From assembly GCF_017875235.1 (NCBI RefSeq), contig NZ_JAGGMI010000002.1, forward strand, positions 62,001 through 126,000: a stretch of 64,000 nt of DNA, in the 5' to 3' direction. The translations under genes and the position numbers were made by a program. Source of the DNA: Asticcacaulis solisilvae (GTDB lineage: Bacteria > Pseudomonadota > Alphaproteobacteria > Caulobacterales > Caulobacteraceae). The notes beneath the pieces were generated by a model. That model saw only the letters and a program-made list of their open reading frames with translations. It searched no databases and had not been told where the DNA came from. Numbering within the stretch: the stretch's first letter is position 1; each line of letters starts with the position of its first letter. This document shows positions 1-64,000 of this stretch, piece after piece.

Positions 1-102
1 GTCTGCTCGACCTGCGTGGTGACGCAGGAGTTCCGCGCCGACCGCCAGACCATTGTTTTCGATACTGATACGGGGATCATCAAATCCGTCACTTGTGGGT
101 AG
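1..102 (+). CDS. 3' end of an unidentified protein (partial)
   Basis: An open frame enters from the left edge and ends at TAG 100-102, leaving 33 C-terminal residues. Two cysteines sit close together near the cut end (VCSTC) and the protein ends in TCG. The codon use resembles that of neighbouring genes, so it is probably the tail of a real gene. Too little is left to name a family. Confidence 0.5.
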   Translation, partial: VCSTCVVTQEFRADRQTIVFDTDTGIIKSVTCG

Positions 103-251
103 TCTTTGGCGGGTAGCCAAAAACATCTCACAGTTCAGTATACGGTTTAATCGCTTTGCGATGGCAGGGTGGGATCGGGGATGCTACCATGGGTAGCCCG
201 GACGAGTCGCCCGGACGAGGCGCCGGATCAGGGCCGGCGAATGAGGGTTTC

Positions 252-764
252 ATGGCACAGCCGCATGTTTTGCAGGAACCGGCAGGCTCAGGCGCACGTT
301 CGGGATCGGGGGCGGTTGGTCGCCTTGGCCGCACCGCTAATATTCTTCTCATCGACGACAGTCGCGGCGATGCGATGCTGGCCCGCAAAGCTCTGGCCGA
401 AAGCCGGATGGACGCCGTGGTGACAATTGCGTCAACTGGCGAATTGGCGATGGATATTTTACGCCGTCAGGGTGAATATGCCGACTGTGTGTTACCGGAT
501 ATTATCCTTCTGGATCTTAGACTTCCGCGTATGAGTGGTATGGACGTCTTAAATCTTATCAAGGGCGATCCCCGCTTCAAGCATATACCGGTAATTGTAA
601 TGTCGGGTTCGGGCGCATCGGATACCATCATGAACTGTTACCGGTCTTATGCAAACGCCTACCTGATCAAACCTGGAGACCTTACTCAGTATCGGACCGC
701 CATAGACATTATCGAACGGTTCTATCTGGAACTGGCGGCATTGCCGGTGGCGGCCCATGACTGA
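252..764 (+). CDS. Single-domain response regulator (Rcp1-like receiver)
   Basis: A stand-alone receiver of 170 residues that should accept a phosphoryl group from a histidine kinase and act through protein contact, since no output domain follows. After a Gly/Ser-rich leader of about 28 residues, the receiver shows the acidic pair D35-D36, phospho-acceptor D88 (ILLDLRLP), switch serine S118 (MSGS) and K140-P141. The frame stays open upstream to 156, but the start at 252 is preferred because a GAGGG lies just upstream and the extra residues are low complexity. The stop overlaps the start of the kinase gene downstream, so the two are translationally coupled and probable partners. The sequence style (LRLPRMSGMDVLNLIK) resembles receivers paired with phytochrome-type kinases; that partner type is inference. 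Confidence 0.9.
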   Translation: MAQPHVLQEPAGSGARSGSGAVGRLGRTANILLIDDSRGDAMLARKALAESRMDAVVTIASTGELAMDILRRQGEYADCVLPDIILLDLRLPRMSGMDVLNLIKGDPRFKHIPVIVMSGSGASDTIMNCYRSYANAYLIKPGDLTQYRTAIDIIERFYLELAALPVAAHD

Positions 765-1512
765 GCGGCGGAGAAAAGAAATGCAGGAGACTAAGCAGGT
801 CGCGGCGCAAGCCCAGACTGACCCGGCCGAAGAATTTCGCGATTTCGCCTACATTGTGTCGCACGACCTTGCGGGGCCGGTGCGGACGATCCTCGGATTT
901 TCGCAGCTTTTGAGCGAAGACGCGAAGAAGATGGCCAGCGAGGAGGACCGGCTGCACCTGGAGCTGATCCAGGAAAGCAGCCAGAAGCTGAACGAGATGA
1001 TCCAGGGCCTTCTGGCCTTTTCGCGGCTGAACACGGTGCCACGCGCGCCGGAGATGGTCGACCTGGAGATCACGCTGGCGCGCTGTCATATGGAACTGCA
1101 GCCGCTGATCGACGTCACCAAGGCCCAGTTGTCCTATCCACGCATGCCGGAACTGGTAGCAGATCCGCGCCGGATGTTTTCGCTGTTCTTCTACCTGATC
1201 GAAAACGCCATCAAGTTTCACAAGCCGGGCGTCGCGCCGGATATCCGCATCTTTATCGAGGAACGGCCGGCGGAATGGGAGTTCTGCGTGTCGGACAACG
1301 GCATCGGCATTGATCCCATGTTCTATGACGATGTGTTCCGGCCACTGCGCAAGCTTCATACGGACGATGCCTTTCCGGGCGTGGGCATGGGGCTGACCCT
1401 GGCGCGCAAGATCGTGCTGCAGCACGGCGGGGATATGCATATCGAGGCGTCACCCTCGGGCGGAACGGCCGTGGTGTTTACGCTGGCGAAGGCTGGGCCT
1501 GCGCGCTCGTAA
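757..1512 (+). CDS. Soluble sensor-less histidine kinase
   Basis: A 251-residue histidine kinase made only of a dimerisation/phosphoacceptor domain and an ATPase domain. The H box is SHDLAGPVR with H36, the N box is ENAIKFHK around N150, the G1 box is DNGIGID from D180, an F-box-like FRPLRKLH follows, and the G2 box is GVGMGL near residue 208. There is no transmembrane segment and no PAS, GAF or HAMP region; only about 25 residues precede the H box. Input must come from another protein, or the enzyme serves as a phosphotransfer module. It overlaps the receiver gene by 8 bases. A second possible start lies at 781 (MQETK). A strong terminator follows the stop. Confidence 0.88.
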   Translation: MTERRRKEMQETKQVAAQAQTDPAEEFRDFAYIVSHDLAGPVRTILGFSQLLSEDAKKMASEEDRLHLELIQESSQKLNEMIQGLLAFSRLNTVPRAPEMVDLEITLARCHMELQPLIDVTKAQLSYPRMPELVADPRRMFSLFFYLIENAIKFHKPGVAPDIRIFIEERPAEWEFCVSDNGIGIDPMFYDDVFRPLRKLHTDDAFPGVGMGLTLARKIVLQHGGDMHIEASPSGGTAVVFTLAKAGPARS

Positions 1513-1548
1513 TGTTACGGGTTTGGGGCCTGTGGCCCCAAGTCTTTA

Positions 1549-1598
1549 ATACCAAAAGAAAAGCCTGGCCCCTTGGGCCGGGCTTTTTCTTTTGGTAT
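1549..1598. terminator. Bidirectional intrinsic terminator
   Basis: A long inverted repeat (TACCAAAAGAAAAGCC with GGCTTTTTCTTTTGGTA) has a GC-rich core and a T run on each strand. It follows the histidine kinase. Just before it lies a second small hairpin, GGGGCC-TGT-GGCCCC (1525-1539). The same arrangement recurs after ndk and, in related form, after aspS. Confidence 0.8.
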
Positions 1599-1665
1599 CA
1601 GAAGATTTGTGGGGTCCCCAGAAAACATTTTTTTTGGCCCCCGCTCCGTAAATCGCAGGCGACGC

Positions 1666-2568
1666 ATGACACCCTTCTACGAAATCCTCGACGAACGCTT
1701 CCGCAACTGCATCCGGTCAAGCGCCCGCATCGAAAAGCTCTATGAAGGCTCGCGCTGGGCGGAAGGCCCGGCCTGGTTCCCGGCACACCGCGCGCTCATC
1801 TGGAGCGATATCCCCAACGACCGCATGCTGCGCTGGGACGAAACGACCGGAAGTGTCGGCGTCTTTCGCCATCCCGCCAACTATTCCAACGGCAATACCA
1901 TTGATCGCGAAGGCCGTCTGGTCACCTGCGAACACGGGGGCCGCCGCGTCACCCGCACCGAACACGATGGCACGATCACCGTCATCACTCAGCACTACGA
2001 CAACAAACGCTACAACAGTCCCAACGATGTCGTCGTCAAATCGGACGGCTCGATCTGGTTCACCGACCCGACCTACGGCATCGACACCGACTACGAAGGC
2101 CACAAGGCCGACGCCGAACAGGACGGCAGCCACGTCTATCGCGTCGATCCCTACGGCACCGTCACCCGCGTGCTCGACGACTTCGTAAAACCCAACGGCC
2201 TGGCTTTTTCCCCGGACGAAACAAGGCTCTATGTGGTGGACAGCGGCCGCACCCACGTCAAGGACGGCCCGCGCCACATCCGCGTCTTCGACGTTACCAA
2301 AGACGGCAAGCTCACCGGCGGTAAGGTCTTCGCCGACAATGGCAATTACGACGGTCTGCGCCTGGACACGGACGGCCGGGTTTGGACCAGCGCCACCGAA
2401 TGCGTCCACTGTTATGAACCCGACGGCACCTTGCTCGGCAAGATCATGATCGGCGAGCCGGTGTCGAATGTCTGCTTCGGCGGCGCCAAGCGCAACCGCC
2501 TGTTCATCACCGCCACCACCAGCCTCTATTCGGTGATGCTGGCCGTCAACGGCGCCAAGACGTTTTGA
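1666..2568 (+). CDS. SMP-30/gluconolactonase family protein
   Basis: A six-bladed beta-propeller lactonase of 300 residues without a signal peptide, probably hydrolysing a sugar lactone such as glucono-1,5-lactone in the cytoplasm. The likely divalent-metal ligands are visible: E33 in WAEGPAW, N120 in SPNDVV, N177 in KPNGLAFSPD and D192 in VVDSG. WFTDPTYG is also typical of the family. The frame is open upstream to 1573, but that part lies in the terminator repeat, so the ATG at 1666 is chosen. It stands alone between the terminator and a convergent gene. The substrate cannot be assigned from sequence; no sugar-acid pathway genes are adjacent. Confidence 0.9.
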   Translation: MTPFYEILDERFRNCIRSSARIEKLYEGSRWAEGPAWFPAHRALIWSDIPNDRMLRWDETTGSVGVFRHPANYSNGNTIDREGRLVTCEHGGRRVTRTEHDGTITVITQHYDNKRYNSPNDVVVKSDGSIWFTDPTYGIDTDYEGHKADAEQDGSHVYRVDPYGTVTRVLDDFVKPNGLAFSPDETRLYVVDSGRTHVKDGPRHIRVFDVTKDGKLTGGKVFADNGNYDGLRLDTDGRVWTSATECVHCYEPDGTLLGKIMIGEPVSNVCFGGAKRNRLFITATTSLYSVMLAVNGAKTF

Positions 2569-2582
2569 GGCCAGCCCTCTTT

Positions 2583-2640
2583 TATTCCTCCCCGCCAGAG
2601 TGGGGAGGGACCATTTGCGCAGCAAATGGTGGTGGGGCTT
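2583..2640. repeat. Dispersed CTCCCC/GGGGAGG hairpin repeat, single unit
   Basis: A short stem (CTCCCC, loop, GGGGAGGGACC) is followed by a second small palindrome (ATTTGCGCAGCAAAT) and GGTGGTGGGG. It is a solo copy of the element found at ten other intergenic sites in this window and lies between two convergent genes. Confidence 0.75.
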
Positions 2641-2671
2641 TCTCCCAACGGTCCAACGACATAAAGGCGGC

Positions 2672-3517
2672 TTAGCGCGCGCTCTTCGGGAATGCGGGCA
2701 GCTTCGCGATATCCGCCGGCTCGTGCTGGATGATCAGCGTCGCCTTCAACTCCGCCGCCACAGCCTGCAAGCGCGCCATCGACGCCAGTGTGTCGGCGCG
2801 ATCGGCGTTGAAAGTCGGCACGCCATGCTTTTCCCACTGCTCGGCGAAGTGCACCACGTCACCCGACAGCAACACCGCACCGGTCCTCGGCAATCGCACC
2901 AGCAGGGCCGTCTCGCCCGGCGTATGGCCGGGCGCCGCCAGCATGACCACGCTGCCGTCGCCAAAGACGTCGCGATCCCCCGTCACGGGATCGGTCTTCG
3001 CCTTGCCGTCCAGCCACGGGCGAAGCGGCGCCGGATCGACCGCAAATGGCAACGGCTCGTGCTTCAAGGCGGCTAAATCCGCAGCGCCGATCAACAGCGT
3101 CGCCTTGGCAAACGTGGCTGCCTGACCCGTATGGTCGAAGTGATTGTGGCTGAGACCGAGATACCGGATCTGATCCGGCTTGACGCCGATCTGCGCCAGC
3201 TGCGTCGGCAGATCGACCTTCAAGGTCGGGCCAAACATCGCTGATGGATCGACTTTGGCGCCAAGCAAGCCTGCCGGTAGCCCAGAATCCCAAAGCATAT
3301 AGTCCTGGCCATGGCGGATCAGATAGCAGCTGTCGGTCAGGATGCGCGTCAGGCCGGCATAGGCAAACGTGTCGGAAAAGACGCTGAGGTCCCGGACGGT
3401 GATCTGGCCGCAATCGAGCCGCCACAACTCCACATCTGGCGTTTGATTGGGCGCGGCATGAACGGGCGCGGCAAAGGCGGCGGTCAAGGCGAGGAGGGCG
3501 GTAGCAATGCGTTTCAT
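2672..3517 (-). CDS. Secreted metallo-beta-lactamase-fold hydrolase, N-acyl homoserine lactonase-like
   Basis: A 281-residue exported enzyme with a Sec signal peptide (residues 1-21, ending VHAA). The metal site is HNHFDH (H124, H126, D128, H129), with further ligands H198 (APGHTPG), D220 (LLSGDVVHF) and H266 (IIQHEP). This ligand set and order match the AiiA/AttM-type lactonases that open the ring of acyl-homoserine lactone signals. The export signal points to a periplasmic or secreted form. The gene is divergent from an AraC-type regulator 131 bases away, which is the obvious candidate regulator. Other lactones or esters are possible substrates; the fold is certain, the AHL specificity is inferred. 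Confidence 0.85.
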   Translation of the reverse strand: MKRIATALLALTAAFAAPVHAAPNQTPDVELWRLDCGQITVRDLSVFSDTFAYAGLTRILTDSCYLIRHGQDYMLWDSGLPAGLLGAKVDPSAMFGPTLKVDLPTQLAQIGVKPDQIRYLGLSHNHFDHTGQAATFAKATLLIGAADLAALKHEPLPFAVDPAPLRPWLDGKAKTDPVTGDRDVFGDGSVVMLAAPGHTPGETALLVRLPRTGAVLLSGDVVHFAEQWEKHGVPTFNADRADTLASMARLQAVAAELKATLIIQHEPADIAKLPAFPKSAR

Positions 3518-3648
3518 GAAAATCTCCCGAATGAGACGCCCGGCTTACCCCCTGTAAGACCACAGACCGGCCCGAGTTTGACGCGATATGCGCCCGAAAC
3601 GCTCGCGCCGCGCTTTTTTGAATGCGGCCGGCGCGATATGATGCCGGC

Positions 3649-4491
3649 ATGGACACGCAGCATTTCGAACCCGACCCATCGCGGACCTTTATCCGCCGCC
3701 TCCAGGCGCTGCTGCCGTCGGCGCGTTCGGGCTTCAACAGTCATGCGCGCCACCTGTTCAGCTATTGCGCGTTCGACCGCGAACGCATCGCCTCGGTGCG
3801 GATGAAGCACCCCTCGATCCTTGTTGTCCTTCAGGGCTGCAAGGAGGTGTGGGTCGGCGGCCGCGCGCAGGCATTTGGCCCGGGCGCGGTGTTTGTCCTG
3901 CCGCCGGACCTGGACATGGAGGTGATCAATATTCCCGGTGACGACGGGCAGTGCCTCTACGAGGCCATGATCATGGAGGTCCCGGCCTTGCCCGCCGGCA
4001 TCGCGCCCGTCGTCGAAGCCGCGGCGCCCGTGCTGGATTTCGGCGTGAAGCCGGGCAGCGACCTGATGGAGGCGCTGATCCACGCCGCGACGGTGATCGC
4101 CGACCACGGCCAGAGCGAAGTGTTGAAGGCGTTGCGCATGGCCGAAGTGCTGACGCTTATGCGCCCATATCCGGCGGCGCGGTGCCTGTTCCATGTCGGG
4201 TTGGCCGACCAGGTGGCGTGGCTGATCGCCAGCCAGCCATCGCGCGCCTGGACCGTGCCGGACGTGGCCGGCCGTCTTGGTCTGGGCGCTTCGACCTTGC
4301 GGCGGCAACTGGCGGCGGCGGGAACCTCATTCCGGGCGATCGTGGCGCGCGAACGCCTGCGCGCCGGCCGCGACGCCATCCAGTCAGGGGCCTTGAGCAT
4401 CGCTGCCGCCGAAGCGGCAGGCTATGCCTCACGCTCGCACTTCGCGCGGCGGTACCGCGAACACTTCGGCACAACGCCAACGGGGCGGTAG
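3649..4491 (+). CDS. AraC-family transcriptional regulator
   Basis: A 280-residue regulator with an N-terminal cupin-like effector domain (about residues 15-150, containing VWVGGRAQAFGPGAVFVLPP) and a C-terminal double helix-turn-helix (about 190-280). The second helix-turn-helix carries the family signature AAAEAAGYASRSHFARRYREHFGTTP (quoted here only as AAGYASRSHFARRYREHFG). In-frame ATGs at 3622 and 3640 lie upstream; 3649 is chosen for the better N-terminus. It is divergent from the lactonase-like gene and probably controls it from the shared 130-base intergenic region. The effector is unknown. Confidence 0.88.
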   Translation: MDTQHFEPDPSRTFIRRLQALLPSARSGFNSHARHLFSYCAFDRERIASVRMKHPSILVVLQGCKEVWVGGRAQAFGPGAVFVLPPDLDMEVINIPGDDGQCLYEAMIMEVPALPAGIAPVVEAAAPVLDFGVKPGSDLMEALIHAATVIADHGQSEVLKALRMAEVLTLMRPYPAARCLFHVGLADQVAWLIASQPSRAWTVPDVAGRLGLGASTLRRQLAAAGTSFRAIVARERLRAGRDAIQSGALSIAAAEAAGYASRSHFARRYREHFGTTPTGR

Positions 4492-4516
4492 CGATGGTTG
4501 GGCCGACACCTGCGTC

Positions 4517-4684
4517 GTACCCCTCCGTCGTCTTCGCTGCGCTCGCCGCCACCTCCCCGTGCTCCGCATAGGGAGGAGAGAGCCCAACTAGGCCGAACCG
4601 GCTCGACAAGCTCTCTCCTCCCTACCGAAGGTGGGGAGAGGGACCGCTAGCGGCGCGGAGCGACAGCGCAGCGGTGGAGGGGTA
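4517..4684. repeat. Paired inverted intergenic repeat element
   Basis: Two related units face each other. The outer ends read TACCCCTCC and GGAGGGGTA; the inner parts carry GAGGGAGG/CCTCCCTA-type stems, and the right unit has GGGACCGCTAGCGGCGCGGAGCG. It fills the gap between two convergent genes and belongs to the same family as 11735-11912 and 20235-20388. Confidence 0.75.
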
Positions 4685-4712
4685 TTGTCGGCGGTGCCGC
4701 ACACGCAGTTGC

Positions 4713-5195
4713 TTACCGGGTTAGCTGTGCCCGCGACGGATCGAATCCCACCACTTCGCGGATAACGATCATCGTCCGGAATGACTGCACGCCGTGGTCC
4801 GTTGTCAGTTCACGCTGGCAGAAGCGCTCGTACTCCGCCATCGAATCGACCGCCAGGGTCAACAGGAAGTCGGTCTCGCCCGTCACATCCCAAGCGCCCT
4901 GAATTTCCGGCGACCGCGCTATGGCGGCCTTGAATGCATCGGTCACGGCGCGCTCCTGATTCTTCATGGTGATCAGCGCATGTATCTGGATTTTTGGCTC
5001 GATGCGCGACGGATCGACCATGGCGACGTCGGCGACGATCACCCCTTCAGCGCGCAACCGTCTTAAGCGCCGCAATACCGCTGACTCGGACAGACCCACC
5101 GCTTCAGCCGTCACCCGCGCGGGCTCAAGGTTGTTGCGCCGGACGCGCTCCAGAAGCTTGTAATCGAAGTCGTCAAGCGTGACGAAATTCGTCAT
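4713..5195 (-). CDS. Lrp/AsnC-family transcriptional regulator
   Basis: A 160-residue feast/famine regulator. An N-terminal helix-turn-helix (about residues 5-55, FDYKLLERVRRNN through SESAVLRRLRRLRAEG) is followed by a RAM ligand-binding domain (about 70-150) with the typical GAWDVTGETDFLL motif near residue 110. The start at 5195 has AGGA eight bases upstream; in-frame starts upstream (for example 5204) have poorer spacing. The gene is divergent from an RhtA-like amino-acid exporter with only 84 bases between starts, so local control of that exporter in response to an amino acid is the likely role. Confidence 0.9.
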   Translation of the reverse strand: MTNFVTLDDFDYKLLERVRRNNLEPARVTAEAVGLSESAVLRRLRRLRAEGVIVADVAMVDPSRIEPKIQIHALITMKNQERAVTDAFKAAIARSPEIQGAWDVTGETDFLLTLAVDSMAEYERFCQRELTTDHGVQSFRTMIVIREVVGFDPSRAQLTR

Positions 5196-5279
5196 ATGAG
5201 CCATCCTGATGACAGTTTCAGGCACAGATTTAGCCAAAATCGCCGGGAAACACAAACACGATCTCGCTATAACAACGAC

Positions 5280-6182
5280 ATGAGCCAGATGTCAGCATAC
5301 AGTATACGATACCCCATCCTTGCACGCGCGGCCCCTTATGTGGCGGTTGTCCTTGCCATGATCTCGTTCAGCATCGGCGCGTCGTTCGCCAAGACGCTGT
5401 TCCCGGTCATCGGCGCGCCAGCCACGACCGCATATCGCGTCGGGCTGGCGGCGCTGCTGCTGGTGGCCATCTGGCGGCCTTGGCGGTTCAAGCTGACGCA
5501 AAAATCGCTCGGCACCATGCTTCTCTATGGCCTGTCGGTCGCGGGCATGAACCTGCTCTTCTTCATGTCGCTCGAGCGCCTGCCGATCGGCCCGGCGCTG
5601 GCGATTGAATTCACGGGACCGCTGGCGCTGGCGCTGATGCACGCCCGCAAGCCCGTCCACTTCGTGTGCGTCGGCCTTGCCGTCGTCGGTATCCTGCTGC
5701 TTCTGCCGCTGGGCGAACAGGCGCGCAATCTCGATCCAATCGGAATGGCGCTGGCGGCTGTGGCCGGCGTCTTCTGGGCGCTCTATATCGTCTTCGGCCG
5801 CAAGCTGGCGGGCGTCCATCCCGGTGCGTCGGTATCAATCGGCATGGTCATCGCCGCCGTCATCATCGTGCCCATCGGCGTGGCGAATGTGGGCGCGGCC
5901 ATGTTCAACCCGGCCCTCATCCTGCCGGCCCTGGCGCTTGCGCTGTTGTCGAGCGCCATCCCGTACACGCTGGAAATGTTCGCCCTGCGCCATATGCCCG
6001 AACGGACCTTTGGCGTCATGATCAGCGCCGACCCGGCCGTCGGCGCCCTGGCGGGCCTGATTATCGTCCACGAGCACCTGTCAGGCCAACAATGGCTGGC
6101 TATCCTAGCGGTTGTCGCGGCCGCCGCCGGCGCTGTTGCCACGACCAAAAAGGAAGAGGCCCAGACGCTGCCGGCGGAGTAG
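5280..6182 (+). CDS. EamA/RhtA-like inner-membrane exporter
   Basis: A 300-residue drug/metabolite-superfamily permease with about ten hydrophobic helices arranged as two EamA repeats. The arrangement and motifs such as FMSLERLPIGPALAIEFTGPL and PYTLEMFALRHMPERTFGV (conserved in RhtA) favour threonine/homoserine export. The start is ATG 5280 or 5289. It is divergent from an Lrp-type regulator, the classic arrangement for amino-acid exporters. The exact substrate is inferred from homology style and context. Confidence 0.88.
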   Translation: MSQMSAYSIRYPILARAAPYVAVVLAMISFSIGASFAKTLFPVIGAPATTAYRVGLAALLLVAIWRPWRFKLTQKSLGTMLLYGLSVAGMNLLFFMSLERLPIGPALAIEFTGPLALALMHARKPVHFVCVGLAVVGILLLLPLGEQARNLDPIGMALAAVAGVFWALYIVFGRKLAGVHPGASVSIGMVIAAVIIVPIGVANVGAAMFNPALILPALALALLSSAIPYTLEMFALRHMPERTFGVMISADPAVGALAGLIIVHEHLSGQQWLAILAVVAAAAGAVATTKKEEAQTLPAE

Positions 6183-6200
6183 GGCAGGGCGAAGTGGCCT

Positions 6201-6246
6201 CTCCAATCTTATTCCTCCCCACAAGTGGGGAGGAATAAGATTGGAG
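6201..6246. terminator. Perfect 22-bp-arm palindrome, shared terminator between convergent genes
   Basis: Perfect inverted repeat with 22-base arms and a two-base AA loop (CTCCAATCTTATTCCTCCCC... mirrored). It contains the TTATTCCTCCCC motif of the dispersed repeat family. It lies midway between the convergent exporter and ABC-F genes, so it may act as a transcription end for both, although it lacks a classic T run. Confidence 0.6.
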
Positions 6247-6271
6247 GAGCTTACCCGGTCGGGAAACAGCC

Positions 6272-8173
6272 CTAAATCCCGACCTCAGCCTTCGCGGTCT
6301 CATACACCTCCGCCGCTTCCATCCACTCAGCCTCAAGCGCTACCAGCTTTTCCTCAAGCCGCGCCTTGTCCTTGCCAAGGCTGACGGCTTCCTGCGGGCG
6401 CTTGCTGTAAATGTCCGGATCGCCCAGCTTCAGGTCCAAAAGCTTGATCTGGTTGCCCGTCGTCTCGATCTGGCGTTCCAGTTCATCCGCCTTCTTCTTC
6501 AGCGGTGCAATGGCGTTGCGCGCCGCCGCGGCAGCCTTTCGGGCGTCCTTGGTGTTGACGTTGGCCGGCTTTTCTTTGGCATTGGCCTGCGCTTCCTCGC
6601 GCGTCGCCGTCTTGGCGCGTTCGACGACCAGCTTGGCGTAATCGTCCATCGAGCCGGTATAGGTCTTCACCGTGCCGTCATTGACCAGCCACAGCTTGTC
6701 GGCCACCAGCTCGATCAGCGACCGGTCGTGGGTGATGATTAGCACCGCGCCTTCATAGTCATTGAGTGCATCCAGCAAGGCCCGGCGGCTGTCGATATCA
6801 AGGTGGTTGGTCGGTTCGTCGAGGATGAGCAGGTGAGGGCCGTCCATCGCCACCATGTTAAGCAGCAGGCGCGCACGTTCGCCGCCCGACAGGTCCTTGA
6901 CCTTGGTTTCGACCTTTTCGACCGTCATGCCGAACGACCCCAGGCGCGCCCGGCGTCTCGATTCGGTTTCTTCCGGCCGGGCACGGCGCATCATCTCCAG
7001 CGGCGTGTCCTCCGGGTCCATGGCCTCGATCTGGTGCTGGTGGAACCAGGCGACCGTCATCCGCCGGTCGCGCCATTGCGTGCCGTGGCTTTCGGTCAAA
7101 GCACCGGCCAGCAGTTTGGCAAAAGTCGACTTACCGGCGCCGTTGACGCCCAAAACCCCAATACGATCATCGGGATCGAGACGCATATTGATGTGACGCA
7201 GGATGACCGTATCGCCATATCCCACACTCGCATCGTCAAGACGCAGGATCGGCGGCGCCAGTTCCTTTTCCGGCGACGGCAGGATGAAGGGCGCCACGCG
7301 GTCCTCGACGGTCGCGGCGATAGGCGGCAGCTTTTCCAGCTTCTTCATGCGCGACTGGGCCTGGGCGGCTTTGGACGCCTTGGCGCGGAAACGATCGACA
7401 AAGCTTTGCAGGTGGGCCCGTTCGGCCTCCTGCTTGGCGCGGTTGGCGGCATTGAGGCGGGCCTTCTCCGCGCGCATCCGCTCAAAATTGTCGTAGTTGC
7501 CGGTATATAGGTCGAGCTTCTGGCCTACGACATGAACGATGGCGTCCACCGACTCGTTGAGCAGGTCGCGGTCGTGCGAGATCATCAGGGCGGCATTGGG
7601 ATAACGCTTCAGGCGCGATTCCAGCCACAGGGCGCCTTCGAGGTCGAGGTAGTTGGTCGGTTCGTCGAGCAGCAGCAGGTCGGGCTCGGCCAACAGCGCC
7701 CCGGCCAGCGCCGCACGCATCCGCCAGCCGCCCGAGAAGGCCGAGATCGGACGCGTCAGGTCGGCATTGGAAAAGCCGAGGCCGCTCAGAATTTCGGCCG
7801 CTTTCGCCGGGGCGCGATCCGCGCCGATGGCATAGAGGTCGTGGTGGATTTCCGCCTGGTGGATTGGATCGGCGGTCTCGAGCGCCTTTAACAGGTTATG
7901 GCGGCGGGTGTCGATCTCAAGAACGGCATCGATCAGGTGCTGGGGCGAAGCGGCGATTTCCTGGTCGACGGAGGCAACGCGCCAGGCCTTGGGCGTGGTG
8001 ATTTCGCCGCCGCCGGGCTGGGCGCGGCCGAGGATTAGCTTGAACAGGGTCGACTTGCCGACGCCGTTGAGGCCGATCAGTCCGGCCTTGGTGCCGGGCG
8101 TCAGGCTTAGGGTGGCGCCGTCGAAGAAGCGGCGGCCATAGGCGTCGTATGTCAGATTGGTGATCTGCAGCAT
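6272..8173 (-). CDS. ABC-F family ATPase (ribosome-associated, YheS/Uup-like)
   Basis: A 633-residue soluble protein with two ABC ATPase domains and no membrane segments. First domain: Walker [10 protein letters not shown] (residues 34-42), signature FSGGWRMR, Walker [13 protein letters not shown]. Second domain: Walker [10 protein letters not shown], signature LSGGERAR, Walker [14 protein letters not shown] basic, alanine-rich inter-domain linker ([20 protein letters not shown]) is typical of ABC-F proteins, and a coiled-coil C-terminus (about residues 540-630) follows. ABC-F proteins bind the ribosomal E site and adjust translation; which subfamily (EttA, Uup, YheS, YbiT) is not certain, but the length and C-terminal coil favour YheS or Uup. 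Divergent from ndk. Confidence 0.9.
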
Positions 8174-8266
8174 TCAGAAAAACGCAATAATAAAAGGGGT
8201 TGCGAAAGCGGTGGCCCTCGCTATAAGGCAGCGCAACGCAAACGCAAAACAAAATTGGAACATCAC

Positions 8267-8683
8267 ATGTCCCGTACTTTCTCGATCATCAAGCCCGACG
8301 CCACCCGCCGCAACATCACCGGCAAGATCAACGCCGTGATCGAAGAGGCCGGCCTGCGCATCGTCGCCCAGCGCCGCATCCTGATGACGCAAGCCCAGGC
8401 CGAGCAATTCTACGGCGTCCACAAGGAGCGTCCCTTCTTTGGTGAGCTGGTTGGCCAGATGACGGCTGCTCCGGTCGTCGTCCAGGTCCTGGAAGGCGAA
8501 AACGCCGTGCCGAAGTACCGCGAAGTCATGGGCGCCACCAACCCGGAACAGGCCGCCGAAGGCACGCTGCGCAAGCTGTTCGCCCTGTCGATCGGTGAAA
8601 ACTCGGTTCACGGCTCGGACTCGGACGAGAACGCGGCGATTGAAATCGCGCAGTTCTTCACCGAAGACCAGATCGTCGGCTAA
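8267..8683 (+). CDS. ndk: Nucleoside diphosphate kinase
   Basis: A 138-residue cytoplasmic enzyme that transfers the gamma phosphate of ATP to nucleoside diphosphates. The phosphorylated histidine is H115 in NSVHGSDS, and substrate-site residues lie in [10 protein letters not shown] and [15 protein letters not shown]. Length and start ([13 protein letters not shown]) match the family, so the upstream ATG at 8255 is rejected. It is a monocistronic gene with its own terminator, divergent from the ABC-F gene. Confidence 0.97.
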
Positions 8684-8727
8684 ACGAATGGGGTCTGGGG
8701 CCTGTGGCCCCAGGTCTATTCTTCAAA

Positions 8728-8764
8728 TAAAAAGCCTGACCTTTTGGGGTCGGGCTTTTCTTTA
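8728..8764. terminator. Intrinsic terminator after ndk
   Basis: Stem AAAGCCTGACC / GGGTCGGGCTTT followed by TTCTTT. The GGGGCC-TGT-GGCCCC hairpin lies just upstream (8697-8711), the same two-part arrangement seen at 1525-1598. Confidence 0.85.
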
Positions 8765-8818
8765 TGCGATAACCTAACCTATCGGAACGGGCTAAGGCGC
8801 TGCTGGAAAAGCCGGCAT

Positions 8819-8981
8819 GGCCCCGCCCACCGCCTGACGGCGGTCCCCCCTCCCCATAAATGGGGAGGGCGATGTTAACGGCCTTAATTGACTTTTCGGC
8901 TGTAATCCAGGTTGCCCCATTTCGCCCTCCCCATTTATGGGGAGGGGGGACCGCGAGCGGAGCGAGTGGTGGGCGGGGCCT
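8819..8981. repeat. MITE-like inverted pair of CCCTCCCCATAAATGGGGAGGG units
   Basis: Left arm begins GGCCCCGCCCACCGC and runs into CCCTCCCCATAAATGGGGAGGG; right arm is its near-mirror, ending GGTGGGCGGGGCC. About 60 bases of unrelated sequence separate the arms. Together with the terminator it fills the 328-base gap between ndk and the S46 peptidase gene. The same unit in the opposite nesting occurs at 37653-37806. Confidence 0.8.
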
Positions 8982-9011
8982 CTTCCTTTTCGCAAGTCAG
9001 GCCCCACGAGG

Positions 9012-11072
9012 TTACCGGCGCTCCAACTCCTCTGTGAGGGCCTGCAACCCGTACACCTTGCCGAGTACCTCACTGATCGCTGCCGCCGATACCGACACCG
9101 ACCGGTTCAATTGCGGATCGTAGGCGAAGTTGCCACCCAGCGAATGGATATTGCCGTCGAAGATCGTGCCGATCACAGCACCCTCGGCATTGACGACGGG
9201 CGAGCCTGAATTGCCGCCGACAATATCGGTCGTGGTCGTGAAGTTCAGCACCGTATTGCCGTCCAGCTTGTCTTTGGCCCCCTCGAACCGCCATGACAGT
9301 ACGTACGGATCATGCCCGGTCGCCCGCGCATACAGTCCCGAAATCCGTGTCACCGGTTCAATTGTCTTCCCGCGCCACGTCCAGCCGTCGACCTTGCCGA
9401 AGGTCAGGCGCGGTGAATAGGTCGCGTCCGGATAGGTCGAAGTGCCGTAGTAACGGAAGCGCACCTTCGCGATCTTTTCGGATGCGATGCGCACAGGGCT
9501 GTTGACGCGCTCATCATAGGCCTGGCGAAGGGCGCGGGCCGCGGGATCGAGCTTGATGGCATACTCGATCATCGGGTCGTCGGAGGCCGCAATCGCCGCC
9601 ATGCCGCCTTCCCACAGTTGGGTGCGGAACTCGGTATCGTCCAGCCGCGTGCCGTCGACCAGCCGTTCGGCCAGGCTTTCGGGCGACTCGTCCCCCAGCA
9701 GGAGCTTCGTCTCGGCCGCGTCATTGGTCAGGTATTCGCGCGCCTTCGACAGGCGGAATTCGAGATAGAGCTTTTCCAGCGGCTTTTCGATCGGCCACGG
9801 CGACAGCAGGTCGCGGCGCAATGTCGGCAGGCGCGGATCGGCGAATTCCGGCAGGCGCTCGGCCGACGGCTTTTCCATCTCCGCGGCATGACGGACCAGC
9901 TTGCGCGCGATGGCGAACAGGGTGGAATTGTTCGGCGCCTGTTCGAGAAAATGATAGGGCAGGTACAGCTCGGCGCTGGCCTTCTGCGCCGCCGCGATCT
10001 CGGCCCACGGATTGCCTATCTCTGTCTTGAAACGGCCCTTCATGCTGGCCTTCAGCGCGGCTTCTTCCTTGCGCTTGGCGGCCATGATGCGCGGATTGCG
10101 TAGCGCCAGGTCCTGCCCGGCCAGCGATTTGAAGCCATTCTCGACGCCGAACAGCGCGTCCGATGAAACACGCTTGGTGTCGTCATTGATGCGAGAATAG
10201 GCGATCAGGCGTCCGCGCAGCTCCGACTTCATGGCCAAACTAGGCGGATTGATGATGTCGCGCTGGGTCTCAAGCTGCGATACGGTCAAGAGCCGTTGGG
10301 TCCAGCCGGGATTGCCGGCGACAATGACCGGCTCGCTCGGTTTCGGCTCGACCGGCGCCCAGTCGAGGTGCTGGGGCGTTGCGGCCGGCGCGTCGTTTTC
10401 ATAGAGGCGCATGAAGGCGACATCGAAACCATAGCGCGGGAAGTTGTAATTGTCCGGGTCGCCGCCGAAATAGGCGGACTGAAATTCCGGAGCGAAAACA
10501 AGGCGCAGGTCGTTATACCTGCGGTACTTGTAGAGCTTGTACTGGCCGCCCTGATAGAGCGTTACCATCTGGCAGCGCACGGCCGGATCATCGCCGCAAC
10601 CCGCCGCTTCGATCTCGGCGAAACGGGCGTTCTGGGCTTTCAGGAAAGCATCACCCTTCAAGCCGCGCGTCACGCGGTTGACATCAGCGGTGTGGTCGCT
10701 GACGTCGAGCAGGACCTCTGCCGCCATGCCGGGGCAGGCTTCCTCGTCCTCCCTCGACCGGATTATGAAGCCCTCGGCGATATGGTCCTCGTCGGGCCTT
10801 GAAACCGCGCGCAGGCATTCGAAGACGCAGTGATGATTGGTCAGCATCAGCCCTTCGGAGGACAGAATCGTCCCCGTACAGCCGCTATTGATGCGCGCAA
10901 TGGCGGCCTGGAGCCGGTTCAGCCATGGCTTGTCGATATGCGTGCCATAGGTCTTGTTGATGCGCGTCACGGGCACATTGTCGAACGTCCACATGCCTTC
11001 CTCAGCCACGGCGGGCGCGGCGCCGGCGAGCAGAATTCCGGCAAGAAACTGGACGGTTTTAATGAACTTCAT
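9012..11072 (-). CDS. Secreted S46-family dipeptidyl-peptidase
   Basis: A 686-residue exported serine peptidase with a signal peptide (residues 1-23, ending PAVAEE). The catalytic His lies in LTNHHCVFEC (residue 80 or 81), the Asp in the GGDPDNYNFPRYGFD region, and the Ser in GGNSGSPVVN near the C-terminus. These are the hallmarks of the DPP7/DPP11 family, which removes dipeptides from the N-terminus of oligopeptides in the periplasm and helps growth on protein. S1 specificity (hydrophobic versus acidic) cannot be set reliably by eye. Two neighbouring cysteines near H81 may form the disulfide usual in the family. Monocistronic. Confidence 0.93.
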   Translation of the reverse strand: MKFIKTVQFLAGILLAGAAPAVAEEGMWTFDNVPVTRINKTYGTHIDKPWLNRLQAAIARINSGCTGTILSSEGLMLTNHHCVFECLRAVSRPDEDHIAEGFIIRSREDEEACPGMAAEVLLDVSDHTADVNRVTRGLKGDAFLKAQNARFAEIEAAGCGDDPAVRCQMVTLYQGGQYKLYKYRRYNDLRLVFAPEFQSAYFGGDPDNYNFPRYGFDVAFMRLYENDAPAATPQHLDWAPVEPKPSEPVIVAGNPGWTQRLLTVSQLETQRDIINPPSLAMKSELRGRLIAYSRINDDTKRVSSDALFGVENGFKSLAGQDLALRNPRIMAAKRKEEAALKASMKGRFKTEIGNPWAEIAAAQKASAELYLPYHFLEQAPNNSTLFAIARKLVRHAAEMEKPSAERLPEFADPRLPTLRRDLLSPWPIEKPLEKLYLEFRLSKAREYLTNDAAETKLLLGDESPESLAERLVDGTRLDDTEFRTQLWEGGMAAIAASDDPMIEYAIKLDPAARALRQAYDERVNSPVRIASEKIAKVRFRYYGTSTYPDATYSPRLTFGKVDGWTWRGKTIEPVTRISGLYARATGHDPYVLSWRFEGAKDKLDGNTVLNFTTTTDIVGGNSGSPVVNAEGAVIGTIFDGNIHSLGGNFAYDPQLNRSVSVSAAAISEVLGKVYGLQALTEELERR

Positions 11073-11118
11073 CTGACAATGTTACAGTAGCAACCTTAAC
11101 AGGCAAAGAAATCAGCTA

Positions 11119-11727
11119 TTACAAATTCGTAAGGTCTTCACCAAGTGGCTTGGACAATACCAGCCTCACGGCCTCGGGGTAAAGCTTGTGTTCTTCGGCA
11201 AGGACGCGTTTGGCCAGGACATCGGCCGTATCTTCCGGGAAGACCGGCACGCGCGCCTGCAGGATGGTTTCGCCTTCGTCGACGCCGGGCGTGACCCAAT
11301 GGACCGTCGCGCCGTGTTCGGCGACAGCGGCTTCGATGGCGCGTTCGTGGGTGTGCAGACCCTTGAAGTCGGGCAGGAGGGCAGGGTGAATATTGATCAT
11401 CCGGCCGTTCCAGGTCTCGACCAGCCATGGCGTCAGGATGCGCATATAACCGGCCAGGCAGATGAACTGGACGCCGTGCGCCGTCAGGTGGCCGTGGATG
11501 GCGCGTTCGTGGGCTTCGCGATCCTTGTTGAACAGCCTGTGGTCGACCGCGACCGTCCTGATCCCGCGCTCGGCCGCCCAGGCGAGGCCGGCGGCTGACG
11601 GATCGTTGGACACGACGAGGGCGATCTCGGCCGGAAAGTCAGGCGCCGACGCGGCTTCGACCAGCGCCATCATGTTGGAGCCACGGCCGGAGATAAAGAT
11701 GGCGGTTTTTGTCTTTTGAGAGGTCAT
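11119..11727 (-). CDS. purN: Phosphoribosylglycinamide formyltransferase
   Basis: A 202-residue enzyme that formylates GAR with 10-formyl-tetrahydrofolate in purine synthesis. Visible motifs are ISGRGSNMMAL at the N-terminus (phosphate loop), the catalytic segment MINIHPALLPDFKGLHTH (Asn and His) and the conserved HWVTPGVDEGETILQ (Asp). The start at 11727 gives the canonical N-terminus; upstream in-frame sequence is intergenic repeat. It lies downstream of purM on the same strand, the usual purMN order, but 200 bases of repeat separate them. Confidence 0.96.
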   Translation of the reverse strand: MTSQKTKTAIFISGRGSNMMALVEAASAPDFPAEIALVVSNDPSAAGLAWAAERGIRTVAVDHRLFNKDREAHERAIHGHLTAHGVQFICLAGYMRILTPWLVETWNGRMINIHPALLPDFKGLHTHERAIEAAVAEHGATVHWVTPGVDEGETILQARVPVFPEDTADVLAKRVLAEEHKLYPEAVRLVLSKPLGEDLTNL

Positions 11728-11734
11728 TTCGCTC

Positions 11735-11912
11735 ACTTCTCCTCCCTGTCGCAAAGCGATGGGGAGGGGGACCACACGAGACGGTGCTTGCACCGGCGAG
11801 ATGTGGTGGTGGGGTATACCGCCTGTGCTGTACCCCTCCACCGCTGCGCAGTCGCTTCGCGCCGCTAGCGGTCCCCCTCCCCATTGCTTCGCAACAGGGA
11901 GGAGAGAAGGAG
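11735..11912. repeat. Paired inverted intergenic repeat between purM and purN
   Basis: Left unit CTCCTCCCTGTCGC-AAA-GCGATGGGGAGG then GGGACC and GTGGTGGGG; right unit is its mirror, ending CCCCATTGCTTCGCAACAGGGAGGAG. It sits inside the purMN transcription unit and, if transcribed, would fold into stable hairpins between the two genes. Confidence 0.75.
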
Positions 11913-11927
11913 TAGGGCTCCGGCTTT

Positions 11928-12953
11928 CTACTTCTTCGTCAATTGCCCGCAGATAAACGCATCTTCGCCGGCATTCAGCAGCGCCGCCAGAACCGCATCG
12001 GCGTTCTTTGGCGACACATACAGCACAAAGCCGACGCCGCAGTTGAAGGTCCTGAGCATCTCGTGCTTGTCGATGCCACCGGCTTCCATCAGCCACTTGA
12101 ACACCGGCGGGAACTCGAAGCCGTCGAAATCGAAGGTCGCCGTCAAATCCTCACGCACCCCGCGGTCCGGGTTCTCGATCAACCCACCACCCGTGATATG
12201 CGCGCCGCCCTTGATCAGGCCCGCCTTCATCAGCGGCAGGACCGACTTGATGTAGATGCGTGTCGGCTCCAGCAGGGCCTGGGCCAGCGACTGGTCCTTG
12301 GCGAACGGGGCAGGGCTGGCCCACGTCAGACCGGCAACCTCCACGACCTTGCGGATCAGCGAATAACCATTGGAGTGCGGACCCGATGAGGCCAGGCCGA
12401 TGACCAGGTCGCCTTCGCGCTGATCGTCAAATTTCGGCAGCACGGCGTCGCGATTGACCGCGCCGACCGAGAAGCCGGCCAGGTCGTAATCGCTGTCGCC
12501 ATACATGCCGGGCATTTCCGCCGTCTCGCCGCCAACCAGCGCACAGCCGGCGCGCTTGCAGCCTTCGGCGATACCGGCGACCACCCGGCGGGCGGTATCG
12601 ACATCCAGCTTCGACGTCGCATAGTAGTCGAGGAACATCAGAGGCTCGGCGCCCTGGGCCAAGAGATCGTTGACGCACATGGCGACCAGATCGATGCCGA
12701 CTGTGTCGTGACGGTGGGTTTCGATGGCGATCTTCAGCTTGGTGCCGACGCCGTCCGTGGTCGTGACGATCAAGGGATCATCGTAGCCTGCCGCCTTCAG
12801 GTCGAACAGCGCGCCGAACCCACCCAGGGACGCCTCGGCGCCCGGACGGCGCGTGGCCTTGGCCAAGGGTTTGATGGCGTCGACCAGGGCCTCGCCGGCG
12901 TCGATATCGACTCCCGACTGGGCGTAGGTCAGACCGTTCTTTAATTCCGCCAT
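11928..12953 (-). CDS. purM: Phosphoribosylformylglycinamidine cyclo-ligase (AIR synthetase)
   Basis: A 341-residue ATP-dependent enzyme that closes the imidazole ring to form AIR in purine synthesis. It starts MAELKNGLTYAQSGVDIDAGEALV, and contains TTDGVGTKLKIA, GIDLVAMCVNDLLAQGAEPLMFLDYYA (quoted in part: CVNDLLAQGAEPL), GGETAEMPGMY, ASSGPHSNGYSL and HITGGGLIENP, all diagnostic. The open frame continues upstream to 13784 opposite rnd, but the true start is 12953. It is divergent from rnd with 60 bases between starts and probably co-transcribed with purN. Confidence 0.97.
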   Translation of the reverse strand: MAELKNGLTYAQSGVDIDAGEALVDAIKPLAKATRRPGAEASLGGFGALFDLKAAGYDDPLIVTTTDGVGTKLKIAIETHRHDTVGIDLVAMCVNDLLAQGAEPLMFLDYYATSKLDVDTARRVVAGIAEGCKRAGCALVGGETAEMPGMYGDSDYDLAGFSVGAVNRDAVLPKFDDQREGDLVIGLASSGPHSNGYSLIRKVVEVAGLTWASPAPFAKDQSLAQALLEPTRIYIKSVLPLMKAGLIKGGAHITGGGLIENPDRGVREDLTATFDFDGFEFPPVFKWLMEAGGIDKHEMLRTFNCGVGFVLYVSPKNADAVLAALLNAGEDAFICGQLTKK

Positions 12954-13013
12954 TGTGGAAAAATCCTGCAAATTAGGGTATGGGCTGCGTTTCGGCTCTG
13001 CTATAGCGACAAA

Positions 13014-14162
13014 ATGAGTCCAATTACAAATACTACTGATCTGATTGCCTTCTGTGATCTGCTGAGAACCGCGCCGTTTATCACGGTAGATACGGAATTC
13101 ATGCGGGAAACCACGTACTGGCCCAAACTGTGCCTCATTCAGGCCGCCAGCAGCGATCATTCCGGCATCATCGATCCGCTGGCCCGCGACATCGACCTCA
13201 AGCCGTTCCTCGACCTTTTGGCCGACGAATCGATTCTCAAGGTCTTCCACGCCTGCCGCCAGGACATGGAAATCTTCGTCAATCTCGGCGTCATGCCGAC
13301 ACCGGTGTTCGACACCCAGGTCGCGGCCATGGCGGCCGGCTTCGGCGACCAGGTCGCCTACGATTCGCTGGTGCGCCAGAAGCTGAAGATCGACCTCGAC
13401 AAGGGCTCGCGCTTCACCGACTGGACGCGCCGTCCCTTGAGCGATCAGCAGTTGCAGTATGCCTTGGGCGACGTCACGCACCTCGCGAAGGTCTATATCC
13501 GCCTGCGCGACCGCCTCTCGAACGAAGGCCGGCTGGAATGGGTCCAGGACGAGATGAAGGCCCTGACCCACATGACCCTCTATTCGACCAGCCCCGACGA
13601 GGCCTGGCGGCGTCTCAAGCCGCGCAAGACCTCGACCAAATATATGGGCGTCTTCGCTCAGGTCGCGGCGTGGCGCGAACGCACGGCCCAGGAACGCGAC
13701 ATGCCGCGCGGCCGTATCCTCAAGGATGAGGGCATCGACGAAATCGCCACCCAATGCCCGACCGACTCCGCGGCCTTCGACCAACTGCGTTCGACGTCGA
13801 AAGGGTTCGGCGCCTCGAAGTTCGGTCTGGAACTGACCGACATCATCCGCGCCGTGCTCAAGAACCCCGATGCCTATGCGCCCAAGGTCGAGAAATCGCC
13901 GCCGCCGGTCCAGGTGCCGGCCTCCGTGGTCGAGTTGCTGAAGGTCCTGCTGCGCATTCGCTGCGAAGAGGAAAACGTCGCGCCGAAACTGCTGGCGACC
14001 GTGTCGGACCTGGAAAAGATCGCCTTGGACGACAATGCCAATGTCCCGGCGCTTCAGGGGTGGCGGCGGCGGCTGTTCGGTGAGGACGCGCTTAAGCTCA
14101 AGCGCGGTGAACTGGCACTGGTGCTGAATGGCACCAGGGTCGAGCTCGTCGAACTGGACTAA
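13014..14162 (+). CDS. rnd: Ribonuclease D
   Basis: A 382-residue DEDD-family 3'-5' exoribonuclease that trims tRNA 3' ends. Exonuclease motifs: VDTEFMRE (ExoI), HACRQDMEIF (ExoII), and the ExoIII region YALGDVTHLAKVYIRL with conserved Tyr and Asp. A helical HRDC domain follows from about residue 210 and a second helical region reaches the C-terminus. ATG 13014 gives the typical N-terminus. Divergent from purM. Confidence 0.95.
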   Translation: MSPITNTTDLIAFCDLLRTAPFITVDTEFMRETTYWPKLCLIQAASSDHSGIIDPLARDIDLKPFLDLLADESILKVFHACRQDMEIFVNLGVMPTPVFDTQVAAMAAGFGDQVAYDSLVRQKLKIDLDKGSRFTDWTRRPLSDQQLQYALGDVTHLAKVYIRLRDRLSNEGRLEWVQDEMKALTHMTLYSTSPDEAWRRLKPRKTSTKYMGVFAQVAAWRERTAQERDMPRGRILKDEGIDEIATQCPTDSAAFDQLRSTSKGFGASKFGLELTDIIRAVLKNPDAYAPKVEKSPPPVQVPASVVELLKVLLRIRCEEENVAPKLLATVSDLEKIALDDNANVPALQGWRRRLFGEDALKLKRGELALVLNGTRVELVELD

Positions 14163-14240
14163 TCCGATTTTATTAGGGCCCTCGGGAATCGTCTGTTAAC
14201 CTTTTTTGACAGGTGAGACGGAAACGACGAGAGGGCTTCC

Positions 14241-14732
14241 ATGAACAAGGCAACGACAACGGCCGCGCCCGCAACCGCCGCGGGATCGGCGACGTGGGTC
14301 ACGGCGCTGAAGGCCGGCATTTTCCTGCTGGTCATGATGCGGCTGGCTGGCGGCCTCTACGGCTTTTTCTGGGGAGTATTCGCGCTGCCGCAGCTCGACA
14401 CCCTGTTGGGCGCCTGGCACGTGACCGATTATGCCGTGGCATTGAGCGCCATCCTTGGCCTGGCCCTGGTGCCGCTGACCTTTGCGCTTCTGTTCGTGCT
14501 GGCGCCAATGGTCGGCTGGTGGATCTACTCGCGCATTGAACCGGCGAAGCACAATCTGGTCGGCTGGGGCGCGGTGGGTTTCTACCTGCTGGGCGATACC
14601 ATCCTCAGCGTCCTTACGGGCATCTATAGCGTGATGGCCTTGGCCGCGGGCGCCCTGATTGTCGGGCTCTACACCATGTTCTGGATGGGCATCGGCTTTA
14701 ACCTGGCCAAGCTGTTTCGGATCAAGCTGTAG
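14241..14732 (+). CDS. Small four-helix membrane protein of unknown function
   Basis: A 163-residue protein with an Ala/Thr-rich cytoplasmic leader (1-22) and about four to five hydrophobic helices (roughly 25-50, 68-95, 108-130, 132-155) separated by short loops, ending KLFRIKL. No catalytic motif or family signature was recognised. The start has an upstream GAGAGGG (14228-14234). It is probably monocistronic, following rnd after 78 bases and preceding a repeat element. Confidence 0.7.
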   Translation: MNKATTTAAPATAAGSATWVTALKAGIFLLVMMRLAGGLYGFFWGVFALPQLDTLLGAWHVTDYAVALSAILGLALVPLTFALLFVLAPMVGWWIYSRIEPAKHNLVGWGAVGFYLLGDTILSVLTGIYSVMALAAGALIVGLYTMFWMGIGFNLAKLFRIKL

Positions 14733-14779
14733 GGCTGGTTAACAATTTCTGTTTGAAGCGTCAGCGAGGCGTTAAAATA

Positions 14780-14974
14780 TTATTCCTCCCCACGAGAGTG
14801 GGGAGGGGGACCATGAGCGGAGCGAATGGTGGTGGGGGCCCTGTTCAGGTACAGGACATGGCGCCAGCCGCGTTTGACAAACCGACCGAGACGGCCCCCA
14901 CCACCACATCTCATTCGCCATCTGTCGATGGCTCATTCGTGCGGTTCCCCTCCCCACAAGTGGGGAGGAATAAG
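14780..14974. repeat. Paired inverted TTATTCCTCCCC repeat element
   Basis: Left unit starts TTATTCCTCCCC, then GTGGGGAGGGGGACC and GGTGGTGGGGGCC; right unit is inverted, starting GGCCCCCACCACCAC and ending GTGGGGAGGAATAA. About 55 unrelated bases lie between them. It is located between two convergent genes. Confidence 0.8.
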
Positions 14975-14984
14975 ATGAGCAGTC

Positions 14985-15476
14985 TCACCGCTGCTTACAC
15001 GCGCCTTTTTCGTATTCCTTGTTGCGGTTGAAGACATAGTCCTTGCCATTCCAGCGATGGATCGGGAAACAAAATCCCGGCCCGCCGACTTCGACATCAG
15101 GCCAGCCGCCGGGCGTCTTGACCTTGGTCGGCAGAAACGTCGGAATACCCTGGCTCTGGTAGAGCACCTTCCACGGACCGGCCGCAGTCGCCTTCGTCAG
15201 CACGAAGAAGCCCTGTTCGGTGCTGCCATAGCAGAAGCTGCCGAAGTCACTGATGACCAGGTCCTTGATGCCGTCGCCGTTCAGATCGCGATAGCCGTCT
15301 TCGGCCACTTCCGCGCGGGCGTACTGGTCATCGGCGCAACCGACCCATTTGCCGGCCTTCTTGACCATGCCGGCGGCCTTGTATGCGGCTTCGAGATCGG
15401 CGGGTTTGTCAGCCGCCGCAAAGGCCGGTGCGGCCAGCAGGGCGGCGGCGCAAATCGCAAGTCCAGGACGCTTCAT
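14985..15476 (-). CDS. Exported protein of unknown function with a calcium-loop-like motif
   Basis: A 163-residue protein with a signal peptide (residues 1-21, ending AFAAAD). It contains DLNGDGIKDLVISD, which matches the Asp-rich Dx(D/N)xDG loop of FG-GAP/dockerin-type calcium sites, followed by FGSFCYGSTEQGFFVL. Four cysteines in the mature part could form disulfides in the periplasm. The start at 15476 is chosen for the signal peptide; the longer frame up to 15533 would overlap ppx. Family and role are unknown. Confidence 0.75.
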   Translation of the reverse strand: MKRPGLAICAAALLAAPAFAAADKPADLEAAYKAAGMVKKAGKWVGCADDQYARAEVAEDGYRDLNGDGIKDLVISDFGSFCYGSTEQGFFVLTKATAAGPWKVLYQSQGIPTFLPTKVKTPGGWPDVEVGGPGFCFPIHRWNGKDYVFNRNKEYEKGACKQR

Positions 15477-15522
15477 CACACATCTCCCCGTTAACGATGA
15501 TGTGAGATAACGACGTTTTTCG

Positions 15523-17013
15523 TCAATTGGCAAGGATCGTCAGGTTGAGTTTCAGCGCCTGCGCCAATGCCCGTGCGCGTTTACGCGTCTGTTCGCCCAG
15601 CAGCAGGTCCTCCCAGCCGGGTTCGGCGCGCAAGGTCAGCTGCCGGTCGTGCTGACGGACCGAGGCCAGCTTCAAAAGCTTGGCCGACTTGGCCGACAGG
15701 TCGCAGCCCAGCCGCAGCAGCAGGCCCAGCTGCGTTGCCTGGGTCAGGCCATCCTCACCGAGGATGCGACTGATCAGCACCGGCTCCTTGAGATACGTAT
15801 CACCGCTGTAGCGCGTGAACGAAGCACAGGCCAAAAAGACGCGCTCTTCGTGGGTCTGGCCGGCTATGGGCGCGCGCAGGACCTGATCGCACACCAGGTC
15901 GGCGCGGTGATCGGGATGCAGGCGCGCCCCGATATCCGACAGCTTGGCCGCCGCGCGGATCAGCTTGTCATCCGGCCGATCTACAATGCCTTCGGCGCGG
16001 CTGTAGAAGGCCAGCGCCCAGTCTGACAGGGCGGGACCAAGGTCATCGTTTAGTCCCAGCCGGCTGCCCAGCGCAGCGCAGCCGGCGATCAGGGGATCGT
16101 CGTCCTTGACGGCCGGATCGAGCGCGTCGAACAAAAGCCCTTCGCGCAGGCCGAACGCCGAGAAGCAGATCGAGTCGAACCGGAAGGTTTCGATCAGCCC
16201 CTGCAGGACTAGGGCGGCATAGCCGATGTTTTCGACACGGCGCTTGGTGATGCCGCGCACGCGTTCCAGCGACGATGGCGACTGCAGGGCGATCAGGCGT
16301 GCGATCGACAGGGCCTCGCGCGCCGGAAGTTCAAACTGCTGAATGACATGCAGCGGATAGTTCTGCTTCTGCATCCAGATGAGCGCCAGATTCCGCCACG
16401 CCCCGCCGACCGCATGGAACTGGCCGCCGGAAAACCGGTCCTTCAGCGGCTCGAGCTGGCGGACAATGGTGGCATAGGTCTTGTCGGCATCGACCGGCTT
16501 GGGGGCGCCCAGGGCAAATGGCCCCAGCGGCAGGGTGATGCCGTTGTGGCCGGGTTCGATATCGAGCCCAATCAGTTCCAGGCTGGAGCCGCCGAGGTCG
16601 CCAACCACGCCCTTGGCGTCGAGATGGCCGCAGTGCACGCCCTGGGCTGAATAATACGCCTCTTCGACACCCGTCAGTACGCGGATATCGAAGCCGGTCT
16701 GCGCCTTGACGGCGCCGACGAAGTCCGGCCCGTCGCGCGCCTCGCGCACCGCGGCCGTGGCCACCACGTGCAGGCCGTCGAGTTCGAACGATTCAAGGAT
16801 GGCCTTGAAGCGGCGCAGCGCGATCAGACTGTCGCGCACCCCGTCCTGATGCAAAAGGCCGGTCGTCCACATGTCCCGGCCAAGGCCCGCCAGCACCTTT
16901 TCATTGAACACCGGCCAGATCGACCGGCCCTCGATACGATAGATGACCAGACGCACCGAGTTGGAGCCGATGTCGATGACAGCACTGTTGTAGTTCAAAG
17001 CAGGGCTCCACAA
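15523..17013 (-). CDS. ppx: Ppx/GppA family exopolyphosphatase
   Basis: A 496-residue phosphatase of the ASKHA fold, which removes terminal phosphate from polyphosphate and, in some members, hydrolyses pppGpp. Motifs: AVIDIGSNSVRLVIY (phosphate 1), VATAAVREARD, the catalytic-Glu segment VLTGVEEAYYSAQGV, and VGDLGGSSLELI (phosphate 2). A helical C-terminal domain follows. The gene lies 72 bases downstream of ppk on the same strand, so the polyphosphate-making and -breaking enzymes are likely co-expressed. Whether it prefers polyphosphate or pppGpp is not visible from sequence. Confidence 0.92.
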   Translation of the reverse strand: MWSPALNYNSAVIDIGSNSVRLVIYRIEGRSIWPVFNEKVLAGLGRDMWTTGLLHQDGVRDSLIALRRFKAILESFELDGLHVVATAAVREARDGPDFVGAVKAQTGFDIRVLTGVEEAYYSAQGVHCGHLDAKGVVGDLGGSSLELIGLDIEPGHNGITLPLGPFALGAPKPVDADKTYATIVRQLEPLKDRFSGGQFHAVGGAWRNLALIWMQKQNYPLHVIQQFELPAREALSIARLIALQSPSSLERVRGITKRRVENIGYAALVLQGLIETFRFDSICFSAFGLREGLLFDALDPAVKDDDPLIAGCAALGSRLGLNDDLGPALSDWALAFYSRAEGIVDRPDDKLIRAAAKLSDIGARLHPDHRADLVCDQVLRAPIAGQTHEERVFLACASFTRYSGDTYLKEPVLISRILGEDGLTQATQLGLLLRLGCDLSAKSAKLLKLASVRQHDRQLTLRAEPGWEDLLLGEQTRKRARALAQALKLNLTILAN

Positions 17014-17085
17014 TGGAAGACCTTGTGGCTTTGCCCCGCCGGGCAGTTGGAATGCAAGACATATTTATGCGACGGTGACCGCCCG

Positions 17086-19359
17086 TCAGCGCACGGCCTT
17101 GCGCGCGCCGACGTGGTCGAAGGCCCGGGGCATGTCCTTGACGCCGCGGCCACGGCCGGACAGCGACGGGTTAGTCATGAAATAATCGTGCGCCGAGAAG
17201 GGCTTGTCCAGCGCGCTTATATCGATGCGCGAATAGGTGCCGTCGGTACCCAACTGCCAGGAATGGCCTTCGTCATTGAGGTTGGCAACCATAATCTGGT
17301 CCAGCACCTGGCGATGGACGGTCGGATTTTCCACCGGAATCATCACCTCGACGCGGCGGTCGAGATTGCGGCTCATCCAGTCGGCGGACGAGATGAAGAC
17401 GCGCGCCTGGTCCGACGGCATGGCCTGGCCGTTGGCGAAGCAGACGATGCGCGAATGTTCCAGGAAGCGGCCGACGATAGACTTGACGCGGATATTGTCG
17501 GACACGCCAGGTACGCCTGGCCTGAGGCAGCAGATGCCGCGCACGACCAGGTCGATCTGCACGCCGGCCTGGCTGGCCTGGTACAGCTTCTTGATGACGA
17601 AGGGATCGACCAGCGCGTTCAGCTTCGCCCAGATCTGCGCCGGCTTGCCAGCCCTTGCGTTCAAAATCTCCTGGTCGATCAGGTGCATAAGGCCCAGCTT
17701 CAAGGTAACGGGTGAGAAGTAGAGCTTCTCCATGACCTCGGGCCGGGCATAGCCGGTAATGAAGTTAAAGACGCGCATGGCGTCGCGGCACATTTCGGCA
17801 TTGGTCGTGAACAGGCTGAGGTCGGTATAGACCTTGGCGGTGATCGGGTGATAGTTGCCGGTGCCGAAATGGCAATAGGTGCGCAGACTGTCGCCTTCAC
17901 GGCGGACCACGACCGACAGCTTGGCGTGGGTCTTGTACTCGACGAAGCCGTAGACGACGTGGACGCCGGCCTGTTCCATGGCGCGCGCCCAGCGCAGGTT
18001 GGCTTCTTCGTCGAAGCGCGCCTTGATTTCCACAAGCGCGGTGACGTTCTTGCCCTGCTCGGCGGCCTCGATCAGCGCCGCGACGATCGGCGAGTCCTTC
18101 GATGTGCGGTAAAGGGTCTGCTTAATAGCGATGACGTTCGGATCGCGCGCCGCCTGGCGGACGAACTGGATGACCGAATCGAAGCTTTCGAACGGGTGGT
18201 GAACCAGGATGTCCTTTTCCCGGATCGAGTTGAACATGTCGCCGCCATTGTCGCGGATGCGCTCGGGGAAGCGCGGCTCGAACGGGCGGAACTTGAGATC
18301 GTTGCGGTCCGACGGGATCAGCTTGGACAGCTCTGCCATGCCGAGGATGCCGTTGATCTGGACCTCGTCCTGCGGGGCGACATGGAGCTGTTCGATGATG
18401 AAGGCGCGCAGGTCGTCGGGCATGCCGGCGTCGATTTCGACGCGGACCACGGACCCCAGGCGGCGCTGCTTGATCAGGGCCTCGAACTCGCGGACCAGGT
18501 CTTCGGCTTCTTCTTCCAGTTCGATATCGGAGTCACGCAGGACACGGAACAGGCCGCGTCCGGCGATGTCGAAGCCCGGGAACAGGCGGTGGATGAACAG
18601 GGAGACGAAGTTCTCGAGCGAGATGAACTTGCGGCGCGACGGGCTGCCGTCGGCGGTGCGGCGCGCCGTGTCGATTTCCCAGAAGCGCTTGACGCCATTG
18701 GGGATGGGCACCAGGGCATACATCGACTTGGTGTCGAAGCGGCGCACCAGCTTCAGCACGATCGAGAAGCCGAGGTTCGGAATGAACGGGAAGGGGTGCG
18801 CCGGGTCGATCGCCATCGGCGTCAGGATCGGGAACAACTGGCTGTCGAACTCGCGGTCCAGCCACGCCTTGTCGGTCTTGTTGACATCCTGTGGGTCAAG
18901 GACGATCAGGCCCTTGTCTTCCAGTTCGTCGCGAATCTTCAGCCAGATGGCCTGCTGCTTGGCCATAAGCTGGCTGGCGACACGGTTGACCGATTCGAGC
19001 TGTTCGGCCGGCGTGTGGCCGTCTTCCGACAGGACGCGCACGCCCTCACGCACCTGGCCCTGCAGGCCGGCGACGCGCACCATGTAGAATTCATCGAGGT
19101 TGTTGGCCGAAATCGACAGGAAGCGCAGGCGTTCCAGCAGCGGGTGATTAGGGTTTTCCGCTTCCTCGATGACGCGCTTGTTGAAGGCCAGCCACGACAG
19201 TTCGCGGTTGATGTAGAAGGCGCCGCCGAGGCGTTCCAGCTGCGACAGGTCGATGATTTCCGGCTTGGCCGGCGCAGGCTCACCGAGGCCGGCTTGCGCT
19301 TCGGCAAGCGCGTCGGCGTCGGGTTCTGAGGGCAGGGTGGCGGCGCTGGAATCGGTCAT
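17086..19359 (-). CDS. ppk1: Polyphosphate kinase 1
   Basis: A 757-residue enzyme that reversibly polymerises ATP gamma phosphate into polyphosphate. After an acidic, Ala-rich N-terminal extension (about 35 residues), the N-terminal domain starts [19 protein letters not shown]. The phosphorylated histidine is H478 in EYKTHAKL; other PPK1 hallmarks are [37 protein letters not shown] and [15 protein letters not shown]. It lies between hdaA (upstream, same strand, 81-base gap) and ppx. The hdaA-ppk order also occurs in Caulobacter, as I recall it. Confidence 0.97.
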
Positions 19360-19440
19360 GAAGCCATCGGCAGGAAAGGAATTTCAGGGAACGCTTTAAC
19401 TATACCGGGACAATACGCCGAAAGCCTTAAGAAAACAGCC

Positions 19441-20118
19441 TTAGCGGCTGTCACTTTCGGTTTCATCGAACGGCAGCGTCTGGCTGTGTTCGAAGAAGTC
19501 GCGCGCCAGTCCACGGGTGAAGGCGCGGCCATTGGCATAGTGCTCCAGCTCCGTGACGATTTTTTGAAGGGCGGCGACCGAGCGGTCGGCGCGGCTGGCG
19601 ATATAGGCGACCGCATCCGTTGACGGCGAAATGGCGCGCTGGGCGAACAGGGTCGACAATATGGCTTCCAGCAGGTCGTCGTCGGGCTCGGGCAGAGTCA
19701 CGAGCCGCATGGCGCGCAGGCGCGACTGCCAGTCGGGAAGGGTGACGGCCCATTGCAGCGGATGGACGCGGCTGAGCAGGACCAGGTATCCGCCCGAAGC
19801 TTGGACGGTGTTGAAGAGGTGAAAGAGCGTCTCTTCCGAAGCGCTGTCCGCGTCGTCGATAACGTAGCTCTGGCCAGGAGCGATCTGAAGTGCCGCGCTG
19901 TCGGCCGAACCGACGAAAACCGCGCCATGGGTCTTCGCGAAGATGTGCCCGAGGTGTGTCTTGCCGCTGCCTTCCGGCCCGGTGATCAGCAAGTGCGGCG
20001 CCAGCCAGGTGTTAGGGTGCAGCAGGGCGTCAAGCACCGGCCGCACCGAGCCGCTTTCGACAAAGCGGTCGCGGCTGAAGGCGTCGATGGCGACAAGATC
20101 GAGGGGCAACTGCTGCAT
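19441..20118 (-). CDS. hdaA: HdaA-type DnaA regulatory inactivator
   Basis: A 225-residue AAA+ protein resembling the ATPase part of DnaA without its DNA-binding domain. At the extreme N-terminus, QQLPLDL (residues 2-8) matches the Q-x-L-P-L clamp-binding motif that tethers Hda to the DNA polymerase beta clamp. Walker A is GPEGSGKT (47-54); the Walker B-like segment is YVIDDAD, and box VII/sensor regions follow (LPDWQSRLRAM, SRADRSVAAL). In Caulobacter, HdaA stimulates ATP hydrolysis by DnaA and prevents over-initiation. It is upstream of ppk on the same strand. Confidence 0.92.
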   Translation of the reverse strand: MQQLPLDLVAIDAFSRDRFVESGSVRPVLDALLHPNTWLAPHLLITGPEGSGKTHLGHIFAKTHGAVFVGSADSAALQIAPGQSYVIDDADSASEETLFHLFNTVQASGGYLVLLSRVHPLQWAVTLPDWQSRLRAMRLVTLPEPDDDLLEAILSTLFAQRAISPSTDAVAYIASRADRSVAALQKIVTELEHYANGRAFTRGLARDFFEHSQTLPFDETESDSR

Positions 20119-20234
20119 GCCGGGAATCTAGGCCGTGTATGGCGTCATGACAACCGAAAGCCTGTGGACGGCTAAAACCGCTTGTGGATCACCGGCGCAT
20201 CGATGAGAAACCGAAATGCCAAGGGGCTGCCTCA

Positions 20235-20388
20235 TTCAAATACCCCTCCGTCATCTTCGCTTCGCTCGATGCCACCTCCCCACGCTAGCGTAGGGAGGAG
20301 AAGTGTGCGCGTCCGCCTTCGCCATCCTCTCCCCCCACATCGTGGGGAGGTGGCGCCGCGAAGCGGTGACGGAGGGGTACGCCATTTC
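20235..20388. repeat. Paired inverted intergenic repeat element
   Basis: Left unit TACCCCTCCGTCATC... with CACCTCCCCACGCTAGCGTAGGGAGG; right unit CCTCTCCCCCCACATCGTGGGGAGGTGGCG and ending GGAGGGGTA. It occupies most of the gap between hdaA and the convergent end of the AsmA gene region. Confidence 0.75.
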
Positions 20389-22537
20389 ACCCCTTCGGCT
20401 GCGCCGGCGCCGCGACGGCCTTCCTGGCCGGTGGCCTGGTCGAGATCGAGGCGCCTTCGGCCTTGGCGCTGGCCAGCAAGGCGCCGCAATTACTGTCCTT
20501 GGCATAGTCGAGCGGCAGCAGCGGTACGATCGATTGCAGTGCCAGGGTCAGCCCGCCCTGGACGACCGCCGGACCAGCATCGATGCCGACCTTGGGCTGG
20601 GTCAGCTGGCCGCCGATGACGATCGGGGCATTGATGCGAATCAGGCGGAACTTCTTGGGCTTGCCCTTGAAGACGAACCGCATGCTCTCGTCGTTGAGAT
20701 TGACCGTGCCCTTGCCGGTCAACAGCACCACGCCGGTATCGAAGACGATGTAGCGCGACTGAAGCACGCCGTTTTTCACATCGAAATGGGCGACAGCGCA
20801 GCGGACATCGGTCTCCTTCTTGTCCTTCGACAGGTACATGAACAGACCCTTGGAGGCGTTCACACCCATCAGCTCAGCCAGGCTCTGGCGTATCGTGCCG
20901 GCGGGGATGACGGCGGTGACCTCGCCATTGGCGGTCGATGCGGCCTTGTGGACGGAGTTGCCCGCGCCCTTGGCAACGACGCGGGCGTTGAGAATCCCTT
21001 CCAGCGGCTCGCCGCCGCCAATCTGCGGCACGAAGTCCTGGACGCGCACGCCGGTCAGCTTAAGGTCGATGTCATTGGTCTGGGTGGCGTTGCGCGCGTC
21101 GATCTTCGCCGTGCCCTGCAACCTACCTTGCGGGAAAGCGAAATCGATCGGGTCGACTGTCAAAAGCCCCTTGTCGAGCGTGGCGCCGACGCTGACCTCG
21201 CGCAGCGGCATGTTGGGCACCGCCTTCACCGACAGGGCGCGGTAGCGGACCTTGGCGTCCATGCCGCGGATACGCGCGACATCCAGCGGCGCGTCGGGCA
21301 GCAAACGCCGGCCGGCGGTCGGACGCGGGGCGGCGCTCAGTTCCGCGCCTTGCGGGGCATTGGCGCCAGTCGCGCCAAAGACCGCGCCCAGGTCTTCGAA
21401 ATTGAGTGCGCGCGAGTTGAGATCGGCCGTCAGGTAAGGCCGGCCATTGTTGCGCGTATCGACCGTCATAACGCCGTTGATGTCGCTGCCGCCGATGCGG
21501 CCCTTGATGGCATTGATCCTGTAGACCATGTCGTCGCGGCGGACATTGGCGGCGACACTATAGGATGGCGTATTGGGCAGGGTGAGGCCAGTGAGGTAAT
21601 AGAGGTCGGCCAGGTTGTGGCCTGACACCGTCACCGCGCCTTCCAACTGGCCCAGGTCGAACGGATGGATGACGCGGCCATTGGCCGTGAGTTTTGTGGC
21701 CCCGGCGCGCACGGTCATGTCGAACGGATAGGGCTGGCTGGTGCGGATATTGAGCAGCGGTCCTCCCGTGGCGTTCAGTTCGAACACCTTGCCGTTCAGC
21801 GAACCGTCGCCGGTAAGCCCAAAGGCCTGGCGCGACGCCGTGGCGCGTTCATGGGCATTAACGGTACCCTTGAATTTGATCTTCCGCTGCACGCTGGTCA
21901 GCTCGACCTTGCCATCATTGATTATAAAGTTCTTGATCAGCGGCAGCTTGGTCGGCTCGCCCTTGGCCTTGCCGTTCGAGAAGTCCCAGTTGGCGCGGCC
22001 TTGCGCGTCCTGGTAGAGGAAGACGTTTGGCTGATCGATCCGCAGGCGTGGCAGCACGATCTTGCCGGTCAGGATGGGCAGGAACTCGGCTTCGACGGCG
22101 ACCTGCTTCGCCGTGGCGACGTTCTGCCTGGGCCCCCAGTCCGGATAGCCGATCCGCAATCCGTCAATGGTTGCATCGGGCGTCCAGCGGAAGAGATGAA
22201 CCCTGAGATTGCCGTCAATGGCGACCGGCCGGTTGAGCTTGGTAGATGCGAGCGACGATACGATTCCGCGCGCCCAGTTCCAGTTCGGATTGGCGAGGAA
22301 CAGGAAGACCGCGACGATCAGTACGCCAGCGATGATGATGGCCCATTGCGCCAGGCGCGGCAGGCTCTTCAGGTCGCGCCAGAAGGCACGGGCGGCGTCC
22401 GCGACCAGTATCCCAGCCTTGCGCAGCCACTCGCGCGCCGTATCGATGGCGGTATGACCCGCATCGGCAAGACCGGTATGGTGGGTTTCGGCATGATGAT
22501 CGTCGTTTTGACGATGCGCCAAGCGACCGTTACGCAT
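20387..22537 (-). CDS. AsmA-family envelope protein
   Basis: A 716-residue protein with a cytoplasmic N-terminal tail, one membrane helix (about residues 65-85, LAQWAIIIAGVLIVAVFLFL) and a long periplasmic part rich in beta strands. The AsmA N-terminal domain shows LNRPVAIDGNLRV and GLRIGYPDWG; the C-terminal AsmA region includes GGEPLEGILNARVVAKGAGNSV (quoted to 20: GGEPLEGILNARVVAKGAGN). AsmA-like proteins form periplasmic bridges thought to carry phospholipids to the outer membrane. ATG 22537 has AGGTG upstream; the longer frame to 22597 would lack a ribosome site. Divergent from the TerC gene. Confidence 0.88.
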   Translation of the reverse strand: MRNGRLAHRQNDDHHAETHHTGLADAGHTAIDTAREWLRKAGILVADAARAFWRDLKSLPRLAQWAIIIAGVLIVAVFLFLANPNWNWARGIVSSLASTKLNRPVAIDGNLRVHLFRWTPDATIDGLRIGYPDWGPRQNVATAKQVAVEAEFLPILTGKIVLPRLRIDQPNVFLYQDAQGRANWDFSNGKAKGEPTKLPLIKNFIINDGKVELTSVQRKIKFKGTVNAHERATASRQAFGLTGDGSLNGKVFELNATGGPLLNIRTSQPYPFDMTVRAGATKLTANGRVIHPFDLGQLEGAVTVSGHNLADLYYLTGLTLPNTPSYSVAANVRRDDMVYRINAIKGRIGGSDINGVMTVDTRNNGRPYLTADLNSRALNFEDLGAVFGATGANAPQGAELSAAPRPTAGRRLLPDAPLDVARIRGMDAKVRYRALSVKAVPNMPLREVSVGATLDKGLLTVDPIDFAFPQGRLQGTAKIDARNATQTNDIDLKLTGVRVQDFVPQIGGGEPLEGILNARVVAKGAGNSVHKAASTANGEVTAVIPAGTIRQSLAELMGVNASKGLFMYLSKDKKETDVRCAVAHFDVKNGVLQSRYIVFDTGVVLLTGKGTVNLNDESMRFVFKGKPKKFRLIRINAPIVIGGQLTQPKVGIDAGPAVVQGGLTLALQSIVPLLPLDYAKDSNCGALLASAKAEGASISTRPPARKAVAAPAQPKG

Positions 22538-22680
22538 GATGACACCTGAGGACTGCCCGCCCCCGAAAAACCTTTGCAAGCCTGGGGCAGGGGGCATCAG
22601 AAATCGATTTGATTTTGCTCCGGAAATCTTCGGGCCTCGTAGGGCAGCGCCACTTTTACCAACTAAGCCGGGCTTTCGCG

Positions 22681-22709
22681 TTGACAGCCGAATGCGCTTG
22701 CTGGTTAAC
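22681..22709 (+). promoter_or_regulatory. Putative promoter for the riboswitch-TerC transcript
   Basis: TTGACA (22681-22686) followed after 17 bases by GTTAAC (22704-22709). A start a few bases downstream would coincide with the first base-paired bases of the riboswitch near 22714, which supports the assignment. Confidence 0.5.
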
Positions 22710-22713
22710 TCTG

Positions 22714-22843
22714 CCTGCCCTCGGGGAGTAGCCGGAACCGCGTGCCAGGTTCCAGAGGTGTCGTCAGCACGGATCGGACAGCCTCCGGTCCCGGCACCAT
22801 GACCGCGAAAGTTCTGCGCGGTGCGGCGAGACCAGGGACGGAC
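22714..22843 (+). ncRNA. yybP-ykoY (manganese) riboswitch
   Basis: The leader of the TerC gene carries the conserved yybP-ykoY blocks in order. These are GGGGAGTAGC (22723-22732), helix GGAACC/GGTTCC (22734-22739 with 22748-22753), GTCGTCAGCACG (22760-22771), a helix around 22771-22790, helix ACCGCG/CGCGGT (22802-22807 with 22817-22822), and GGCGAGACCA (22825-22834). The outer helix can form from CCCT (22718-22721) and AGGG (22834-22837). Members of this class bind Mn2+ and usually turn on Mn exporters or TerC/Alx proteins. An alternative hairpin GACGGA/TCCGTC (22837-22852) overlaps the 3' strand and could be part of the switch. Confidence 0.88.
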
Positions 22844-22879
22844 ACTTCCGTCACCATGTTTATTTGAGGGATCCTCGCC

Positions 22880-23902
22880 ATGCTCTCCGTCGGTACGCCG
22901 TTACTGTGGTCGCTGTTCGGCGGCTTCGTCGTCGTCGCGCTCATCCTCGATTTCTTCGCCATGAACAAGCAGGGGGCCCATAAGGTCTCGATCGGCGAAG
23001 CCCTGCTGTGGACCCTGGTCTGGGTCGCGGCCTCCTTTGCCTTCGTCGCATTCCTGTGGTGGCAGCTGGGCGGGCTTGGGCCCGATCCGGCGGCACAGGC
23101 GCTGGCCAAGACCAAGGCCATCGAATTCGTCACCGGCTACCTTGTCGAAAAGGCGCTGGCGGTCGACAACATCTTCGTCTTTTTGATGCTGTTCACCTAT
23201 TTCGCGGTGCCGCCCGAATTCCAGAAGCGCGCCCTGATGATCGGCATCCTCGCCGCCCTGGTATTGCGCGGCGCGCTTATCCTGGTCGGCGCCTGGCTGA
23301 TCTCCGAGTTTCACTGGGTACTCTATGTCTTCGGCGCCTTTCTGGTTTTCACCGGCCTCAAGATGTGGCTGGCTGCCGGCAAGGAGGCCGAACTCGACGA
23401 CAATCCGGCGCTGAAATGGGTGCGCCGCAGCTTCAAGATCTCGCCCAGCTACGATGGCGAGAAGTTCTTCACGCGATTTAACGGCAAGTCGATGGCGACG
23501 CCGCTGCTGGTCGTCGTGCTGTTGATCGGCATTGTCGACGTCGTCTTCGCCGTCGATTCGATCCCGGCCATCTTCGCCATCACGACCGATCCATTCATCG
23601 TCCTGACCTCGAACGTCTTCGCGATCCTCGGTCTGCGCGCCATGTACTTCCTGCTGGCCGGCGTCCATGAAAAGTTCCACCTGCTGCCTTACGGCCTGTC
23701 GCTGGTTCTGGTGCTGATCGGCGCCAAGATGCTGATGATCGATTTTTACAAGATTCCGGTCGAATGGTCGCTGGGCGCCACGGGCATCATTCTGGTCATC
23801 ACCATGATCCTGTCGCTGCTGATCAAGCCGAAGTCGAGCACACCCAGAGGCGCCTTCCCCTTTGAAGGCAAGGATCCCGAAAAGACTCCGGATCAACATT
23901 GA
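22880..23902 (+). CDS. TerC-family integral membrane protein (Alx-like, putative Mn2+ exporter)
   Basis: A 340-residue inner-membrane protein with about eight or nine hydrophobic helices. TerC hallmarks are the acidic helices EKALAVDNIFVFLMLFTYF (about residues 92-110) and DVVFAVDSIPAIFAI (about 218-232), whose Asp residues are candidates for metal coordination. The length and motif order fit E. coli Alx rather than the tellurite TerC itself. The yybP-ykoY riboswitch just upstream implies induction by manganese, so Mn efflux or Mn homeostasis during metal loading of exported enzymes is the likely role. GAGGG at 22866-22870 is the ribosome site. Confidence 0.92.
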   Translation: MLSVGTPLLWSLFGGFVVVALILDFFAMNKQGAHKVSIGEALLWTLVWVAASFAFVAFLWWQLGGLGPDPAAQALAKTKAIEFVTGYLVEKALAVDNIFVFLMLFTYFAVPPEFQKRALMIGILAALVLRGALILVGAWLISEFHWVLYVFGAFLVFTGLKMWLAAGKEAELDDNPALKWVRRSFKISPSYDGEKFFTRFNGKSMATPLLVVVLLIGIVDVVFAVDSIPAIFAITTDPFIVLTSNVFAILGLRAMYFLLAGVHEKFHLLPYGLSLVLVLIGAKMLMIDFYKIPVEWSLGATGIILVITMILSLLIKPKSSTPRGAFPFEGKDPEKTPDQH

Positions 23903-24012
23903 TTGATCGCCGTGCCTAAAACGCGAGCCGCCGGACTGCCCCCCTCGGACAGTCCGGCGCGCCACCCGGAAGACCTCCAGGCGATGATGACGAACGCGAG
24001 CGGTGTGGTCAT
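23893..24012 (-). CDS. Possible 39-residue small protein
   Basis: A short frame starts at ATG 24012 with an unusually strong ribosome site (GGAGGGAGGG, spacing seven). The product begins MTTPLAFVIIAWRSSGWRAG, which has a short hydrophobic stretch, and ends in AINQC. It follows the 77-residue hypothetical gene on the same strand and overlaps the 3' end of the TerC gene by ten bases. No family is known to me; the ribosome site is the main evidence. Confidence 0.35.
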   Translation of the reverse strand: MTTPLAFVIIAWRSSGWRAGLSEGGSPAARVLGTAINQC

Positions 24013-24061
24013 GATCACACCCTCCCTCCAACACGTCCGGCGCCTTCGCCCTTCCGCCCTG

Positions 24062-24295
24062 TCAGGCTTGCCAGTCCTTCGGGAAGGCTGGCCCATCGTC
24101 GGTCAACCAGGCGGTCGCCGCGATCATGGTGAATACGATTTTTTCCGGTCCGACGTTCCGGCTCATGACCTTGAGCGCCGCCAGAGTGTCGGCGACCTGC
24201 GCCTGTTTCTCCGGCGTCGCCAGCATGTCCCAGGCGACCTCCAGGTCCTTCCAGCGCACCTTGATGTGCGTGTCGTCGAGGTTTACCGCATCCAT
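24062..24295 (-). CDS. Hypothetical 77-residue protein
   Basis: A small soluble protein starting MDAVNLDDTHIKVRWKDLE, with two predicted amphipathic helices (about residues 14-45) and ending FPKDWQA. No cysteine and no recognisable motif. The start at 24295 is preferred over 24331 because the upstream residues are not protein-like. It may form a unit with the 39-residue frame downstream. Function unknown. Confidence 0.55.
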   Translation of the reverse strand: MDAVNLDDTHIKVRWKDLEVAWDMLATPEKQAQVADTLAALKVMSRNVGPEKIVFTMIAATAWLTDDGPAFPKDWQA

Positions 24296-24378
24296 ACCGC
24301 GAGTTGTAGCGCAGGCTGGGCGCCGCACCATCCGCCGCGTCAGCCGTCATCCGTCGCGGCGGAGGTCCTTAAGGTGGC

Positions 24379-24416
24379 GGACCGTACTGCGTTTTGAAAG
24401 AAACGCAGTACGGTCC
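24379..24416. repeat. Perfect 16-bp hairpin upstream of aspS
   Basis: GGACCGTACTGCGTTT (24379-24394) and AAACGCAGTACGGTCC (24401-24416) are perfect inverted repeats with a six-base loop. No T run follows on either strand, so it is not a classic terminator. It lies 16 bases before another palindromic element. Confidence 0.75.
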
Positions 24417-24431
24417 AGCTTGTTAGTGGTC

Positions 24432-24475
24432 GCATGCTTGTCCGAAAAACCGGTTTCCACTTTTTCGGAGCATGC
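24432..24475. repeat. Alphaproteobacterial GCATGC...TCCGAAAA palindromic repeat
   Basis: Imperfect palindrome from GCATGC (24432) to GCATGC (24475), with TCCGAAAAACCGGTTTCC in the middle and TTTTTCGGA on the right. It resembles the interspersed palindromes with TCCGGAAAAG and CGGTTTTCC that are common in Rhizobiales and relatives. That family link is from memory, not from a search. Confidence 0.6.
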
Positions 24476-24569
24476 TCTAAAACACGGAAACCATATCGCT
24501 TTCCGTCTTGACAACGCGGGCGCAACATGTGCCCTTCGCCGCCTGATTTTCCATGGGCTGGATTGATAC

Positions 24570-26348
24570 ATGCACATCTACCGTTCACATACCTGCGGCG
24601 CCCTGAGGGCCTCCGACGCGGGCCAGGCCGTCCGCCTTTCGGGCTGGATTCATCGCAAGCGCGACCACGGCGGCCTGCTGTTTATCGACCTTCGCGACCA
24701 CTACGGCCTGACCCAGCTGGTGTTCAATCCGTCGTCGCCCGGTTTCGCAAAAGTCGAGCGCCTGCGCGCCGAAAGCGTCATCCGGATCGACGGTACGGTC
24801 GTCGCGCGCGACGCCGAGGTCGTTAATGCCAACCTGCCGACCGGCGCGATCGAAGTCGTCGTCAATGATGTAGAGATACTGTCCGAGTCGGCCGAACTGC
24901 CGCTGCCGGTCTTCGGCGAGCCCGACTACCCGGAAGAGCTGCGCCTCAAGAACCGCTTCCTCGACCTGCGCCGCGAGACCCTGCACAAGAACATCGTCCT
25001 GCGTTCCAAGGTCATCCAGTCGATCCGCAACCGCATGGTCGACCAGGGCTTCCTCGAATACCAGACCCCGATCCTGACAGCCTCGTCGCCGGAAGGCGCG
25101 CGCGACTTCCTGGTGCCGTCACGTCTGCACCCGGGCAAGTTCTACGCCCTGCCGCAGGCGCCGCAGCAGTTCAAGCAACTGTTGATGGTTTCCGGTTTCG
25201 ACCGCTATTTCCAGATCGCGCCGTGCTTCCGCGACGAAGACCTGCGCGCCGACCGCTCGCTCGAATTCTATCAGCTCGACGTCGAGATGAGCTTCGTGAC
25301 GCAGGAAGACGTCTTCGCGGCCATCGAGCCCTTGATGCACGGACTGTTCACCGAGTTCGGCGAAGGCAAGCGCGTGTCCTCCTATCCGTTCGTGCGCATT
25401 CCCTACAAGGAATCGATCGCCAAGTATGGGTCGGACAAGCCGGACCTGCGCAACCCGATCGAGATGCAGGACGTGTCCGATCACTTCCGCGGCGGCGGCT
25501 TCGGCCTGTTCGCGCGTATCCTTGAGACGCCTTCCAACGCTGTCTGGGCCATTCCGGCGCCAAAGGGCGGTTCGCGCGCCTTCTGCGACCGCATGAATTC
25601 GTGGGCGCAGGGCGAAGGCCAGCCGGGCCTGGGTTACATCTTCTGGTCGGAAGACCAGGGCGCATGGGGCGGCCCGATCGCCAAGAACCTCGGCGCCGAC
25701 GCCACGACCGCACTGATGAGCTCGCTGGGTCTGGGGCAGGGCGATGCCGCCTTCTTTGCCGCCGGCGACCCGAAGGTTTTCTACAAGTTCGCAGGCTCGG
25801 CGCGCACCAAGGTCGGCACCGACCTGAACCTGGTCGATGAAGACCAGTTCAAATTCTGCTGGATCGTCGACTTCCCGATGTTCGAATGGAACGAGGACGA
25901 AAAGAAGGTCGACTTCTCGCACAACCCGTTCTCGATGCCGCAGGGCGAGATGGACGCGCTGTTGACCAAGGATCCGCTTGAGATTCTGGCCTATCAGTAC
26001 GACATCGTCTGTAACGGCTATGAGCTGTGTTCGGGCGCGATCCGGAACCACAAGCAGGAGATCATGCTGAAGGCGTTCGAGATCGCCGGCTATGGCCAGG
26101 ACGTGGTCGAGGCGCAGTTCGGCGGCATGCTTAATGCGTTCAAGTACGGCGCGCCGCCGCACGGTGGCCTGGCGCCGGGCATTGACCGCATCGTCATGCT
26201 GCTGGCCGGCCAGACGGCGATCCGCGAAGTCATTGCCTTCCCGCTGAACCAGCAGGGCCAGGACGTGATGATGAGCGCACCGTCGGGCGTGCAGGAGAAG
26301 CAGTTGAAGGAACTGCATATCCGGACGGCTTTGCCGATCAAGGTGTAA
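24570..26348 (+). CDS. aspS: Aspartyl-tRNA synthetase
   Basis: A 592-residue class II synthetase of the bacterial type. An N-terminal OB-fold anticodon-binding domain (about residues 1-105, [26 protein letters not shown]) is followed by the catalytic core with FLDLRRETL, motif 2 [19 protein letters not shown] (FRDED), a bacterial insertion domain (about 290-425), and motif 3 [13 protein letters not shown]. It charges tRNA-Asp, and in organisms lacking asparagine synthetase also tRNA-Asn; this cannot be told from the sequence by eye. Monocistronic with a terminator downstream. Confidence 0.97.
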
Positions 26349-26362
26349 TCTGCTCAGACGAA

Positions 26363-26498
26363 TTATGGGGCGTGGGGCCAAAGAGCGTCTTGGGACCCAC
26401 AAACCTTATTGATACCAACGAAAAAGCCTGGCCCTTCGGGGCCGGGCTTTTTCATTGGTTTTAGAAAGACTTGGTGCCTCAGGCCCCAAACCCCATAA
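26363..26498. terminator. Terminator nested in a larger palindrome after aspS
   Basis: The inner hairpin ACCAACGAAAAAGCCTGGCCC with its mirror (26414-26459) is a bidirectional terminator with A and T runs. Outer arms TTATGGGG-cgt-GGGGCC (26363-26379) and GGCCCC-aaa-CCCCATAA (26483-26498) enclose it. It is related to the terminators at 1525-1598 and 8697-8764. Confidence 0.75.
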
Positions 26499-26517
26499 CG
26501 CGCCCGAGAAGATCCCC

Positions 26518-26560
26518 TTGACAGATAATTTGTCTGACTATATCAATTTGTCGGACAAAT
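26518..26560 (+). promoter_or_regulatory. Promoter with two GntR/FadR-like operator copies
   Basis: TTGACA (26518-26523), 17 bases, TATCAA (26541-26546) gives a good promoter. A perfect palindrome ATTTGTC-G-GACAAAT (26546-26560) covers the -10 end and probable start site. A half-perfect copy ATTTGTC-T-GAC (26528-26538) lies in the spacer 18 bases upstream. The TTGTC-N-GACAA core resembles GntR-family FadR-subgroup operators. Repression of the arabinanase gene until a sugar signal is present is the likely effect. Confidence 0.65.
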
Positions 26561-26594
26561 AAGGCGCAAAGCCGATAGAGCAGGGAGTAGTGTT

Positions 26595-28127
26595 ATGAAA
26601 AAGGGAACACGGCAGGCGTTGGCCGCCGTACTGTGTCTCGTCGCCTCCACGGTCGTGATCAGCGCCTGTGGAGGCGGCGGCGGTGGCGGAGGAAGCTCCG
26701 GCGGAGGAGGCGGCGCATCGTCCTCATCCGCGGGTCCGGAGGCCGGCACCGTGGCCGTCGTCGATGATACTGTCACGCTGAAGATAAAAAATGCCAGCAG
26801 CGGCCAGTATCTGACGATCGCGGGCGCCAGCCAGACCGCCGGCGCGAAACTGGCGCACGGCGCCGACGGCTCAGGCCGCGAACTGCTGTGGCACGCCATC
26901 ACCATGGACAGCAGCCAGTATGTGCTGGAAAACATGCTGACGCACCAGGTCGCGGGCATCAAGGACGCCTCGACCGCCGCCAATGCCGAAGCCGTGCAAT
27001 GGGCCGACAACGGCACGAACGACCATTTGTGGACGCTGTATAGACTGACAAATGGCAACTACCTGATCCGCAATGCCCGCTCGAACCTCTACCTGCAAAC
27101 CGACGGAACAAACGTCACCCAAGGCGCCCGCGCCACATCGGGCAATGCCCAGGAATGGCAGCTGACGGCCGGCTCGGCCGTCTATCCGGCGCCGAAGGCC
27201 GTGTCCGGCGCGGGCGTCGATGTCCACGACCCCAACCTGATCCGCGACAGCGCCGGCACCTACTGGCTCTTCGGCACCCACAATACCCTGGCCAGTTCGG
27301 CCGACCTGACCACCTTCACCAAGGTCGCGACGGGATCGTTCGCCACCGACTTCAGCTGGTGGGCGTCAAAGAACACGACCGGCGGCGGAGGGCGCACCGA
27401 TCTTTGGGCTCCAAGCGTCATGTTCGCCAACGGCAAGTACTACCACTACTATTCGATCCCGATCTATGGCACGCCGGGCGTCGCCGGCACAAATATGGGC
27501 GCCGAAGCCGTCATCGCGCTGGCGACCGGCCCGACCCCGACCGGTCCGTGGACCGACGCCGGCGAAATCATCGCAAGTTGCGGCACACGGCCGGGCTGCA
27601 CGACAAAGTACAACGCCATCGACCCGGCGCCGTTCGTCGACGATACCGGCAAGTGGTGGATGATCTTCGGCTCGTGGGAAGACGGCATGCACATCCTTGA
27701 GCTCGATCCGGTTACGGGCCTGCGCAAGGGTACGGCCTTCCATGACATCGCCAAGCGCCCAGGCGGCGTCGAAGGTCCGTTCATCTTCCCCTACACGGTC
27801 AACGGCACGAAATATTACTACTACTTTGCTTCGGCCAATCCGTGCTGCAACCCGAACAGCCGCTATCGCGTCCTGGTCGGGCGCGCGACGTCGCCGACGG
27901 GGCCGTACTTCGATCGCGGCGGGCTGAACCTGCTGGACGGCGGCGGCACGATCCTGTTGAGCGCCCATGGCAATATCAAGGGCCCGGGCGGCCAGAGCGT
28001 CATCGACGCGGCGGGTCAGCCCATGCTGGTCTACCACTATTATGATGGCGCTTCGAACGGCGCGCCGAAGCTGGGCCTGAACAAACTGGCCTTCGATAGC
28101 GACGGATGGCCTTACATCGCACCCTAA
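26595..28127 (+). CDS. Lipoprotein arabinanase: ricin-type lectin domain plus GH43 catalytic domain
   Basis: A 510-residue surface or periplasmic lipoprotein. The signal sequence ends at a lipobox VISAC (Cys27), followed by a Gly/Ser linker. A beta-trefoil ricin-like sugar-binding domain (about residues 55-195) contains repeated motifs GQYLTI, ENMLTHQVAG and RNARSNLYLQT. The GH43 five-bladed propeller (about 205-510) shows VHDPNLIRD (base Asp), AIDPAPFVDD (pKa-modulating Asp) and GGVEGPFIFPY (acid Glu). This fits endo-1,5-alpha-L-arabinanase acting on pectic arabinan. It has its own promoter with operator and a terminator. No arabinose genes are adjacent. Confidence 0.92.
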   Translation: MKKGTRQALAAVLCLVASTVVISACGGGGGGGGSSGGGGGASSSSAGPEAGTVAVVDDTVTLKIKNASSGQYLTIAGASQTAGAKLAHGADGSGRELLWHAITMDSSQYVLENMLTHQVAGIKDASTAANAEAVQWADNGTNDHLWTLYRLTNGNYLIRNARSNLYLQTDGTNVTQGARATSGNAQEWQLTAGSAVYPAPKAVSGAGVDVHDPNLIRDSAGTYWLFGTHNTLASSADLTTFTKVATGSFATDFSWWASKNTTGGGGRTDLWAPSVMFANGKYYHYYSIPIYGTPGVAGTNMGAEAVIALATGPTPTGPWTDAGEIIASCGTRPGCTTKYNAIDPAPFVDDTGKWWMIFGSWEDGMHILELDPVTGLRKGTAFHDIAKRPGGVEGPFIFPYTVNGTKYYYYFASANPCCNPNSRYRVLVGRATSPTGPYFDRGGLNLLDGGGTILLSAHGNIKGPGGQSVIDAAGQPMLVYHYYDGASNGAPKLGLNKLAFDSDGWPYIAP

Positions 28128-28131
28128 AGAT

Positions 28132-28165
28132 AAAAGCCCGCCTGATCGCTCAGGCGGGCTTTTTA
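28132..28165. terminator. Intrinsic terminator after the arabinanase gene
   Basis: AAAAGCCCGCCTGA, loop TCGC, TCAGGCGGGCTTTTT. A strong stem with T runs in both directions, serving the convergent arabinanase and pentapeptide genes. Confidence 0.9.
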
Positions 28166-28182
28166 CGCGGCGGTTACTGGAA

Positions 28183-28677
28183 TTAACGCAGGGTGCAGAC
28201 CGGGATGCGCAGGCCGCGCGGAAGTTCGGTCGCTTCGTCACCGCACGTCTGGTCGAGCTGGCGCTGGGTCAGGCCGGTGGCCGAACGCATCTCGGCGCCC
28301 GAGAAGTTGACGCCGTCCAGGATCGCGCCCTTGAAATTGGCACCTTCGAGGTAGGCGCCGACGAAGGTGGCATTGGTCAGGTTGGCGCCGGCGAAGCTGA
28401 CGCGGCCGAAGAGCGAGGCGGTGCCATCCAGGTCGCGCAGGTCGCCGCCGGCGAAGGTCGAGCCGTTGAACACGCCCATGGACAGGTCGGCCTGGCGCAA
28501 ACGGGCGCCGGCAAAGTTCTTATTGCGCAGTTCGCGGCCGTTGAAGTCGGCCTGGAACAGGTTGCACTTCGGGCAGCTGGCGCCGGACTGGGCGCGGCTG
28601 ATCTGGCCGGCGTTCTGCGCATAGGCGGGCGCTGACAGGGCGGCAAGGGCCAGGATGGCGAGAACGATACGTTTCAT
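28183..28677 (-). CDS. Exported pentapeptide-repeat protein
   Basis: A 164-residue protein with a signal peptide (residues 1-20, ending AYAQN). From about residue 40 it has A(D/N)LxX-type pentapeptide repeats (FNGREL RNKNF AGARL RQADL, then GANLT NATFV GAYLE GANFK GAILD), which fold as a right-handed quadrilateral beta helix. Two C-terminal cysteines (QTCGDE, VCTLR) and a pair near the start (SCPKC) may form disulfides. Role unknown; export argues against the gyrase-protecting (Qnr) type. Confidence 0.85.
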   Translation of the reverse strand: MKRIVLAILALAALSAPAYAQNAGQISRAQSGASCPKCNLFQADFNGRELRNKNFAGARLRQADLSMGVFNGSTFAGGDLRDLDGTASLFGRVSFAGANLTNATFVGAYLEGANFKGAILDGVNFSGAEMRSATGLTQRQLDQTCGDEATELPRGLRIPVCTLR

Positions 28678-28746
28678 AAGGGAACACCTTCGCTGTTTGG
28701 CGGAAGGCAGAGCAAGATAGGTGCCGTGAGCGCTTTACGGCCACCA

Positions 28747-28960
28747 AGAGGCCCCCACCACCACGCCGCTCCACGGCGCGGTCCCCCTCCCAAAATCTAC
28801 TGGATTTGGGGAGGCAGGAACGTAAGTTACATAAATCGCATGGCACTAAAGTAGGTATCGCTGCAGCATCTACCTCCCCAAATCCAATAGATTTGGGGAG
28901 GGGGACCGCACGAGTGAGCCATCGGCAGATGGCGAATGAGATGTGGTGGTGGGGGCCTTA
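28747..28960. repeat. Paired inverted repeat element with AAATC-variant stems
   Basis: Left unit GGCCCCCACCACCAC, then GGTCCCCCTCCCAAAATC; right unit CTACCTCCCCAAATCC-AATA-GATTTGGGGAGGGGGACCGC and ending GTGGTGGTGGGGGCC. The conserved flanks match the other copies while the hairpin tip is different here. Confidence 0.8.
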
Positions 28961-28965
28961 CCGGC

Positions 28966-31713
28966 TCATCCGTTCTCCACGTCTTCCTCGACCGATTCAC
29001 GAAGGTCCGCTTCCGCGGCAGCCTTGCGCCCGAACGGCACAACAACCAGATTGCCAGTCGCCGTCCCACGCGCAAAACCCTTTGAAATCAACTGCGAAGC
29101 GGGCAGTGCCTCATCCGGCGGATTATCCCCGGCACCTAACCCATCTGCATTCAGCGCATCCGGATCGGCATTGGCGAGGTCCTCGCGGTCAAGATATGAA
29201 ATCGCCAGCTCGCGGAAGATATAGTCCAGGATCGAGGTCGCCGAGCGCACCCGGTCATTGCCGGTCACCGGCCCGGCCGGCTCGAACCGCGTAAACACGT
29301 AAGCATCGACGAACTCTTCCAGCGGCACGCCGTATTGCAGACCGATCGAAATCGCGATGGCGAAATTGTTCATCAAAGACCGGAAGGCCGCGCCTTCCTT
29401 ATGCATGTCGATGAATATCTCACCCAATGCCCCGTCGCCATATTCGCCGGTGTGGATATAGACCTTGTGGCCGCCGACGGCCGCCTTCTGGATATAGCCC
29501 TTGCGGCGGTCGGGCAGCTTGTGGCGCGTGCGATCGCGTTCGATGATCTTTTCGACGACGCGCGGCGAAGCGGCCTTTTCGACCGCAGGCGCACGTTTTG
29601 GCGCTTCTTCCATTTCCGGGATATCGAGCGCGAAATCCTCCGGCGCATCGGCGCGCGCCACCGACAGGCTGCGCAGCTGGATGCCGGCGGCCAGCGAATA
29701 GACCTTCATGGCGTCCGTCACGCCCTGGTCCCACTGGAGCTCGACCGGAGCCGTGGACGGCGAATCGACCAGGACATCCAGTCTTTGCCGCAGGGTCAGG
29801 CGTGCCTTGATCGACAAAGGCGCCAGCAGCGCCCAGGCCATGTCATCGACGGCCTTCAGCCCGTCAAGCTCGCGTGTACCAAAGAGGTAGGCGTCGGCCT
29901 CATTGATCTCCTCCGCGGTAAAGCCCATGGTCTTGAGCAGGTCGAAGCCCGGATCGGCAAGGTCCGCTTCGCTCAAACCCCAGATATCACGGACGAAATT
30001 GGCGTCGAGATGGTTGAGCGAAACGACATCGCGCAAGCAGGTGCTTTCGGCCAGAGCCTCATGCAGACGGCCGGTCTCGAAGTCGCTCAACCCCTTGGCC
30101 TTCAGGCTCAAATCATTGATATGCGGGGCGTCGGCCAGGTTGCGATGACCCAGTCGCGCATCGCGCACCAGGGTCGTATCAACCCCGATGACCTTGATGC
30201 CCGACAGGACGCAGGCCTTCAGCACCGGCAGCATCAGGCCATCGTCGCTTTCCATGAAGGTGGCGATATCGCCGACCTGCTGGTCGCCCAATCCAACACC
30301 CAACCGCAGCGACAGCTCGGCATCGGCATAGAGCGCCGTCACCTGGGCATTGCGCAGACCGGTCTTCTTGGCCAGCTTCAGGCCCTGTTGCAGCAGGTCG
30401 AGCGCGCGGCCCTTGAAGGCCGACACGCCGTTCAACGCCGTTACCTGATAGAGCTGGCGGCTCAGGCGGTCGATCTGCTCGGCCTTGCCGGCGGTAAAGC
30501 CATCGAAGGCGCCGATGCGCACGGCCAATGCGGCCGAGGCGTTGACGGCGGCCGCTTCGAACAGGGCGAACAGGTGGCCGGCAAAATCCAGCCCTTCCGG
30601 CCCGCGCAGCGACAGGCCTTGCGTCATCGCCGCTTCGGCCAGGCCGCCGATCGTCAGGGCCAGGGGCCGTTCCGAAGCACGGCGCTGGGCATCCGCGGAA
30701 GAGGCGGCGTAAGAAATAGACGCTTCGATATCAAGCGCGTGCACCCACAGGTTCACGCAGTCGATAAAGGCGTCTTCGCTGAAAACGCCGTCGATCAGGA
30801 AGCGCTCGACCTGGATGGCGGCCTTGGGCGCGACGTTCTGGGCCTCGACGGCTTCGGCGTCCGACGGCGAAAAGACGAGGTGGACGCCCGAGGCCTCCAG
30901 CGCCGTTTCGGCCAGCAGGACGGCCGACGGATCACCGGCGCTGACCAGGTCGCGCTGGGCGATGACGGCGTGGTGGCGGACGGCTCGCGGACCAGAAGCC
31001 TCACCCACTTGCCAAGGCGCGCCGCCGGAGTGGCTGAGCAGGATCTGACGCGCGATCAGCCCGTCATTGGCGCCTAAACGCCTTGCCTTGGCGCAGGCGC
31101 GGGCGAGGGCAGTGTTATGCTTGGGACTGGCGCGGTGCTCGCCTTCGGCGCGCTGGACGGCGCTATGGATCTCCTGCAGCGCCTCGGCCAGCCGCGTCTG
31201 ATTGGCGTCGCGCAAAGTCTGGGCGCGCGTATCGAGCAGCAGGCGATTCAGCGTCTGGCGGCCGACATGATCGTCGAGATAGAGCGGAGCGGTTTCAGCT
31301 GCGCGCGCCACGACATCGCCGGCGGTCGGATGGACGCGATGCCCGGACGCCAGCGCCACGGCCGGCGCAGCTAGGCCCGACAGCAATGTCGCTTCGATGG
31401 CTTCAGCGAAATCGGCCGCCTGGTCCGGGTCACTGAAATGGCCCAGCCGCAGCCCCCATTGTGCCAGACGATGCGCGTAATCGGCGGTCGCCCCGCCAAA
31501 AGCATCGCTGTCGGCGTCACCGGCGCGCGCCCAGGTGCCGGACGGCAGATCGTGCGCAAGTGATTCGGCCCAGTCGAGCCAGGCTTCGGCCTGCGCGGAC
31601 GTCAGGCTGCGCGGACAGATGACCTCGATAAAGGCCTCAGACCGTTCAATAACCCGCGATTCCAGGTCGCCGACCGTGCTCAGGCGGCTAAGGGCAGGGG
31701 TTAAAAAGGCCAT
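28966..31713 (-). CDS. Degenerate class II ribonucleotide reductase homologue with TSCPD domain (probable pseudoenzyme)
   Basis: A 915-residue protein. The C-terminal TSCPD domain (about residues 735-850) is well conserved and NrdJ-like: [40 protein letters not shown] and the [14 protein letters not shown] segment. Upstream, traces of the NrdJ core can be followed: [20 protein letters not shown] about residues 375-395, [20 protein letters not shown] about 600-620, and [17 protein letters not shown] near 680. The finger-loop cysteine motifs and the Cys-rich redox tail of alphaproteobacterial NrdJ are missing; only five cysteines occur in the whole protein, none in a CxxC pair. The frame is intact. 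ATG 31713 has GGGAGG five bases upstream. Catalysis is unlikely; a regulatory role is inference. Confidence 0.8.
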
Positions 31714-31950
31714 GACAACCTCCCGGGGGTTCACGCAATTGGACCAAGCTATCGCCATCCACGCGAAGCTTCAATAAATCTGGTGGGAAAATGCAAAGTC
31801 GTCCACAATATATTGATGTCGAACCATTCCGCCTCAGGCGAAATTATTTCCATGTGCGGCATAGGCGCGCCTTTACCTTGCGCGGCCGGCTTATTATAAC
31901 TGCCTTTGACGTGTACGGGACGCCGGTTCCGGTTTGAGAGGGTTTTGATC

Positions 31951-32346
31951 TTGCTCGACAAGGTTTTTCTGTGGTGGAGCGGCGCGACGCTGGGCACCTT
32001 GTTCACCATCGGCAAGCGTGGCCGCCTGGTCGGCAGCGACGAGTTCGGCAACAAGTACTACGAAGACCGTACGGCCAAGAATTCGTACGACGCCGGCCGT
32101 AAGCGCCGTTGGGTGATCTACAAGGGCTATGCCGACGCCTCGAAGATCCCGCCCGACTGGCACGGCTGGATGCACTATATCTACGACACACCGCCGTCGG
32201 AGCAGCCCCTGCCACGCAAGGCCTGGGAACTGCCGCACATGCCGAACATGAGCGGCACGCCGCTGGCGCGCTTCCCGACCGGCTCGCTGAATGCCGAGGG
32301 CGAGCGCCAGGCGTCGACCGGTGATTACGAGGCATGGAAACCGTAG
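31951..32346 (+). CDS. NDUFA12-family complex I accessory subunit
   Basis: A protein of about 131 residues homologous to mitochondrial complex I subunit NDUFA12 (17.2 kDa), one of the few supernumerary subunits shared with alphaproteobacteria. Motifs are GTLFTIGKRGRLVGSDEFGN, KYYEDR, RRWVIYKGYADASKIPPDWH and GWMHYIYDTPP. No ATG exists in frame; TTG 31951 (after GAGAGGG with nine-base spacing) gives the usual start LLDKVFLWW read as Met-Leu-Asp. TTG 31945 is an alternative. The DUF2155 gene begins two bases after the stop, an association common in this group. Confidence 0.85.
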   Translation: MLDKVFLWWSGATLGTLFTIGKRGRLVGSDEFGNKYYEDRTAKNSYDAGRKRRWVIYKGYADASKIPPDWHGWMHYIYDTPPSEQPLPRKAWELPHMPNMSGTPLARFPTGSLNAEGERQASTGDYEAWKP

Positions 32347-32347
32347 C

Positions 32348-33181
32348 ATGAGCAAGGGACTGCCGCACATGTCGCGCTCGCGCCTGGCAGCATTCCTGCT
32401 GGCCGGGGCGGCGCTGTGTGCGGTTGTCCCCGTGATCGCGCAGGTCGCCCCGCCGTCGCGTGGTGACCGTGACCGCGACCGTCCCAACTATGTCGATAAT
32501 GCCGATTACGACCGTCAGCCCTATTATGTCGACGGCGTCGAATACAAACCCTATGTGCCGGAAAAGAAGCCGTCGCGCCCTTCCGCCAGGCCCGCCGCCG
32601 AGCAGGTAAAGGCCGCGCCCCAGTCTCAGGGCAGCCAGGACCCTGCCTATGTCAGCCCGGCGCCGCAAACCGAACTGCGGCCGTTCAATCCGTCGTCGGC
32701 TTCGGCCCAGGCTTCATCGGCCGCGCCGCGCCAGCACGCCCAGTCGTCGTCTTCGTCAACCAGCGTTCCCTCTTACGCCCGCGCCAAGCGCCCGCGCTAC
32801 GGCGTGGCGATTATCGAGGCGCTCGACAAGATCTCGTCGGAAAGCGTGCGCTTCGAGGCGCCGATCGGGCAGCCCGTGCGCTACAAGGGCCTGATCTATA
32901 CGATCAAGGCGTGCGAGACCTCAGCCGATGACGAGCCCATGGCCGATGTCATCGCCTATATGCAGGTCCGGACCAATCCGGTGACGGCGGCGAACAACAC
33001 GCAGACCGTACGCTCCAAGGAAATCTTCCGCGGCTGGACCTATGCCTCAACGCCCAGCCTCAACCCGCTGGAACACCCGATCTACGACGCCTGGGTGATT
33101 GCCTGCCGCAAGCCCTTGGCCGCACCCGTCGCTGTGGCGGCTCCGGCCCCGGCGGCACCTGCTGCGGCTCCGAAGTCGTAG
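32348..33181 (+). CDS. DUF2155-containing exported protein
   Basis: A 277-residue protein with a signal peptide (ending AVVPVIAQ, about residue 35), a long Pro/Ser/Ala-rich disordered middle, and the DUF2155 domain at about 155-260 (AIIEALDKISSESVRFEAPI, YTIKACETS, then EIFRGWTYASTPSLNPLEHP). Two cysteines in the domain are conserved (KACET, VIACRK). It is co-transcribed with the NDUFA12-like gene. Function is unknown; the pairing suggests a link to envelope or respiratory complex assembly, which is inference. A second start at 32369 is possible. Confidence 0.85.
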   Translation: MSKGLPHMSRSRLAAFLLAGAALCAVVPVIAQVAPPSRGDRDRDRPNYVDNADYDRQPYYVDGVEYKPYVPEKKPSRPSARPAAEQVKAAPQSQGSQDPAYVSPAPQTELRPFNPSSASAQASSAAPRQHAQSSSSSTSVPSYARAKRPRYGVAIIEALDKISSESVRFEAPIGQPVRYKGLIYTIKACETSADDEPMADVIAYMQVRTNPVTAANNTQTVRSKEIFRGWTYASTPSLNPLEHPIYDAWVIACRKPLAAPVAVAAPAPAAPAAAPKS

Positions 33182-33212
33182 GTCTGCGTTCGCGGCCTCG
33201 GACGCAAGAGTC

Positions 33213-33378
33213 TCCACAGATTACACAGATTGCACAGATGATTCGCGTTTTGGGACGTCGCCCTGCGCAATCATCATCGGATGACGACGGCGCAAGGCGC
33301 CGTCATTTCCGGCAACCAATGGGCAATTCAAGCGCCACCTGCTCAGGCATAATCTGTGCAATCTGTGTAATCTGTGGA
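33213..33378. repeat. MITE-like element with perfect 27-bp terminal inverted repeats
   Basis: TCCACAGATTACACAGATTG... (27 bases, 33213-33239) is repeated perfectly in inverted orientation at 33352-33378. The interior holds a short palindrome GACGGCG-CAA-GGCGCCGTC. No coding capacity. A related element lies at 60249-60428. It separates convergent DUF2155 and aat genes. Confidence 0.85.
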
Positions 33379-33388
33379 CACCCTTCTC

Positions 33389-34084
33389 TTAACAACCGGA
33401 CAGCAGCTTCATAATCTCGCGCCCGGGTGTCGCGCCGGGCAAGGCGTAGAAATCGGCCTTCTCATCGACGGCATTGGCCAATAGTTTCAGATACTCGGTC
33501 TTCGGCAACTCAACTACGCCGAACTGACGCAGATGGTCGGTCTGGAACTGGCAATCCAATAACGTAAACCCGCCCGCGCGCAGCCTTCCCACCAGATGCA
33601 CCAAAGCAATTTTAGACGCGTCGGTGGCGCGCGACACCATGCTTTCGCCGAAGAAGGCGCCGCCGATCGCCACACCATAAAGCCCCCCGACCAGTTCATT
33701 GTCGCGCCAGACCTCGACGCTGTGCGCCAACCCCCGGCCGAACAAGGCCTGGTACAGCGCCTGGATCGAATGCGAAATCCAGGTCGACGGCCGGTCATCT
33801 GCGCTTTCGGCACACAGCTCGATGATCTGCTGGAAGGCCGTGTCGATACGCACGACATAGTCGTCCTTGCGCACCGTCCGCGCCAGCCGTGACGGGATGT
33901 GAAAGCCGTCGAGCGGCAGAACGCCCCTCAGCGGCGGATCGACCAGGAACAGGTATTCGTCGTCGCGCCGGTCCGACATCGGGAACACGCCGGTGCGATA
34001 GCAGTTGATCAGGTCGTCGAGGGTAAAGCTTGGCAAGGCTTGGTCGCAGCAGAGAAAGAGACGCGATCTAGCCTGATTTCCCAC
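33389..34084 (-). CDS. aat: Leucyl/phenylalanyl-tRNA--protein transferase
   Basis: A 231-residue enzyme that adds Leu or Phe to N-terminal Lys or Arg of proteins, marking them for ClpS-ClpAP. Family motifs: DLINCYRTGVFPMSD, the WISHSIQALYQALFGRGLAH segment, SVEVWRDNELVGGLYGVAIG and FFGESMVSR. The C-terminus ATPGREIMKLL is as expected. The first in-frame start is GTG 34084, with a weak ribosome site; the family start could be a few codons further in. The gene follows exoD after 27 bases on the same strand. Confidence 0.93.
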   Translation of the reverse strand: MGNQARSRLFLCCDQALPSFTLDDLINCYRTGVFPMSDRRDDEYLFLVDPPLRGVLPLDGFHIPSRLARTVRKDDYVVRIDTAFQQIIELCAESADDRPSTWISHSIQALYQALFGRGLAHSVEVWRDNELVGGLYGVAIGGAFFGESMVSRATDASKIALVHLVGRLRAGGFTLLDCQFQTDHLRQFGVVELPKTEYLKLLANAVDEKADFYALPGATPGREIMKLLSGC

Positions 34085-34111
34085 AAAATTTCCAAGTGGA
34101 AATCGAAGCTA

Positions 34112-34792
34112 TCAAAAGGAAAGTTCGGGAATCTGAATCCCCAGCGACAGCCAGATTTCGTAGAGCAGGCCGACATAGCGCTCATACATCCGCACGACGA
34201 CCTCGATGGCGTACTTGCCGAACATATACACAAAGACAAGAGTGCCGGCCGCTACCGCCATCGCCGCCAGCATGAAGATACCGTCGCGCTGCAAAACGCC
34301 AAGGCCGGTCAAGGCGACAGCGATACCGGGCAGGAAATTGGCGCCCGGCATGGGCAGCAGAAGGACCAGCGCCATGACAAGCGTCTGGAGGCCGGCATAG
34401 AACATGCCGGGCCGGCTGGTCAGGGCCGTCAGACGCGGCCTGGCGAGATACTCCAGCTTATGCAGCAGCTTGCCGCAGGCACGCAGGGCCTTGCGCAGGT
34501 CGTTACCCTTGAACGACCAGCGCTTGACGAACCCCGGCATCCACAGCGTCTTGTTGCCGAAGATCATCTGGAACGACGGCCCAAGCAGCAACAGGCCGAA
34601 CAGGGTCGAAATGCCCGGAATGTTCGGGACGCACATGGGCAGGGACAGGATGAGCAGGATGAGCCCCAGGCCCCGGCCTTCGAGATGCTTCAGCAGGGTG
34701 CCGACCGTGATGCGGTCGCCATCCAGCGACGTCGCCAGGTCATCGACCAGCTGCGACGCCGCCTTGCCGGAGCCTTTCGCCTTGCGCGCCAT
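34112..34792 (-). CDS. ExoD-family membrane protein
   Basis: A 226-residue inner-membrane protein homologous to ExoD of Rhizobium. A short basic leader and helix (VDDLATSLDGDRITVGTLLK) precede about four or five hydrophobic helices (around 45-75, 125-150, 155-185). The motif LSLPMCVPNIPGISTLFGLL is characteristic. ExoD affects exopolysaccharide production in rhizobia, but its biochemical function is not known. Probably co-transcribed with aat. Confidence 0.85.
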   Translation of the reverse strand: MARKAKGSGKAASQLVDDLATSLDGDRITVGTLLKHLEGRGLGLILLILSLPMCVPNIPGISTLFGLLLLGPSFQMIFGNKTLWMPGFVKRWSFKGNDLRKALRACGKLLHKLEYLARPRLTALTSRPGMFYAGLQTLVMALVLLLPMPGANFLPGIAVALTGLGVLQRDGIFMLAAMAVAAGTLVFVYMFGKYAIEVVVRMYERYVGLLYEIWLSLGIQIPELSF

Positions 34793-34883
34793 TCCCTATC
34801 CCTGTCCCTGTTTCCTGACCGCAGCCCCACGGTCTGCGTTAACACTATCACGCGGCAGCAGGGGATCAATGCATCGGAAGACA

Positions 34884-34920
34884 AGAAAAAAGCCCTGCGG
34901 TTCACACAGGGCTTTTATAA
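34884..34920 (-). terminator. Intrinsic terminator after accC
   Basis: AAAAAAGCCCTG and CAGGGCTTTT form a stem with an A run on one side and TTTT on the other. It ends the accB-accC transcript reading leftward. Confidence 0.85.
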
Positions 34921-34940
34921 TTTTACAGGCGCGTCGTTGA

Positions 34941-36296
34941 TCAGTGCGCTTCCTGCGATTTGATCCACTTTTCCAGCCAGTGGATGTTGTAATCGCCGGT
35001 CTGGATGTCTTTCTCACCCAGCAGGTCGAGGAACAGCGGGATCGTCGTGTCAATGCCGGTGACGACCGTCTCGCCCAGGGCGCGCTTGAGGCGGGCCAGG
35101 GCTTCGGGCCGGTCGCGGCCGTGGACGATCAGCTTGCCGATCAGACTGTCGTAGTAGGGCGGGATCGAATAGCCGTTATACATGGCCGAATCGAGACGCA
35201 CCCCTAAGCCGCCCGGGGCATGGAAGTCCGTGACCGTGCCGGGCGACGGCACGAAAGTACGCGCGTTTTCAGCATTGATTCGCACTTCGATCGAATGGGT
35301 GCGGATGTCGATATCCGACTGCTTGAACGACAGCGGATGGCCTTCGGCGATGCGGATCTGTTCGCGCACCAGGTCGATATCGGTGACGTATTCGGTGACC
35401 GGGTGTTCAACCTGAAGACGGGTGTTCATTTCGATAAAGAAGAACTCGCCGTCCTCATAGAGGAACTCGATAGTACCGACGCCGAGATAGCCGATCTTCT
35501 TGATGGCGTCGACGCAGGTCATGCCGATCTTGTCGCGCGCCGCCTTGTCGATGACGGGTGAGGGCGCTTCTTCCAGCACCTTCTGGTGGCGGCGCTGCAA
35601 GGAACAGTCGCGTTCGCCCAGGTGGCAGACATTGCCGTGGCTGTCGGCGATCACCTGGATTTCGATATGGCGCGGCTTCTGGAGATAGCGCTCCATATAG
35701 ACCGTACCGTCGCCGAAGGCCGCGGCGGCCTCGGTCTGGGCGCTCATGACCGCTTCGGCCAAGGCGTCCTTGTCCTTGGCGACCTTCATGCCGCGTCCGC
35801 CGCCGCCGGCCGCCGCCTTGATCAGGACGGGGAATCCGATGGTTTCGGCCGCCGCCATGGCTTCCTCGACCGAGGAGACGCCACCGTCGGAGCCCGGGAC
35901 CACGGGGATGCCCGAATCCTTGGCCGTCTGCTTGGCGCTGATCTTGTCGCCCATGACGCGGATGTGCTCGGCCTTGGGGCCGATGAAGGTCATGCCGTGG
36001 GCGCCGACGATCTCGGCGAAGCGGGCATTTTCCGACAAAAAGCCGTAACCCGGGTGGATCGCCTGGGCGCCGGTGATTTCAGCGGCCGCGATGATCGACG
36101 GGATGTTGAGGTAGGACTTGGACGCCGCCGGCGGCCCGATGCAAACGCTTTCGTCGGCTAGGTGGACGTGCATGGCCGACGCGTCGGCTTCACTATGCAC
36201 GGCGACGGTGGCGATGCCCATTTCCTTGGCGGCGCGGATGACGCGCAGCGCGATCTCGCCGCGATTGGCGATGAGGATCTTGTCGAAGGTTTTCAT
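34941..36296 (-). CDS. accC: Acetyl-CoA carboxylase biotin carboxylase subunit
   Basis: A 451-residue ATP-grasp enzyme that carboxylates biotin on AccB, the first half of malonyl-CoA formation. Motifs: ILIANRGEIALRVIRAAKEM at the N-terminus, the glycine-rich ATP loop AAAGGGGRGMKVA, EAPSPVIDKAARDKIG, FIEMNTRLQVEHPVTE and RINAENARTFVPSPG. Length and start are typical. It begins seven bases after the accB stop, in the usual accBC operon. Confidence 0.97.
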   Translation of the reverse strand: MKTFDKILIANRGEIALRVIRAAKEMGIATVAVHSEADASAMHVHLADESVCIGPPAASKSYLNIPSIIAAAEITGAQAIHPGYGFLSENARFAEIVGAHGMTFIGPKAEHIRVMGDKISAKQTAKDSGIPVVPGSDGGVSSVEEAMAAAETIGFPVLIKAAAGGGGRGMKVAKDKDALAEAVMSAQTEAAAAFGDGTVYMERYLQKPRHIEIQVIADSHGNVCHLGERDCSLQRRHQKVLEEAPSPVIDKAARDKIGMTCVDAIKKIGYLGVGTIEFLYEDGEFFFIEMNTRLQVEHPVTEYVTDIDLVREQIRIAEGHPLSFKQSDIDIRTHSIEVRINAENARTFVPSPGTVTDFHAPGGLGVRLDSAMYNGYSIPPYYDSLIGKLIVHGRDRPEALARLKRALGETVVTGIDTTIPLFLDLLGEKDIQTGDYNIHWLEKWIKSQEAH

Positions 36297-36303
36297 CTGA
36301 CGC

Positions 36304-36801
36304 TTACTCGAAAACGACGAGGGCTTCGCCGAATTCGACCGGCTGGGCGTCGCTGACGAGAATCTGGGCCACCGTGCCTTCGCGCGGCGACGGGATCGGG
36401 TTCATGGTCTTCATGGCTTCGACGATCAGTAGCGTCTGGCCCTGCTTGATCTTGTCGCCGACCTTGATGAAGGCAGGCGCGCCGGGCTGCGGCGACAGGT
36501 AAACCGTGCCGACCATGGGCGACTTGATGGCGTCCTTGGGGGCGCCGGCCGGTGCGGCTGCCGTTTCAGGAGTCGCAGCGGGCACGGCCTGTGGGGCGGC
36601 AGCGGCGGGTGCGGGTGCAGGGCTTTGCGGCGCCGCGACGTAGGACACGGCCGGGGCGGCGGTCAGTTGACGCGCGACGCGGATTTTCAGCTCGCCTTGT
36701 TCGACCTCGATTTCCGACAGATCGGTTTCCTTGAGGATGTCGGCCAGCTTGCGCACCAGCTTCGGATCGATCGGATCGGCTGGGGTTTTGGAAGTCGTCA
36801 T
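36304..36801 (-). CDS. accB: Biotin carboxyl carrier protein of acetyl-CoA carboxylase
   Basis: A 165-residue carrier with an N-terminal helical part (residues 1-45), an Ala/Pro-rich flexible linker (about 52-92) and a C-terminal biotinyl domain. The biotinylated lysine lies in VEAMKTMNPI, and SPMVGTVYLSP-thumb type sequence precedes it (IKSPMVGTVYLSPQPGAPAF). It is the first gene of accB-accC and follows aroQ by 42 bases on the same strand. Confidence 0.97.
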   Translation of the reverse strand: MTTSKTPADPIDPKLVRKLADILKETDLSEIEVEQGELKIRVARQLTAAPAVSYVAAPQSPAPAPAAAAPQAVPAATPETAAAPAGAPKDAIKSPMVGTVYLSPQPGAPAFIKVGDKIKQGQTLLIVEAMKTMNPIPSPREGTVAQILVSDAQPVEFGEALVVFE

Positions 36802-36843
36802 GTAATAACCTTGTATGCCGTCTTTTCCCGGGAAAAGACTGAG

Positions 36844-37287
36844 TTAGGCCTTATTTGTCATGGACTGGGCGGCTTGAATCGCCAGTTCATAACCAAACAC
36901 GCCGAAACCCGCAATAATGCCTTTGGCCGCCAGTGACACATAAGAGTGATGGCGGAAAGGCTCGCGGGTCTGAGGGTTGGACAGGTGGCACTCGATGACC
37001 GGTATGCTGAGGGCTTTCAGCGCATCGAGGAGCGCCACGGAGGTGTGGCCGTAACCCGCCGGATTGATGATCAGCGCGCAAGCTTTCTCGCGTGCTTCGT
37101 GAATCCAGTCGATCAGTTCGCCCTCATGATTGCTCTGGCGGAAGACGAGATCATAGCCGGTGCCCTCAAGGCGGGTACGGCAGGTCGATTCGATGTCCTT
37201 GAGGGTGGTGTAGCCATAAATTTCCGGTTCACGGACCCCAAGCAGGTTGAGGTTGGGGCCGTTGAGGACATATATGGTCTGAGTCAT
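36844..37287 (-). CDS. aroQ: Type II 3-dehydroquinate dehydratase
   Basis: A 147-residue dodecameric enzyme of the shikimate pathway. Motifs: [19 protein letters not shown] (catalytic Arg/Tyr lid), [36 protein letters not shown] and [19 protein letters not shown] (catalytic His). A GTG at 37296 extends it by three codons; ATG 37287 is preferred. It precedes accB on the same strand, an order often seen in alphaproteobacteria. Confidence 0.96.
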
Positions 37288-37395
37288 CGGGCTCACGGGC
37301 GGGTTGACGAAGCGGCACTTGTATCAACGGGGACGTTTCGCCACAAGTCGAACTATTCCGCAATCCCGCCGCTTTAGGAAAAATATGGTTCCCAA

Positions 37396-37596
37396 ATGGT
37401 AAATATCGTGCTGAACGGCGAGGAAAAACAGGTTGCCGCGGGGACGGTCACCGCTTTAATCGACGAAATCGGCCTGGATGGCCGCAAGGTGGCGGTCGAG
37501 CGGAATTTGGAGATCGTGCCCAAATCACAGTACCTGGGGACGGCTTTGAGCGACGGCGACCGGATCGAAATCGTCCATTTTGTGGGAGGCGGATAG
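37396..37596 (+). CDS. thiS: Sulfur carrier protein ThiS
   Basis: A 66-residue ubiquitin-like protein that carries sulfur as a C-terminal thiocarboxylate for the thiazole of thiamine. It ends VGGG; the Gly-Gly tail and ALSDGDRIEIVHFVGGG are diagnostic, with LNGEEKQV at the start. The partner thiG lies 240 bases downstream on the same strand, separated by a repeat element. Confidence 0.94.
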   Translation: MVNIVLNGEEKQVAAGTVTALIDEIGLDGRKVAVERNLEIVPKSQYLGTALSDGDRIEIVHFVGGG

Positions 37597-37652
37597 TTGC
37601 TTTCTTTCCCTTCCTTACTCGTTTCGCAAGATCGAATGGAAAATTGGACACT

Positions 37653-37806
37653 ATTCGCCCTCCCCATTTATGGGGAGGGGGACCGCCGATAGGCGGTGGG
37701 CGGGGCTTCTTGTAGAAATTCCGAACACCGAACATGTAACATTGTATGTTGGCCCCGCCCACCATCCTTCGGATGGTCCCCCCTCCCCATAAATGGGAGG
37801 GCGAAG
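37653..37806. repeat. MITE-like inverted repeat between thiS and thiG
   Basis: Left unit CGCCCTCCCCATTTATGGGGAGGGGGACCGCC...GGTGGGCGGGGC and an inverted right unit GGCCCCGCCCACC...CCCTCCCCATAAATGGGAGGGCG (each quoted only in part: CCCTCCCCATTTATGGGGAG and mirror). The right unit has lost one G. About 50 AT-richer bases lie between. If transcribed with thiS it forms a large hairpin between the two coupled genes. Confidence 0.8.
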
Positions 37807-37836
37807 TGGTCAGGCTTTATCTAGGATATGATTGAT

Positions 37837-38637
37837 ATGCCCGATACCATCGCTCAAGAGCTCAACACCGCCGAAACCTGGACCGTCGCTGGCCGGACCT
37901 TCACGTCGCGCCTGATCGTCGGCACGGGCAAGTACAAGGACTACGCCCAGAACGCCGCGGCCGCGCGCGCTTCGGGCGCCGAAATCGTTACGGTCGCCGT
38001 GCGCCGAGTCAACCTGACCGATCCGAACCAGCCGATGCTGATGGACTTCGTCAAGCCCGACGAATTCACCTACCTGCCCAACACCGCCGGCTGCTTTACC
38101 GGCGAAGACGCCGTCCGCACTCTGCGCCTGGCGCGCGAAGCCGGCGGCTGGGACCTGGTCAAGCTCGAAGTCCTGTCGGACCCCAAGACGCTTTATCCCG
38201 ACATGGAAGAAACGCTGCGCTCGCTGAAGCTGCTGGTGAAGGACGGCTTTAGCGTCATGGTCTACTGTTCGGACGACCCGGTCTATGCCCGCAAGCTGGA
38301 AGAGGCGGGGGCCGCCGCCATCATGCCTTTGGCCGCGCCGATCGGTTCGGGCCTGGGCATCCAGAACCCGGTGACGCTGCGCATCATTATCGAAAACGCC
38401 AAGGTGCCGGTTCTCGTCGATGCCGGGGTCGGCACGGCCTCCGAAGCCGCCGAAGCCATGGAACTGGGTTGCGATGCTGTCCTGATGAATACCGCGATTG
38501 CCGAAGCCAAGGACCCAATTCGCATGGCGCGCGCCATGAAGCACGCGGTCATCGCCGGCCGCGAAGCCTATCTGGCCGGACGGATGCCGCGCAAGCTCTA
38601 CGCCGATCCGTCGTCGCCGTTGGCCGGGCTGATCTGA
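37837..38637 (+). CDS. thiG: Thiazole synthase
   Basis: A 266-residue TIM-barrel enzyme that joins DXP, dehydroglycine and ThiS thiocarboxylate into the thiazole phosphate of thiamine. The Schiff-base lysine lies in [16 protein letters not shown]; phosphate and substrate motifs are [27 protein letters not shown] and [23 protein letters not shown] 37837 has AGGA ten bases upstream; ATG 37828 is only one base from that site. thiS lies upstream; no other thiamine gene is in the window. Confidence 0.96.
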
Positions 38638-38643
38638 CGGGAC

Positions 38644-39096
38644 CTATTTGAAGGCCGGCTTCCGCCCCAGCAGGGCCAGCATGTCCTCGAGCACGGCAAG
38701 ATCGACGGGCTTGACCAGATGCAGGTCAAAGCCGGCCTCGGCCGTGCGGCGGCGCATTTCCGAATCGCCCCAACCGGTCTGCGCGATGATCTTGATGCCG
38801 GAATGACGCGGATCGGCGCGAAGGGCGCGTGCGACTTGCAGCCCGTTGAGACCCGGCATGCCGAGATCGAGCAGGATGACGTCCGGCTGAAACCGCTCGA
38901 CCGCCTCAAGCGCACACCGTCCGTCGTGACATACCTCCACCGTATAGCCGTGCGATTCAACCGCCCAGGCCAAAGTCATGGCCGACGGCACATTGTCGTC
39001 GACGACAAGGATACGCAACGGGTCATCCTGAGATGAGGACGAAGGCACGAACACGCGTTCCGCAATAAGCGCAGAGGAATAGGACATAGACAGCAT
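38644..39096 (-). CDS. Single-domain response regulator
   Basis: A 150-residue receiver with no output domain. After about 25 leader residues it shows VVDDN (acidic pocket), the phospho-Asp in VILLDLGMPGLNGLQVARAL, AQTGW (switch Thr) and VKPVD (Lys). The QTGWG version resembles receivers fused to hybrid kinases. It is convergent with thiG six bases away. No kinase is adjacent, so its partner is elsewhere. The start may be 39096 or 39087. Confidence 0.85.
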   Translation of the reverse strand: MLSMSYSSALIAERVFVPSSSSQDDPLRILVVDDNVPSAMTLAWAVESHGYTVEVCHDGRCALEAVERFQPDVILLDLGMPGLNGLQVARALRADPRHSGIKIIAQTGWGDSEMRRRTAEAGFDLHLVKPVDLAVLEDMLALLGRKPAFK

Positions 39097-39177
39097 TTCA
39101 GTTTTGGGGATACCGGCGGACGGCGGTATCCATGACTGTAACGCATTCAAAATAAAGAAGCTGTGTGGAGCACCGTC

Positions 39178-39651
39178 TTACGACGACTTTGTAAGGGGAG
39201 ACTTGGTCATCGGCGCCTTCTTGACGCCGGACTTACGCGCCGCCCGTCGCGCCTTTGTCACGGCTATCGTGCCGATCAGCAACGCCAGCAGCACACCCCA
39301 CGCCGCGATAGTCTGAACAACCAGCAACGCCGTGACGCCGACGCCGATATTCAGCAACACGATGATATCGATGGCCACACTGACGATCTGCCCCAACAGT
39401 GCCCATTGCGGCCAAGGGTGCTGGGTGTTCCAGCAGGCAATATAGAAGCCGAGCAGGCAGATGACGTCGGCCACCAGCATATAGGCGGCGATGTGATCGC
39501 TTGAAACCAGGGAAAATCCCATGGTCAGGAGATAGCCTGACAGGTAGATAAACGCGCCGAATCGTTCGCGCCATGTCCCCGCGACAATCGCGTAGAGACA
39601 CACCAAGGCGACGGCGCACGCGCCAAGTTGTGTCACCCATGACTGCAACAT
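39178..39651 (-). CDS. Hypothetical membrane protein
   Basis: A 157-residue protein with about four hydrophobic helices (roughly 5-22, 30-48, 55-75 and 90-130) and a basic C-terminal tail (KARRAARKSGVKKAPMTKSP). No family motif was recognised. It lies alone between the receiver gene and a small soluble protein gene on the same strand. A longer frame in another phase overlaps it but has no protein-like composition. Confidence 0.65.
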   Translation of the reverse strand: MLQSWVTQLGACAVALVCLYAIVAGTWRERFGAFIYLSGYLLTMGFSLVSSDHIAAYMLVADVICLLGFYIACWNTQHPWPQWALLGQIVSVAIDIIVLLNIGVGVTALLVVQTIAAWGVLLALLIGTIAVTKARRAARKSGVKKAPMTKSPLTKSS

Positions 39652-39740
39652 GCCCGTTCCCCGTTATTGCCCGACTCGTCGTCAGGGACGGATAGAACAG
39701 GGAAAGGGCATGTCTGACAAGGCTAAACCTCAACTCTCGG

Positions 39741-40109
39741 TCAAGTCGTCGCAAGAGGTGCGGCCAGCCGGCTGACCGACGTGTCGTCCTTGGGCTTGTC
39801 CCCGTCCTTTGGGCTGTCATCAAGCGGCATCATCGCCGCAGGAACACCGATATGCTTGCGAATGCGCGTAAGGCCCCGGTGCGCCTCGGCCATGTAGCCT
39901 TGCGCTTCATTCAGTGCCTGCATCGCCTTAAGGGTATTCTCGTTGACCTCGGTCGACCGCGCAGGGGACAGCTCCAGTGCGCGCCGTGAGGTGATATAGG
40001 TTTCCATCAGGTGCGCCGCTTCGCCAAGCGCCGTATCGATGGCTTCCTCGGCGGCGCGGATCTGGACCTGGACGGCCCGGGCAACATTGACCGTTTTCTC
40101 TATAGACAT
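39741..40109 (-). CDS. Hypothetical helical protein
   Basis: A 122-residue soluble protein that is mostly helical (VARAVQVQIRAAEEAIDTAL through residue 95) with an acidic, disordered C-terminus containing SPKDGDKPKDD. The ATG at 40109 has a good ribosome site (GAGAGGA, six-base spacing), which rules out the upstream start at 40184. No family is recognised. Confidence 0.7.
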   Translation of the reverse strand: MSIEKTVNVARAVQVQIRAAEEAIDTALGEAAHLMETYITSRRALELSPARSTEVNENTLKAMQALNEAQGYMAEAHRGLTRIRKHIGVPAAMMPLDDSPKDGDKPKDDTSVSRLAAPLATT

Positions 40110-40239
40110 GATTTGTCCTCTCACTGACACATCGTCCGGAAAACGCTGGACGCGCGCCGAGATTAGGACAGCCAGAGATTGCAAATCGTGAAAAAGTAAA
40201 CTTAAATCAATGTTTACTACGAATTTCTTAATTAAAGGA

Positions 40240-41043
40240 TTAACCCGCCTTTAATCTCTGGCGTTCCGCTTCGACGGCCGCTTTCAGGTCATCCATCTTG
40301 GCGCCGTCGATGATCCGTGTGCCGACGATGAACATCGGCGTGCCGGTGATGTTAAGGTCCGAACCCAGCGTGATGACGCGGTCGATATGGTCATGGACCT
40401 CTTTTGACGACGCGGCCTCGCTGACCGCCTTGATGTCCAGTCCCGCGCGGGTCATCAGGGCCATCATGTCGGCCTCGCTCGTGACCTTGCCCTCCATCAG
40501 GGCGTAATGCATCGCCTCATACTGGCCGGTCTTCGCGGCGCCCAGCGCGAACGCCGCCAGGGGCCGCGAGTTCTGGTTGATGACCGGATATTCCTTGACG
40601 ATGATCGCGACATCCTTGTTTTCCTCAAGGAAGGTCTTCAGCCTGGGCGCGGCGGCGCGGCAGTAGCCGCAATTGTAATCGAGGAATTCGACGACCTTTA
40701 TCGGCGCGTTGGGATTGCCGAGGACGGGGTCGGATGCGTCCTTGTAGAGCGACGCCTGGTGCGTCTTGACGCCTTCGAGCGTCTTGGCCGACGCCTCGGC
40801 CAGTTGCTGCCTTTGCAGTTCCAGGCTGGCGTCCTTGAGCATGGACGGCTTGGCCATCAGGCCGGAGCGCACCTGGTAGGCCTGGAGTTGCGGCACGACA
40901 TAGGGCGCCGCCGCCAGGATGACCGCCAGGACGGACAGGCCCAGCGTGATATTGGCCTGGGTGAAGACGCCGGCCAGCGGCGACGCGGAAGGTGCGGGAG
41001 CAGGCTTCGGCGCTTCGGGCGCCGGGGTGTTGTCTTCGGTCAC
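40240..41043 (-). CDS. Membrane-anchored DsbA-family thiol oxidoreductase
   Basis: A 267-residue protein with a Pro/Ala-rich cytoplasmic tail, one membrane helix (about residues 32-50) and a periplasmic thioredoxin-fold domain. The active site is CGYC (C125, C128) in LDYNCGYC, and the cis-Pro loop is ITGTPMFIVG. An N-terminal helical extension before the fold resembles the ScsC/Com1 group. It probably oxidises or isomerises disulfides of exported proteins. It starts 20 bases after the M48 protease stop, so both are likely one envelope quality-control operon. Confidence 0.9.
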   Translation of the reverse strand: MTEDNTPAPEAPKPAPAPSASPLAGVFTQANITLGLSVLAVILAAAPYVVPQLQAYQVRSGLMAKPSMLKDASLELQRQQLAEASAKTLEGVKTHQASLYKDASDPVLGNPNAPIKVVEFLDYNCGYCRAAAPRLKTFLEENKDVAIIVKEYPVINQNSRPLAAFALGAAKTGQYEAMHYALMEGKVTSEADMMALMTRAGLDIKAVSEAASSKEVHDHIDRVITLGSDLNITGTPMFIVGTRIIDGAKMDDLKAAVEAERQRLKAG

Positions 41044-41063
41044 TTGGCTATGTCTTTCAGTTC

Positions 41064-42515
41064 TTAATTACGCCGGCGGCGCTTGGTTTCGCCGTCGACC
41101 GGCGCCACGCCCATCTCATAGGATGCCGCCATGACGATGTCACGCGCCCGGCGGTATTCCGGCGAGGTTGCCTCCAGATATTTCTGCGACCACACCGCCG
41201 AGGTCCGCGCGCCCATATAGTCGCCGCCATAGAACTGCGCCTCGGCCTGGGCCAGCCGCGCCATGCCCGGCTGCTTCAGGCCGTCATAGGCCTGGGCCAT
41301 CTGCTCCCAGGCAAAGCTGTTGTCCTCCTCGGCCTTCAGCGACTCCTGAAGATTGACCAGGGCCGCGTTCAGATTGTCCTTGTCGCCCAGGGCGATCTGG
41401 GTCTGGGCCAGGTTGAGGCGCAGAAGCGGCGCGTCCGGCATCAGGGCAACGGCCTTTTCGTGCGCCGGTTCGGCCAGGGCCGCCCGGCTGGTTTCGAAAT
41501 AGATCTGGCCCTTCAGCTCCCACAGATAGGCGTTGCCGGGCTGTTCGGCGATCAGGCCATCCAGTTGCGTCAGCGCCTTGTCCCAGTCGCCGCGCTTATA
41601 GGTCGCGATGACGCGCGCATAGCGGGCCGGATATGAGGTATCGCTCTCCGGATACATGTTGAAGGTCTTGATCGGGTCATTCAGGAAGCCCGCAAGCTTG
41701 GCCTGAACGATCTTGAACTGGGCCACCGTCTCGGGCGGATCGACCGCATTGTAGTGCGGCTGCGCCTCGACCATGCGGCGCAGGCTCTGGATGCGTTCGC
41801 GCGACAGGGGGTGGGTAATGAAGAACTTGTACCGTTCAGCGTTCGAGAAGGTCTCGACATTGCGGAAGTTGTAGAAGAACTCGACCAGGCCCTTGCCCGA
41901 CATGCCGGCGCGCTCCAGCGCCTTGGCGCCCGCGGCGTCGGCGGCCGATTCCTGGGTCTGCATGTAGCGAAGGGCATTCAGCGTACCGAAGGTCGTCGAC
42001 GAGCCCATGAGCGCGGCGCCGGCGGACGGCGCCTTGGCCATCAAGGCGATGACACCTAAGCCAAGCGCGATCGCCGTCGGCATCTTGGCCGCCTGCATGA
42101 TCTCGTCCGTGCGCATCATGTGGCCGCCGCTCAGGTGGCCGGCTTCGTGGGCGACGACGCCGAACAGCTCGTTGGGCGTTTTGGCCTCGAGGATCAGGCC
42201 GGTATTGAGACCCATGCGCAGGCCGGTGGTGGCAAAGGCGTTCAGTTCGTCGTCGGCGATCAAAAGGTACTGGACCTTGTCGGCGTCCAGGCCCGACGCG
42301 ACCATGATCGGCCGGGTTTCTTTTTTCAGGAACAGCTCGACTTCCGTGTCACGGATGACACCCTGCGCCTGGGCATTGCCCGCCAGGGCGAAGGCCAGCA
42401 ACGCCGCCGCCATGCAAACGCCGGTGCGCAACGCAGCACCAATCTTCGAAGGACCTCGGTTCATGGACGTAAATCCCGGCGCCGATACAGGATCAGCGCC
42501 CTTCTTATGTTTCAT
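41064..42515 (-). CDS. M48-family metalloprotease with TPR domain (BepA-like)
   Basis: A 483-residue periplasmic zinc protease. A signal peptide (processing near residue 50, AGNAQAQG) precedes the M48 domain with HEAGH (H123, E124, H127); a Glu-containing ESAADAAGAKALERAG supplies the third zinc ligand. TPR-like helical repeats fill the C-terminal half (about 290-460, ending KRRRRN). E. coli BepA degrades or helps fold outer-membrane LptD and Bam substrates. The start at 42515 has GGGGAAG upstream; ATG 42464 is an alternative giving a shorter signal. First gene of the pair with the DsbA-like protein. Confidence 0.9.
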   Translation of the reverse strand: MKHKKGADPVSAPGFTSMNRGPSKIGAALRTGVCMAAALLAFALAGNAQAQGVIRDTEVELFLKKETRPIMVASGLDADKVQYLLIADDELNAFATTGLRMGLNTGLILEAKTPNELFGVVAHEAGHLSGGHMMRTDEIMQAAKMPTAIALGLGVIALMAKAPSAGAALMGSSTTFGTLNALRYMQTQESAADAAGAKALERAGMSGKGLVEFFYNFRNVETFSNAERYKFFITHPLSRERIQSLRRMVEAQPHYNAVDPPETVAQFKIVQAKLAGFLNDPIKTFNMYPESDTSYPARYARVIATYKRGDWDKALTQLDGLIAEQPGNAYLWELKGQIYFETSRAALAEPAHEKAVALMPDAPLLRLNLAQTQIALGDKDNLNAALVNLQESLKAEEDNSFAWEQMAQAYDGLKQPGMARLAQAEAQFYGGDYMGARTSAVWSQKYLEATSPEYRRARDIVMAASYEMGVAPVDGETKRRRRN

Positions 42516-42582
42516 CGCGACTTCCCCAGCAGCTTATCGCTATCCGGCAAGCATGACAAATCTAAGGCGCTGAGCGGCAATA

Positions 42583-42618
42583 AAAAAGGGCTTCGGATGA
42601 AACCGAAGCCCTTTGTTT
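42583..42618 (-). terminator. Intrinsic terminator after rne
   Basis: AAAGGGCTTCGG and CCGAAGCCCTTT form a 12-bp perfect stem with an A run on the left, which reads as a T run after the stem for the leftward rne transcript. Confidence 0.9.
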
Positions 42619-42676
42619 CACATTTGCTTGTCGCGATATTTATCCAAAACTGCTTCACGCTTTTTGGATATCGCTT

Positions 42677-45436
42677 CTACCGCTTCCACCAGCCGCGCTT
42701 CGGCTTTTCCGGCGGGGCGGCGCTCGAGATGTCGTTCGGATCGATGGCGGCGGGCGCGGGCTCCGCGACAACCGTTTCGAGTTCCTTGGCGACGGCCAGG
42801 GCCGGTTCCGGAGCGACGATGACTGGATCGAGCGCGGTCAGGTCGGTCTCCTGGGCGGCGACGATCGACGGCGTCTCGGCGGCCTTCTTGCGCGAACGGG
42901 TGGCGCGGGCAGGGCGGGCCACGACCGGTTCCGCCACGTCGGCGACAACGGTTTCGGTCGGTTCAACAGCCTCGGCGACCTCGGCCTTCTTGCGCGAGCG
43001 CTTCGGACGGGCGCGGACCTCGACCGGCGGCAGCTCGGCCTCAACCGCTTCCAAAGGCGCGGCCTCGGTCGCGACCGGTTCGGCGGGCGCCTCTTCGGTC
43101 GTCACGACATTGCGGCCCTTGCGCGGCGGACGGGCGCGCTTGGGCGCCGGCTGATTGCGCAGGTCGTCGGGCACCAGCGAGGTCGGCTGGGTGTTCTCCG
43201 CGCCCAAAGGCTGGTTCACGACCGGAGCGGTCGAGGTGCTGCCGATGGCGCCGGCCGCCGCGACACCCGCGACGTCACCCATGGGGGCGACGGCCGGACG
43301 CGCCGGACGCGCCGCCTGCTGTTGCTGCTGCTCTTCGAACGGATCGATCCAGACATAGGGCGCTTCCAGCGACGGCGTGCGGGCACGCACCCAGCCGTAG
43401 GGCTCGCGCGGACGGCTCTCGAAGCCGGCGCGGCGGCCACCCCTGCGGCCACGACGACGACGGCCACGGCCATTGCGGCGAAAATCGCCATCGTCCTCTT
43501 CGCCATCCTCGTCATCGCCGTCTTCGGCGGCGCTGTCCGCAGCCGCTTCAGCTTCACCTTCACCGCGCTCGCGGCCACCATCACGGCCACCCCGGCGGCG
43601 GCGGCGGCGCTTGCCGCGGCGGCCACCTTCGCCGTCGTCACGATCCTCACGGGTCTGGACGCGGGCCGAGGCCTCGTCGTCATCCGTGTCCTCGCGTTCG
43701 ATAGCCTCTTCGTCCTCCTCGTCTTCCTCTTCATCCTCGACGTCGACGCTGAAGTCGAAGGCAACGGGTTCGGGGCGGACGGGCGGCGTAAAGTCGACCT
43801 CATCGGCGGTGACGGTGCGGATGATCTGCAGGTCGGTATGGCCGAGATCGGTATCGACCTCGATATTGACCTTCAGGCCCCATTCGGTGCGCAGCTTGGC
43901 GAGGTGCGCCTGCTTTTCGTTGAGGATGTAGAGCGCGACCGTCATCGGCAGCTTGACCGTGATGGCGCCGGCGCCGTTCTGCATCGCTTCCATGTCGATG
44001 CGGCGCATGGCCGAGAGGGCGGCGGAATCGACCGAACGGACACGGCCCATGCCTTCGCAGTGCGGGCAGGTGACGGTCGTGCCTTCCAGGAAGCCGGTGC
44101 GGCGGCGCTGGCGCGAGATTTCCATCAGGCCGAAGCCGGAAATCTTGCCCATCTGGATGCGGGCGCGGTCTTCCGCCAGCGCGTCCTTGAGCTTCTTTTC
44201 GACGGCCCGGTTGTTCTTGGGCTCGTCCATGTCGATGAAGTCGATGACGACCAGGCCGGCCAGGTCGCGCAGGCGCATCTGGCGCGCGGCCTCTTCGGCG
44301 GCCTCAAGATTGGTCTTGAGCGCCGTCGCCTCGATATTGCGTTCCTTGGTCGACTTGCCCGAGTTGACGTCGATGGCGACCAGGGCTTCGGTCTGGTTGA
44401 TGACCAGGTAGCCGCCGGACTTCAAAGCCACGACGGGCGAGTAGATCTTGGAGATCATGTCCTCGACGCCATAGCGCGCGAACAGCGGCGAATTGGCGCG
44501 ATAGGGCTGAATCTTCTTGGCCTGCGACGGCATGATCATGCGCATGAAGTCGCGGGCGGACTTGTAGCCTTCCTCGCCCTCGACCAGCACACCCGCGAAA
44601 TCCTTGTCGAACATGTCGCGGATGGCGCGCTTGACGAGGTCTTCCTCCTCGTAGATCAGCGCCGGGGCGTTCGAGCGCAGGGTCGTCTCGCGGATGGTTT
44701 CCCAGACGCGCAGCAGGTAGTCGTAGTCGCGCTTGATCTCCTGCTTGGTGCGCTTGGCGCCGGCCGTGCGAACGATCAGGCCCATGCCGTGCGGCACGTC
44801 CAGCGACTGGACCATGGACTTGAGACGCTTGCGGTCGGCCGCATTGGTGATCTTGCGCGAAATGCCGCCGCCGCGCGCCGTGTTCGGCATCAGCACGCAG
44901 TAACGTCCGGCCAGCGACAGGTAGGTAGTCAGGGCCGCGCCCTTGTTGCCGCGCTCTTCCTTGACGACCTGGACCAGCAATATCTGGCGGCGCTTGATGA
45001 CTTCCTGGATCTTGTAGCGGCGGATCAGGTGCTGGCGCAGGCGGCGCTCTTCGTCGGGCAGGTCGTCGCCTTCGTCCTCGTGATCCTCGTCCTCTGAGTC
45101 GTCGTCGTGGGCGTGACCATTATTGGCCTGCGCCTGGGCGGCCAGCTCGGCCATCAGCTTCTCGCGGTCGGCGACCGGGATCTGGTAGTAGTCGGGATGG
45201 ATTTCGTTGAAGGCCAGGAAGCCGTGGCGATTACCGCCATACTCGACGAAGGCGGCCTGCAGCGACGGCTCGACGCGCGTGACCTTGGCCAGATAGATGT
45301 TGCCGCGAAGCTGTTTGCGGCTGAGGCTTTCGAAATCGAATTCTTCGACGCGGGGGTTACCGTTTTGCTGGCCGTTGAGCACGACGACACGGGTCTCTTC
45401 CGTGTGCGTCGCGTCGATTAACATGGTTTTTGACAT
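42677..45436 (-). CDS. rne: Ribonuclease E
   Basis: A 919-residue endoribonuclease and degradosome scaffold. The N-terminal half has an S1 domain with an acidic insertion (about 95-120, DDDSEDEDHEDEGDD), the catalytic Mg site in VAIDVNSGKST and VIDFIDMDEP, and the zinc link C457-P-H-C460. The C-terminal half is disordered, with Glu/Asp and Arg-rich blocks. It ends KPKRGWWKR, matching the Gly-Trp-Trp tail that binds PNPase in Caulobacter RNase E. ATG 45436 is chosen because upstream in-frame residues are Pro-rich leader sequence. Confidence 0.96.
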   Translation of the reverse strand: MSKTMLIDATHTEETRVVVLNGQQNGNPRVEEFDFESLSRKQLRGNIYLAKVTRVEPSLQAAFVEYGGNRHGFLAFNEIHPDYYQIPVADREKLMAELAAQAQANNGHAHDDDSEDEDHEDEGDDLPDEERRLRQHLIRRYKIQEVIKRRQILLVQVVKEERGNKGAALTTYLSLAGRYCVLMPNTARGGGISRKITNAADRKRLKSMVQSLDVPHGMGLIVRTAGAKRTKQEIKRDYDYLLRVWETIRETTLRSNAPALIYEEEDLVKRAIRDMFDKDFAGVLVEGEEGYKSARDFMRMIMPSQAKKIQPYRANSPLFARYGVEDMISKIYSPVVALKSGGYLVINQTEALVAIDVNSGKSTKERNIEATALKTNLEAAEEAARQMRLRDLAGLVVIDFIDMDEPKNNRAVEKKLKDALAEDRARIQMGKISGFGLMEISRQRRRTGFLEGTTVTCPHCEGMGRVRSVDSAALSAMRRIDMEAMQNGAGAITVKLPMTVALYILNEKQAHLAKLRTEWGLKVNIEVDTDLGHTDLQIIRTVTADEVDFTPPVRPEPVAFDFSVDVEDEEEDEEDEEAIEREDTDDDEASARVQTREDRDDGEGGRRGKRRRRRRGGRDGGRERGEGEAEAAADSAAEDGDDEDGEEDDGDFRRNGRGRRRRGRRGGRRAGFESRPREPYGWVRARTPSLEAPYVWIDPFEEQQQQQAARPARPAVAPMGDVAGVAAAGAIGSTSTAPVVNQPLGAENTQPTSLVPDDLRNQPAPKRARPPRKGRNVVTTEEAPAEPVATEAAPLEAVEAELPPVEVRARPKRSRKKAEVAEAVEPTETVVADVAEPVVARPARATRSRKKAAETPSIVAAQETDLTALDPVIVAPEPALAVAKELETVVAEPAPAAIDPNDISSAAPPEKPKRGWWKR

Positions 45437-46259
45437 TAAAGGGGTCTCCGGAGCGCCGGCACGCAGGCGCACGCAAGGCCGCGCTTTGGCGGCGTTGGGC
45501 GGTGGCGGGAGCGGGGCGCTGATAGGGGGTGTTGGGGCGCGCGCTGGGAGCGGCAACGTCATGTACGACGTTAGTGCTCACGGACATTCCAGTGCGGACG
45601 TGTAAGGCGCAGCCCATAAGATATTGTTCCAACTCGGATTTGCGCTCCATGTAAGGTGCGCAACTTATTCGGCGTCATGACGGTCCGGCGGCAGAAAGTG
45701 CAGACCATCAGGCGAAAATGGCTATAAGGGGCCACCGCTGAATGACAGACTGCGAGATAGTGCCGCAATTTCGTCATGACAAGGTTCGCCGTATTCTTTG
45801 TCCAGCGCTGTCGGCGCCGTATCGGACTCGGGAAAGTGGCGATACCTGTTTGCAACATGGCGCGAAAAAGCACCGTGCGTCAACGCAATTTTCGACACCT
45901 GCGGCGATTGCGCCACCGAATTCAGCCGTAGATGGCGAATTATTGACCCCTATGGTATCCTGAGATATGAAACAGGCAGCCAATAGCGTTATGTCCCGAG
46001 TATGCGGATAATGTCCCAACTGACCCGTCCGGGGCGTATTCCCCGCTGCGTAAAAATTCCCGAATGGACCACCCGGGTCAGTCCTTAATCCTTACTTATC
46101 AAGCCCTGAAAAAGCCCGCGAAAAAGTGGGCTATGGCTTCACGTGCTTAAGGCTTTGGTAAGGAAAGAGGTTAAAGTAGCAGTAACCACGCCTTTTAATC
46201 GGATTTCTACACCGGTCAGGCATAGTGGTGCCACAGATAACCTTCTGCAAACATAGAAA
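45437..46259. other. Long intergenic region, rne leader and divergent promoters
   Basis: 823 bases without a convincing gene, between divergent rne and the amidase gene. The part near rne would be its 5' untranslated region; RNase E leaders are known to mediate autoregulation in E. coli. It holds an inverted repeat TTGCGC/GCGCAA (45640-45645, 45658-45663) and, at 46105-46131, a weak hairpin AGCCC/GGGCT with a T run on the minus strand. Several short frames are present but none has a ribosome site or protein-like composition. Confidence 0.5.
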
Positions 46260-47507
46260 ATGTGGTGCGTGGAGTTCCGAATGTGTCTTCCGGCTGATGC
46301 CCTGAAAAGCAAGGGTGTAAGCAATTTCAAGCGACTGAAAGCGGTGTTCGCCGCTGGCCTGGTGTGCCTGGCCGCCGCTGTCGCTGTTCCTGCCATGGCC
46401 GCGCCGTCCGGCGACGTCGTCCGTGTCCGCATGGGCGGTTCCGGCTCGACGACCCGCATCGTCATCGAACTCGACAAGAGCGCGGCCGGCAAGGTCGTCT
46501 CGACCAGCGCCGACCAGACGCGCCATGTCCTTGCCCTGGGCGATGTCAGCATGGACGCGCCGATGTCGGGCGCGGGCCAGGGTATTATCAAGGACTGGGC
46601 GCTGGAAAACGACATGGGTTCCGCGCGCCTGAAGCTCAACTTCCGCACCGGCGCGCGCATCTATAAGCGCTTCCTGCTGCCGCCCGCCGACGGCATCAGC
46701 GTCTACCGCTACGTCATCGACGTCGTGCCGGGCGATACCCCCATGAACACGGCGCCCAAGGCGACGCCGGTCGTGACCGCAACCGTCGCCCAGGCCACGC
46801 CCGTAGCGCCCGCCAAGCGTAAGAAGGTCATCGTCATCGATGCCGGCCACGGCGGCAAGGACCCCGGCGCGCGCGGCAGCAAGAGCTGGGAAAAGGACAT
46901 CAACCTGGCCGCCGCCAAGGCCCTGCGGGATCGTCTTGAAAAGACCGGCCGCTACAAGGTCATCATGACCCGCGACACCGACAGCTTCGTCGACCTGCCG
47001 GCGCGCGTCCGCATCGCCCGCGGCGCCGACGCCGACCTGTTCATCTCGCTGCATTCGGATTCGGGCGGCGACGGCACGGCGCGCGGCGCCAGCATCTATA
47101 CCCTGTCGGATTCGGGCAGCGAGCGCATTGCCAAGAAGGCCCTGGTCAAGGGCGACTGGTCGCTTAACGACATGCCGAACGACGCCATCGTCAGCCGCAT
47201 TCTGGTCGACCTGACCCAGCGCGCCACCAAGAACCGTTCGGCGACCTTCGCCCAGCTGGTCATGGACAATATCGGCGAAACGACGCCGTTGCTCAAGACC
47301 AGCCTGCGCCAGGCCGGTTTCGTCGTCCTGCTGGCGCCCGACGTCCCGGCCGTCCTGCTGGAAATGGGCTTTGTCAACAACGCCAAGGATGAAGCCATGC
47401 TGACCGATTCGCGGTCGCGCGACGCCATGATGGGGCAGGTGGCCAAGGCGATCGACAAGTATTTCGAAAACGACGTGCGTTACGCCTCGCTGGCCGGCTT
47501 CCGCTAA
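46260..47507 (+). CDS. N-acetylmuramoyl-L-alanine amidase (AmiC-like)
   Basis: A 415-residue periplasmic zinc amidase that cuts peptides from peptidoglycan during cell separation. A signal peptide (ending AMAAPS, about residue 48) is followed by an AMIN domain (about 55-155, localisation) and an Amidase_3 domain (about 185-410) with VIDAGHGGKDPGARG (zinc His), LFISLHSDSG (zinc His) and VLLEMGFVNN (catalytic Glu). ATG 46281 or a later codon is also possible as start. A terminator follows and then the PBP1A gene on the same strand. Confidence 0.93.
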   Translation: MWCVEFRMCLPADALKSKGVSNFKRLKAVFAAGLVCLAAAVAVPAMAAPSGDVVRVRMGGSGSTTRIVIELDKSAAGKVVSTSADQTRHVLALGDVSMDAPMSGAGQGIIKDWALENDMGSARLKLNFRTGARIYKRFLLPPADGISVYRYVIDVVPGDTPMNTAPKATPVVTATVAQATPVAPAKRKKVIVIDAGHGGKDPGARGSKSWEKDINLAAAKALRDRLEKTGRYKVIMTRDTDSFVDLPARVRIARGADADLFISLHSDSGGDGTARGASIYTLSDSGSERIAKKALVKGDWSLNDMPNDAIVSRILVDLTQRATKNRSATFAQLVMDNIGETTPLLKTSLRQAGFVVLLAPDVPAVLLEMGFVNNAKDEAMLTDSRSRDAMMGQVAKAIDKYFENDVRYASLAGFR

Positions 47508-47532
47508 GCCAACCGCACAAGACCGCATTTAT

Positions 47533-47564
47533 AAGGCCCCGTCGATTACGGCGGGGCCTTTTCC
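47533..47564 (+). terminator. Intrinsic terminator after the amidase gene
   Basis: AAGGCCCCG and CGGGGCCTT arms, followed by TTCCTTT. Confidence 0.85.
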
Positions 47565-47674
47565 TTTGGGCAATTTCGCCACATTCGCGAAGCCATTCCG
47601 AAATTTCGCCGAATGGCTTTGCCTATTCCCGGGCTTTTGCTAAAGGTTAAGCCACGAGAGGTGAGGGAAGTCGT

Positions 47675-50053
47675 TTGGTAAAGTCGTCCGAGCGTTTGTT
47701 TGGAATGATCGCCGCGGGCGTCATGACGGTGATCGGCCTTGCCGGTTTCGCCGTGGCCGCCTATGCGGCATGGCTGTTCCACGACATGCCCGACGGCTCC
47801 GAACTGGCCGACTTCCATCCGGTGACCTCGGCCCGCGTCTTTGCCTGGGACGGTACGCTGATCGGCGAATATGGCCAGGAACGGCGCATCTACGTCCCCT
47901 ATCATCGCATTCCGCAAAAGCTCAGCCAGGCGTTTCTCGCCGCCGAAGACCGCAACTTCTTCACCCACTCGGGCGTCGATGCCTCGGGCCTCAGCCGCGC
48001 CATGATGAAGAACGTGCTGAACTTCGTGCGCGGTCGCCGCCTCGAAGGCGGGTCGACCATCACGCAACAGGTGGCCAAGAACCTGCTCCTGAACAACGAA
48101 CGGACGCTGGGCCGCAAGCTCAAGGAAGTGATCCTGGCGCGGCGGCTGGAAAATTCGCTGTCGAAGGAACAGATTCTCGAGCTTTACCTCAACGACATCT
48201 ATCTCGGTTACCGCTCCTACGGCGTGGGCGCGGCCGCCTTCAACTATTTCGGCAAGTCGGTCGATGACCTGACGCTTGAAGAGGTGGGCTATCTGGCCGC
48301 CCTGCCCAAGGGTCCTGAAAACTATCGCCCGACGACGCACAAGCAGGCCGCGATCGCGCGCCGCAACTGGGTGATCGGTGAAATGGACAGGGCGGGCTGG
48401 ATCACGCGCGCCGACGCGCTGGCCGCCATGCAGAAGGATCTGGTCGTAGAGGCCCGTCCCGAACGCGCCAAGTACCACGACGCCGACTACTTCGTGTCTG
48501 AGGTCGAGCGCCGCGCCAAATCGCTCTTCCCCGACCGTGACGCCATCTATACCCAGGGCTACTATATCAAGACGACGCTGGAACCCAAGCTCCAGACCAT
48601 CGCCCTGCAATCGTTGATGAACGGGCTCGAAGTCTATGACCGCCGCCACGGCTGGCGCGGGGCGTGGGGCAATATTCCCGTCACCGACATGTGGGAACGC
48701 GAAGCCCAGGACGTCGAAAACCGTCTGGCCATGAACCGCAAGTCGCCGTCCGAACGCCGCGACTGGCAGATCGGCCTCGTCACCTCGGCATCGGGCGGCG
48801 TGCGCGCCCACGACGGCGGATCGGGAACCCTGCGCGGCGAGGACGTCGCCTGGGCCAAGGCCGGCAAGGGCCTCAAGGCCGGTGACCTGGTCTATGTCTC
48901 AAAGGTGTCCGATGGCGCCTATCGTCTGCACCAGGTGCCGATCGTCAACGGCGCCATGGTCGTGGTCGATCCCTATTCGGGCCGCATCGTCGCCATGGTC
49001 GGCGGCTATTCCTTCTCGCTGTCCAAGTTTAACCGCGCCACCCAGGCGCTACGCCAGCCGGGTTCGTCGATCAAGCCGTTCGTCTATGCCGTGGCGCTGG
49101 AACGCGACTTCACGCCCGCCTCGATCGTCGAAGACGGCCCGATCTCGATGATGGGCGGCGACGGCAAGATGTGGACGCCGCAGAACTACGAACACGACTA
49201 TATGGGCCCGCAGCCCATCCGCCGGGGTATCGAACTGTCGCGCAACCTGATGACGGTCCGTCTGGCGCAACGCGTCGGCATCAAACCGATCACGCAGAAA
49301 ATCGTTGGTGATTTTGGCGTCGCCGACAAGATGCCGGCCGAAATGGCCGTGGTGCTTGGGGCAGGGGAGGTTCAACCCTATCGCCTGGCCAGTGCCTATT
49401 CGATGTTCGTCAATGGTGGCCGGCGTGTGAAGCCGCACCTGATCGACCAGGTCCAGGACCGCGACGGCAAGGTGATCTACAAGGCCGACGAGCGCCAATG
49501 CCCGACCGCCTGCAAGGACGCCTTCGACGGTCTGGAAAGTCCGCGCCTGCTGCCTCAGGGCACCCAGGTGATGGACCCGATCACCGCCTACCAGATGAAT
49601 TCCTTCCTGCAGGGCGTGGTCGAACGCGGCACCGCCGTGCGGGCGCGCGAACTGGGCTTCCCGGTTGGCGGCAAGACCGGCACGACCAATGATTATCGCT
49701 CAGCCTGGTTCATGGGCTTTTCGGCTGATCTGGTGGTCGGCGTCTATATCGGCTTCGACGACAACCGCAGCCTTGGCGACAAGGAAACCGGTTCATCGGC
49801 CGCGCTTCCGGTCTTCATCGACTTCATGAAGGCGGCCTATGTCAACCGGCCCAAGCGCCAGTTCAACAAGCCGAAGGACGCGGTCTACATGTCGATTCGC
49901 GGCCGCGAGGAAGCTTTCAAGCCGGGCACCGAGCCGCAGATCACCTATACGCCGGTCGAAGACGGCCCGACGCCCTATCTCGATGCCTGGGACGACGCCG
50001 GCGACAATGCGCCCGCCGCCGACGAAGCGCCAATCGGAACGCCGAACGACTAA
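47675..50053 (+). CDS. mrcA: Penicillin-binding protein 1A (class A, bifunctional)
   Basis: A 792-residue inner-membrane enzyme that polymerises and cross-links peptidoglycan. One membrane helix (about 10-33) precedes the glycosyltransferase domain with E91 in AAEDRNFFTHSGVD and EGGSTITQQVAKNLLL, then an OB-like insertion and the transpeptidase domain with the SSIK nucleophile motif (S464, K467), SRN and K667-T-G. The start is TTG 47675, with an excellent site GAGGTGAGGG seven bases upstream; no ATG is available before the membrane helix. It ends in a disordered acidic tail (APAADEAPIGTPND). Confidence 0.95.
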   Translation: MVKSSERLFGMIAAGVMTVIGLAGFAVAAYAAWLFHDMPDGSELADFHPVTSARVFAWDGTLIGEYGQERRIYVPYHRIPQKLSQAFLAAEDRNFFTHSGVDASGLSRAMMKNVLNFVRGRRLEGGSTITQQVAKNLLLNNERTLGRKLKEVILARRLENSLSKEQILELYLNDIYLGYRSYGVGAAAFNYFGKSVDDLTLEEVGYLAALPKGPENYRPTTHKQAAIARRNWVIGEMDRAGWITRADALAAMQKDLVVEARPERAKYHDADYFVSEVERRAKSLFPDRDAIYTQGYYIKTTLEPKLQTIALQSLMNGLEVYDRRHGWRGAWGNIPVTDMWEREAQDVENRLAMNRKSPSERRDWQIGLVTSASGGVRAHDGGSGTLRGEDVAWAKAGKGLKAGDLVYVSKVSDGAYRLHQVPIVNGAMVVVDPYSGRIVAMVGGYSFSLSKFNRATQALRQPGSSIKPFVYAVALERDFTPASIVEDGPISMMGGDGKMWTPQNYEHDYMGPQPIRRGIELSRNLMTVRLAQRVGIKPITQKIVGDFGVADKMPAEMAVVLGAGEVQPYRLASAYSMFVNGGRRVKPHLIDQVQDRDGKVIYKADERQCPTACKDAFDGLESPRLLPQGTQVMDPITAYQMNSFLQGVVERGTAVRARELGFPVGGKTGTTNDYRSAWFMGFSADLVVGVYIGFDDNRSLGDKETGSSAALPVFIDFMKAAYVNRPKRQFNKPKDAVYMSIRGREEAFKPGTEPQITYTPVEDGPTPYLDAWDDAGDNAPAADEAPIGTPND

Positions 50054-50096
50054 GCTCTGTGCTTTCAGAGCCAGGTGGCACCATATTCGTCATCAA

Positions 50097-50336
50097 TGCC
50101 CCCACCACCAACGCGCCAAGGCGCGTTGGTTCCCCTCCCCATTCACATCTTTTGCGAAACCTCTCCCGAGTCGCTCATGGGGAGGAATAGGATAGGCTCG
50201 GCACCAGCGTAATGCTCTTTTCTTATTCCTCCCCATGAGCGCCTCCAACGTATCAACGCAAAGATGCGAGTGGGGAGGGGAACCGCACGAGTGAGCCATC
50301 GAAAGATGGCGAATGAGATGTGGTGGTGGGGGCAGG
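50097..50336. repeat. Paired inverted repeat element upstream of prfB
   Basis: GCCCCCACCACCAACGCGCC on the left, GTGGTGGTGGGGGC on the right, with hairpins CTCCCC...GGGGAGGAATAGG and TTATTCCTCCCCATGAGCGC inside. The left inner hairpin is enlarged by CATTCACATCTTTTGCG. With flanks it fills the 364-base gap between PBP1A and prfB genes. Confidence 0.75.
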
Positions 50337-50417
50337 CATAACTCGGACCCACGCTTTCAGCTTGAAATCCTAGGCGACCCCCTATACATCCCGGCGTTCG
50401 AATTTAAGGATCCCCCC

Positions 50418-51540
50418 ATGCGTTTGGATATCGAAGCCGCAGCTTCCGAAATCGAGCAGTCCGTCGGCCTGCTCAGGAGGCGTCTTTGACTGGGATGTCG
50501 CACTAAGACGTCTCGATGAACTCAATGCCCGCGTCGAAGACCCGACGCTGTGGGACAAGCCCGACGAAGCCCAGAAGATTTCGCGCGAGCGCTCCAAGCT
50601 GGCGGCATCGGTCGATGCGGTCACCTCGCTCGAAAAGGAACTGAAGGACGCCATCGAATTCGCCGAACTGGGCGACATGGAAGGCGACGAAAGCCTTATC
50701 GAGGAAGCGCGCGACATGCTGAAGGGCCTGAAAGCCCGCGCCGGCCGCGCCGAACTCGAAGCCCTTTTGTCCGGCGAAGCCGACGGCAACGACGCCTATG
50801 TCGAAATCAATTCCGGCGCCGGCGGCACCGAATCGAACGACTGGGCCGGCATCCTCCTGCGCATGTACACGCGCTGGGCGTCGGCGCACGGCATGACCGT
50901 GGCGGTCGAGGAAGAAACCCCGGGCGAGCAGGCCGGCATCAAGTCGGTGACGCTCAAGGTCTCGGGCGAAAACGCCTATGGCTGGCTGAAGACCGAAGCG
51001 GGCGTCCACCGCCTGGTGCGCATTTCACCCTATGACTCCAACGCGCGGCGGCACACCTCGTTCGCCTCGGTCTGGGTCTATCCGGTCGTTGATGACACCA
51101 TCGTCATCGACATCAACCCGTCTGACGTCCGCACCGACACCTATCGCGCCTCCGGCGCCGGCGGTCAGCACATCAACAAGACCGACTCGGCCGTGCGCCT
51201 GACGCACATCCCGACCGGCATCGCGGTCGCCTGCCAGGCCGGCCGTTCGCAGCACGCCAACCGCGACGAAGCGTGGAAGATGCTGCGCGCGCGCCTCTAT
51301 GAGGCCGAGTTGCAGAAGCGCGAGGCGGCTCAGCAGGCGCTGGAAGACCAGAAGACCGATATCGGCTGGGGTCACCAGATACGCTCCTACGTCCTTCAGC
51401 CCTACCAGATGGTCAAGGACCTGCGCACCAATGTCGAAACCTCGGACACCGCTGCGGTGCTCGACGGCGACCTCGACGAATTCATGGGCGCGTCGCTGGC
51501 TCAGCGTGTCGGCGTGACCCGCGACGCGGCGGAAGTTTAA
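50418..51540 (+). CDS. prfB: Peptide chain release factor 2, programmed +1 frameshift
   Basis: RF2 recognises UGA and UAA stops. The zero frame from ATG 50418 (AAGGA upstream) reads 23 codons and stops at TGA 50487-50489. The classic frameshift signal AGGAGG-CGT-CTT-TGA-C (50475-50490) moves the ribosome +1 so that GAC 50488 is read next; the joined product is 373 residues (50418-50486 joined to 50488-51540). The downstream frame has the GGQ motif in [14 protein letters not shown] and [13 protein letters not shown]. The internal stop is itself UGA, so RF2 level controls its own synthesis. Confidence 0.97.
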
Positions 51541-51618
51541 CCCCTCGGTAACCATTTTTTCGTTCGCGTTTTCCGGAACGATGTTATGCTGCTTCCCCTG
51601 AAAAGTACGGGGAGTGGC

Positions 51619-52053
51619 ATGGCATCATTGAAGCTGAACGCCGACTGGATCGAACGGCTGGGCCAGCCTTTGGCCTTCCTGGCCTTGCGGCTGTATCTTG
51701 GCGGGTTCCTGATCTGGGGCGTCTGGGACAACATCACCGAGAAGGGCCGGATGACCGAGTTCGCCATGTTCCTGGCGACGATGAACTGTCCGTGGCCGGA
51801 GGTTGCCGCGGTCGTATCGGTGTGGGCACAGTTGATCGTCGGCGCGCTTTTGATCCTGGGCTTGTTCACGCGCTGGGCCGGCCTGGTGCTGTCGGTCAAC
51901 TTCCTGGTAGCGGTGATCCTGTTCGCGACGACGGGCGCCGATGCCCGCTCACAGTATCCGCACGCCATCCTGGTCTTTATCGGCTTGGTGTTCATGACGA
52001 CCGGCGCCGGCAAGTGGGGTGCGGATGCGTTTCTGGAGCGAAAGAGGAGCTAG
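51619..52053 (+). CDS. DoxX-family membrane protein
   Basis: A 144-residue inner-membrane protein with four hydrophobic helices (about 18-40, 58-78, 80-100, 110-130). The pattern LAFLALRLYLGGFLIWGV and LILGLFTRWAGLVLSV fits DoxX/DoxD-like proteins, which contact the respiratory chain or thiol oxidation in some species. ATG 51619 has GGGGAG seven bases upstream. It follows prfB by 78 bases and may share its transcript. Function not known. Confidence 0.8.
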   Translation: MASLKLNADWIERLGQPLAFLALRLYLGGFLIWGVWDNITEKGRMTEFAMFLATMNCPWPEVAAVVSVWAQLIVGALLILGLFTRWAGLVLSVNFLVAVILFATTGADARSQYPHAILVFIGLVFMTTGAGKWGADAFLERKRS

Positions 52054-52057
52054 CTTC

Positions 52058-52226
52058 CGTCTCTCCTCACTGTGCCGAAGGCATGGGGAGGTCGGGTGAG
52101 CGCCGCCGGAATACAGTTCCGGCAAGCGCAAGACGAATGAGCGAAGCGAATGAGATGTGGTGGTGGGGTCTACCGCCTGCGCTTCGCTAGCGGTCCCCCT
52201 CCCCATCGCTCCGCGACAGGGAAGAG
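52058..52226. repeat. Paired inverted repeat element
   Basis: Left unit CTCTCCTCACTGTGCCGAAGG... with GGGGAGG; right unit GTCCCCCTCCCCATCGCTCCGCGACAGGG (parts only), with GTGGTGGTGGGG in between. Lies between convergent DoxX and YihY genes. Confidence 0.7.
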
Positions 52227-52236
52227 TGACTGAGCT

Positions 52237-53238
52237 TTACTCCGCCTTCTTTGCCGCCACGTCCTTGGTCTCGTCACACACGACATCGACGGCCGCCTTC
52301 ACATTCTTCGCGGCGGCCCCCTTCAGCGCTTCCTTGGCGGTATTGACCGGCTTGCGGCGGCCCTTCTTGATGACGATCTGGCGGCCGAGATAGCGCGTAT
52401 AGACCTGGGTGAATTCCGCGCCGATAAAGAAGATCTGCGTCGAATAGTAGATCCACACCAACACCACCATCAGCGAACCCGCCGCGCCGTAGGTCGACGA
52501 AAACGCACTCTGGCCGAGATAAAGCCCGATCAAGGTCTTGCCGATTGAAAAGAGCAGGGCGGTGATCGCCGCGCCCAGCCAGACGTCGCGCCAGCGGATT
52601 TTGACGTCGGGCAGCACCTTGAAGATGATGGCGAACAGAAAGGTGATGGCGGCGAACGATCCGACCAGGTTGACGCCATGCATGACCAAAGCCGGCAGCA
52701 GTTCGACAAAATAGGCGCCGATCGCCGACAGGGCCGCCGAAACCACGAGGGCGATCAGCAACAGGAAGGCGATCCCCAGGATCATCCCGAACGACAGCAG
52801 GCGCTTTTTGACAAATGACATGATGTCGGCGTTGGCGCCTTCGACGTTCCAGATCGTGTTCAGCGAGTCCTGGAGCTGGGCGAAGAAGCCCGTTGCCGAG
52901 ACCACCAGGGTGACGACGCCGATGGCGGTGGCGATCAGGCTCGACTCTGTCGTGGTCGAATTCGTCAGTATGGTGCGGATGGCGCTCGCCCCGTCTATGC
53001 CGACCAGGCCGCTGATCTCATAGAAGATGAAGGCCGAGGCGCGCTCATCGCCGAAAGCTAGGCCGGCCAGCGACACAACGATCAGCAGAAGTGGGCCGAT
53101 CGACAGGATGGAGTAGAAGGCCAGCGCCGCGCCCAGCCTCGGCACGTTGTCGTCGTTCCATTCCTGCCAGGTTTCCTTGAGCAGGAAGACCATGGCCGCC
53201 CAGTTGAGCGGAGGAGGCTGTTTGGCGGGTTCGGTCAT
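52237..53238 (-). CDS. YihY/BrkB-family inner-membrane protein
   Basis: A 333-residue protein with about six hydrophobic helices. Family motifs are WNDDNVPRLGAALAFYSILS, IGPLLLIVVSLAG, TGFFAQLQDSLNTIWNVE and the YGAAGSLMVVLVWIYYSTQI segment. The C-terminal tail (about 290-333) is Lys/Ala-rich and cytoplasmic. The family was once mis-annotated as RNase BN; its true function is not settled. ATG 53238 matches the family start; upstream residues to 53292 are not conserved-looking. Confidence 0.9.
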   Translation of the reverse strand: MTEPAKQPPPLNWAAMVFLLKETWQEWNDDNVPRLGAALAFYSILSIGPLLLIVVSLAGLAFGDERASAFIFYEISGLVGIDGASAIRTILTNSTTTESSLIATAIGVVTLVVSATGFFAQLQDSLNTIWNVEGANADIMSFVKKRLLSFGMILGIAFLLLIALVVSAALSAIGAYFVELLPALVMHGVNLVGSFAAITFLFAIIFKVLPDVKIRWRDVWLGAAITALLFSIGKTLIGLYLGQSAFSSTYGAAGSLMVVLVWIYYSTQIFFIGAEFTQVYTRYLGRQIVIKKGRRKPVNTAKEALKGAAAKNVKAAVDVVCDETKDVAAKKAE

Positions 53239-53369
53239 GCGGTTTCCGTGGCGTCGGGCGCCAAGGATCAACAAAAAGCCGGGGAAGATCAAGCCTTCCC
53301 CGGCATTCCGTTTATAAAGACTATGTTCGTGCGGACAGGTTATCGCGTAACGCCCGGATCAGGCCCGTC

Positions 53370-53972
53370 TCAGGTCAGGTCCGAAAGGGCGCTCATGTCG
53401 TAGCTGGACATACCGCCGGAGGGCGCGGCGGGAGCGGCAGGCGCCGCCGGCGAGGCCGGAGCAGCCGGCGCGGCCGGGCTGACATTGGCGGCCGGCGAGG
53501 CGACCGACGCCGCCATGCTGTCGCTGCGGCGCTGCAGGCAGCGGCCTTGGAAGTAGGCGCCGACGTCGATGGCCAGCGTCTCGTGGGTGATGTCGCCTTC
53601 GACATAGGCGGTGGCCTGCAGCTTGACCTGCTTACCCTGGATCGAGCCGACGATACGGCCGCGGACTTCGATGGTTTCGGCCTCGACCTTGCCTTCGATA
53701 TTGCCCGATTCACCGACCGTCAGGTGGTTGACGCGAACATCGCCTTTGACGGTGCCGTCGAGGTGCAGGTCGCCGGTGCCGGTGACGTTGCCATCGATCA
53801 GCAGGCCCGAGCCGACGCTCGAGAACGGCTTTGCGCCGCCCGAGAAGCTGTTGCCCGTGGTGGGCGAGGACGGCTTCTTGGTGAGGTTGAGATTGGGTGC
53901 TTCGACCGCGGGGGCGACCGGTGCGACGGTCGGTTGCGGCTTGGCCGGAGGGGTCTTAGTTTTGTTGAACAT
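53370..53972 (-). CDS. Bactofilin
   Basis: A 200-residue cytoskeletal protein that polymerises without nucleotide. A Pro/Thr-rich N-terminal tail starting MFNKTKTPPAKP is the usual membrane-targeting segment. The bactofilin beta-helix core spans about 55-155 (GSGLLIDGNVTGTGDLHLDG, VEAETIEVRGRIVGSI), and an Ala/Pro-rich disordered tail follows. Its first bases overlap the end of the M23 peptidase gene by 17 bases, so the two are translated together. Bactofilins recruit envelope enzymes such as peptidoglycan hydrolases or stalk proteins in Caulobacterales. Confidence 0.94.
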   Translation of the reverse strand: MFNKTKTPPAKPQPTVAPVAPAVEAPNLNLTKKPSSPTTGNSFSGGAKPFSSVGSGLLIDGNVTGTGDLHLDGTVKGDVRVNHLTVGESGNIEGKVEAETIEVRGRIVGSIQGKQVKLQATAYVEGDITHETLAIDVGAYFQGRCLQRRSDSMAASVASPAANVSPAAPAAPASPAAPAAPAAPSGGMSSYDMSALSDLT

Positions 53973-55095
53973 AGTCACCTGCCTTGAGAAAACGTGCGGG
54001 ATTTTGCGGGCGGCTGTTGATCCACACTTCGTAATGAAGGTGGGTGCCGGTAGAACGTCCGGAATTGCCCATGGACGCGATGCGCTGGTCCACGGCGACG
54101 CGTTGGCCGGCGCGGACGCTGAAGGCGGCCAGGTGAGCGTAGCGCGTCTTGAAGCCGTTGCCATGATCGATTTCGACGCAGTTGCCATAGCCAGAGCGGA
54201 CGCCGACAAAGGCAACGACGCCGGGCGCCGTGGCATAGATGGGGGTGAGGTAGGCGCCGGAGAAGTCCTGGCCCTGGTGGAAGCGCGGCGTGCGGTTGAA
54301 CGGGTCGAAGCGGACGCCAAAGCCCGAGGTCGTACGCGTGCCGATGGTCGGCCGGCCGAACGGGATGCGTTCCGAATTGCGCTGCAGGCCGCGCATGTCG
54401 CTCAGGTCGTTGGCGGCGTTGGAAATGCGTTCGGCGAAGTCTTCATCGACGCCCAGTATGACCGACAGTGCCTTGGCGTCCTTGCCGGCCAGGGGCCCGG
54501 CCTGGCCGCCACCAGCGAAGGAGGCGGGGTTGAGGCCGGCGAGGCGGAAGGCCAGGCGCAGGCGCTCGGCGCGCGTTTTGGCGAAGACCTCGGCCTGGCT
54601 GATCATGCGTTCCTGTTCGGCGCGGATCGAATAGATGCGTTCGACGGGCGGCAGGTTCGCGTCAATGGGCGCCGGAGACAGCGCCGCAGCTGCGCCAGGT
54701 ACACCTTTGAAATCCTTAAGGACTTGCGCCAGTGCATTATGTCGCTTCTCAACTGTGTTGGCCAGGTCCTCCAGCGAGCCGGTATTGGCGTTGGCCTGCT
54801 GCATGGCCAGGTCGAGACGCGCCTGACGGTCAGCGATCCAGCGTTCCGACTGCGCCTTCATCATGCGCATCTGGTTTTCGGCGGAACTGCCTTGCGTGGT
54901 GGTGAAAAAGACTGCGAAGCTGGTCGAAACCAACAGCCAGCACAGTATGGCCGAGACGATCAGGAACAGGACGGCCTGCTTGCCCGTCGTCAGGACATGG
55001 CCATGGGTTTCGCCGCCGGAGCGAATATAGAGGTGACGTTCCGGGAAGACGCTTTCCGCAAGCTCCCCGACGCGCTTGAACAAGGATTTACTCAT
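53956..55095 (-). CDS. Membrane-anchored M23 peptidoglycan endopeptidase
   Basis: A 379-residue inner-membrane protein with a 40-residue cytoplasmic tail, one membrane helix (about 41-63), a coiled-coil periplasmic stem (about 70-150) and a C-terminal LytM/M23 domain. Zinc ligands are H273 and D277 (RFHQGQDFSG) and H354 (HLHYEV), with catalytic H352 and a supporting H in RYAHL. The set is complete, so it should cut cross-linked peptides. It overlaps the bactofilin gene, as in shape-determining bactofilin-M23 pairs (LmdC type) of related stalked bacteria. The start is ATG 55095 (GTG at 55098 also possible). Confidence 0.92.
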   Translation of the reverse strand: MSKSLFKRVGELAESVFPERHLYIRSGGETHGHVLTTGKQAVLFLIVSAILCWLLVSTSFAVFFTTTQGSSAENQMRMMKAQSERWIADRQARLDLAMQQANANTGSLEDLANTVEKRHNALAQVLKDFKGVPGAAAALSPAPIDANLPPVERIYSIRAEQERMISQAEVFAKTRAERLRLAFRLAGLNPASFAGGGQAGPLAGKDAKALSVILGVDEDFAERISNAANDLSDMRGLQRNSERIPFGRPTIGTRTTSGFGVRFDPFNRTPRFHQGQDFSGAYLTPIYATAPGVVAFVGVRSGYGNCVEIDHGNGFKTRYAHLAAFSVRAGQRVAVDQRIASMGNSGRSTGTHLHYEVWINSRPQNPARFLKAGDYVQQN

Positions 55096-55327
55096 CACCG
55101 CACCCTAAACCTTTTATTAAGTATGCATATGAGTACGAGACTGCGCAAGGCGTATGTTCCGAAGCGATTCGCGGGACCGGCGACTTATTCGCAAAAGGGG
55201 ATGAAAACAAATGCATCGACCGGTGTTGCATCGTCCTGACCAAGCCCTTGTCCCATTATGAAATTCTTAATTTGTCATTTTCAAGTTCGATGCCGCTAGC
55301 ATGGCTTTGTAACAAGGTTGTGACCGG

Positions 55328-55819
55328 TTAACCTTTCAGAGTTTGAAGCGCGGCAAGGACGTTTTCGACGTGTCCCTTGACGCGGATCTTGCGCCATTCC
55401 CGACGGATCAGGCCATCGGGGTCGATGATGAAGGTTGAGCGGTCGGTACCCATATACTGGCGGCCGTACAGCGACTTTTCGATCCATGATCCGAAGGCGG
55501 CGATCGTTTCGGTCGTTTCATCCGAGATCAGCGGCATCTTCAGGCCGTACTTGGTGATGAACTTGTCATGGTCCTTCAGGCTGTCCTTGGACAAACCATA
55601 AAGGCCCACGCCCATTTTGACGAATTCCGGCATGGCACCCGAGAAGGCGCACGCCTCCTTGGTGCAGGTTTCGGTGTCATCGGTCGGATAGAAGAAGATC
55701 ACCGTCCACCGGCCTTTCAACGACGCTTTCGAGACCTCGCCACCGCCGGAAACGGGCAGCGAAAAGTCCGGCGCGGGCCTTGGCTGAAAAGAAGTCGTGG
55801 ATACCGCGGGTTTTGCCAT
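55328..55819 (-). CDS. bcp: Bcp-type peroxiredoxin (thiol peroxidase)
   Basis: A 163-residue cytoplasmic peroxidase that reduces hydroperoxides. The peroxidatic Cys and its partner five residues later lie in DDTETCTKEACAFS. Other family marks are FFYPTDDTETC, YGLSKDSLKDH and GTDRSTFIIDPDGLI. TDDTETC differs slightly from the textbook PKDNTPGC, which is common in alphaproteobacterial members. Monocistronic, divergent from the large AsmA-like gene. Confidence 0.92.
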   Translation of the reverse strand: MAKPAVSTTSFQPRPAPDFSLPVSGGGEVSKASLKGRWTVIFFYPTDDTETCTKEACAFSGAMPEFVKMGVGLYGLSKDSLKDHDKFITKYGLKMPLISDETTETIAAFGSWIEKSLYGRQYMGTDRSTFIIDPDGLIRREWRKIRVKGHVENVLAALQTLKG

Positions 55820-56010
55820 AGGCTTGCCTTTGTTAAAATGTAAAAGTTTCCGATGAATCGGGAATTTTCCTCCTATCTTAACGCTGTTTTCCGGACAATC
55901 GTCTATGGTGCCTCACGACCTGTCCACAACCGGCGTCAGACCGGCGGGCAAATGCCAACAAGAATGATAAAAGAGTAACCGCTATTTCCGCCGTTTCGCC
56001 CGTCAAAAGC

Positions 56011-59000
56011 GTGCTTGCCGCCATCAGACGCCGCTATCGCCTGATCCTTTTGGGCGGCGTGGCCCTGTGCGTGATCGCGCTGGGCCTGCGGCTGTCGGCG
56101 GGTCCGATGCGCGTCGACGGGTTACGGCCTGTTCTGGCCGACCGGATCGAGGCGCACCTGCCCAATACACGCGCCAGCATCGGTCATCTCGATCTTGTCT
56201 GGTTCGGCGACGCCCGCGCCATCGGCTTCCGCTTCCAGAATCTGATCGTCCAGGACAGGCAGAACCGGGTGATCGTGCGCGCAGGGAAGCTGGAAACGGC
56301 CCTGGCGGCGGACAGTCTGCTGTTGATGCACTTCGCGCCGGCGCGCCTGACGGCCGAAGACTTCTTCGTGGCCGCCTCGGTCTCGCGCGAAGGCCGTTAT
56401 GACCTGGGCTACGAGGCCCACGGCAGCCCAGGCGCCGCAGGCCCGCTCGACAACTTCCTCTACGACCTGACCGGCCAGGAGACCTTGGGCCGTCCCGCCA
56501 GCTTCACCCGCCAACTGGCGGTCAAGAACGGCGAGTTCCATCTGCGCCAGCAAGGCACGGGCGTGCAATGGACGGCGAAGATCAACAATATCGACTTCAC
56601 CAAGCTGCGCGGCAAGCTGAACAGCCATATCAACCTGACCATCGCCGGCCCGGGTTCGGACGCCGCGATCCGCGCCGATGCCTCGGGCGAAGTCGGCCTG
56701 AAACGCGCCGTCATCACCGCCGATGTGCGCAATCTCAATCCGGCGCGCGTCTTCCCGTCGGCCGGGGTGACGCGTCACCTGGCCCTGGTCGACGCTCCCG
56801 TCAATGGCCGCGCGCGCATCGACTACAGCGCCCGGCGCGGATTCGAAGGCGCCTTCCTCGACCTGACCGCCGGCAAGGGGCATCTGACCCTGGGCGACGA
56901 AAAGCAGGTCTTCGACGGCGCCGACATCAAGGCGACCTATGCCTCGGCCAACCGCACGGTCGTCTTCAGGACCTTCAAGGTACAGGCGCACCTGCTCGAC
57001 ACCGACCTGCACGGCTGGGTGCAGATCCATCCCGAGGACAGAAAGGCGAGGCGCGACCTGGCCCTGACCTTCGACTTCGCCGGACCGCGCGTCACCGGCC
57101 GCCTGGCCGACGACTTCGCCCGCCAGACACTCACAAACGCCCATGTGCGCGGCAGCTTTACGCCTGCGAAACGCCAGTTCCGTTTCGACACGGCGACCGG
57201 CAGCCTGAACGGCGCGCCGCTGGAATCGCAAGGCCTGGTCTACACCGGCAGCGACGGTAAGCTGGGCGCCGACCTGACCGCCAAGATCAAGGGCCGCTTC
57301 ACCAAGGAGGAGGTCTTCGCCTTCTGGCCCGAAGACCTGTCGCACATCCTGCGCACCGACCTGATCGAACGCATAAGGGACGGCGACTTCGCCAATGCCG
57401 ACTTTGTCCTCAAGGTAAAGCCCGGCGAGTTCGGCAATCTCAGAGATGACAACTTGCGGCTCGATTTCGACTTCGCCAACGTCAAGCTGGGGACGCACGA
57501 TAAGCTGCCCGACGCCGAGGGGCTCAAGGGCCACGCGGTCCTGAAGGGCAACAGCTTCGCCATGGACGTCACCGAAGGCCGCATGGTCGAGGTGCACATG
57601 ACCAAGGGCGGGCTGCTGGTCCCCAGCTTCCACGACCGGTCGACGCAGACCCACATCTGGGTCGAAAGCGAAGGCGAGGCGGTCAAGGTCATCGAAGCCG
57701 TCGATCCGATCGCTGACGGCGAACTCAAGACAAACGGCCTGAACCGGGACCGCCTGCAGGGCCAGTCGCAGGTCCGGCTCGACATCACCTTCCCGACGCT
57801 GCGCAAGATTACCGACGAGAATTTCGGCCTGACTTTCGACGCGACGATCGCAGACGCCGGCATGAAACAGGCGGCGCTCGGCTGGGACCTAACTGGCGGG
57901 ACGTTGAAGGTGCGCGGCGACCTGCTGGCCAACAGCCTGGTGGTGGCGGGTCCTGCGCGCGTCGGCCCTTATCGCGGAGACATATCGTATCGCACCCAGT
58001 TCGTGCCCAAGGCCCAGACGATCGACTTCAAGGGCCAGTTCAACGCCGCCCAGTTCGGCGGCAGCCCGCGCGTGCCCGTTGCCATTACCGGACAGTTCGT
58101 CGTTCAGGACGGCAAGGGCAGGGGCAAGGTCGACGCCGACATCTTCCGCGGCGACGTCGACTGGACCAATGAAGGCTCGGACGACAAGAGCCGTCCGTCC
58201 CAGGTCAATATTTCCGGCGTCACCATTGCATCCGGCATGATCGCGCAAGGCCTGCCGATGTTCGAGCGCTTGAAGACAGAGACGCCGACGCAGATATCGC
58301 TTTTGCGCTCGGGCGATATCTGGAGCGGCGGCGTCGAGGCCGAGAGCCTGTCGGGCGATGTCGCCTATATCGACGGACAACTGCCGCGCCTGGTCTATCA
58401 GGCGACGATCACGCCGGACGAGGCGCGCCAACTGGGCTATGGCGCCCTGCCAGTCTTCAGCGAGTCGCGCCATCTGACGGTCAATGTGGCGCTCGACAGC
58501 GAGTCCAAGGAAGCGCTGATCAAGCTTGACGATATCAATGCCGTGCTGGGATGGTCGGAACAGGCGGGCTCGGACGAACTGCTGCGCCGGATCAATATGA
58601 AACTGCGTCCGCAGGACTGGGCGACGCTCGGCCTGCCCAAGGCCTTCTTCACGCCGGCGGCGCCCATCGACGTCACCGCCCTGTGGCAACAGACGCCGCA
58701 GAAACTCATTGGCCAGGTGAAGATGCTGGGCGAAACCATTGATTTCGATATGCCGACACGTGAGGCGCGCGCCCAGATCGACTATACGCTCCAGGTGCGC
58801 GGCACGGTCAGCGACTCGATATTGGCGGCACTCGGCTATTCGCAGGCGCCGGTGCAGATCAAGGGCAATCTCGGTTCGGTCTTCACACTCTACGACACGC
58901 CGGGCCATCCGGCGGCCATCGCCAATGTCGATGCGGCCAAGGCCGAACTGGGCGTGCGCGCCACCGACTGGATCAAGCCCGCCGGCGAGGCCGCCAATTT

Positions 59001-60165
59001 CAGCGTGTCCTTCGATGAGCAGAGCGTTGACGCCGGTAAGCGCGGGGGGGTCAACCTGTCGCGCATCTATGCCACCGGCGATCGCATCCGGATCGACGGC
59101 CGCGCCTCTTTCGGTGCTACGGGGGAACTGGAATTCGCCGATTTTTCAAACCTCTATCTGCGCAACTTCATCGACGTGACCTTCAAGAACTACGTCCTGC
59201 CGGAGCAGGGCATCAATGTCATGTCGATCAGCGGCAAGCAACTTGACCTGCGGCCGTGGCTGGAGAAGGAGCGCGACAGGGCCACTGAACCCGCTGAGGA
59301 GGCGCAGGCCCCAACGACTGCCCCAGCGACTAACCAAGGGACGGCAAAGACGCCGACCCATTTCGTCGTCGATCTCGATAGCCTGCAGACCTCGGCCGAC
59401 GGCGCCTTTACCGACGTCAAGCTGGACCTTACCTGGGACGGGTTGAGCGGCCTCGACGGGCAGGGCACGGCGCACCTGATCGGCAATGCGCCGGTCGCCA
59501 TCGCCTTCCAGTCGCAAGGCGCCTACAGCCTGTTCAACCTGCGCACCAACGACTTCGGCAACCTTTTGCGCACCTATGGCGGCGTGCGCAACGTCTATGG
59601 CGGCAAGGCCGAAATGACCGGCGCCTATATGGACGGCCAGGTCGATGCCCGCATCGCCGGCGAGAATATCCGCGTCAAGCAGATCCCCGTGCTGGCGCAG
59701 CTTTTGACCGTCGCCTCGATGACCGGCCTGAACGACACGCTGACCGGCGAAGGCATCGCCTTTACCGACTTCGAATTCCCGGTGCGCTATCGCGGCGACA
59801 CGCTGTTCGTACGCAACGGCTGGGCCAAGGGCAAGGCGCTGGGCATCAATGTCTGGGGCACGACCGATATCGGCGACAAGACGATGACGCTGAACGGCAC
59901 GCTGATCCCGGCCTACCGGATCAATGCTTTGTTCGGGGACGTCAAGTCGAACGGCCTGGGCCTGGTCGGCATTAAGTACGACGTCAAAGGCCCGGCAAAG
60001 GCGCCGCAGGTCGGCGTCGATCCTTTGTCGGTCATCATGCCGGGCTTTATCAAGGTCTGGGAAAACGACCAGCGCAAGGACCCGATCGCGCCTTTGGATT
60101 TGCCGGAGACGAAGGAGGCCGTGCGCGCCTTGCGGAACAAGACGGCCGACCTGGCGGTGAATTAA
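56011..60165 (+). CDS. Large AsmA-like/DUF3971 envelope protein (YhdP-like)
   Basis: A 1384-residue protein with one N-terminal membrane helix (about residues 11-28) and a very long periplasmic part rich in beta strands. An N-terminal DUF3971-like region (HLPNTRASIGHLDLVWFGDA) and a C-terminal AsmA-like domain (VRNVYGGKAEMTGAYMDGQV, LGLVGIKYDVKGPAKAPQVG) mark it as a YhdP/TamB-type bridge protein that probably moves lipid to the outer membrane. The start is GTG 56011 with no clear ribosome site; upstream codons contain no better candidate. Monocistronic, divergent from bcp. Confidence 0.88.
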   Translation: MLAAIRRRYRLILLGGVALCVIALGLRLSAGPMRVDGLRPVLADRIEAHLPNTRASIGHLDLVWFGDARAIGFRFQNLIVQDRQNRVIVRAGKLETALAADSLLLMHFAPARLTAEDFFVAASVSREGRYDLGYEAHGSPGAAGPLDNFLYDLTGQETLGRPASFTRQLAVKNGEFHLRQQGTGVQWTAKINNIDFTKLRGKLNSHINLTIAGPGSDAAIRADASGEVGLKRAVITADVRNLNPARVFPSAGVTRHLALVDAPVNGRARIDYSARRGFEGAFLDLTAGKGHLTLGDEKQVFDGADIKATYASANRTVVFRTFKVQAHLLDTDLHGWVQIHPEDRKARRDLALTFDFAGPRVTGRLADDFARQTLTNAHVRGSFTPAKRQFRFDTATGSLNGAPLESQGLVYTGSDGKLGADLTAKIKGRFTKEEVFAFWPEDLSHILRTDLIERIRDGDFANADFVLKVKPGEFGNLRDDNLRLDFDFANVKLGTHDKLPDAEGLKGHAVLKGNSFAMDVTEGRMVEVHMTKGGLLVPSFHDRSTQTHIWVESEGEAVKVIEAVDPIADGELKTNGLNRDRLQGQSQVRLDITFPTLRKITDENFGLTFDATIADAGMKQAALGWDLTGGTLKVRGDLLANSLVVAGPARVGPYRGDISYRTQFVPKAQTIDFKGQFNAAQFGGSPRVPVAITGQFVVQDGKGRGKVDADIFRGDVDWTNEGSDDKSRPSQVNISGVTIASGMIAQGLPMFERLKTETPTQISLLRSGDIWSGGVEAESLSGDVAYIDGQLPRLVYQATITPDEARQLGYGALPVFSESRHLTVNVALDSESKEALIKLDDINAVLGWSEQAGSDELLRRINMKLRPQDWATLGLPKAFFTPAAPIDVTALWQQTPQKLIGQVKMLGETIDFDMPTREARAQIDYTLQVRGTVSDSILAALGYSQAPVQIKGNLGSVFTLYDTPGHPAAIANVDAAKAELGVRATDWIKPAGEAANFSVSFDEQSVDAGKRGGVNLSRIYATGDRIRIDGRASFGATGELEFADFSNLYLRNFIDVTFKNYVLPEQGINVMSISGKQLDLRPWLEKERDRATEPAEEAQAPTTAPATNQGTAKTPTHFVVDLDSLQTSADGAFTDVKLDLTWDGLSGLDGQGTAHLIGNAPVAIAFQSQGAYSLFNLRTNDFGNLLRTYGGVRNVYGGKAEMTGAYMDGQVDARIAGENIRVKQIPVLAQLLTVASMTGLNDTLTGEGIAFTDFEFPVRYRGDTLFVRNGWAKGKALGINVWGTTDIGDKTMTLNGTLIPAYRINALFGDVKSNGLGLVGIKYDVKGPAKAPQVGVDPLSVIMPGFIKVWENDQRKDPIAPLDLPETKEAVRALRNKTADLAVN

Positions 60166-60175
60166 GGTAAGATTC

Positions 60176-60500
60176 AACCACGAACGACACGAACAACCAC
60201 GAACTTTGTGTGTCAGCTCGACAGCCGTTGCCGGTGGCTGCCCGCCTAAGGGAATCCACAGGTGCACACAGATAGGCACAGATGATCCGAGGTCGGGACA
60301 TCGACCATGGCTACCGGCATACACGCTCGACGGCGCAAAGCGCCGTCAATCCCTGAGACTGGTATCGCGCCTGACGGGCCGCTTGCACGGCATATCTGTG
60401 CTTATCTGTGTGCATCTGTGGATTCCCTGACTCAACACGCCAAGGGCACCATCTCACCGCAGATACTCAGCGTTCGTGTCTGTTCGTGTGGTTCGTGGTT
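60176..60500. repeat. Nested double inverted repeat (outer AACCACGAAC arms)
   Basis: Outer arms of about 29 bases begin AACCACGAACGACACGAAC (60176-60204) and are mirrored at 60472-60500 (GTTCGTGTCTGTTCG...GGTT). Another complete inverted-repeat element (60249-60428) sits inside. The outer arms are themselves made of near-repeats of CACGAAC. No coding capacity; fills the 365-base gap between the AsmA-like gene and tyrS. Confidence 0.8.
60249..60428. repeat. MITE-like element with 35-bp terminal inverted repeats
   Basis: Arms 60249-60283 and 60394-60428 are inverted copies with two mismatches in 35, built of CACAGAT and CACACAGATA units. A short palindrome GACGGCG-CAAA-GCGCCGTC lies inside. 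It is the same family as 33213-33378, both in arm composition and interior. Confidence 0.85.
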
Positions 60501-60530
60501 ATTACTTAAACCCGAACCACACACTCAGCA

Positions 60531-61790
60531 CTAGACCGGCTTGACCAGGACGATCTTCTTCTTACCCTGGGCGACCTTGATGACGCCTTCCGCATTGAGA
60601 TCGGCCTTGGTGACCAGCTGGTTGCCGTCACTGATCGCCACGTCGTTGACACGCAGACCTCCGCCCTGGGCCAGACGGCGTGCTTCACCGTTCGACTGGG
60701 TCAGGCCGATGCGCGTCGTCAGGGCTGCCAGCATGATGCCTTCGGCCAGTTCCGCCGCCGGCACTTCGACGGTCGGCAGGTCGGCCGACAATACGCCTTG
60801 CTCAAACGCCTTTTGGGCCGTGTCGCGCGCGGTCGCGGAGGCTTCAGCGCCGTGAACCATCTTGGTCGCTTCGTCGGCGAGAATCTTCTTGGCCTCGTTG
60901 ATCTCGGCGCCTTCAAGCTTCTCAAGCCGGGCGATCTCATCGAGCGGCAGGGCGGTGAACAGGCGCAGGAACTTGCCGACATCGGCGTCTTCGGTGTTAC
61001 GCCAGTACTGCCAGTAGTCGTAGGGGCTCAAAGCATCGGCGTTGAGCCACACCGCGCCGCCGACCGTCTTGCCCATCTTGGCGCCCGAAGCGGTCGTCAA
61101 AAGCGGCGAGGTCAGGCCGAAGGCGGCCTTGGTGTTCATGCGGCGCGTCAGTTCGACGCCATTGACGATATTACCCCACTGGTCCGAACCACCCATCTGC
61201 AGGACGCAGTTATAGGTGCTGTTCAGTTCGCGGAAGTCGACCGCCTGCATCAGCATGTAGTTGAATTCCAGGAAGGTCATCGGCTGTTCGCGTTCCAGCC
61301 GCAGCTTGACCGAATCGAAGGTCATCATGCGGTTGATGGTGAAGTGCGTGCCGAAGGTGCGCAGGAACTCGATATAGCCGAACTGCGACAGCCAGTCGTC
61401 GTTATTGACCATGATGGCGTCATTACCGCCGTCGCCGAAGGTCAGGAAGTTCGAGAAGACCGACTTGATGCCGTCCATGTTCGACTGGATCTGCTCGTCG
61501 GTCAGGAGCGGACGTTGCGTGTCCTTGAAGGTCGGGTCGCCGACCTTGGTCGTTCCGCCGCCCATGAGCACGATCGGCTTGTGGCCGGTCTGCTGCAGCC
61601 AGTAGAGCAGCATGATCTGCACCAGGTGACCGGCGTGCAATGACGACGCCGTGGCGTCATAGCCGATATATCCCGTGATCATCCCGGCCGACGCCAGCGT
61701 GTCGAGCGCCTCGGCGTCGGTGCACTGATGGATGAAGCCACGCTCAGACAGCGTGCGCAGGAAGTCGGATTTGAAGCTTTGCTCGGTCAT
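60531..61790 (-). CDS. tyrS: Tyrosyl-tRNA synthetase
   Basis: A 419-residue class I synthetase. The HIGH-type motif is LHAGH (51-55), the KMSKS-type motif is KMGKT near residue 239, and tyrosine-site residues lie in YIGYDAT and [11 protein letters not shown], with [20 protein letters not shown]-terminal S4-like RNA-binding domain (about 350-419, [15 protein letters not shown]) completes the bacterial form. ATG 61790 is the family start; the longer frame upstream overlaps anmK on the other strand and is rejected. Divergent from anmK. Confidence 0.97.
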
Positions 61791-61872
61791 GATTTGGGTG
61801 CAGTATGAAATAGAAAAGGGGTGCTGTGTGACCCCGCCATCCGTCACAGTCAAGAGTGCGCAGGGAAATGTC

Positions 61873-63006
61873 ATGAAAGTTTTGGGTTTTATGACCGGAA
61901 CGTCACTCGACGGCATCGATATGGCGATCATCGATACCGACGGTGAATCCCAGCTCGTCTTTGGGCCGTGGGCGGAAATGCCGATGCCGCCGGAGACGCG
62001 CGCCCTTCTGGAAAACACAGTCAAGGCGGCGCTGCAATGGCCGCGCGGCGCGGCCGAGCCCGCGATTTTCGCCGAAGCGCGAACCGCCCTGGTCGACTGG
62101 CACGTGTCGGCGTCGGCGGCTTTTCTGAAATCGAACGACCTCTCTTACAGCGACCTCGACGCCATTGGCGTTCACGGCCAGACCGTGCTGCACGAACGCC
62201 CGCGCAATGGCGTGCCCGGCCGGACGGTTCAACTCTTTGACGGCCAGGCGTTTGCCGATGCGGTGGGCGTGACCGTCGTCTGCGACTTCCGCCAGGCCGA
62301 TATCCAGGCGGGCGGGGAGGCGGCGCCGCTGGCGCCCGTCTATCACCGTGCCTTGGTGCAGAAGGGGGGCCTTGATCTGCCGGTTGTCGTCGTCAATCTC
62401 GGCGGGGTCGCCAATATCACGCTGATCGATGAAAACCTCAACCTGACGGCGCTCGATACCGGACCGGCCAACGGGCTGATGGACCAGTGGATGCGCCGCC
62501 ACGGCCGGGGCGATTTCGACCACGAAGGCCGCATCGCGGCAGCGGGCAAGGTCCACGCCGATATCGTCTCGGCCTACATGGCGCATCCCTATTTCAAGGC
62601 CGTCGCGCCAAAGTCGCTCGACCGCTACGATTTTACGCTGGATGCCGTGGCTAATCTCTCCTGCGAAGACGGCATGGCCACCTTGAGCGCCTTTACCCTG
62701 GCAAGCCTGCTGGCGGGCATCAACGCCGTTGGCGCGCAGCCAAAATCGGTCATCCTGGCCGGTGGCGGGCGCCACAATGCTTTCCTCGTCGGCCAGATTC
62801 GCGATGCGCTTTCGCCGGCCCAGGTCGTGCTTGCCGAGGATTTGGGCTGGCGCGGCGGGGCCATCGAGGCCGAAGCCTTCGCCTATATGGCGGCGCGGTC
62901 GCTGAAGGGCCTGCCGATCTCCTTCCCCGGCACGACGGGCGTAAAAGCGCCGCTGACGGGTGGCAAGGCAAGCTATCCGAAGCGTACACAGTCCATGGCA
63001 AGCTGA
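61873..63006 (+). CDS. anmK: 1,6-anhydro-N-acetylmuramic acid kinase
   Basis: A 377-residue ASKHA-fold kinase that cleaves and phosphorylates anhydroMurNAc to MurNAc-6-phosphate in cell-wall recycling. Motifs: [15 protein letters not shown] (phosphate loop), [29 protein letters not shown] (catalytic Asp in FRQAD), [25 protein letters not shown] and [16 protein letters not shown] 61873 is preceded by AGGG and gives the standard N-terminus. Divergent from tyrS, an adjacency found in many proteobacteria. Confidence 0.96.
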
Positions 63007-63016
63007 AGAGGGCACC

Positions 63017-63457
63017 ATGAAAACGCGTATCCTGTTGATCGCCACCGTTTGCCTGTCGGCCTGTTCGCCGCAAACCGACAAGGACACGGACAGCGCGTCG
63101 GCGTCGGTGTCTGAAACCGCTTCGATCGCCGCCCCATCCAGCGCCGCGCCGGCAGCTTCCGTGGCCGCGACACTGCCGGCGGCCTTTGTCGGCAAGTGGG
63201 ATGCTCCACCCAAGCCATGCAGCACGTCTTATCGCGCCGAAATGCAGCTCGACATTACCCCGACCGCTTTGAGCTATTTCGAAAGTGGCGGCAGGGTGAA
63301 GAGCGTCAAGGTCAACAGCCCGACCGACGTCGTGGCCGACCTGGCCATGTCCGGCGAGGGCGAAACCTGGGAAAAGTCGATACACATGGTCTTGACCGAT
63401 GACGGGACCCTGACCATCGATGCGGGCGAGGGCGGCGTCCGCGTCCGCTGCCCGTAA
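63017..63457 (+). CDS. Small lipoprotein of unknown function
   Basis: A 146-residue lipoprotein. The signal peptide (MKTRILLIATVCLSAC) ends at a clear lipobox LSAC, Cys16. A Ser/Ala-rich linker (about 20-55) leads into a small domain of about 90 residues starting VGKWDAPPKPCSTSY, with strands resembling a lipocalin-like or copper-resistance-type fold, and ending RVRCP. It contains two cysteines in the domain that could pair. It begins 10 bases after anmK and is probably in the same operon. The role is not known. Confidence 0.8.
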   Translation: MKTRILLIATVCLSACSPQTDKDTDSASASVSETASIAAPSSAAPAASVAATLPAAFVGKWDAPPKPCSTSYRAEMQLDITPTALSYFESGGRVKSVKVNSPTDVVADLAMSGEGETWEKSIHMVLTDDGTLTIDAGEGGVRVRCP

Positions 63458-63477
63458 CCGCTTGCCATCCTCTCCAG

Positions 63478-63507
63478 CCATGATAGTCACATAAGCGACT
63501 ATTATGG
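63478..63507 (+). promoter_or_regulatory. Imperfect palindrome overlapping a ribosome-binding region
   Basis: CCATGATAGTC (63478-63488) and GACTATTATGG (63497-63507) are inverted copies with one mismatch, eight bases apart, ending next to the GGAGA of the following gene. It could be a repressor operator or an RNA hairpin. Confidence 0.4.
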
Positions 63508-63515
63508 AGAAAATC

Positions 63516-64000
63516 ATGGCGGGCAAATCATCCATCAGGTTCGGCGCGGGCATGGCCCTGTTTCTGTCCGCCGTGTCGGCATTTGGCGCCGAACTCCCTG
63601 CGGACACCGTCGCGAAGATTGATGCAGCCGCGCAAACCGTCATCGCCATCAACCAGACGCCATCGGCTCAGATCGCTGTGGTGAAGGACGGCGAGATCGT
63701 CTACTCCAAGGCGTTCGGTGTCGCATCGATTGATGGCAATGTGAAAGCGACCACGAAGTCGCGCTACCAGATTGCTTCCGTTTCGAAAGCTTTCACGGCC
63801 GCAGCCGTCCTGGCCCTGGTTGAAGACGGCAAGCTTTCGCTCGATGACACCGTCTCGAAGTGGCTGCCGGACCTGACCTCGGCCGATCAGATCACGGTGC
63901 GCCAGTTGATCAGCCACACCTCGGGCTACTCCGACTACTGGCCGCAGGACTACGTCATGGAGACGGTGACCAAGCCCACGACGGCACAGAAGATCGCCAA
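63516..64000 (+). CDS. Exported serine beta-lactamase-like hydrolase (5' part)
   Basis: A reading frame starts at ATG 63516 (GGAGA, spacing five) and runs off the window end; 161 complete residues are visible. A signal peptide (ending SAFGAEL, about residue 25) is followed by a beta-lactamase/DD-peptidase-like domain with SVSK as the nucleophile motif (S88, K91 in QIASVSKAFT) and LISHTSGYSDY, which carries the family's HTSG segment. This suits a class C-like esterase, D-aminopeptidase or penicillin-binding homologue; resistance to beta-lactams is not implied. The rest of the motifs lie beyond the window. Confidence 0.85.
   Translation, partial: MAGKSSIRFGAGMALFLSAVSAFGAELPADTVAKIDAAAQTVIAINQTPSAQIAVVKDGEIVYSKAFGVASIDGNVKATTKSRYQIASVSKAFTAAAVLALVEDGKLSLDDTVSKWLPDLTSADQITVRQLISHTSGYSDYWPQDYVMETVTKPTTAQKIA

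Follow-up and report, generated by a model that had tools for sequence, protein, structure and literature searches.

In the window, a 64,000-nucleotide stretch of Asticcacaulis solisilvae DNA, we examined a minus-strand frame whose ATG lies at 31713 and whose stop ends at 28966 (Table 1). The product has 915 aa, and an alternative in-frame ATG upstream, at 31758, would give a product of 930 aa. The original prediction of an intact 915-codon frame with a good ribosome site held: the coordinates were confirmed on the minus strand and GGGAGG stands 5 bases before the ATG. The names of the neighbouring genes (NDUFA12, DUF2155, aat, accC, accB, aroQ, aspS and pentapeptide-repeat) are our assignments by resemblance of the sequences.

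Table 1. Features of the eroded nrdJ gene, its product and its neighbours (positions in the window)
Feature	Position	Strand	Basis or remark
aspS, other border of the conserved locus	24570..26348	+	
510-aa frame between aspS and the eroded nrdJ gene, putative secreted glycoside hydrolase by resemblance	26595..28127	+	
Pentapeptide-repeat-like gene downstream	28183..28677	-	often retained beside the gene within the order
Eroded NrdJ (pseudo-RNR) gene, 915 aa + stop	28966..31713	-	1 match in own genome; matches in 188/199 family genomes
Residues 854-915, Cys-free tail	28969..29154	-	alignment
Residues 733-848, TSCPD / IscU-like domain, most constrained part	29170..29517	-	Pfam, alignments
Residues 709-730, low-confidence linker with VVEKIIER pattern	29524..29589	-	pLDDT <50; pattern also in canonical NrdJ
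Residues 452-467, where canonical NrdJ has its RNAQ..APTGTI loop; PTGT no longer present (reads ADAE)	30313..30360	-	alignment
Residues 298-461, RNR barrel remnant (PF02867)	30331..30822	-	Pfam match
Residues 1-297, N-terminal part without a reported RNR profile match, lacking the HACF and GSGTGxN segments of canonical NrdJ	30823..31713	-	profile search, alignment
Residues 282-286, SPSDA at the finger-loop position, where canonical NrdJ has NPCSE	within 30823..31713	-	alignment
Ribosome-binding site GGGAGG	31719..31724	-	read directly; 5 bases before ATG
NDUFA12-like divergent neighbour, conserved locus	31906..32346	+	
DUF2155-like neighbour, conserved locus	32291..33181	+	
aat, accC, accB, aroQ block	33389..37296	-	order conserved around nrdJ

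The profile searches related the product to ribonucleotide reductases (RNR). PF02867 matched residues 298-461 with 47.2 bits, above its cut-off, and the C-terminal TSCPD domain that had been predicted was found by PF12637 at residues 745-837 with 38.7 bits, above the gathering score of 22.8. NF005736, the NCBIfam model of alphaproteobacterial NrdJ, gave 353 bits, far below its cut-off of 1737, a strict one of which 5 of the 28 canonical-looking genomes of the order fall slightly short (1623-1728 bits). By phmmer the protein matched 7b9q with an E of 1.6e-18 across residues 299-619. The AlphaFold model (pLDDT 84.4) had NrdJ of Rhodobacter sphaeroides (7b9p) as its top fold match, with E 4.5e-25, TM 0.52, 912 columns and rmsd 9.8, and in this predicted structure the RNR barrel fold is retained. 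The two eroded core segments named earlier were both found in the protein, at residues 355-374 and 590-609, and the earlier count of only five scattered cysteines was exact (33, 207, 319, 501 and 559).

Class II RNR is described in PMC9669993 as carrying a finger-loop cysteine and a C-terminal tail with four zinc cysteines and a cysteine pair for re-reduction. In a motif alignment of 10 canonical and 34 eroded rows, all eroded rows coming from the order, none of the eroded rows had a cysteine in the finger loop, in HACF or at one of the two redox places of the tail (0/34), and the PTGT and GSGTGxN segments were lost in all 34. We take NPCxE to be the motif of the radical cysteine on the finger loop, HACF to be that of the active-site redox cysteine and PTGT to be the substrate loop. 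The catalytic cysteine, the redox pair and the Cys-rich tail had been reported missing from the sequence of one protein, and the absence of the catalytic cysteine and of the redox pair extended to all 34 eroded rows. A catalytic cysteine aligning at the finger loop, named beforehand as contrary evidence, was looked for by sequence alignment of the same 34 rows and was absent. In the Asticcacaulis protein the HACF segment is deleted in the alignment with canonical NrdJ, and its tail holds no cysteine, compared with six in canonical NrdJ and four in the other Caulobacteraceae genera examined. The four zinc-type cysteines of the tail were kept in 23 of the 34 eroded rows and the remaining 11 were the Asticcacaulis protein and its genus, so erosion appears to have taken the redox pair but spared the zinc site outside this genus. 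We infer that the Asticcacaulis protein would be unable to reduce ribonucleotides.

The loss was all or none. Among 138 uncut frames, drawn from loci picked by similarity to the Asticcacaulis protein or its domain (eleven contig-end-cut loci set aside, genome G007 entering twice as L026 and L187, and the reading omitting L024, L031-L033 and L114-L147), NPCxE, PTGT and HACF stood together in 69 and none of them in the other 69, with partial sets in 0. The motif-bearing frames had six tail cysteines in 67 cases, seven in one and none in one; the motif-less frames had four in 41 and none in 28. Two loci were peculiar. L046, a contig-cut locus of 5,225 b from a MAG, combines a canonical NrdJ barrel with a Brevundimonas-type TSCPD and 4-Cys tail and is probably an assembly chimera joined at the conserved domain. 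L172 (G333, family f45) holds a near full-length NrdJ frame of 1229 aa without NPCxE, PTGT or tail cysteines, perhaps an early stage of independent erosion.

We compared 59 loci. The gene order ran from aroQ, accB, accC and aat through the divergent DUF2155 and NDUFA12 genes to the nrdJ-type gene, often a pentapeptide gene, and aspS. Canonical nrdJ occupied this common locus in full in L165 and L094 and in part in L062, L060 and L182, which are without the right-hand part, and in L176, which is without the left end. The same locus held eroded nrdJ in families f1-f4, and stand-alone TSCPD genes in L168, L169 and L170, each with one or two of the genes missing. None of these neighbours was found within the available stretch of many canonical loci (L177, L178, L179, L180, L054, L056, L100 and others) or of the eroded L171 (f154). 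Judged by gene order, one conserved locus carries canonical NrdJ, eroded NrdJ or a stand-alone TSCPD frame of ~280 aa, depending on the lineage. The sequence comparisons thus identify the Asticcacaulis protein as a descendant of the alphaproteobacterial class II RNR NrdJ, worn down in place, and the Pfam and NCBIfam matches, the fold match and the motif loss in the alignments agree with what had originally been proposed, an NrdJ-derived protein without the reductase chemistry.

The cut-off of NF005736 was reached in none of the 199 genomes of the family, and was exceeded in 166 of 289 genomes of the class. The 120 genomes of the order comprised 28 canonical ones (23 over the cut-off and the five just below it), 83 eroded ones, part of which were confirmed by motifs while the rest were classed by score, and 9 without a match. 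By family, f5 was canonical throughout (24/24), f2 and f3 were eroded throughout (24/24 each), f4 had 4 canonical and 13 eroded genomes with 6 lacking the gene, and f1 had 22 eroded genomes, one of them via a partial match, with 3 lacking it. Outside the order, eroded or TSCPD-only forms appeared in f154, f45, f13 and f102; f31 and f104 had forms that diverged further. The frames of f13 and f102 are 278-282 aa long, with TSCPD present and no barrel match; they come from genomes of 1.2-1.4 Mb, and their loci have 27-29% G+C, values reminiscent of SAR11. In two other families the TSCPD identity goes down to 45-48%. These are the shorter relatives L173 (G392) and L174 (G319), with frames of 667 and 530 aa, in which erosion seems to have reached the tail domain; both adjoin NDUFA12/DUF2155 neighbours, and the accC-aat block is found in L173 only.

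We compared TSCPD identity between canonical and eroded pairs in bins of AccC identity, where the pairs are non-independent. It was 0.738 (39 canonical pairs) against 0.727 (14 eroded pairs) in the 55-65% bin, 0.765 (52) against 0.775 (91) in the 65-72% bin and 0.824 (12) against 0.808 (152) in the 72-80% bin. The bin above 80%, with only two canonical pairs, gave 0.941 against 0.867 (19 eroded pairs), which speaks against equal constraint. In a column comparison that omitted L025, L046, L051, L173, L174, L183 and L186, 68 of the 151 compared TSCPD columns had the same residue in at least 95% of both the 72 canonical and the 67 eroded rows; the clearest difference lay at residue 848, which is His in 72/72 canonical rows and Asn in 48/67 eroded rows, the Asticcacaulis protein included. 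These identities show that constraint on TSCPD, as far as sequence can tell, does not need a live barrel. Since the domain is held near-equally in live and dead proteins in three of the four bins, its function is probably independent of catalysis, and the retention of the tail while the chemistry was lost repeatedly in related bacteria suggests that the tail has a job of its own.

According to PMC9669993 (2022), the IscU-like domain at the C-terminus of class II RNRs has no reported role, and the IscU cysteines are missing from most domains of this kind. Our fold search of the TSCPD model returned no PDB match at an E of 0.001 or better, IscU being a weak match at rank 50 (E 1.4), and the domain profile matched no PDB chain by sequence up to E 10. 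Against BFVD the model had three matches at E <=0.001, all of them phage proteins named RNR. Two of these are domain-sized, A0A6J5L9T7 (184 aa) and A0A6J5KVY3 (136 aa), and are possible stand-alone phage TSCPD proteins; the third has 799 aa. The domain was also present in 5 phage and 19 plasmid records, whose named features are RNRs.

The Asticcacaulis genome (5.0 Mb, 34 contigs, 99.98% complete) contained no second match to the protein. The check for a second intact nrdJ that had been proposed thus found none, and the only other RNR large subunit detected by PF02867 was a class I-type NrdA on a different contig, with class I NrdB also present. In one list NrdB was found in 31/31 genomes (18 eroded, 3 stand-alone, 2 with divergent TSCPD, 5 canonical and 3 gene-less). 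It was missing from 13 of 14 canonical genomes, which had been chosen because they showed few RNR matches; among these 13, G316 is incomplete (71%). NrdR occurred in 24/24 genomes of all states and is therefore uninformative as a link. The presence of NrdB in every listed genome, eroded ones included, would suit a regulatory pseudo-subunit of class I RNR whose dead barrel, bound to NrdA or NrdB, adjusts the dNTP supply, and the predicted fold, still RNR-like, makes pairing with NrdA thinkable. However, canonical NrdJ with TSCPD occurs in the genomes without NrdB, so class I control cannot be the only role of the domain, and stand-alone TSCPD frames exist without a barrel to do the binding. We consider such a regulator unlikely. 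The TSCPD domains of L179 and L182, from canonical genomes without NrdB, are 71-72% identical to that of the Asticcacaulis protein. With the domain held as it is, this NrdB pattern makes it unlikely that the shared role lies in the catalytic activity of the adjoining barrel or in serving class I RNR alone.

How often nrdJ eroded was estimated from trees. By parsimony the AccC tree (52 rows) required at least 6 changes of state, with canonical on one side and eroded or stand-alone on the other. A quick five-gene tree (44 rows) gave 8, and in it the sparsely filled Hellea row fell inside f2; the four-gene tree was rebuilt without that row and without aat. It required 6 changes over 43 rows, or 5 without G350, a canonical row of another order oddly placed among f3, and the 33 rows of the order alone required 2. 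Our reading is that erosion occurred at least about five times, the changes being counted as losses because of the shared locus. Under a different history, nrdJ eroded once in the order long ago and canonical copies later returned by transfer. The order does need only two changes, the deep nodes are weakly supported, the two careful trees differ over f4 (one clade in the AccC tree, split in the four-gene tree), and the marker genes, mostly at the same locus, could have moved with nrdJ. However, grouping all of the order's 22 eroded rows in a single clade was rejected (p-AU 0.0048, for a group named after seeing an earlier tree), the canonical copies of f4 occupy the common locus (L165, L094), and further TSCPD-only or eroded forms are found outside the order (f45, f154, f102 and f13). 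A single erosion followed by return is thus quite improbable to us, and we keep to repeated erosion.

The barrel behaved differently from the tail domain. Its identity in canonical and eroded pairs was 0.626 and 0.189 in the AccC 55-65% bin, 0.611 and 0.215 at 65-72%, 0.635 and 0.240 at 72-80% and 0.763 and 0.384 above 80%, the eroded-row alignment including chance matches. The original prediction had offered as a possible function that the protein senses dNTP or cobalamin at the old ligand sites, which the fold, still NrdJ-like in the model, would allow. This part found no support. The segments presumed to be the substrate and active-site loops have been deleted or substituted, with the PTGT, GSGTGxN and finger-loop motifs gone from 34/34 eroded rows, and a barrel only 19-24% identical between distant eroded lineages, in three of the four distance bins, is unlike a kept ligand site, whereas TSCPD was held. 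There would be little chance of such a sensor.

Matches to the protein, some merely partial, were found in 188 of the 199 Caulobacteraceae genomes, with no internal stop among the matches listed. For 39 close pairs, all within Caulobacteraceae, dN/dS was 0.06-0.29 in the part before TSCPD and 0-0.06 in TSCPD where computable; 40 of 103 candidate pairs were computed, and one canonical pair yielded no dS. These ratios show purifying selection on both the barrel part and the tail domain, and since the part before TSCPD is also under selection, TSCPD would not be the sole part that matters. Conservation without catalytic cysteines under purifying selection had been expected of a pseudoenzyme in this family, and it was observed. 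We are almost certain that the protein is catalytically dead and selected. The gene has no match in five near-complete genomes of the family (G002, G049, G066, G017 and G157), nor in 9 of the 120 genomes of the order, and is thus not always needed. Genomes that lack it while 99-100% complete are G002, G049 and G066 (f1) and G213, G217, G221, G276, G284 and G292 (f4), and they should be useful for spotting a partner lost together with the gene.

A pseudogene was considered and rejected. The match is missing in some relatives and the barrel varies strongly among families, as in a decaying copy on its way out, the contrary outcome set beforehand; but with unbroken frames among the matches listed, dN/dS well below 1 in both parts and a match in nearly every family genome, we hold this to be extremely improbable. 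The protein might also still work as a reductase whose catalytic residues have moved, as a published pathway drawing of Caulobacter CCNA_01966 as NrdJ could suggest (PMC6538847). This has practically no chance, as the Asticcacaulis protein has five cysteines, frames of its genus have one to seven, and NPCxE, HACF, PTGT and the redox pair are all absent.

Taken as a whole, the best explanation, and one we find quite likely, is that nrdJ eroded in place while a folded barrel body and TSCPD were kept. Class I RNR would supply the dNTPs, and from the barrel the redox and radical cysteines disappeared together with the substrate loop and parts of the N-terminal half. The protein would persist as a folded, barrel-like body bearing the TSCPD (IscU-like) domain, in which the dead barrel may be a scaffold under weaker constraint and dispensable, as the stand-alone TSCPD frames suggest. 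TSCPD itself would dock to a partner present in both class-II-only and class-I-only cells. That the domain has an RNR-independent function seems likely from its conservation; docking to a protein as the mode of that function is a tentative suggestion. We also lean, somewhat less firmly than towards the independent function, to the view that alphaproteobacterial NrdJ combines two proteins, a reductase joined to a TSCPD module with its own conserved cellular role, and that the reductase died at least about five times where class I RNR was present. If so, the module lives on in a dead RNR body or alone, as in the ~280-aa frames of the 1.2-1.4 Mb genomes. This would amount to a natural separation experiment, in which the constraint on a domain stays nearly unchanged once the enzyme is dead, and it could be tested in C. 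crescentus.

The C. crescentus gene CCNA_01966 carries the annotation vitamin B12-dependent ribonucleotide reductase (PMC5869019). The motifs were absent from three Caulobacter loci (L034, L036 and L039), and what we say of Caulobacter rests on these loci and not on the sequence of CCNA_01966 itself. A C. vibrioides control genome matched NF005736 below the cut-off only; E. coli matched the model too, so the C. vibrioides match could be class I NrdA. If our reading is true, the annotated Caulobacter enzyme would not make dNTPs, the view that Caulobacter uses B12 for dNTP synthesis via NrdJ would need revision, and annotation by TSCPD similarity would overstate class II RNR. The text of PMC9531940 mentions that poorly aligned sequences, unlikely to be functional RNRs, were removed, and pseudo-RNRs may therefore be missing there. 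For Zymomonas, class I and class III RNR only are given in the relevant passage of PMC10746277. In the open-licence literature we found no paper on a pseudo-RNR family or on a separate role of TSCPD.

Betaherpesvirus R1 homologues such as M45 are relatives of the RNR large subunit that have lost catalytic activity yet persist in a different role. They are viral and derived from class I, unlike the NrdJ-derived Asticcacaulis protein. NrdJb of Pseudomonas aeruginosa, part of a split class II RNR, mediates disulfide exchange for its partner NrdJa (PMC4520616), and it resembles our case in being a protein that consists of the NrdJ C-terminus. However, the redox cysteine pair is absent from the Asticcacaulis protein, so NrdJb-like disulfide exchange is not expected of eroded proteins, and no separate NrdJa-like partner was found in the genome, where the protein query gave no second match and PF02867 found NrdA and the present gene only. 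The closest relative is class II NrdJ itself (NF005736; Rhodobacter sphaeroides 7b9p/7b9q). The two share the locus in part of the canonical genomes, the overall predicted fold and a TSCPD domain that is 66-80% identical in the canonical alignment rows, whereas the Asticcacaulis protein is ~300 residues shorter and lacks the catalytic and redox cysteines and the PTGT loop. Its TSCPD corresponds to the same region as the IscU-like domain of class II RNR C-termini, but is found here outside a working RNR.
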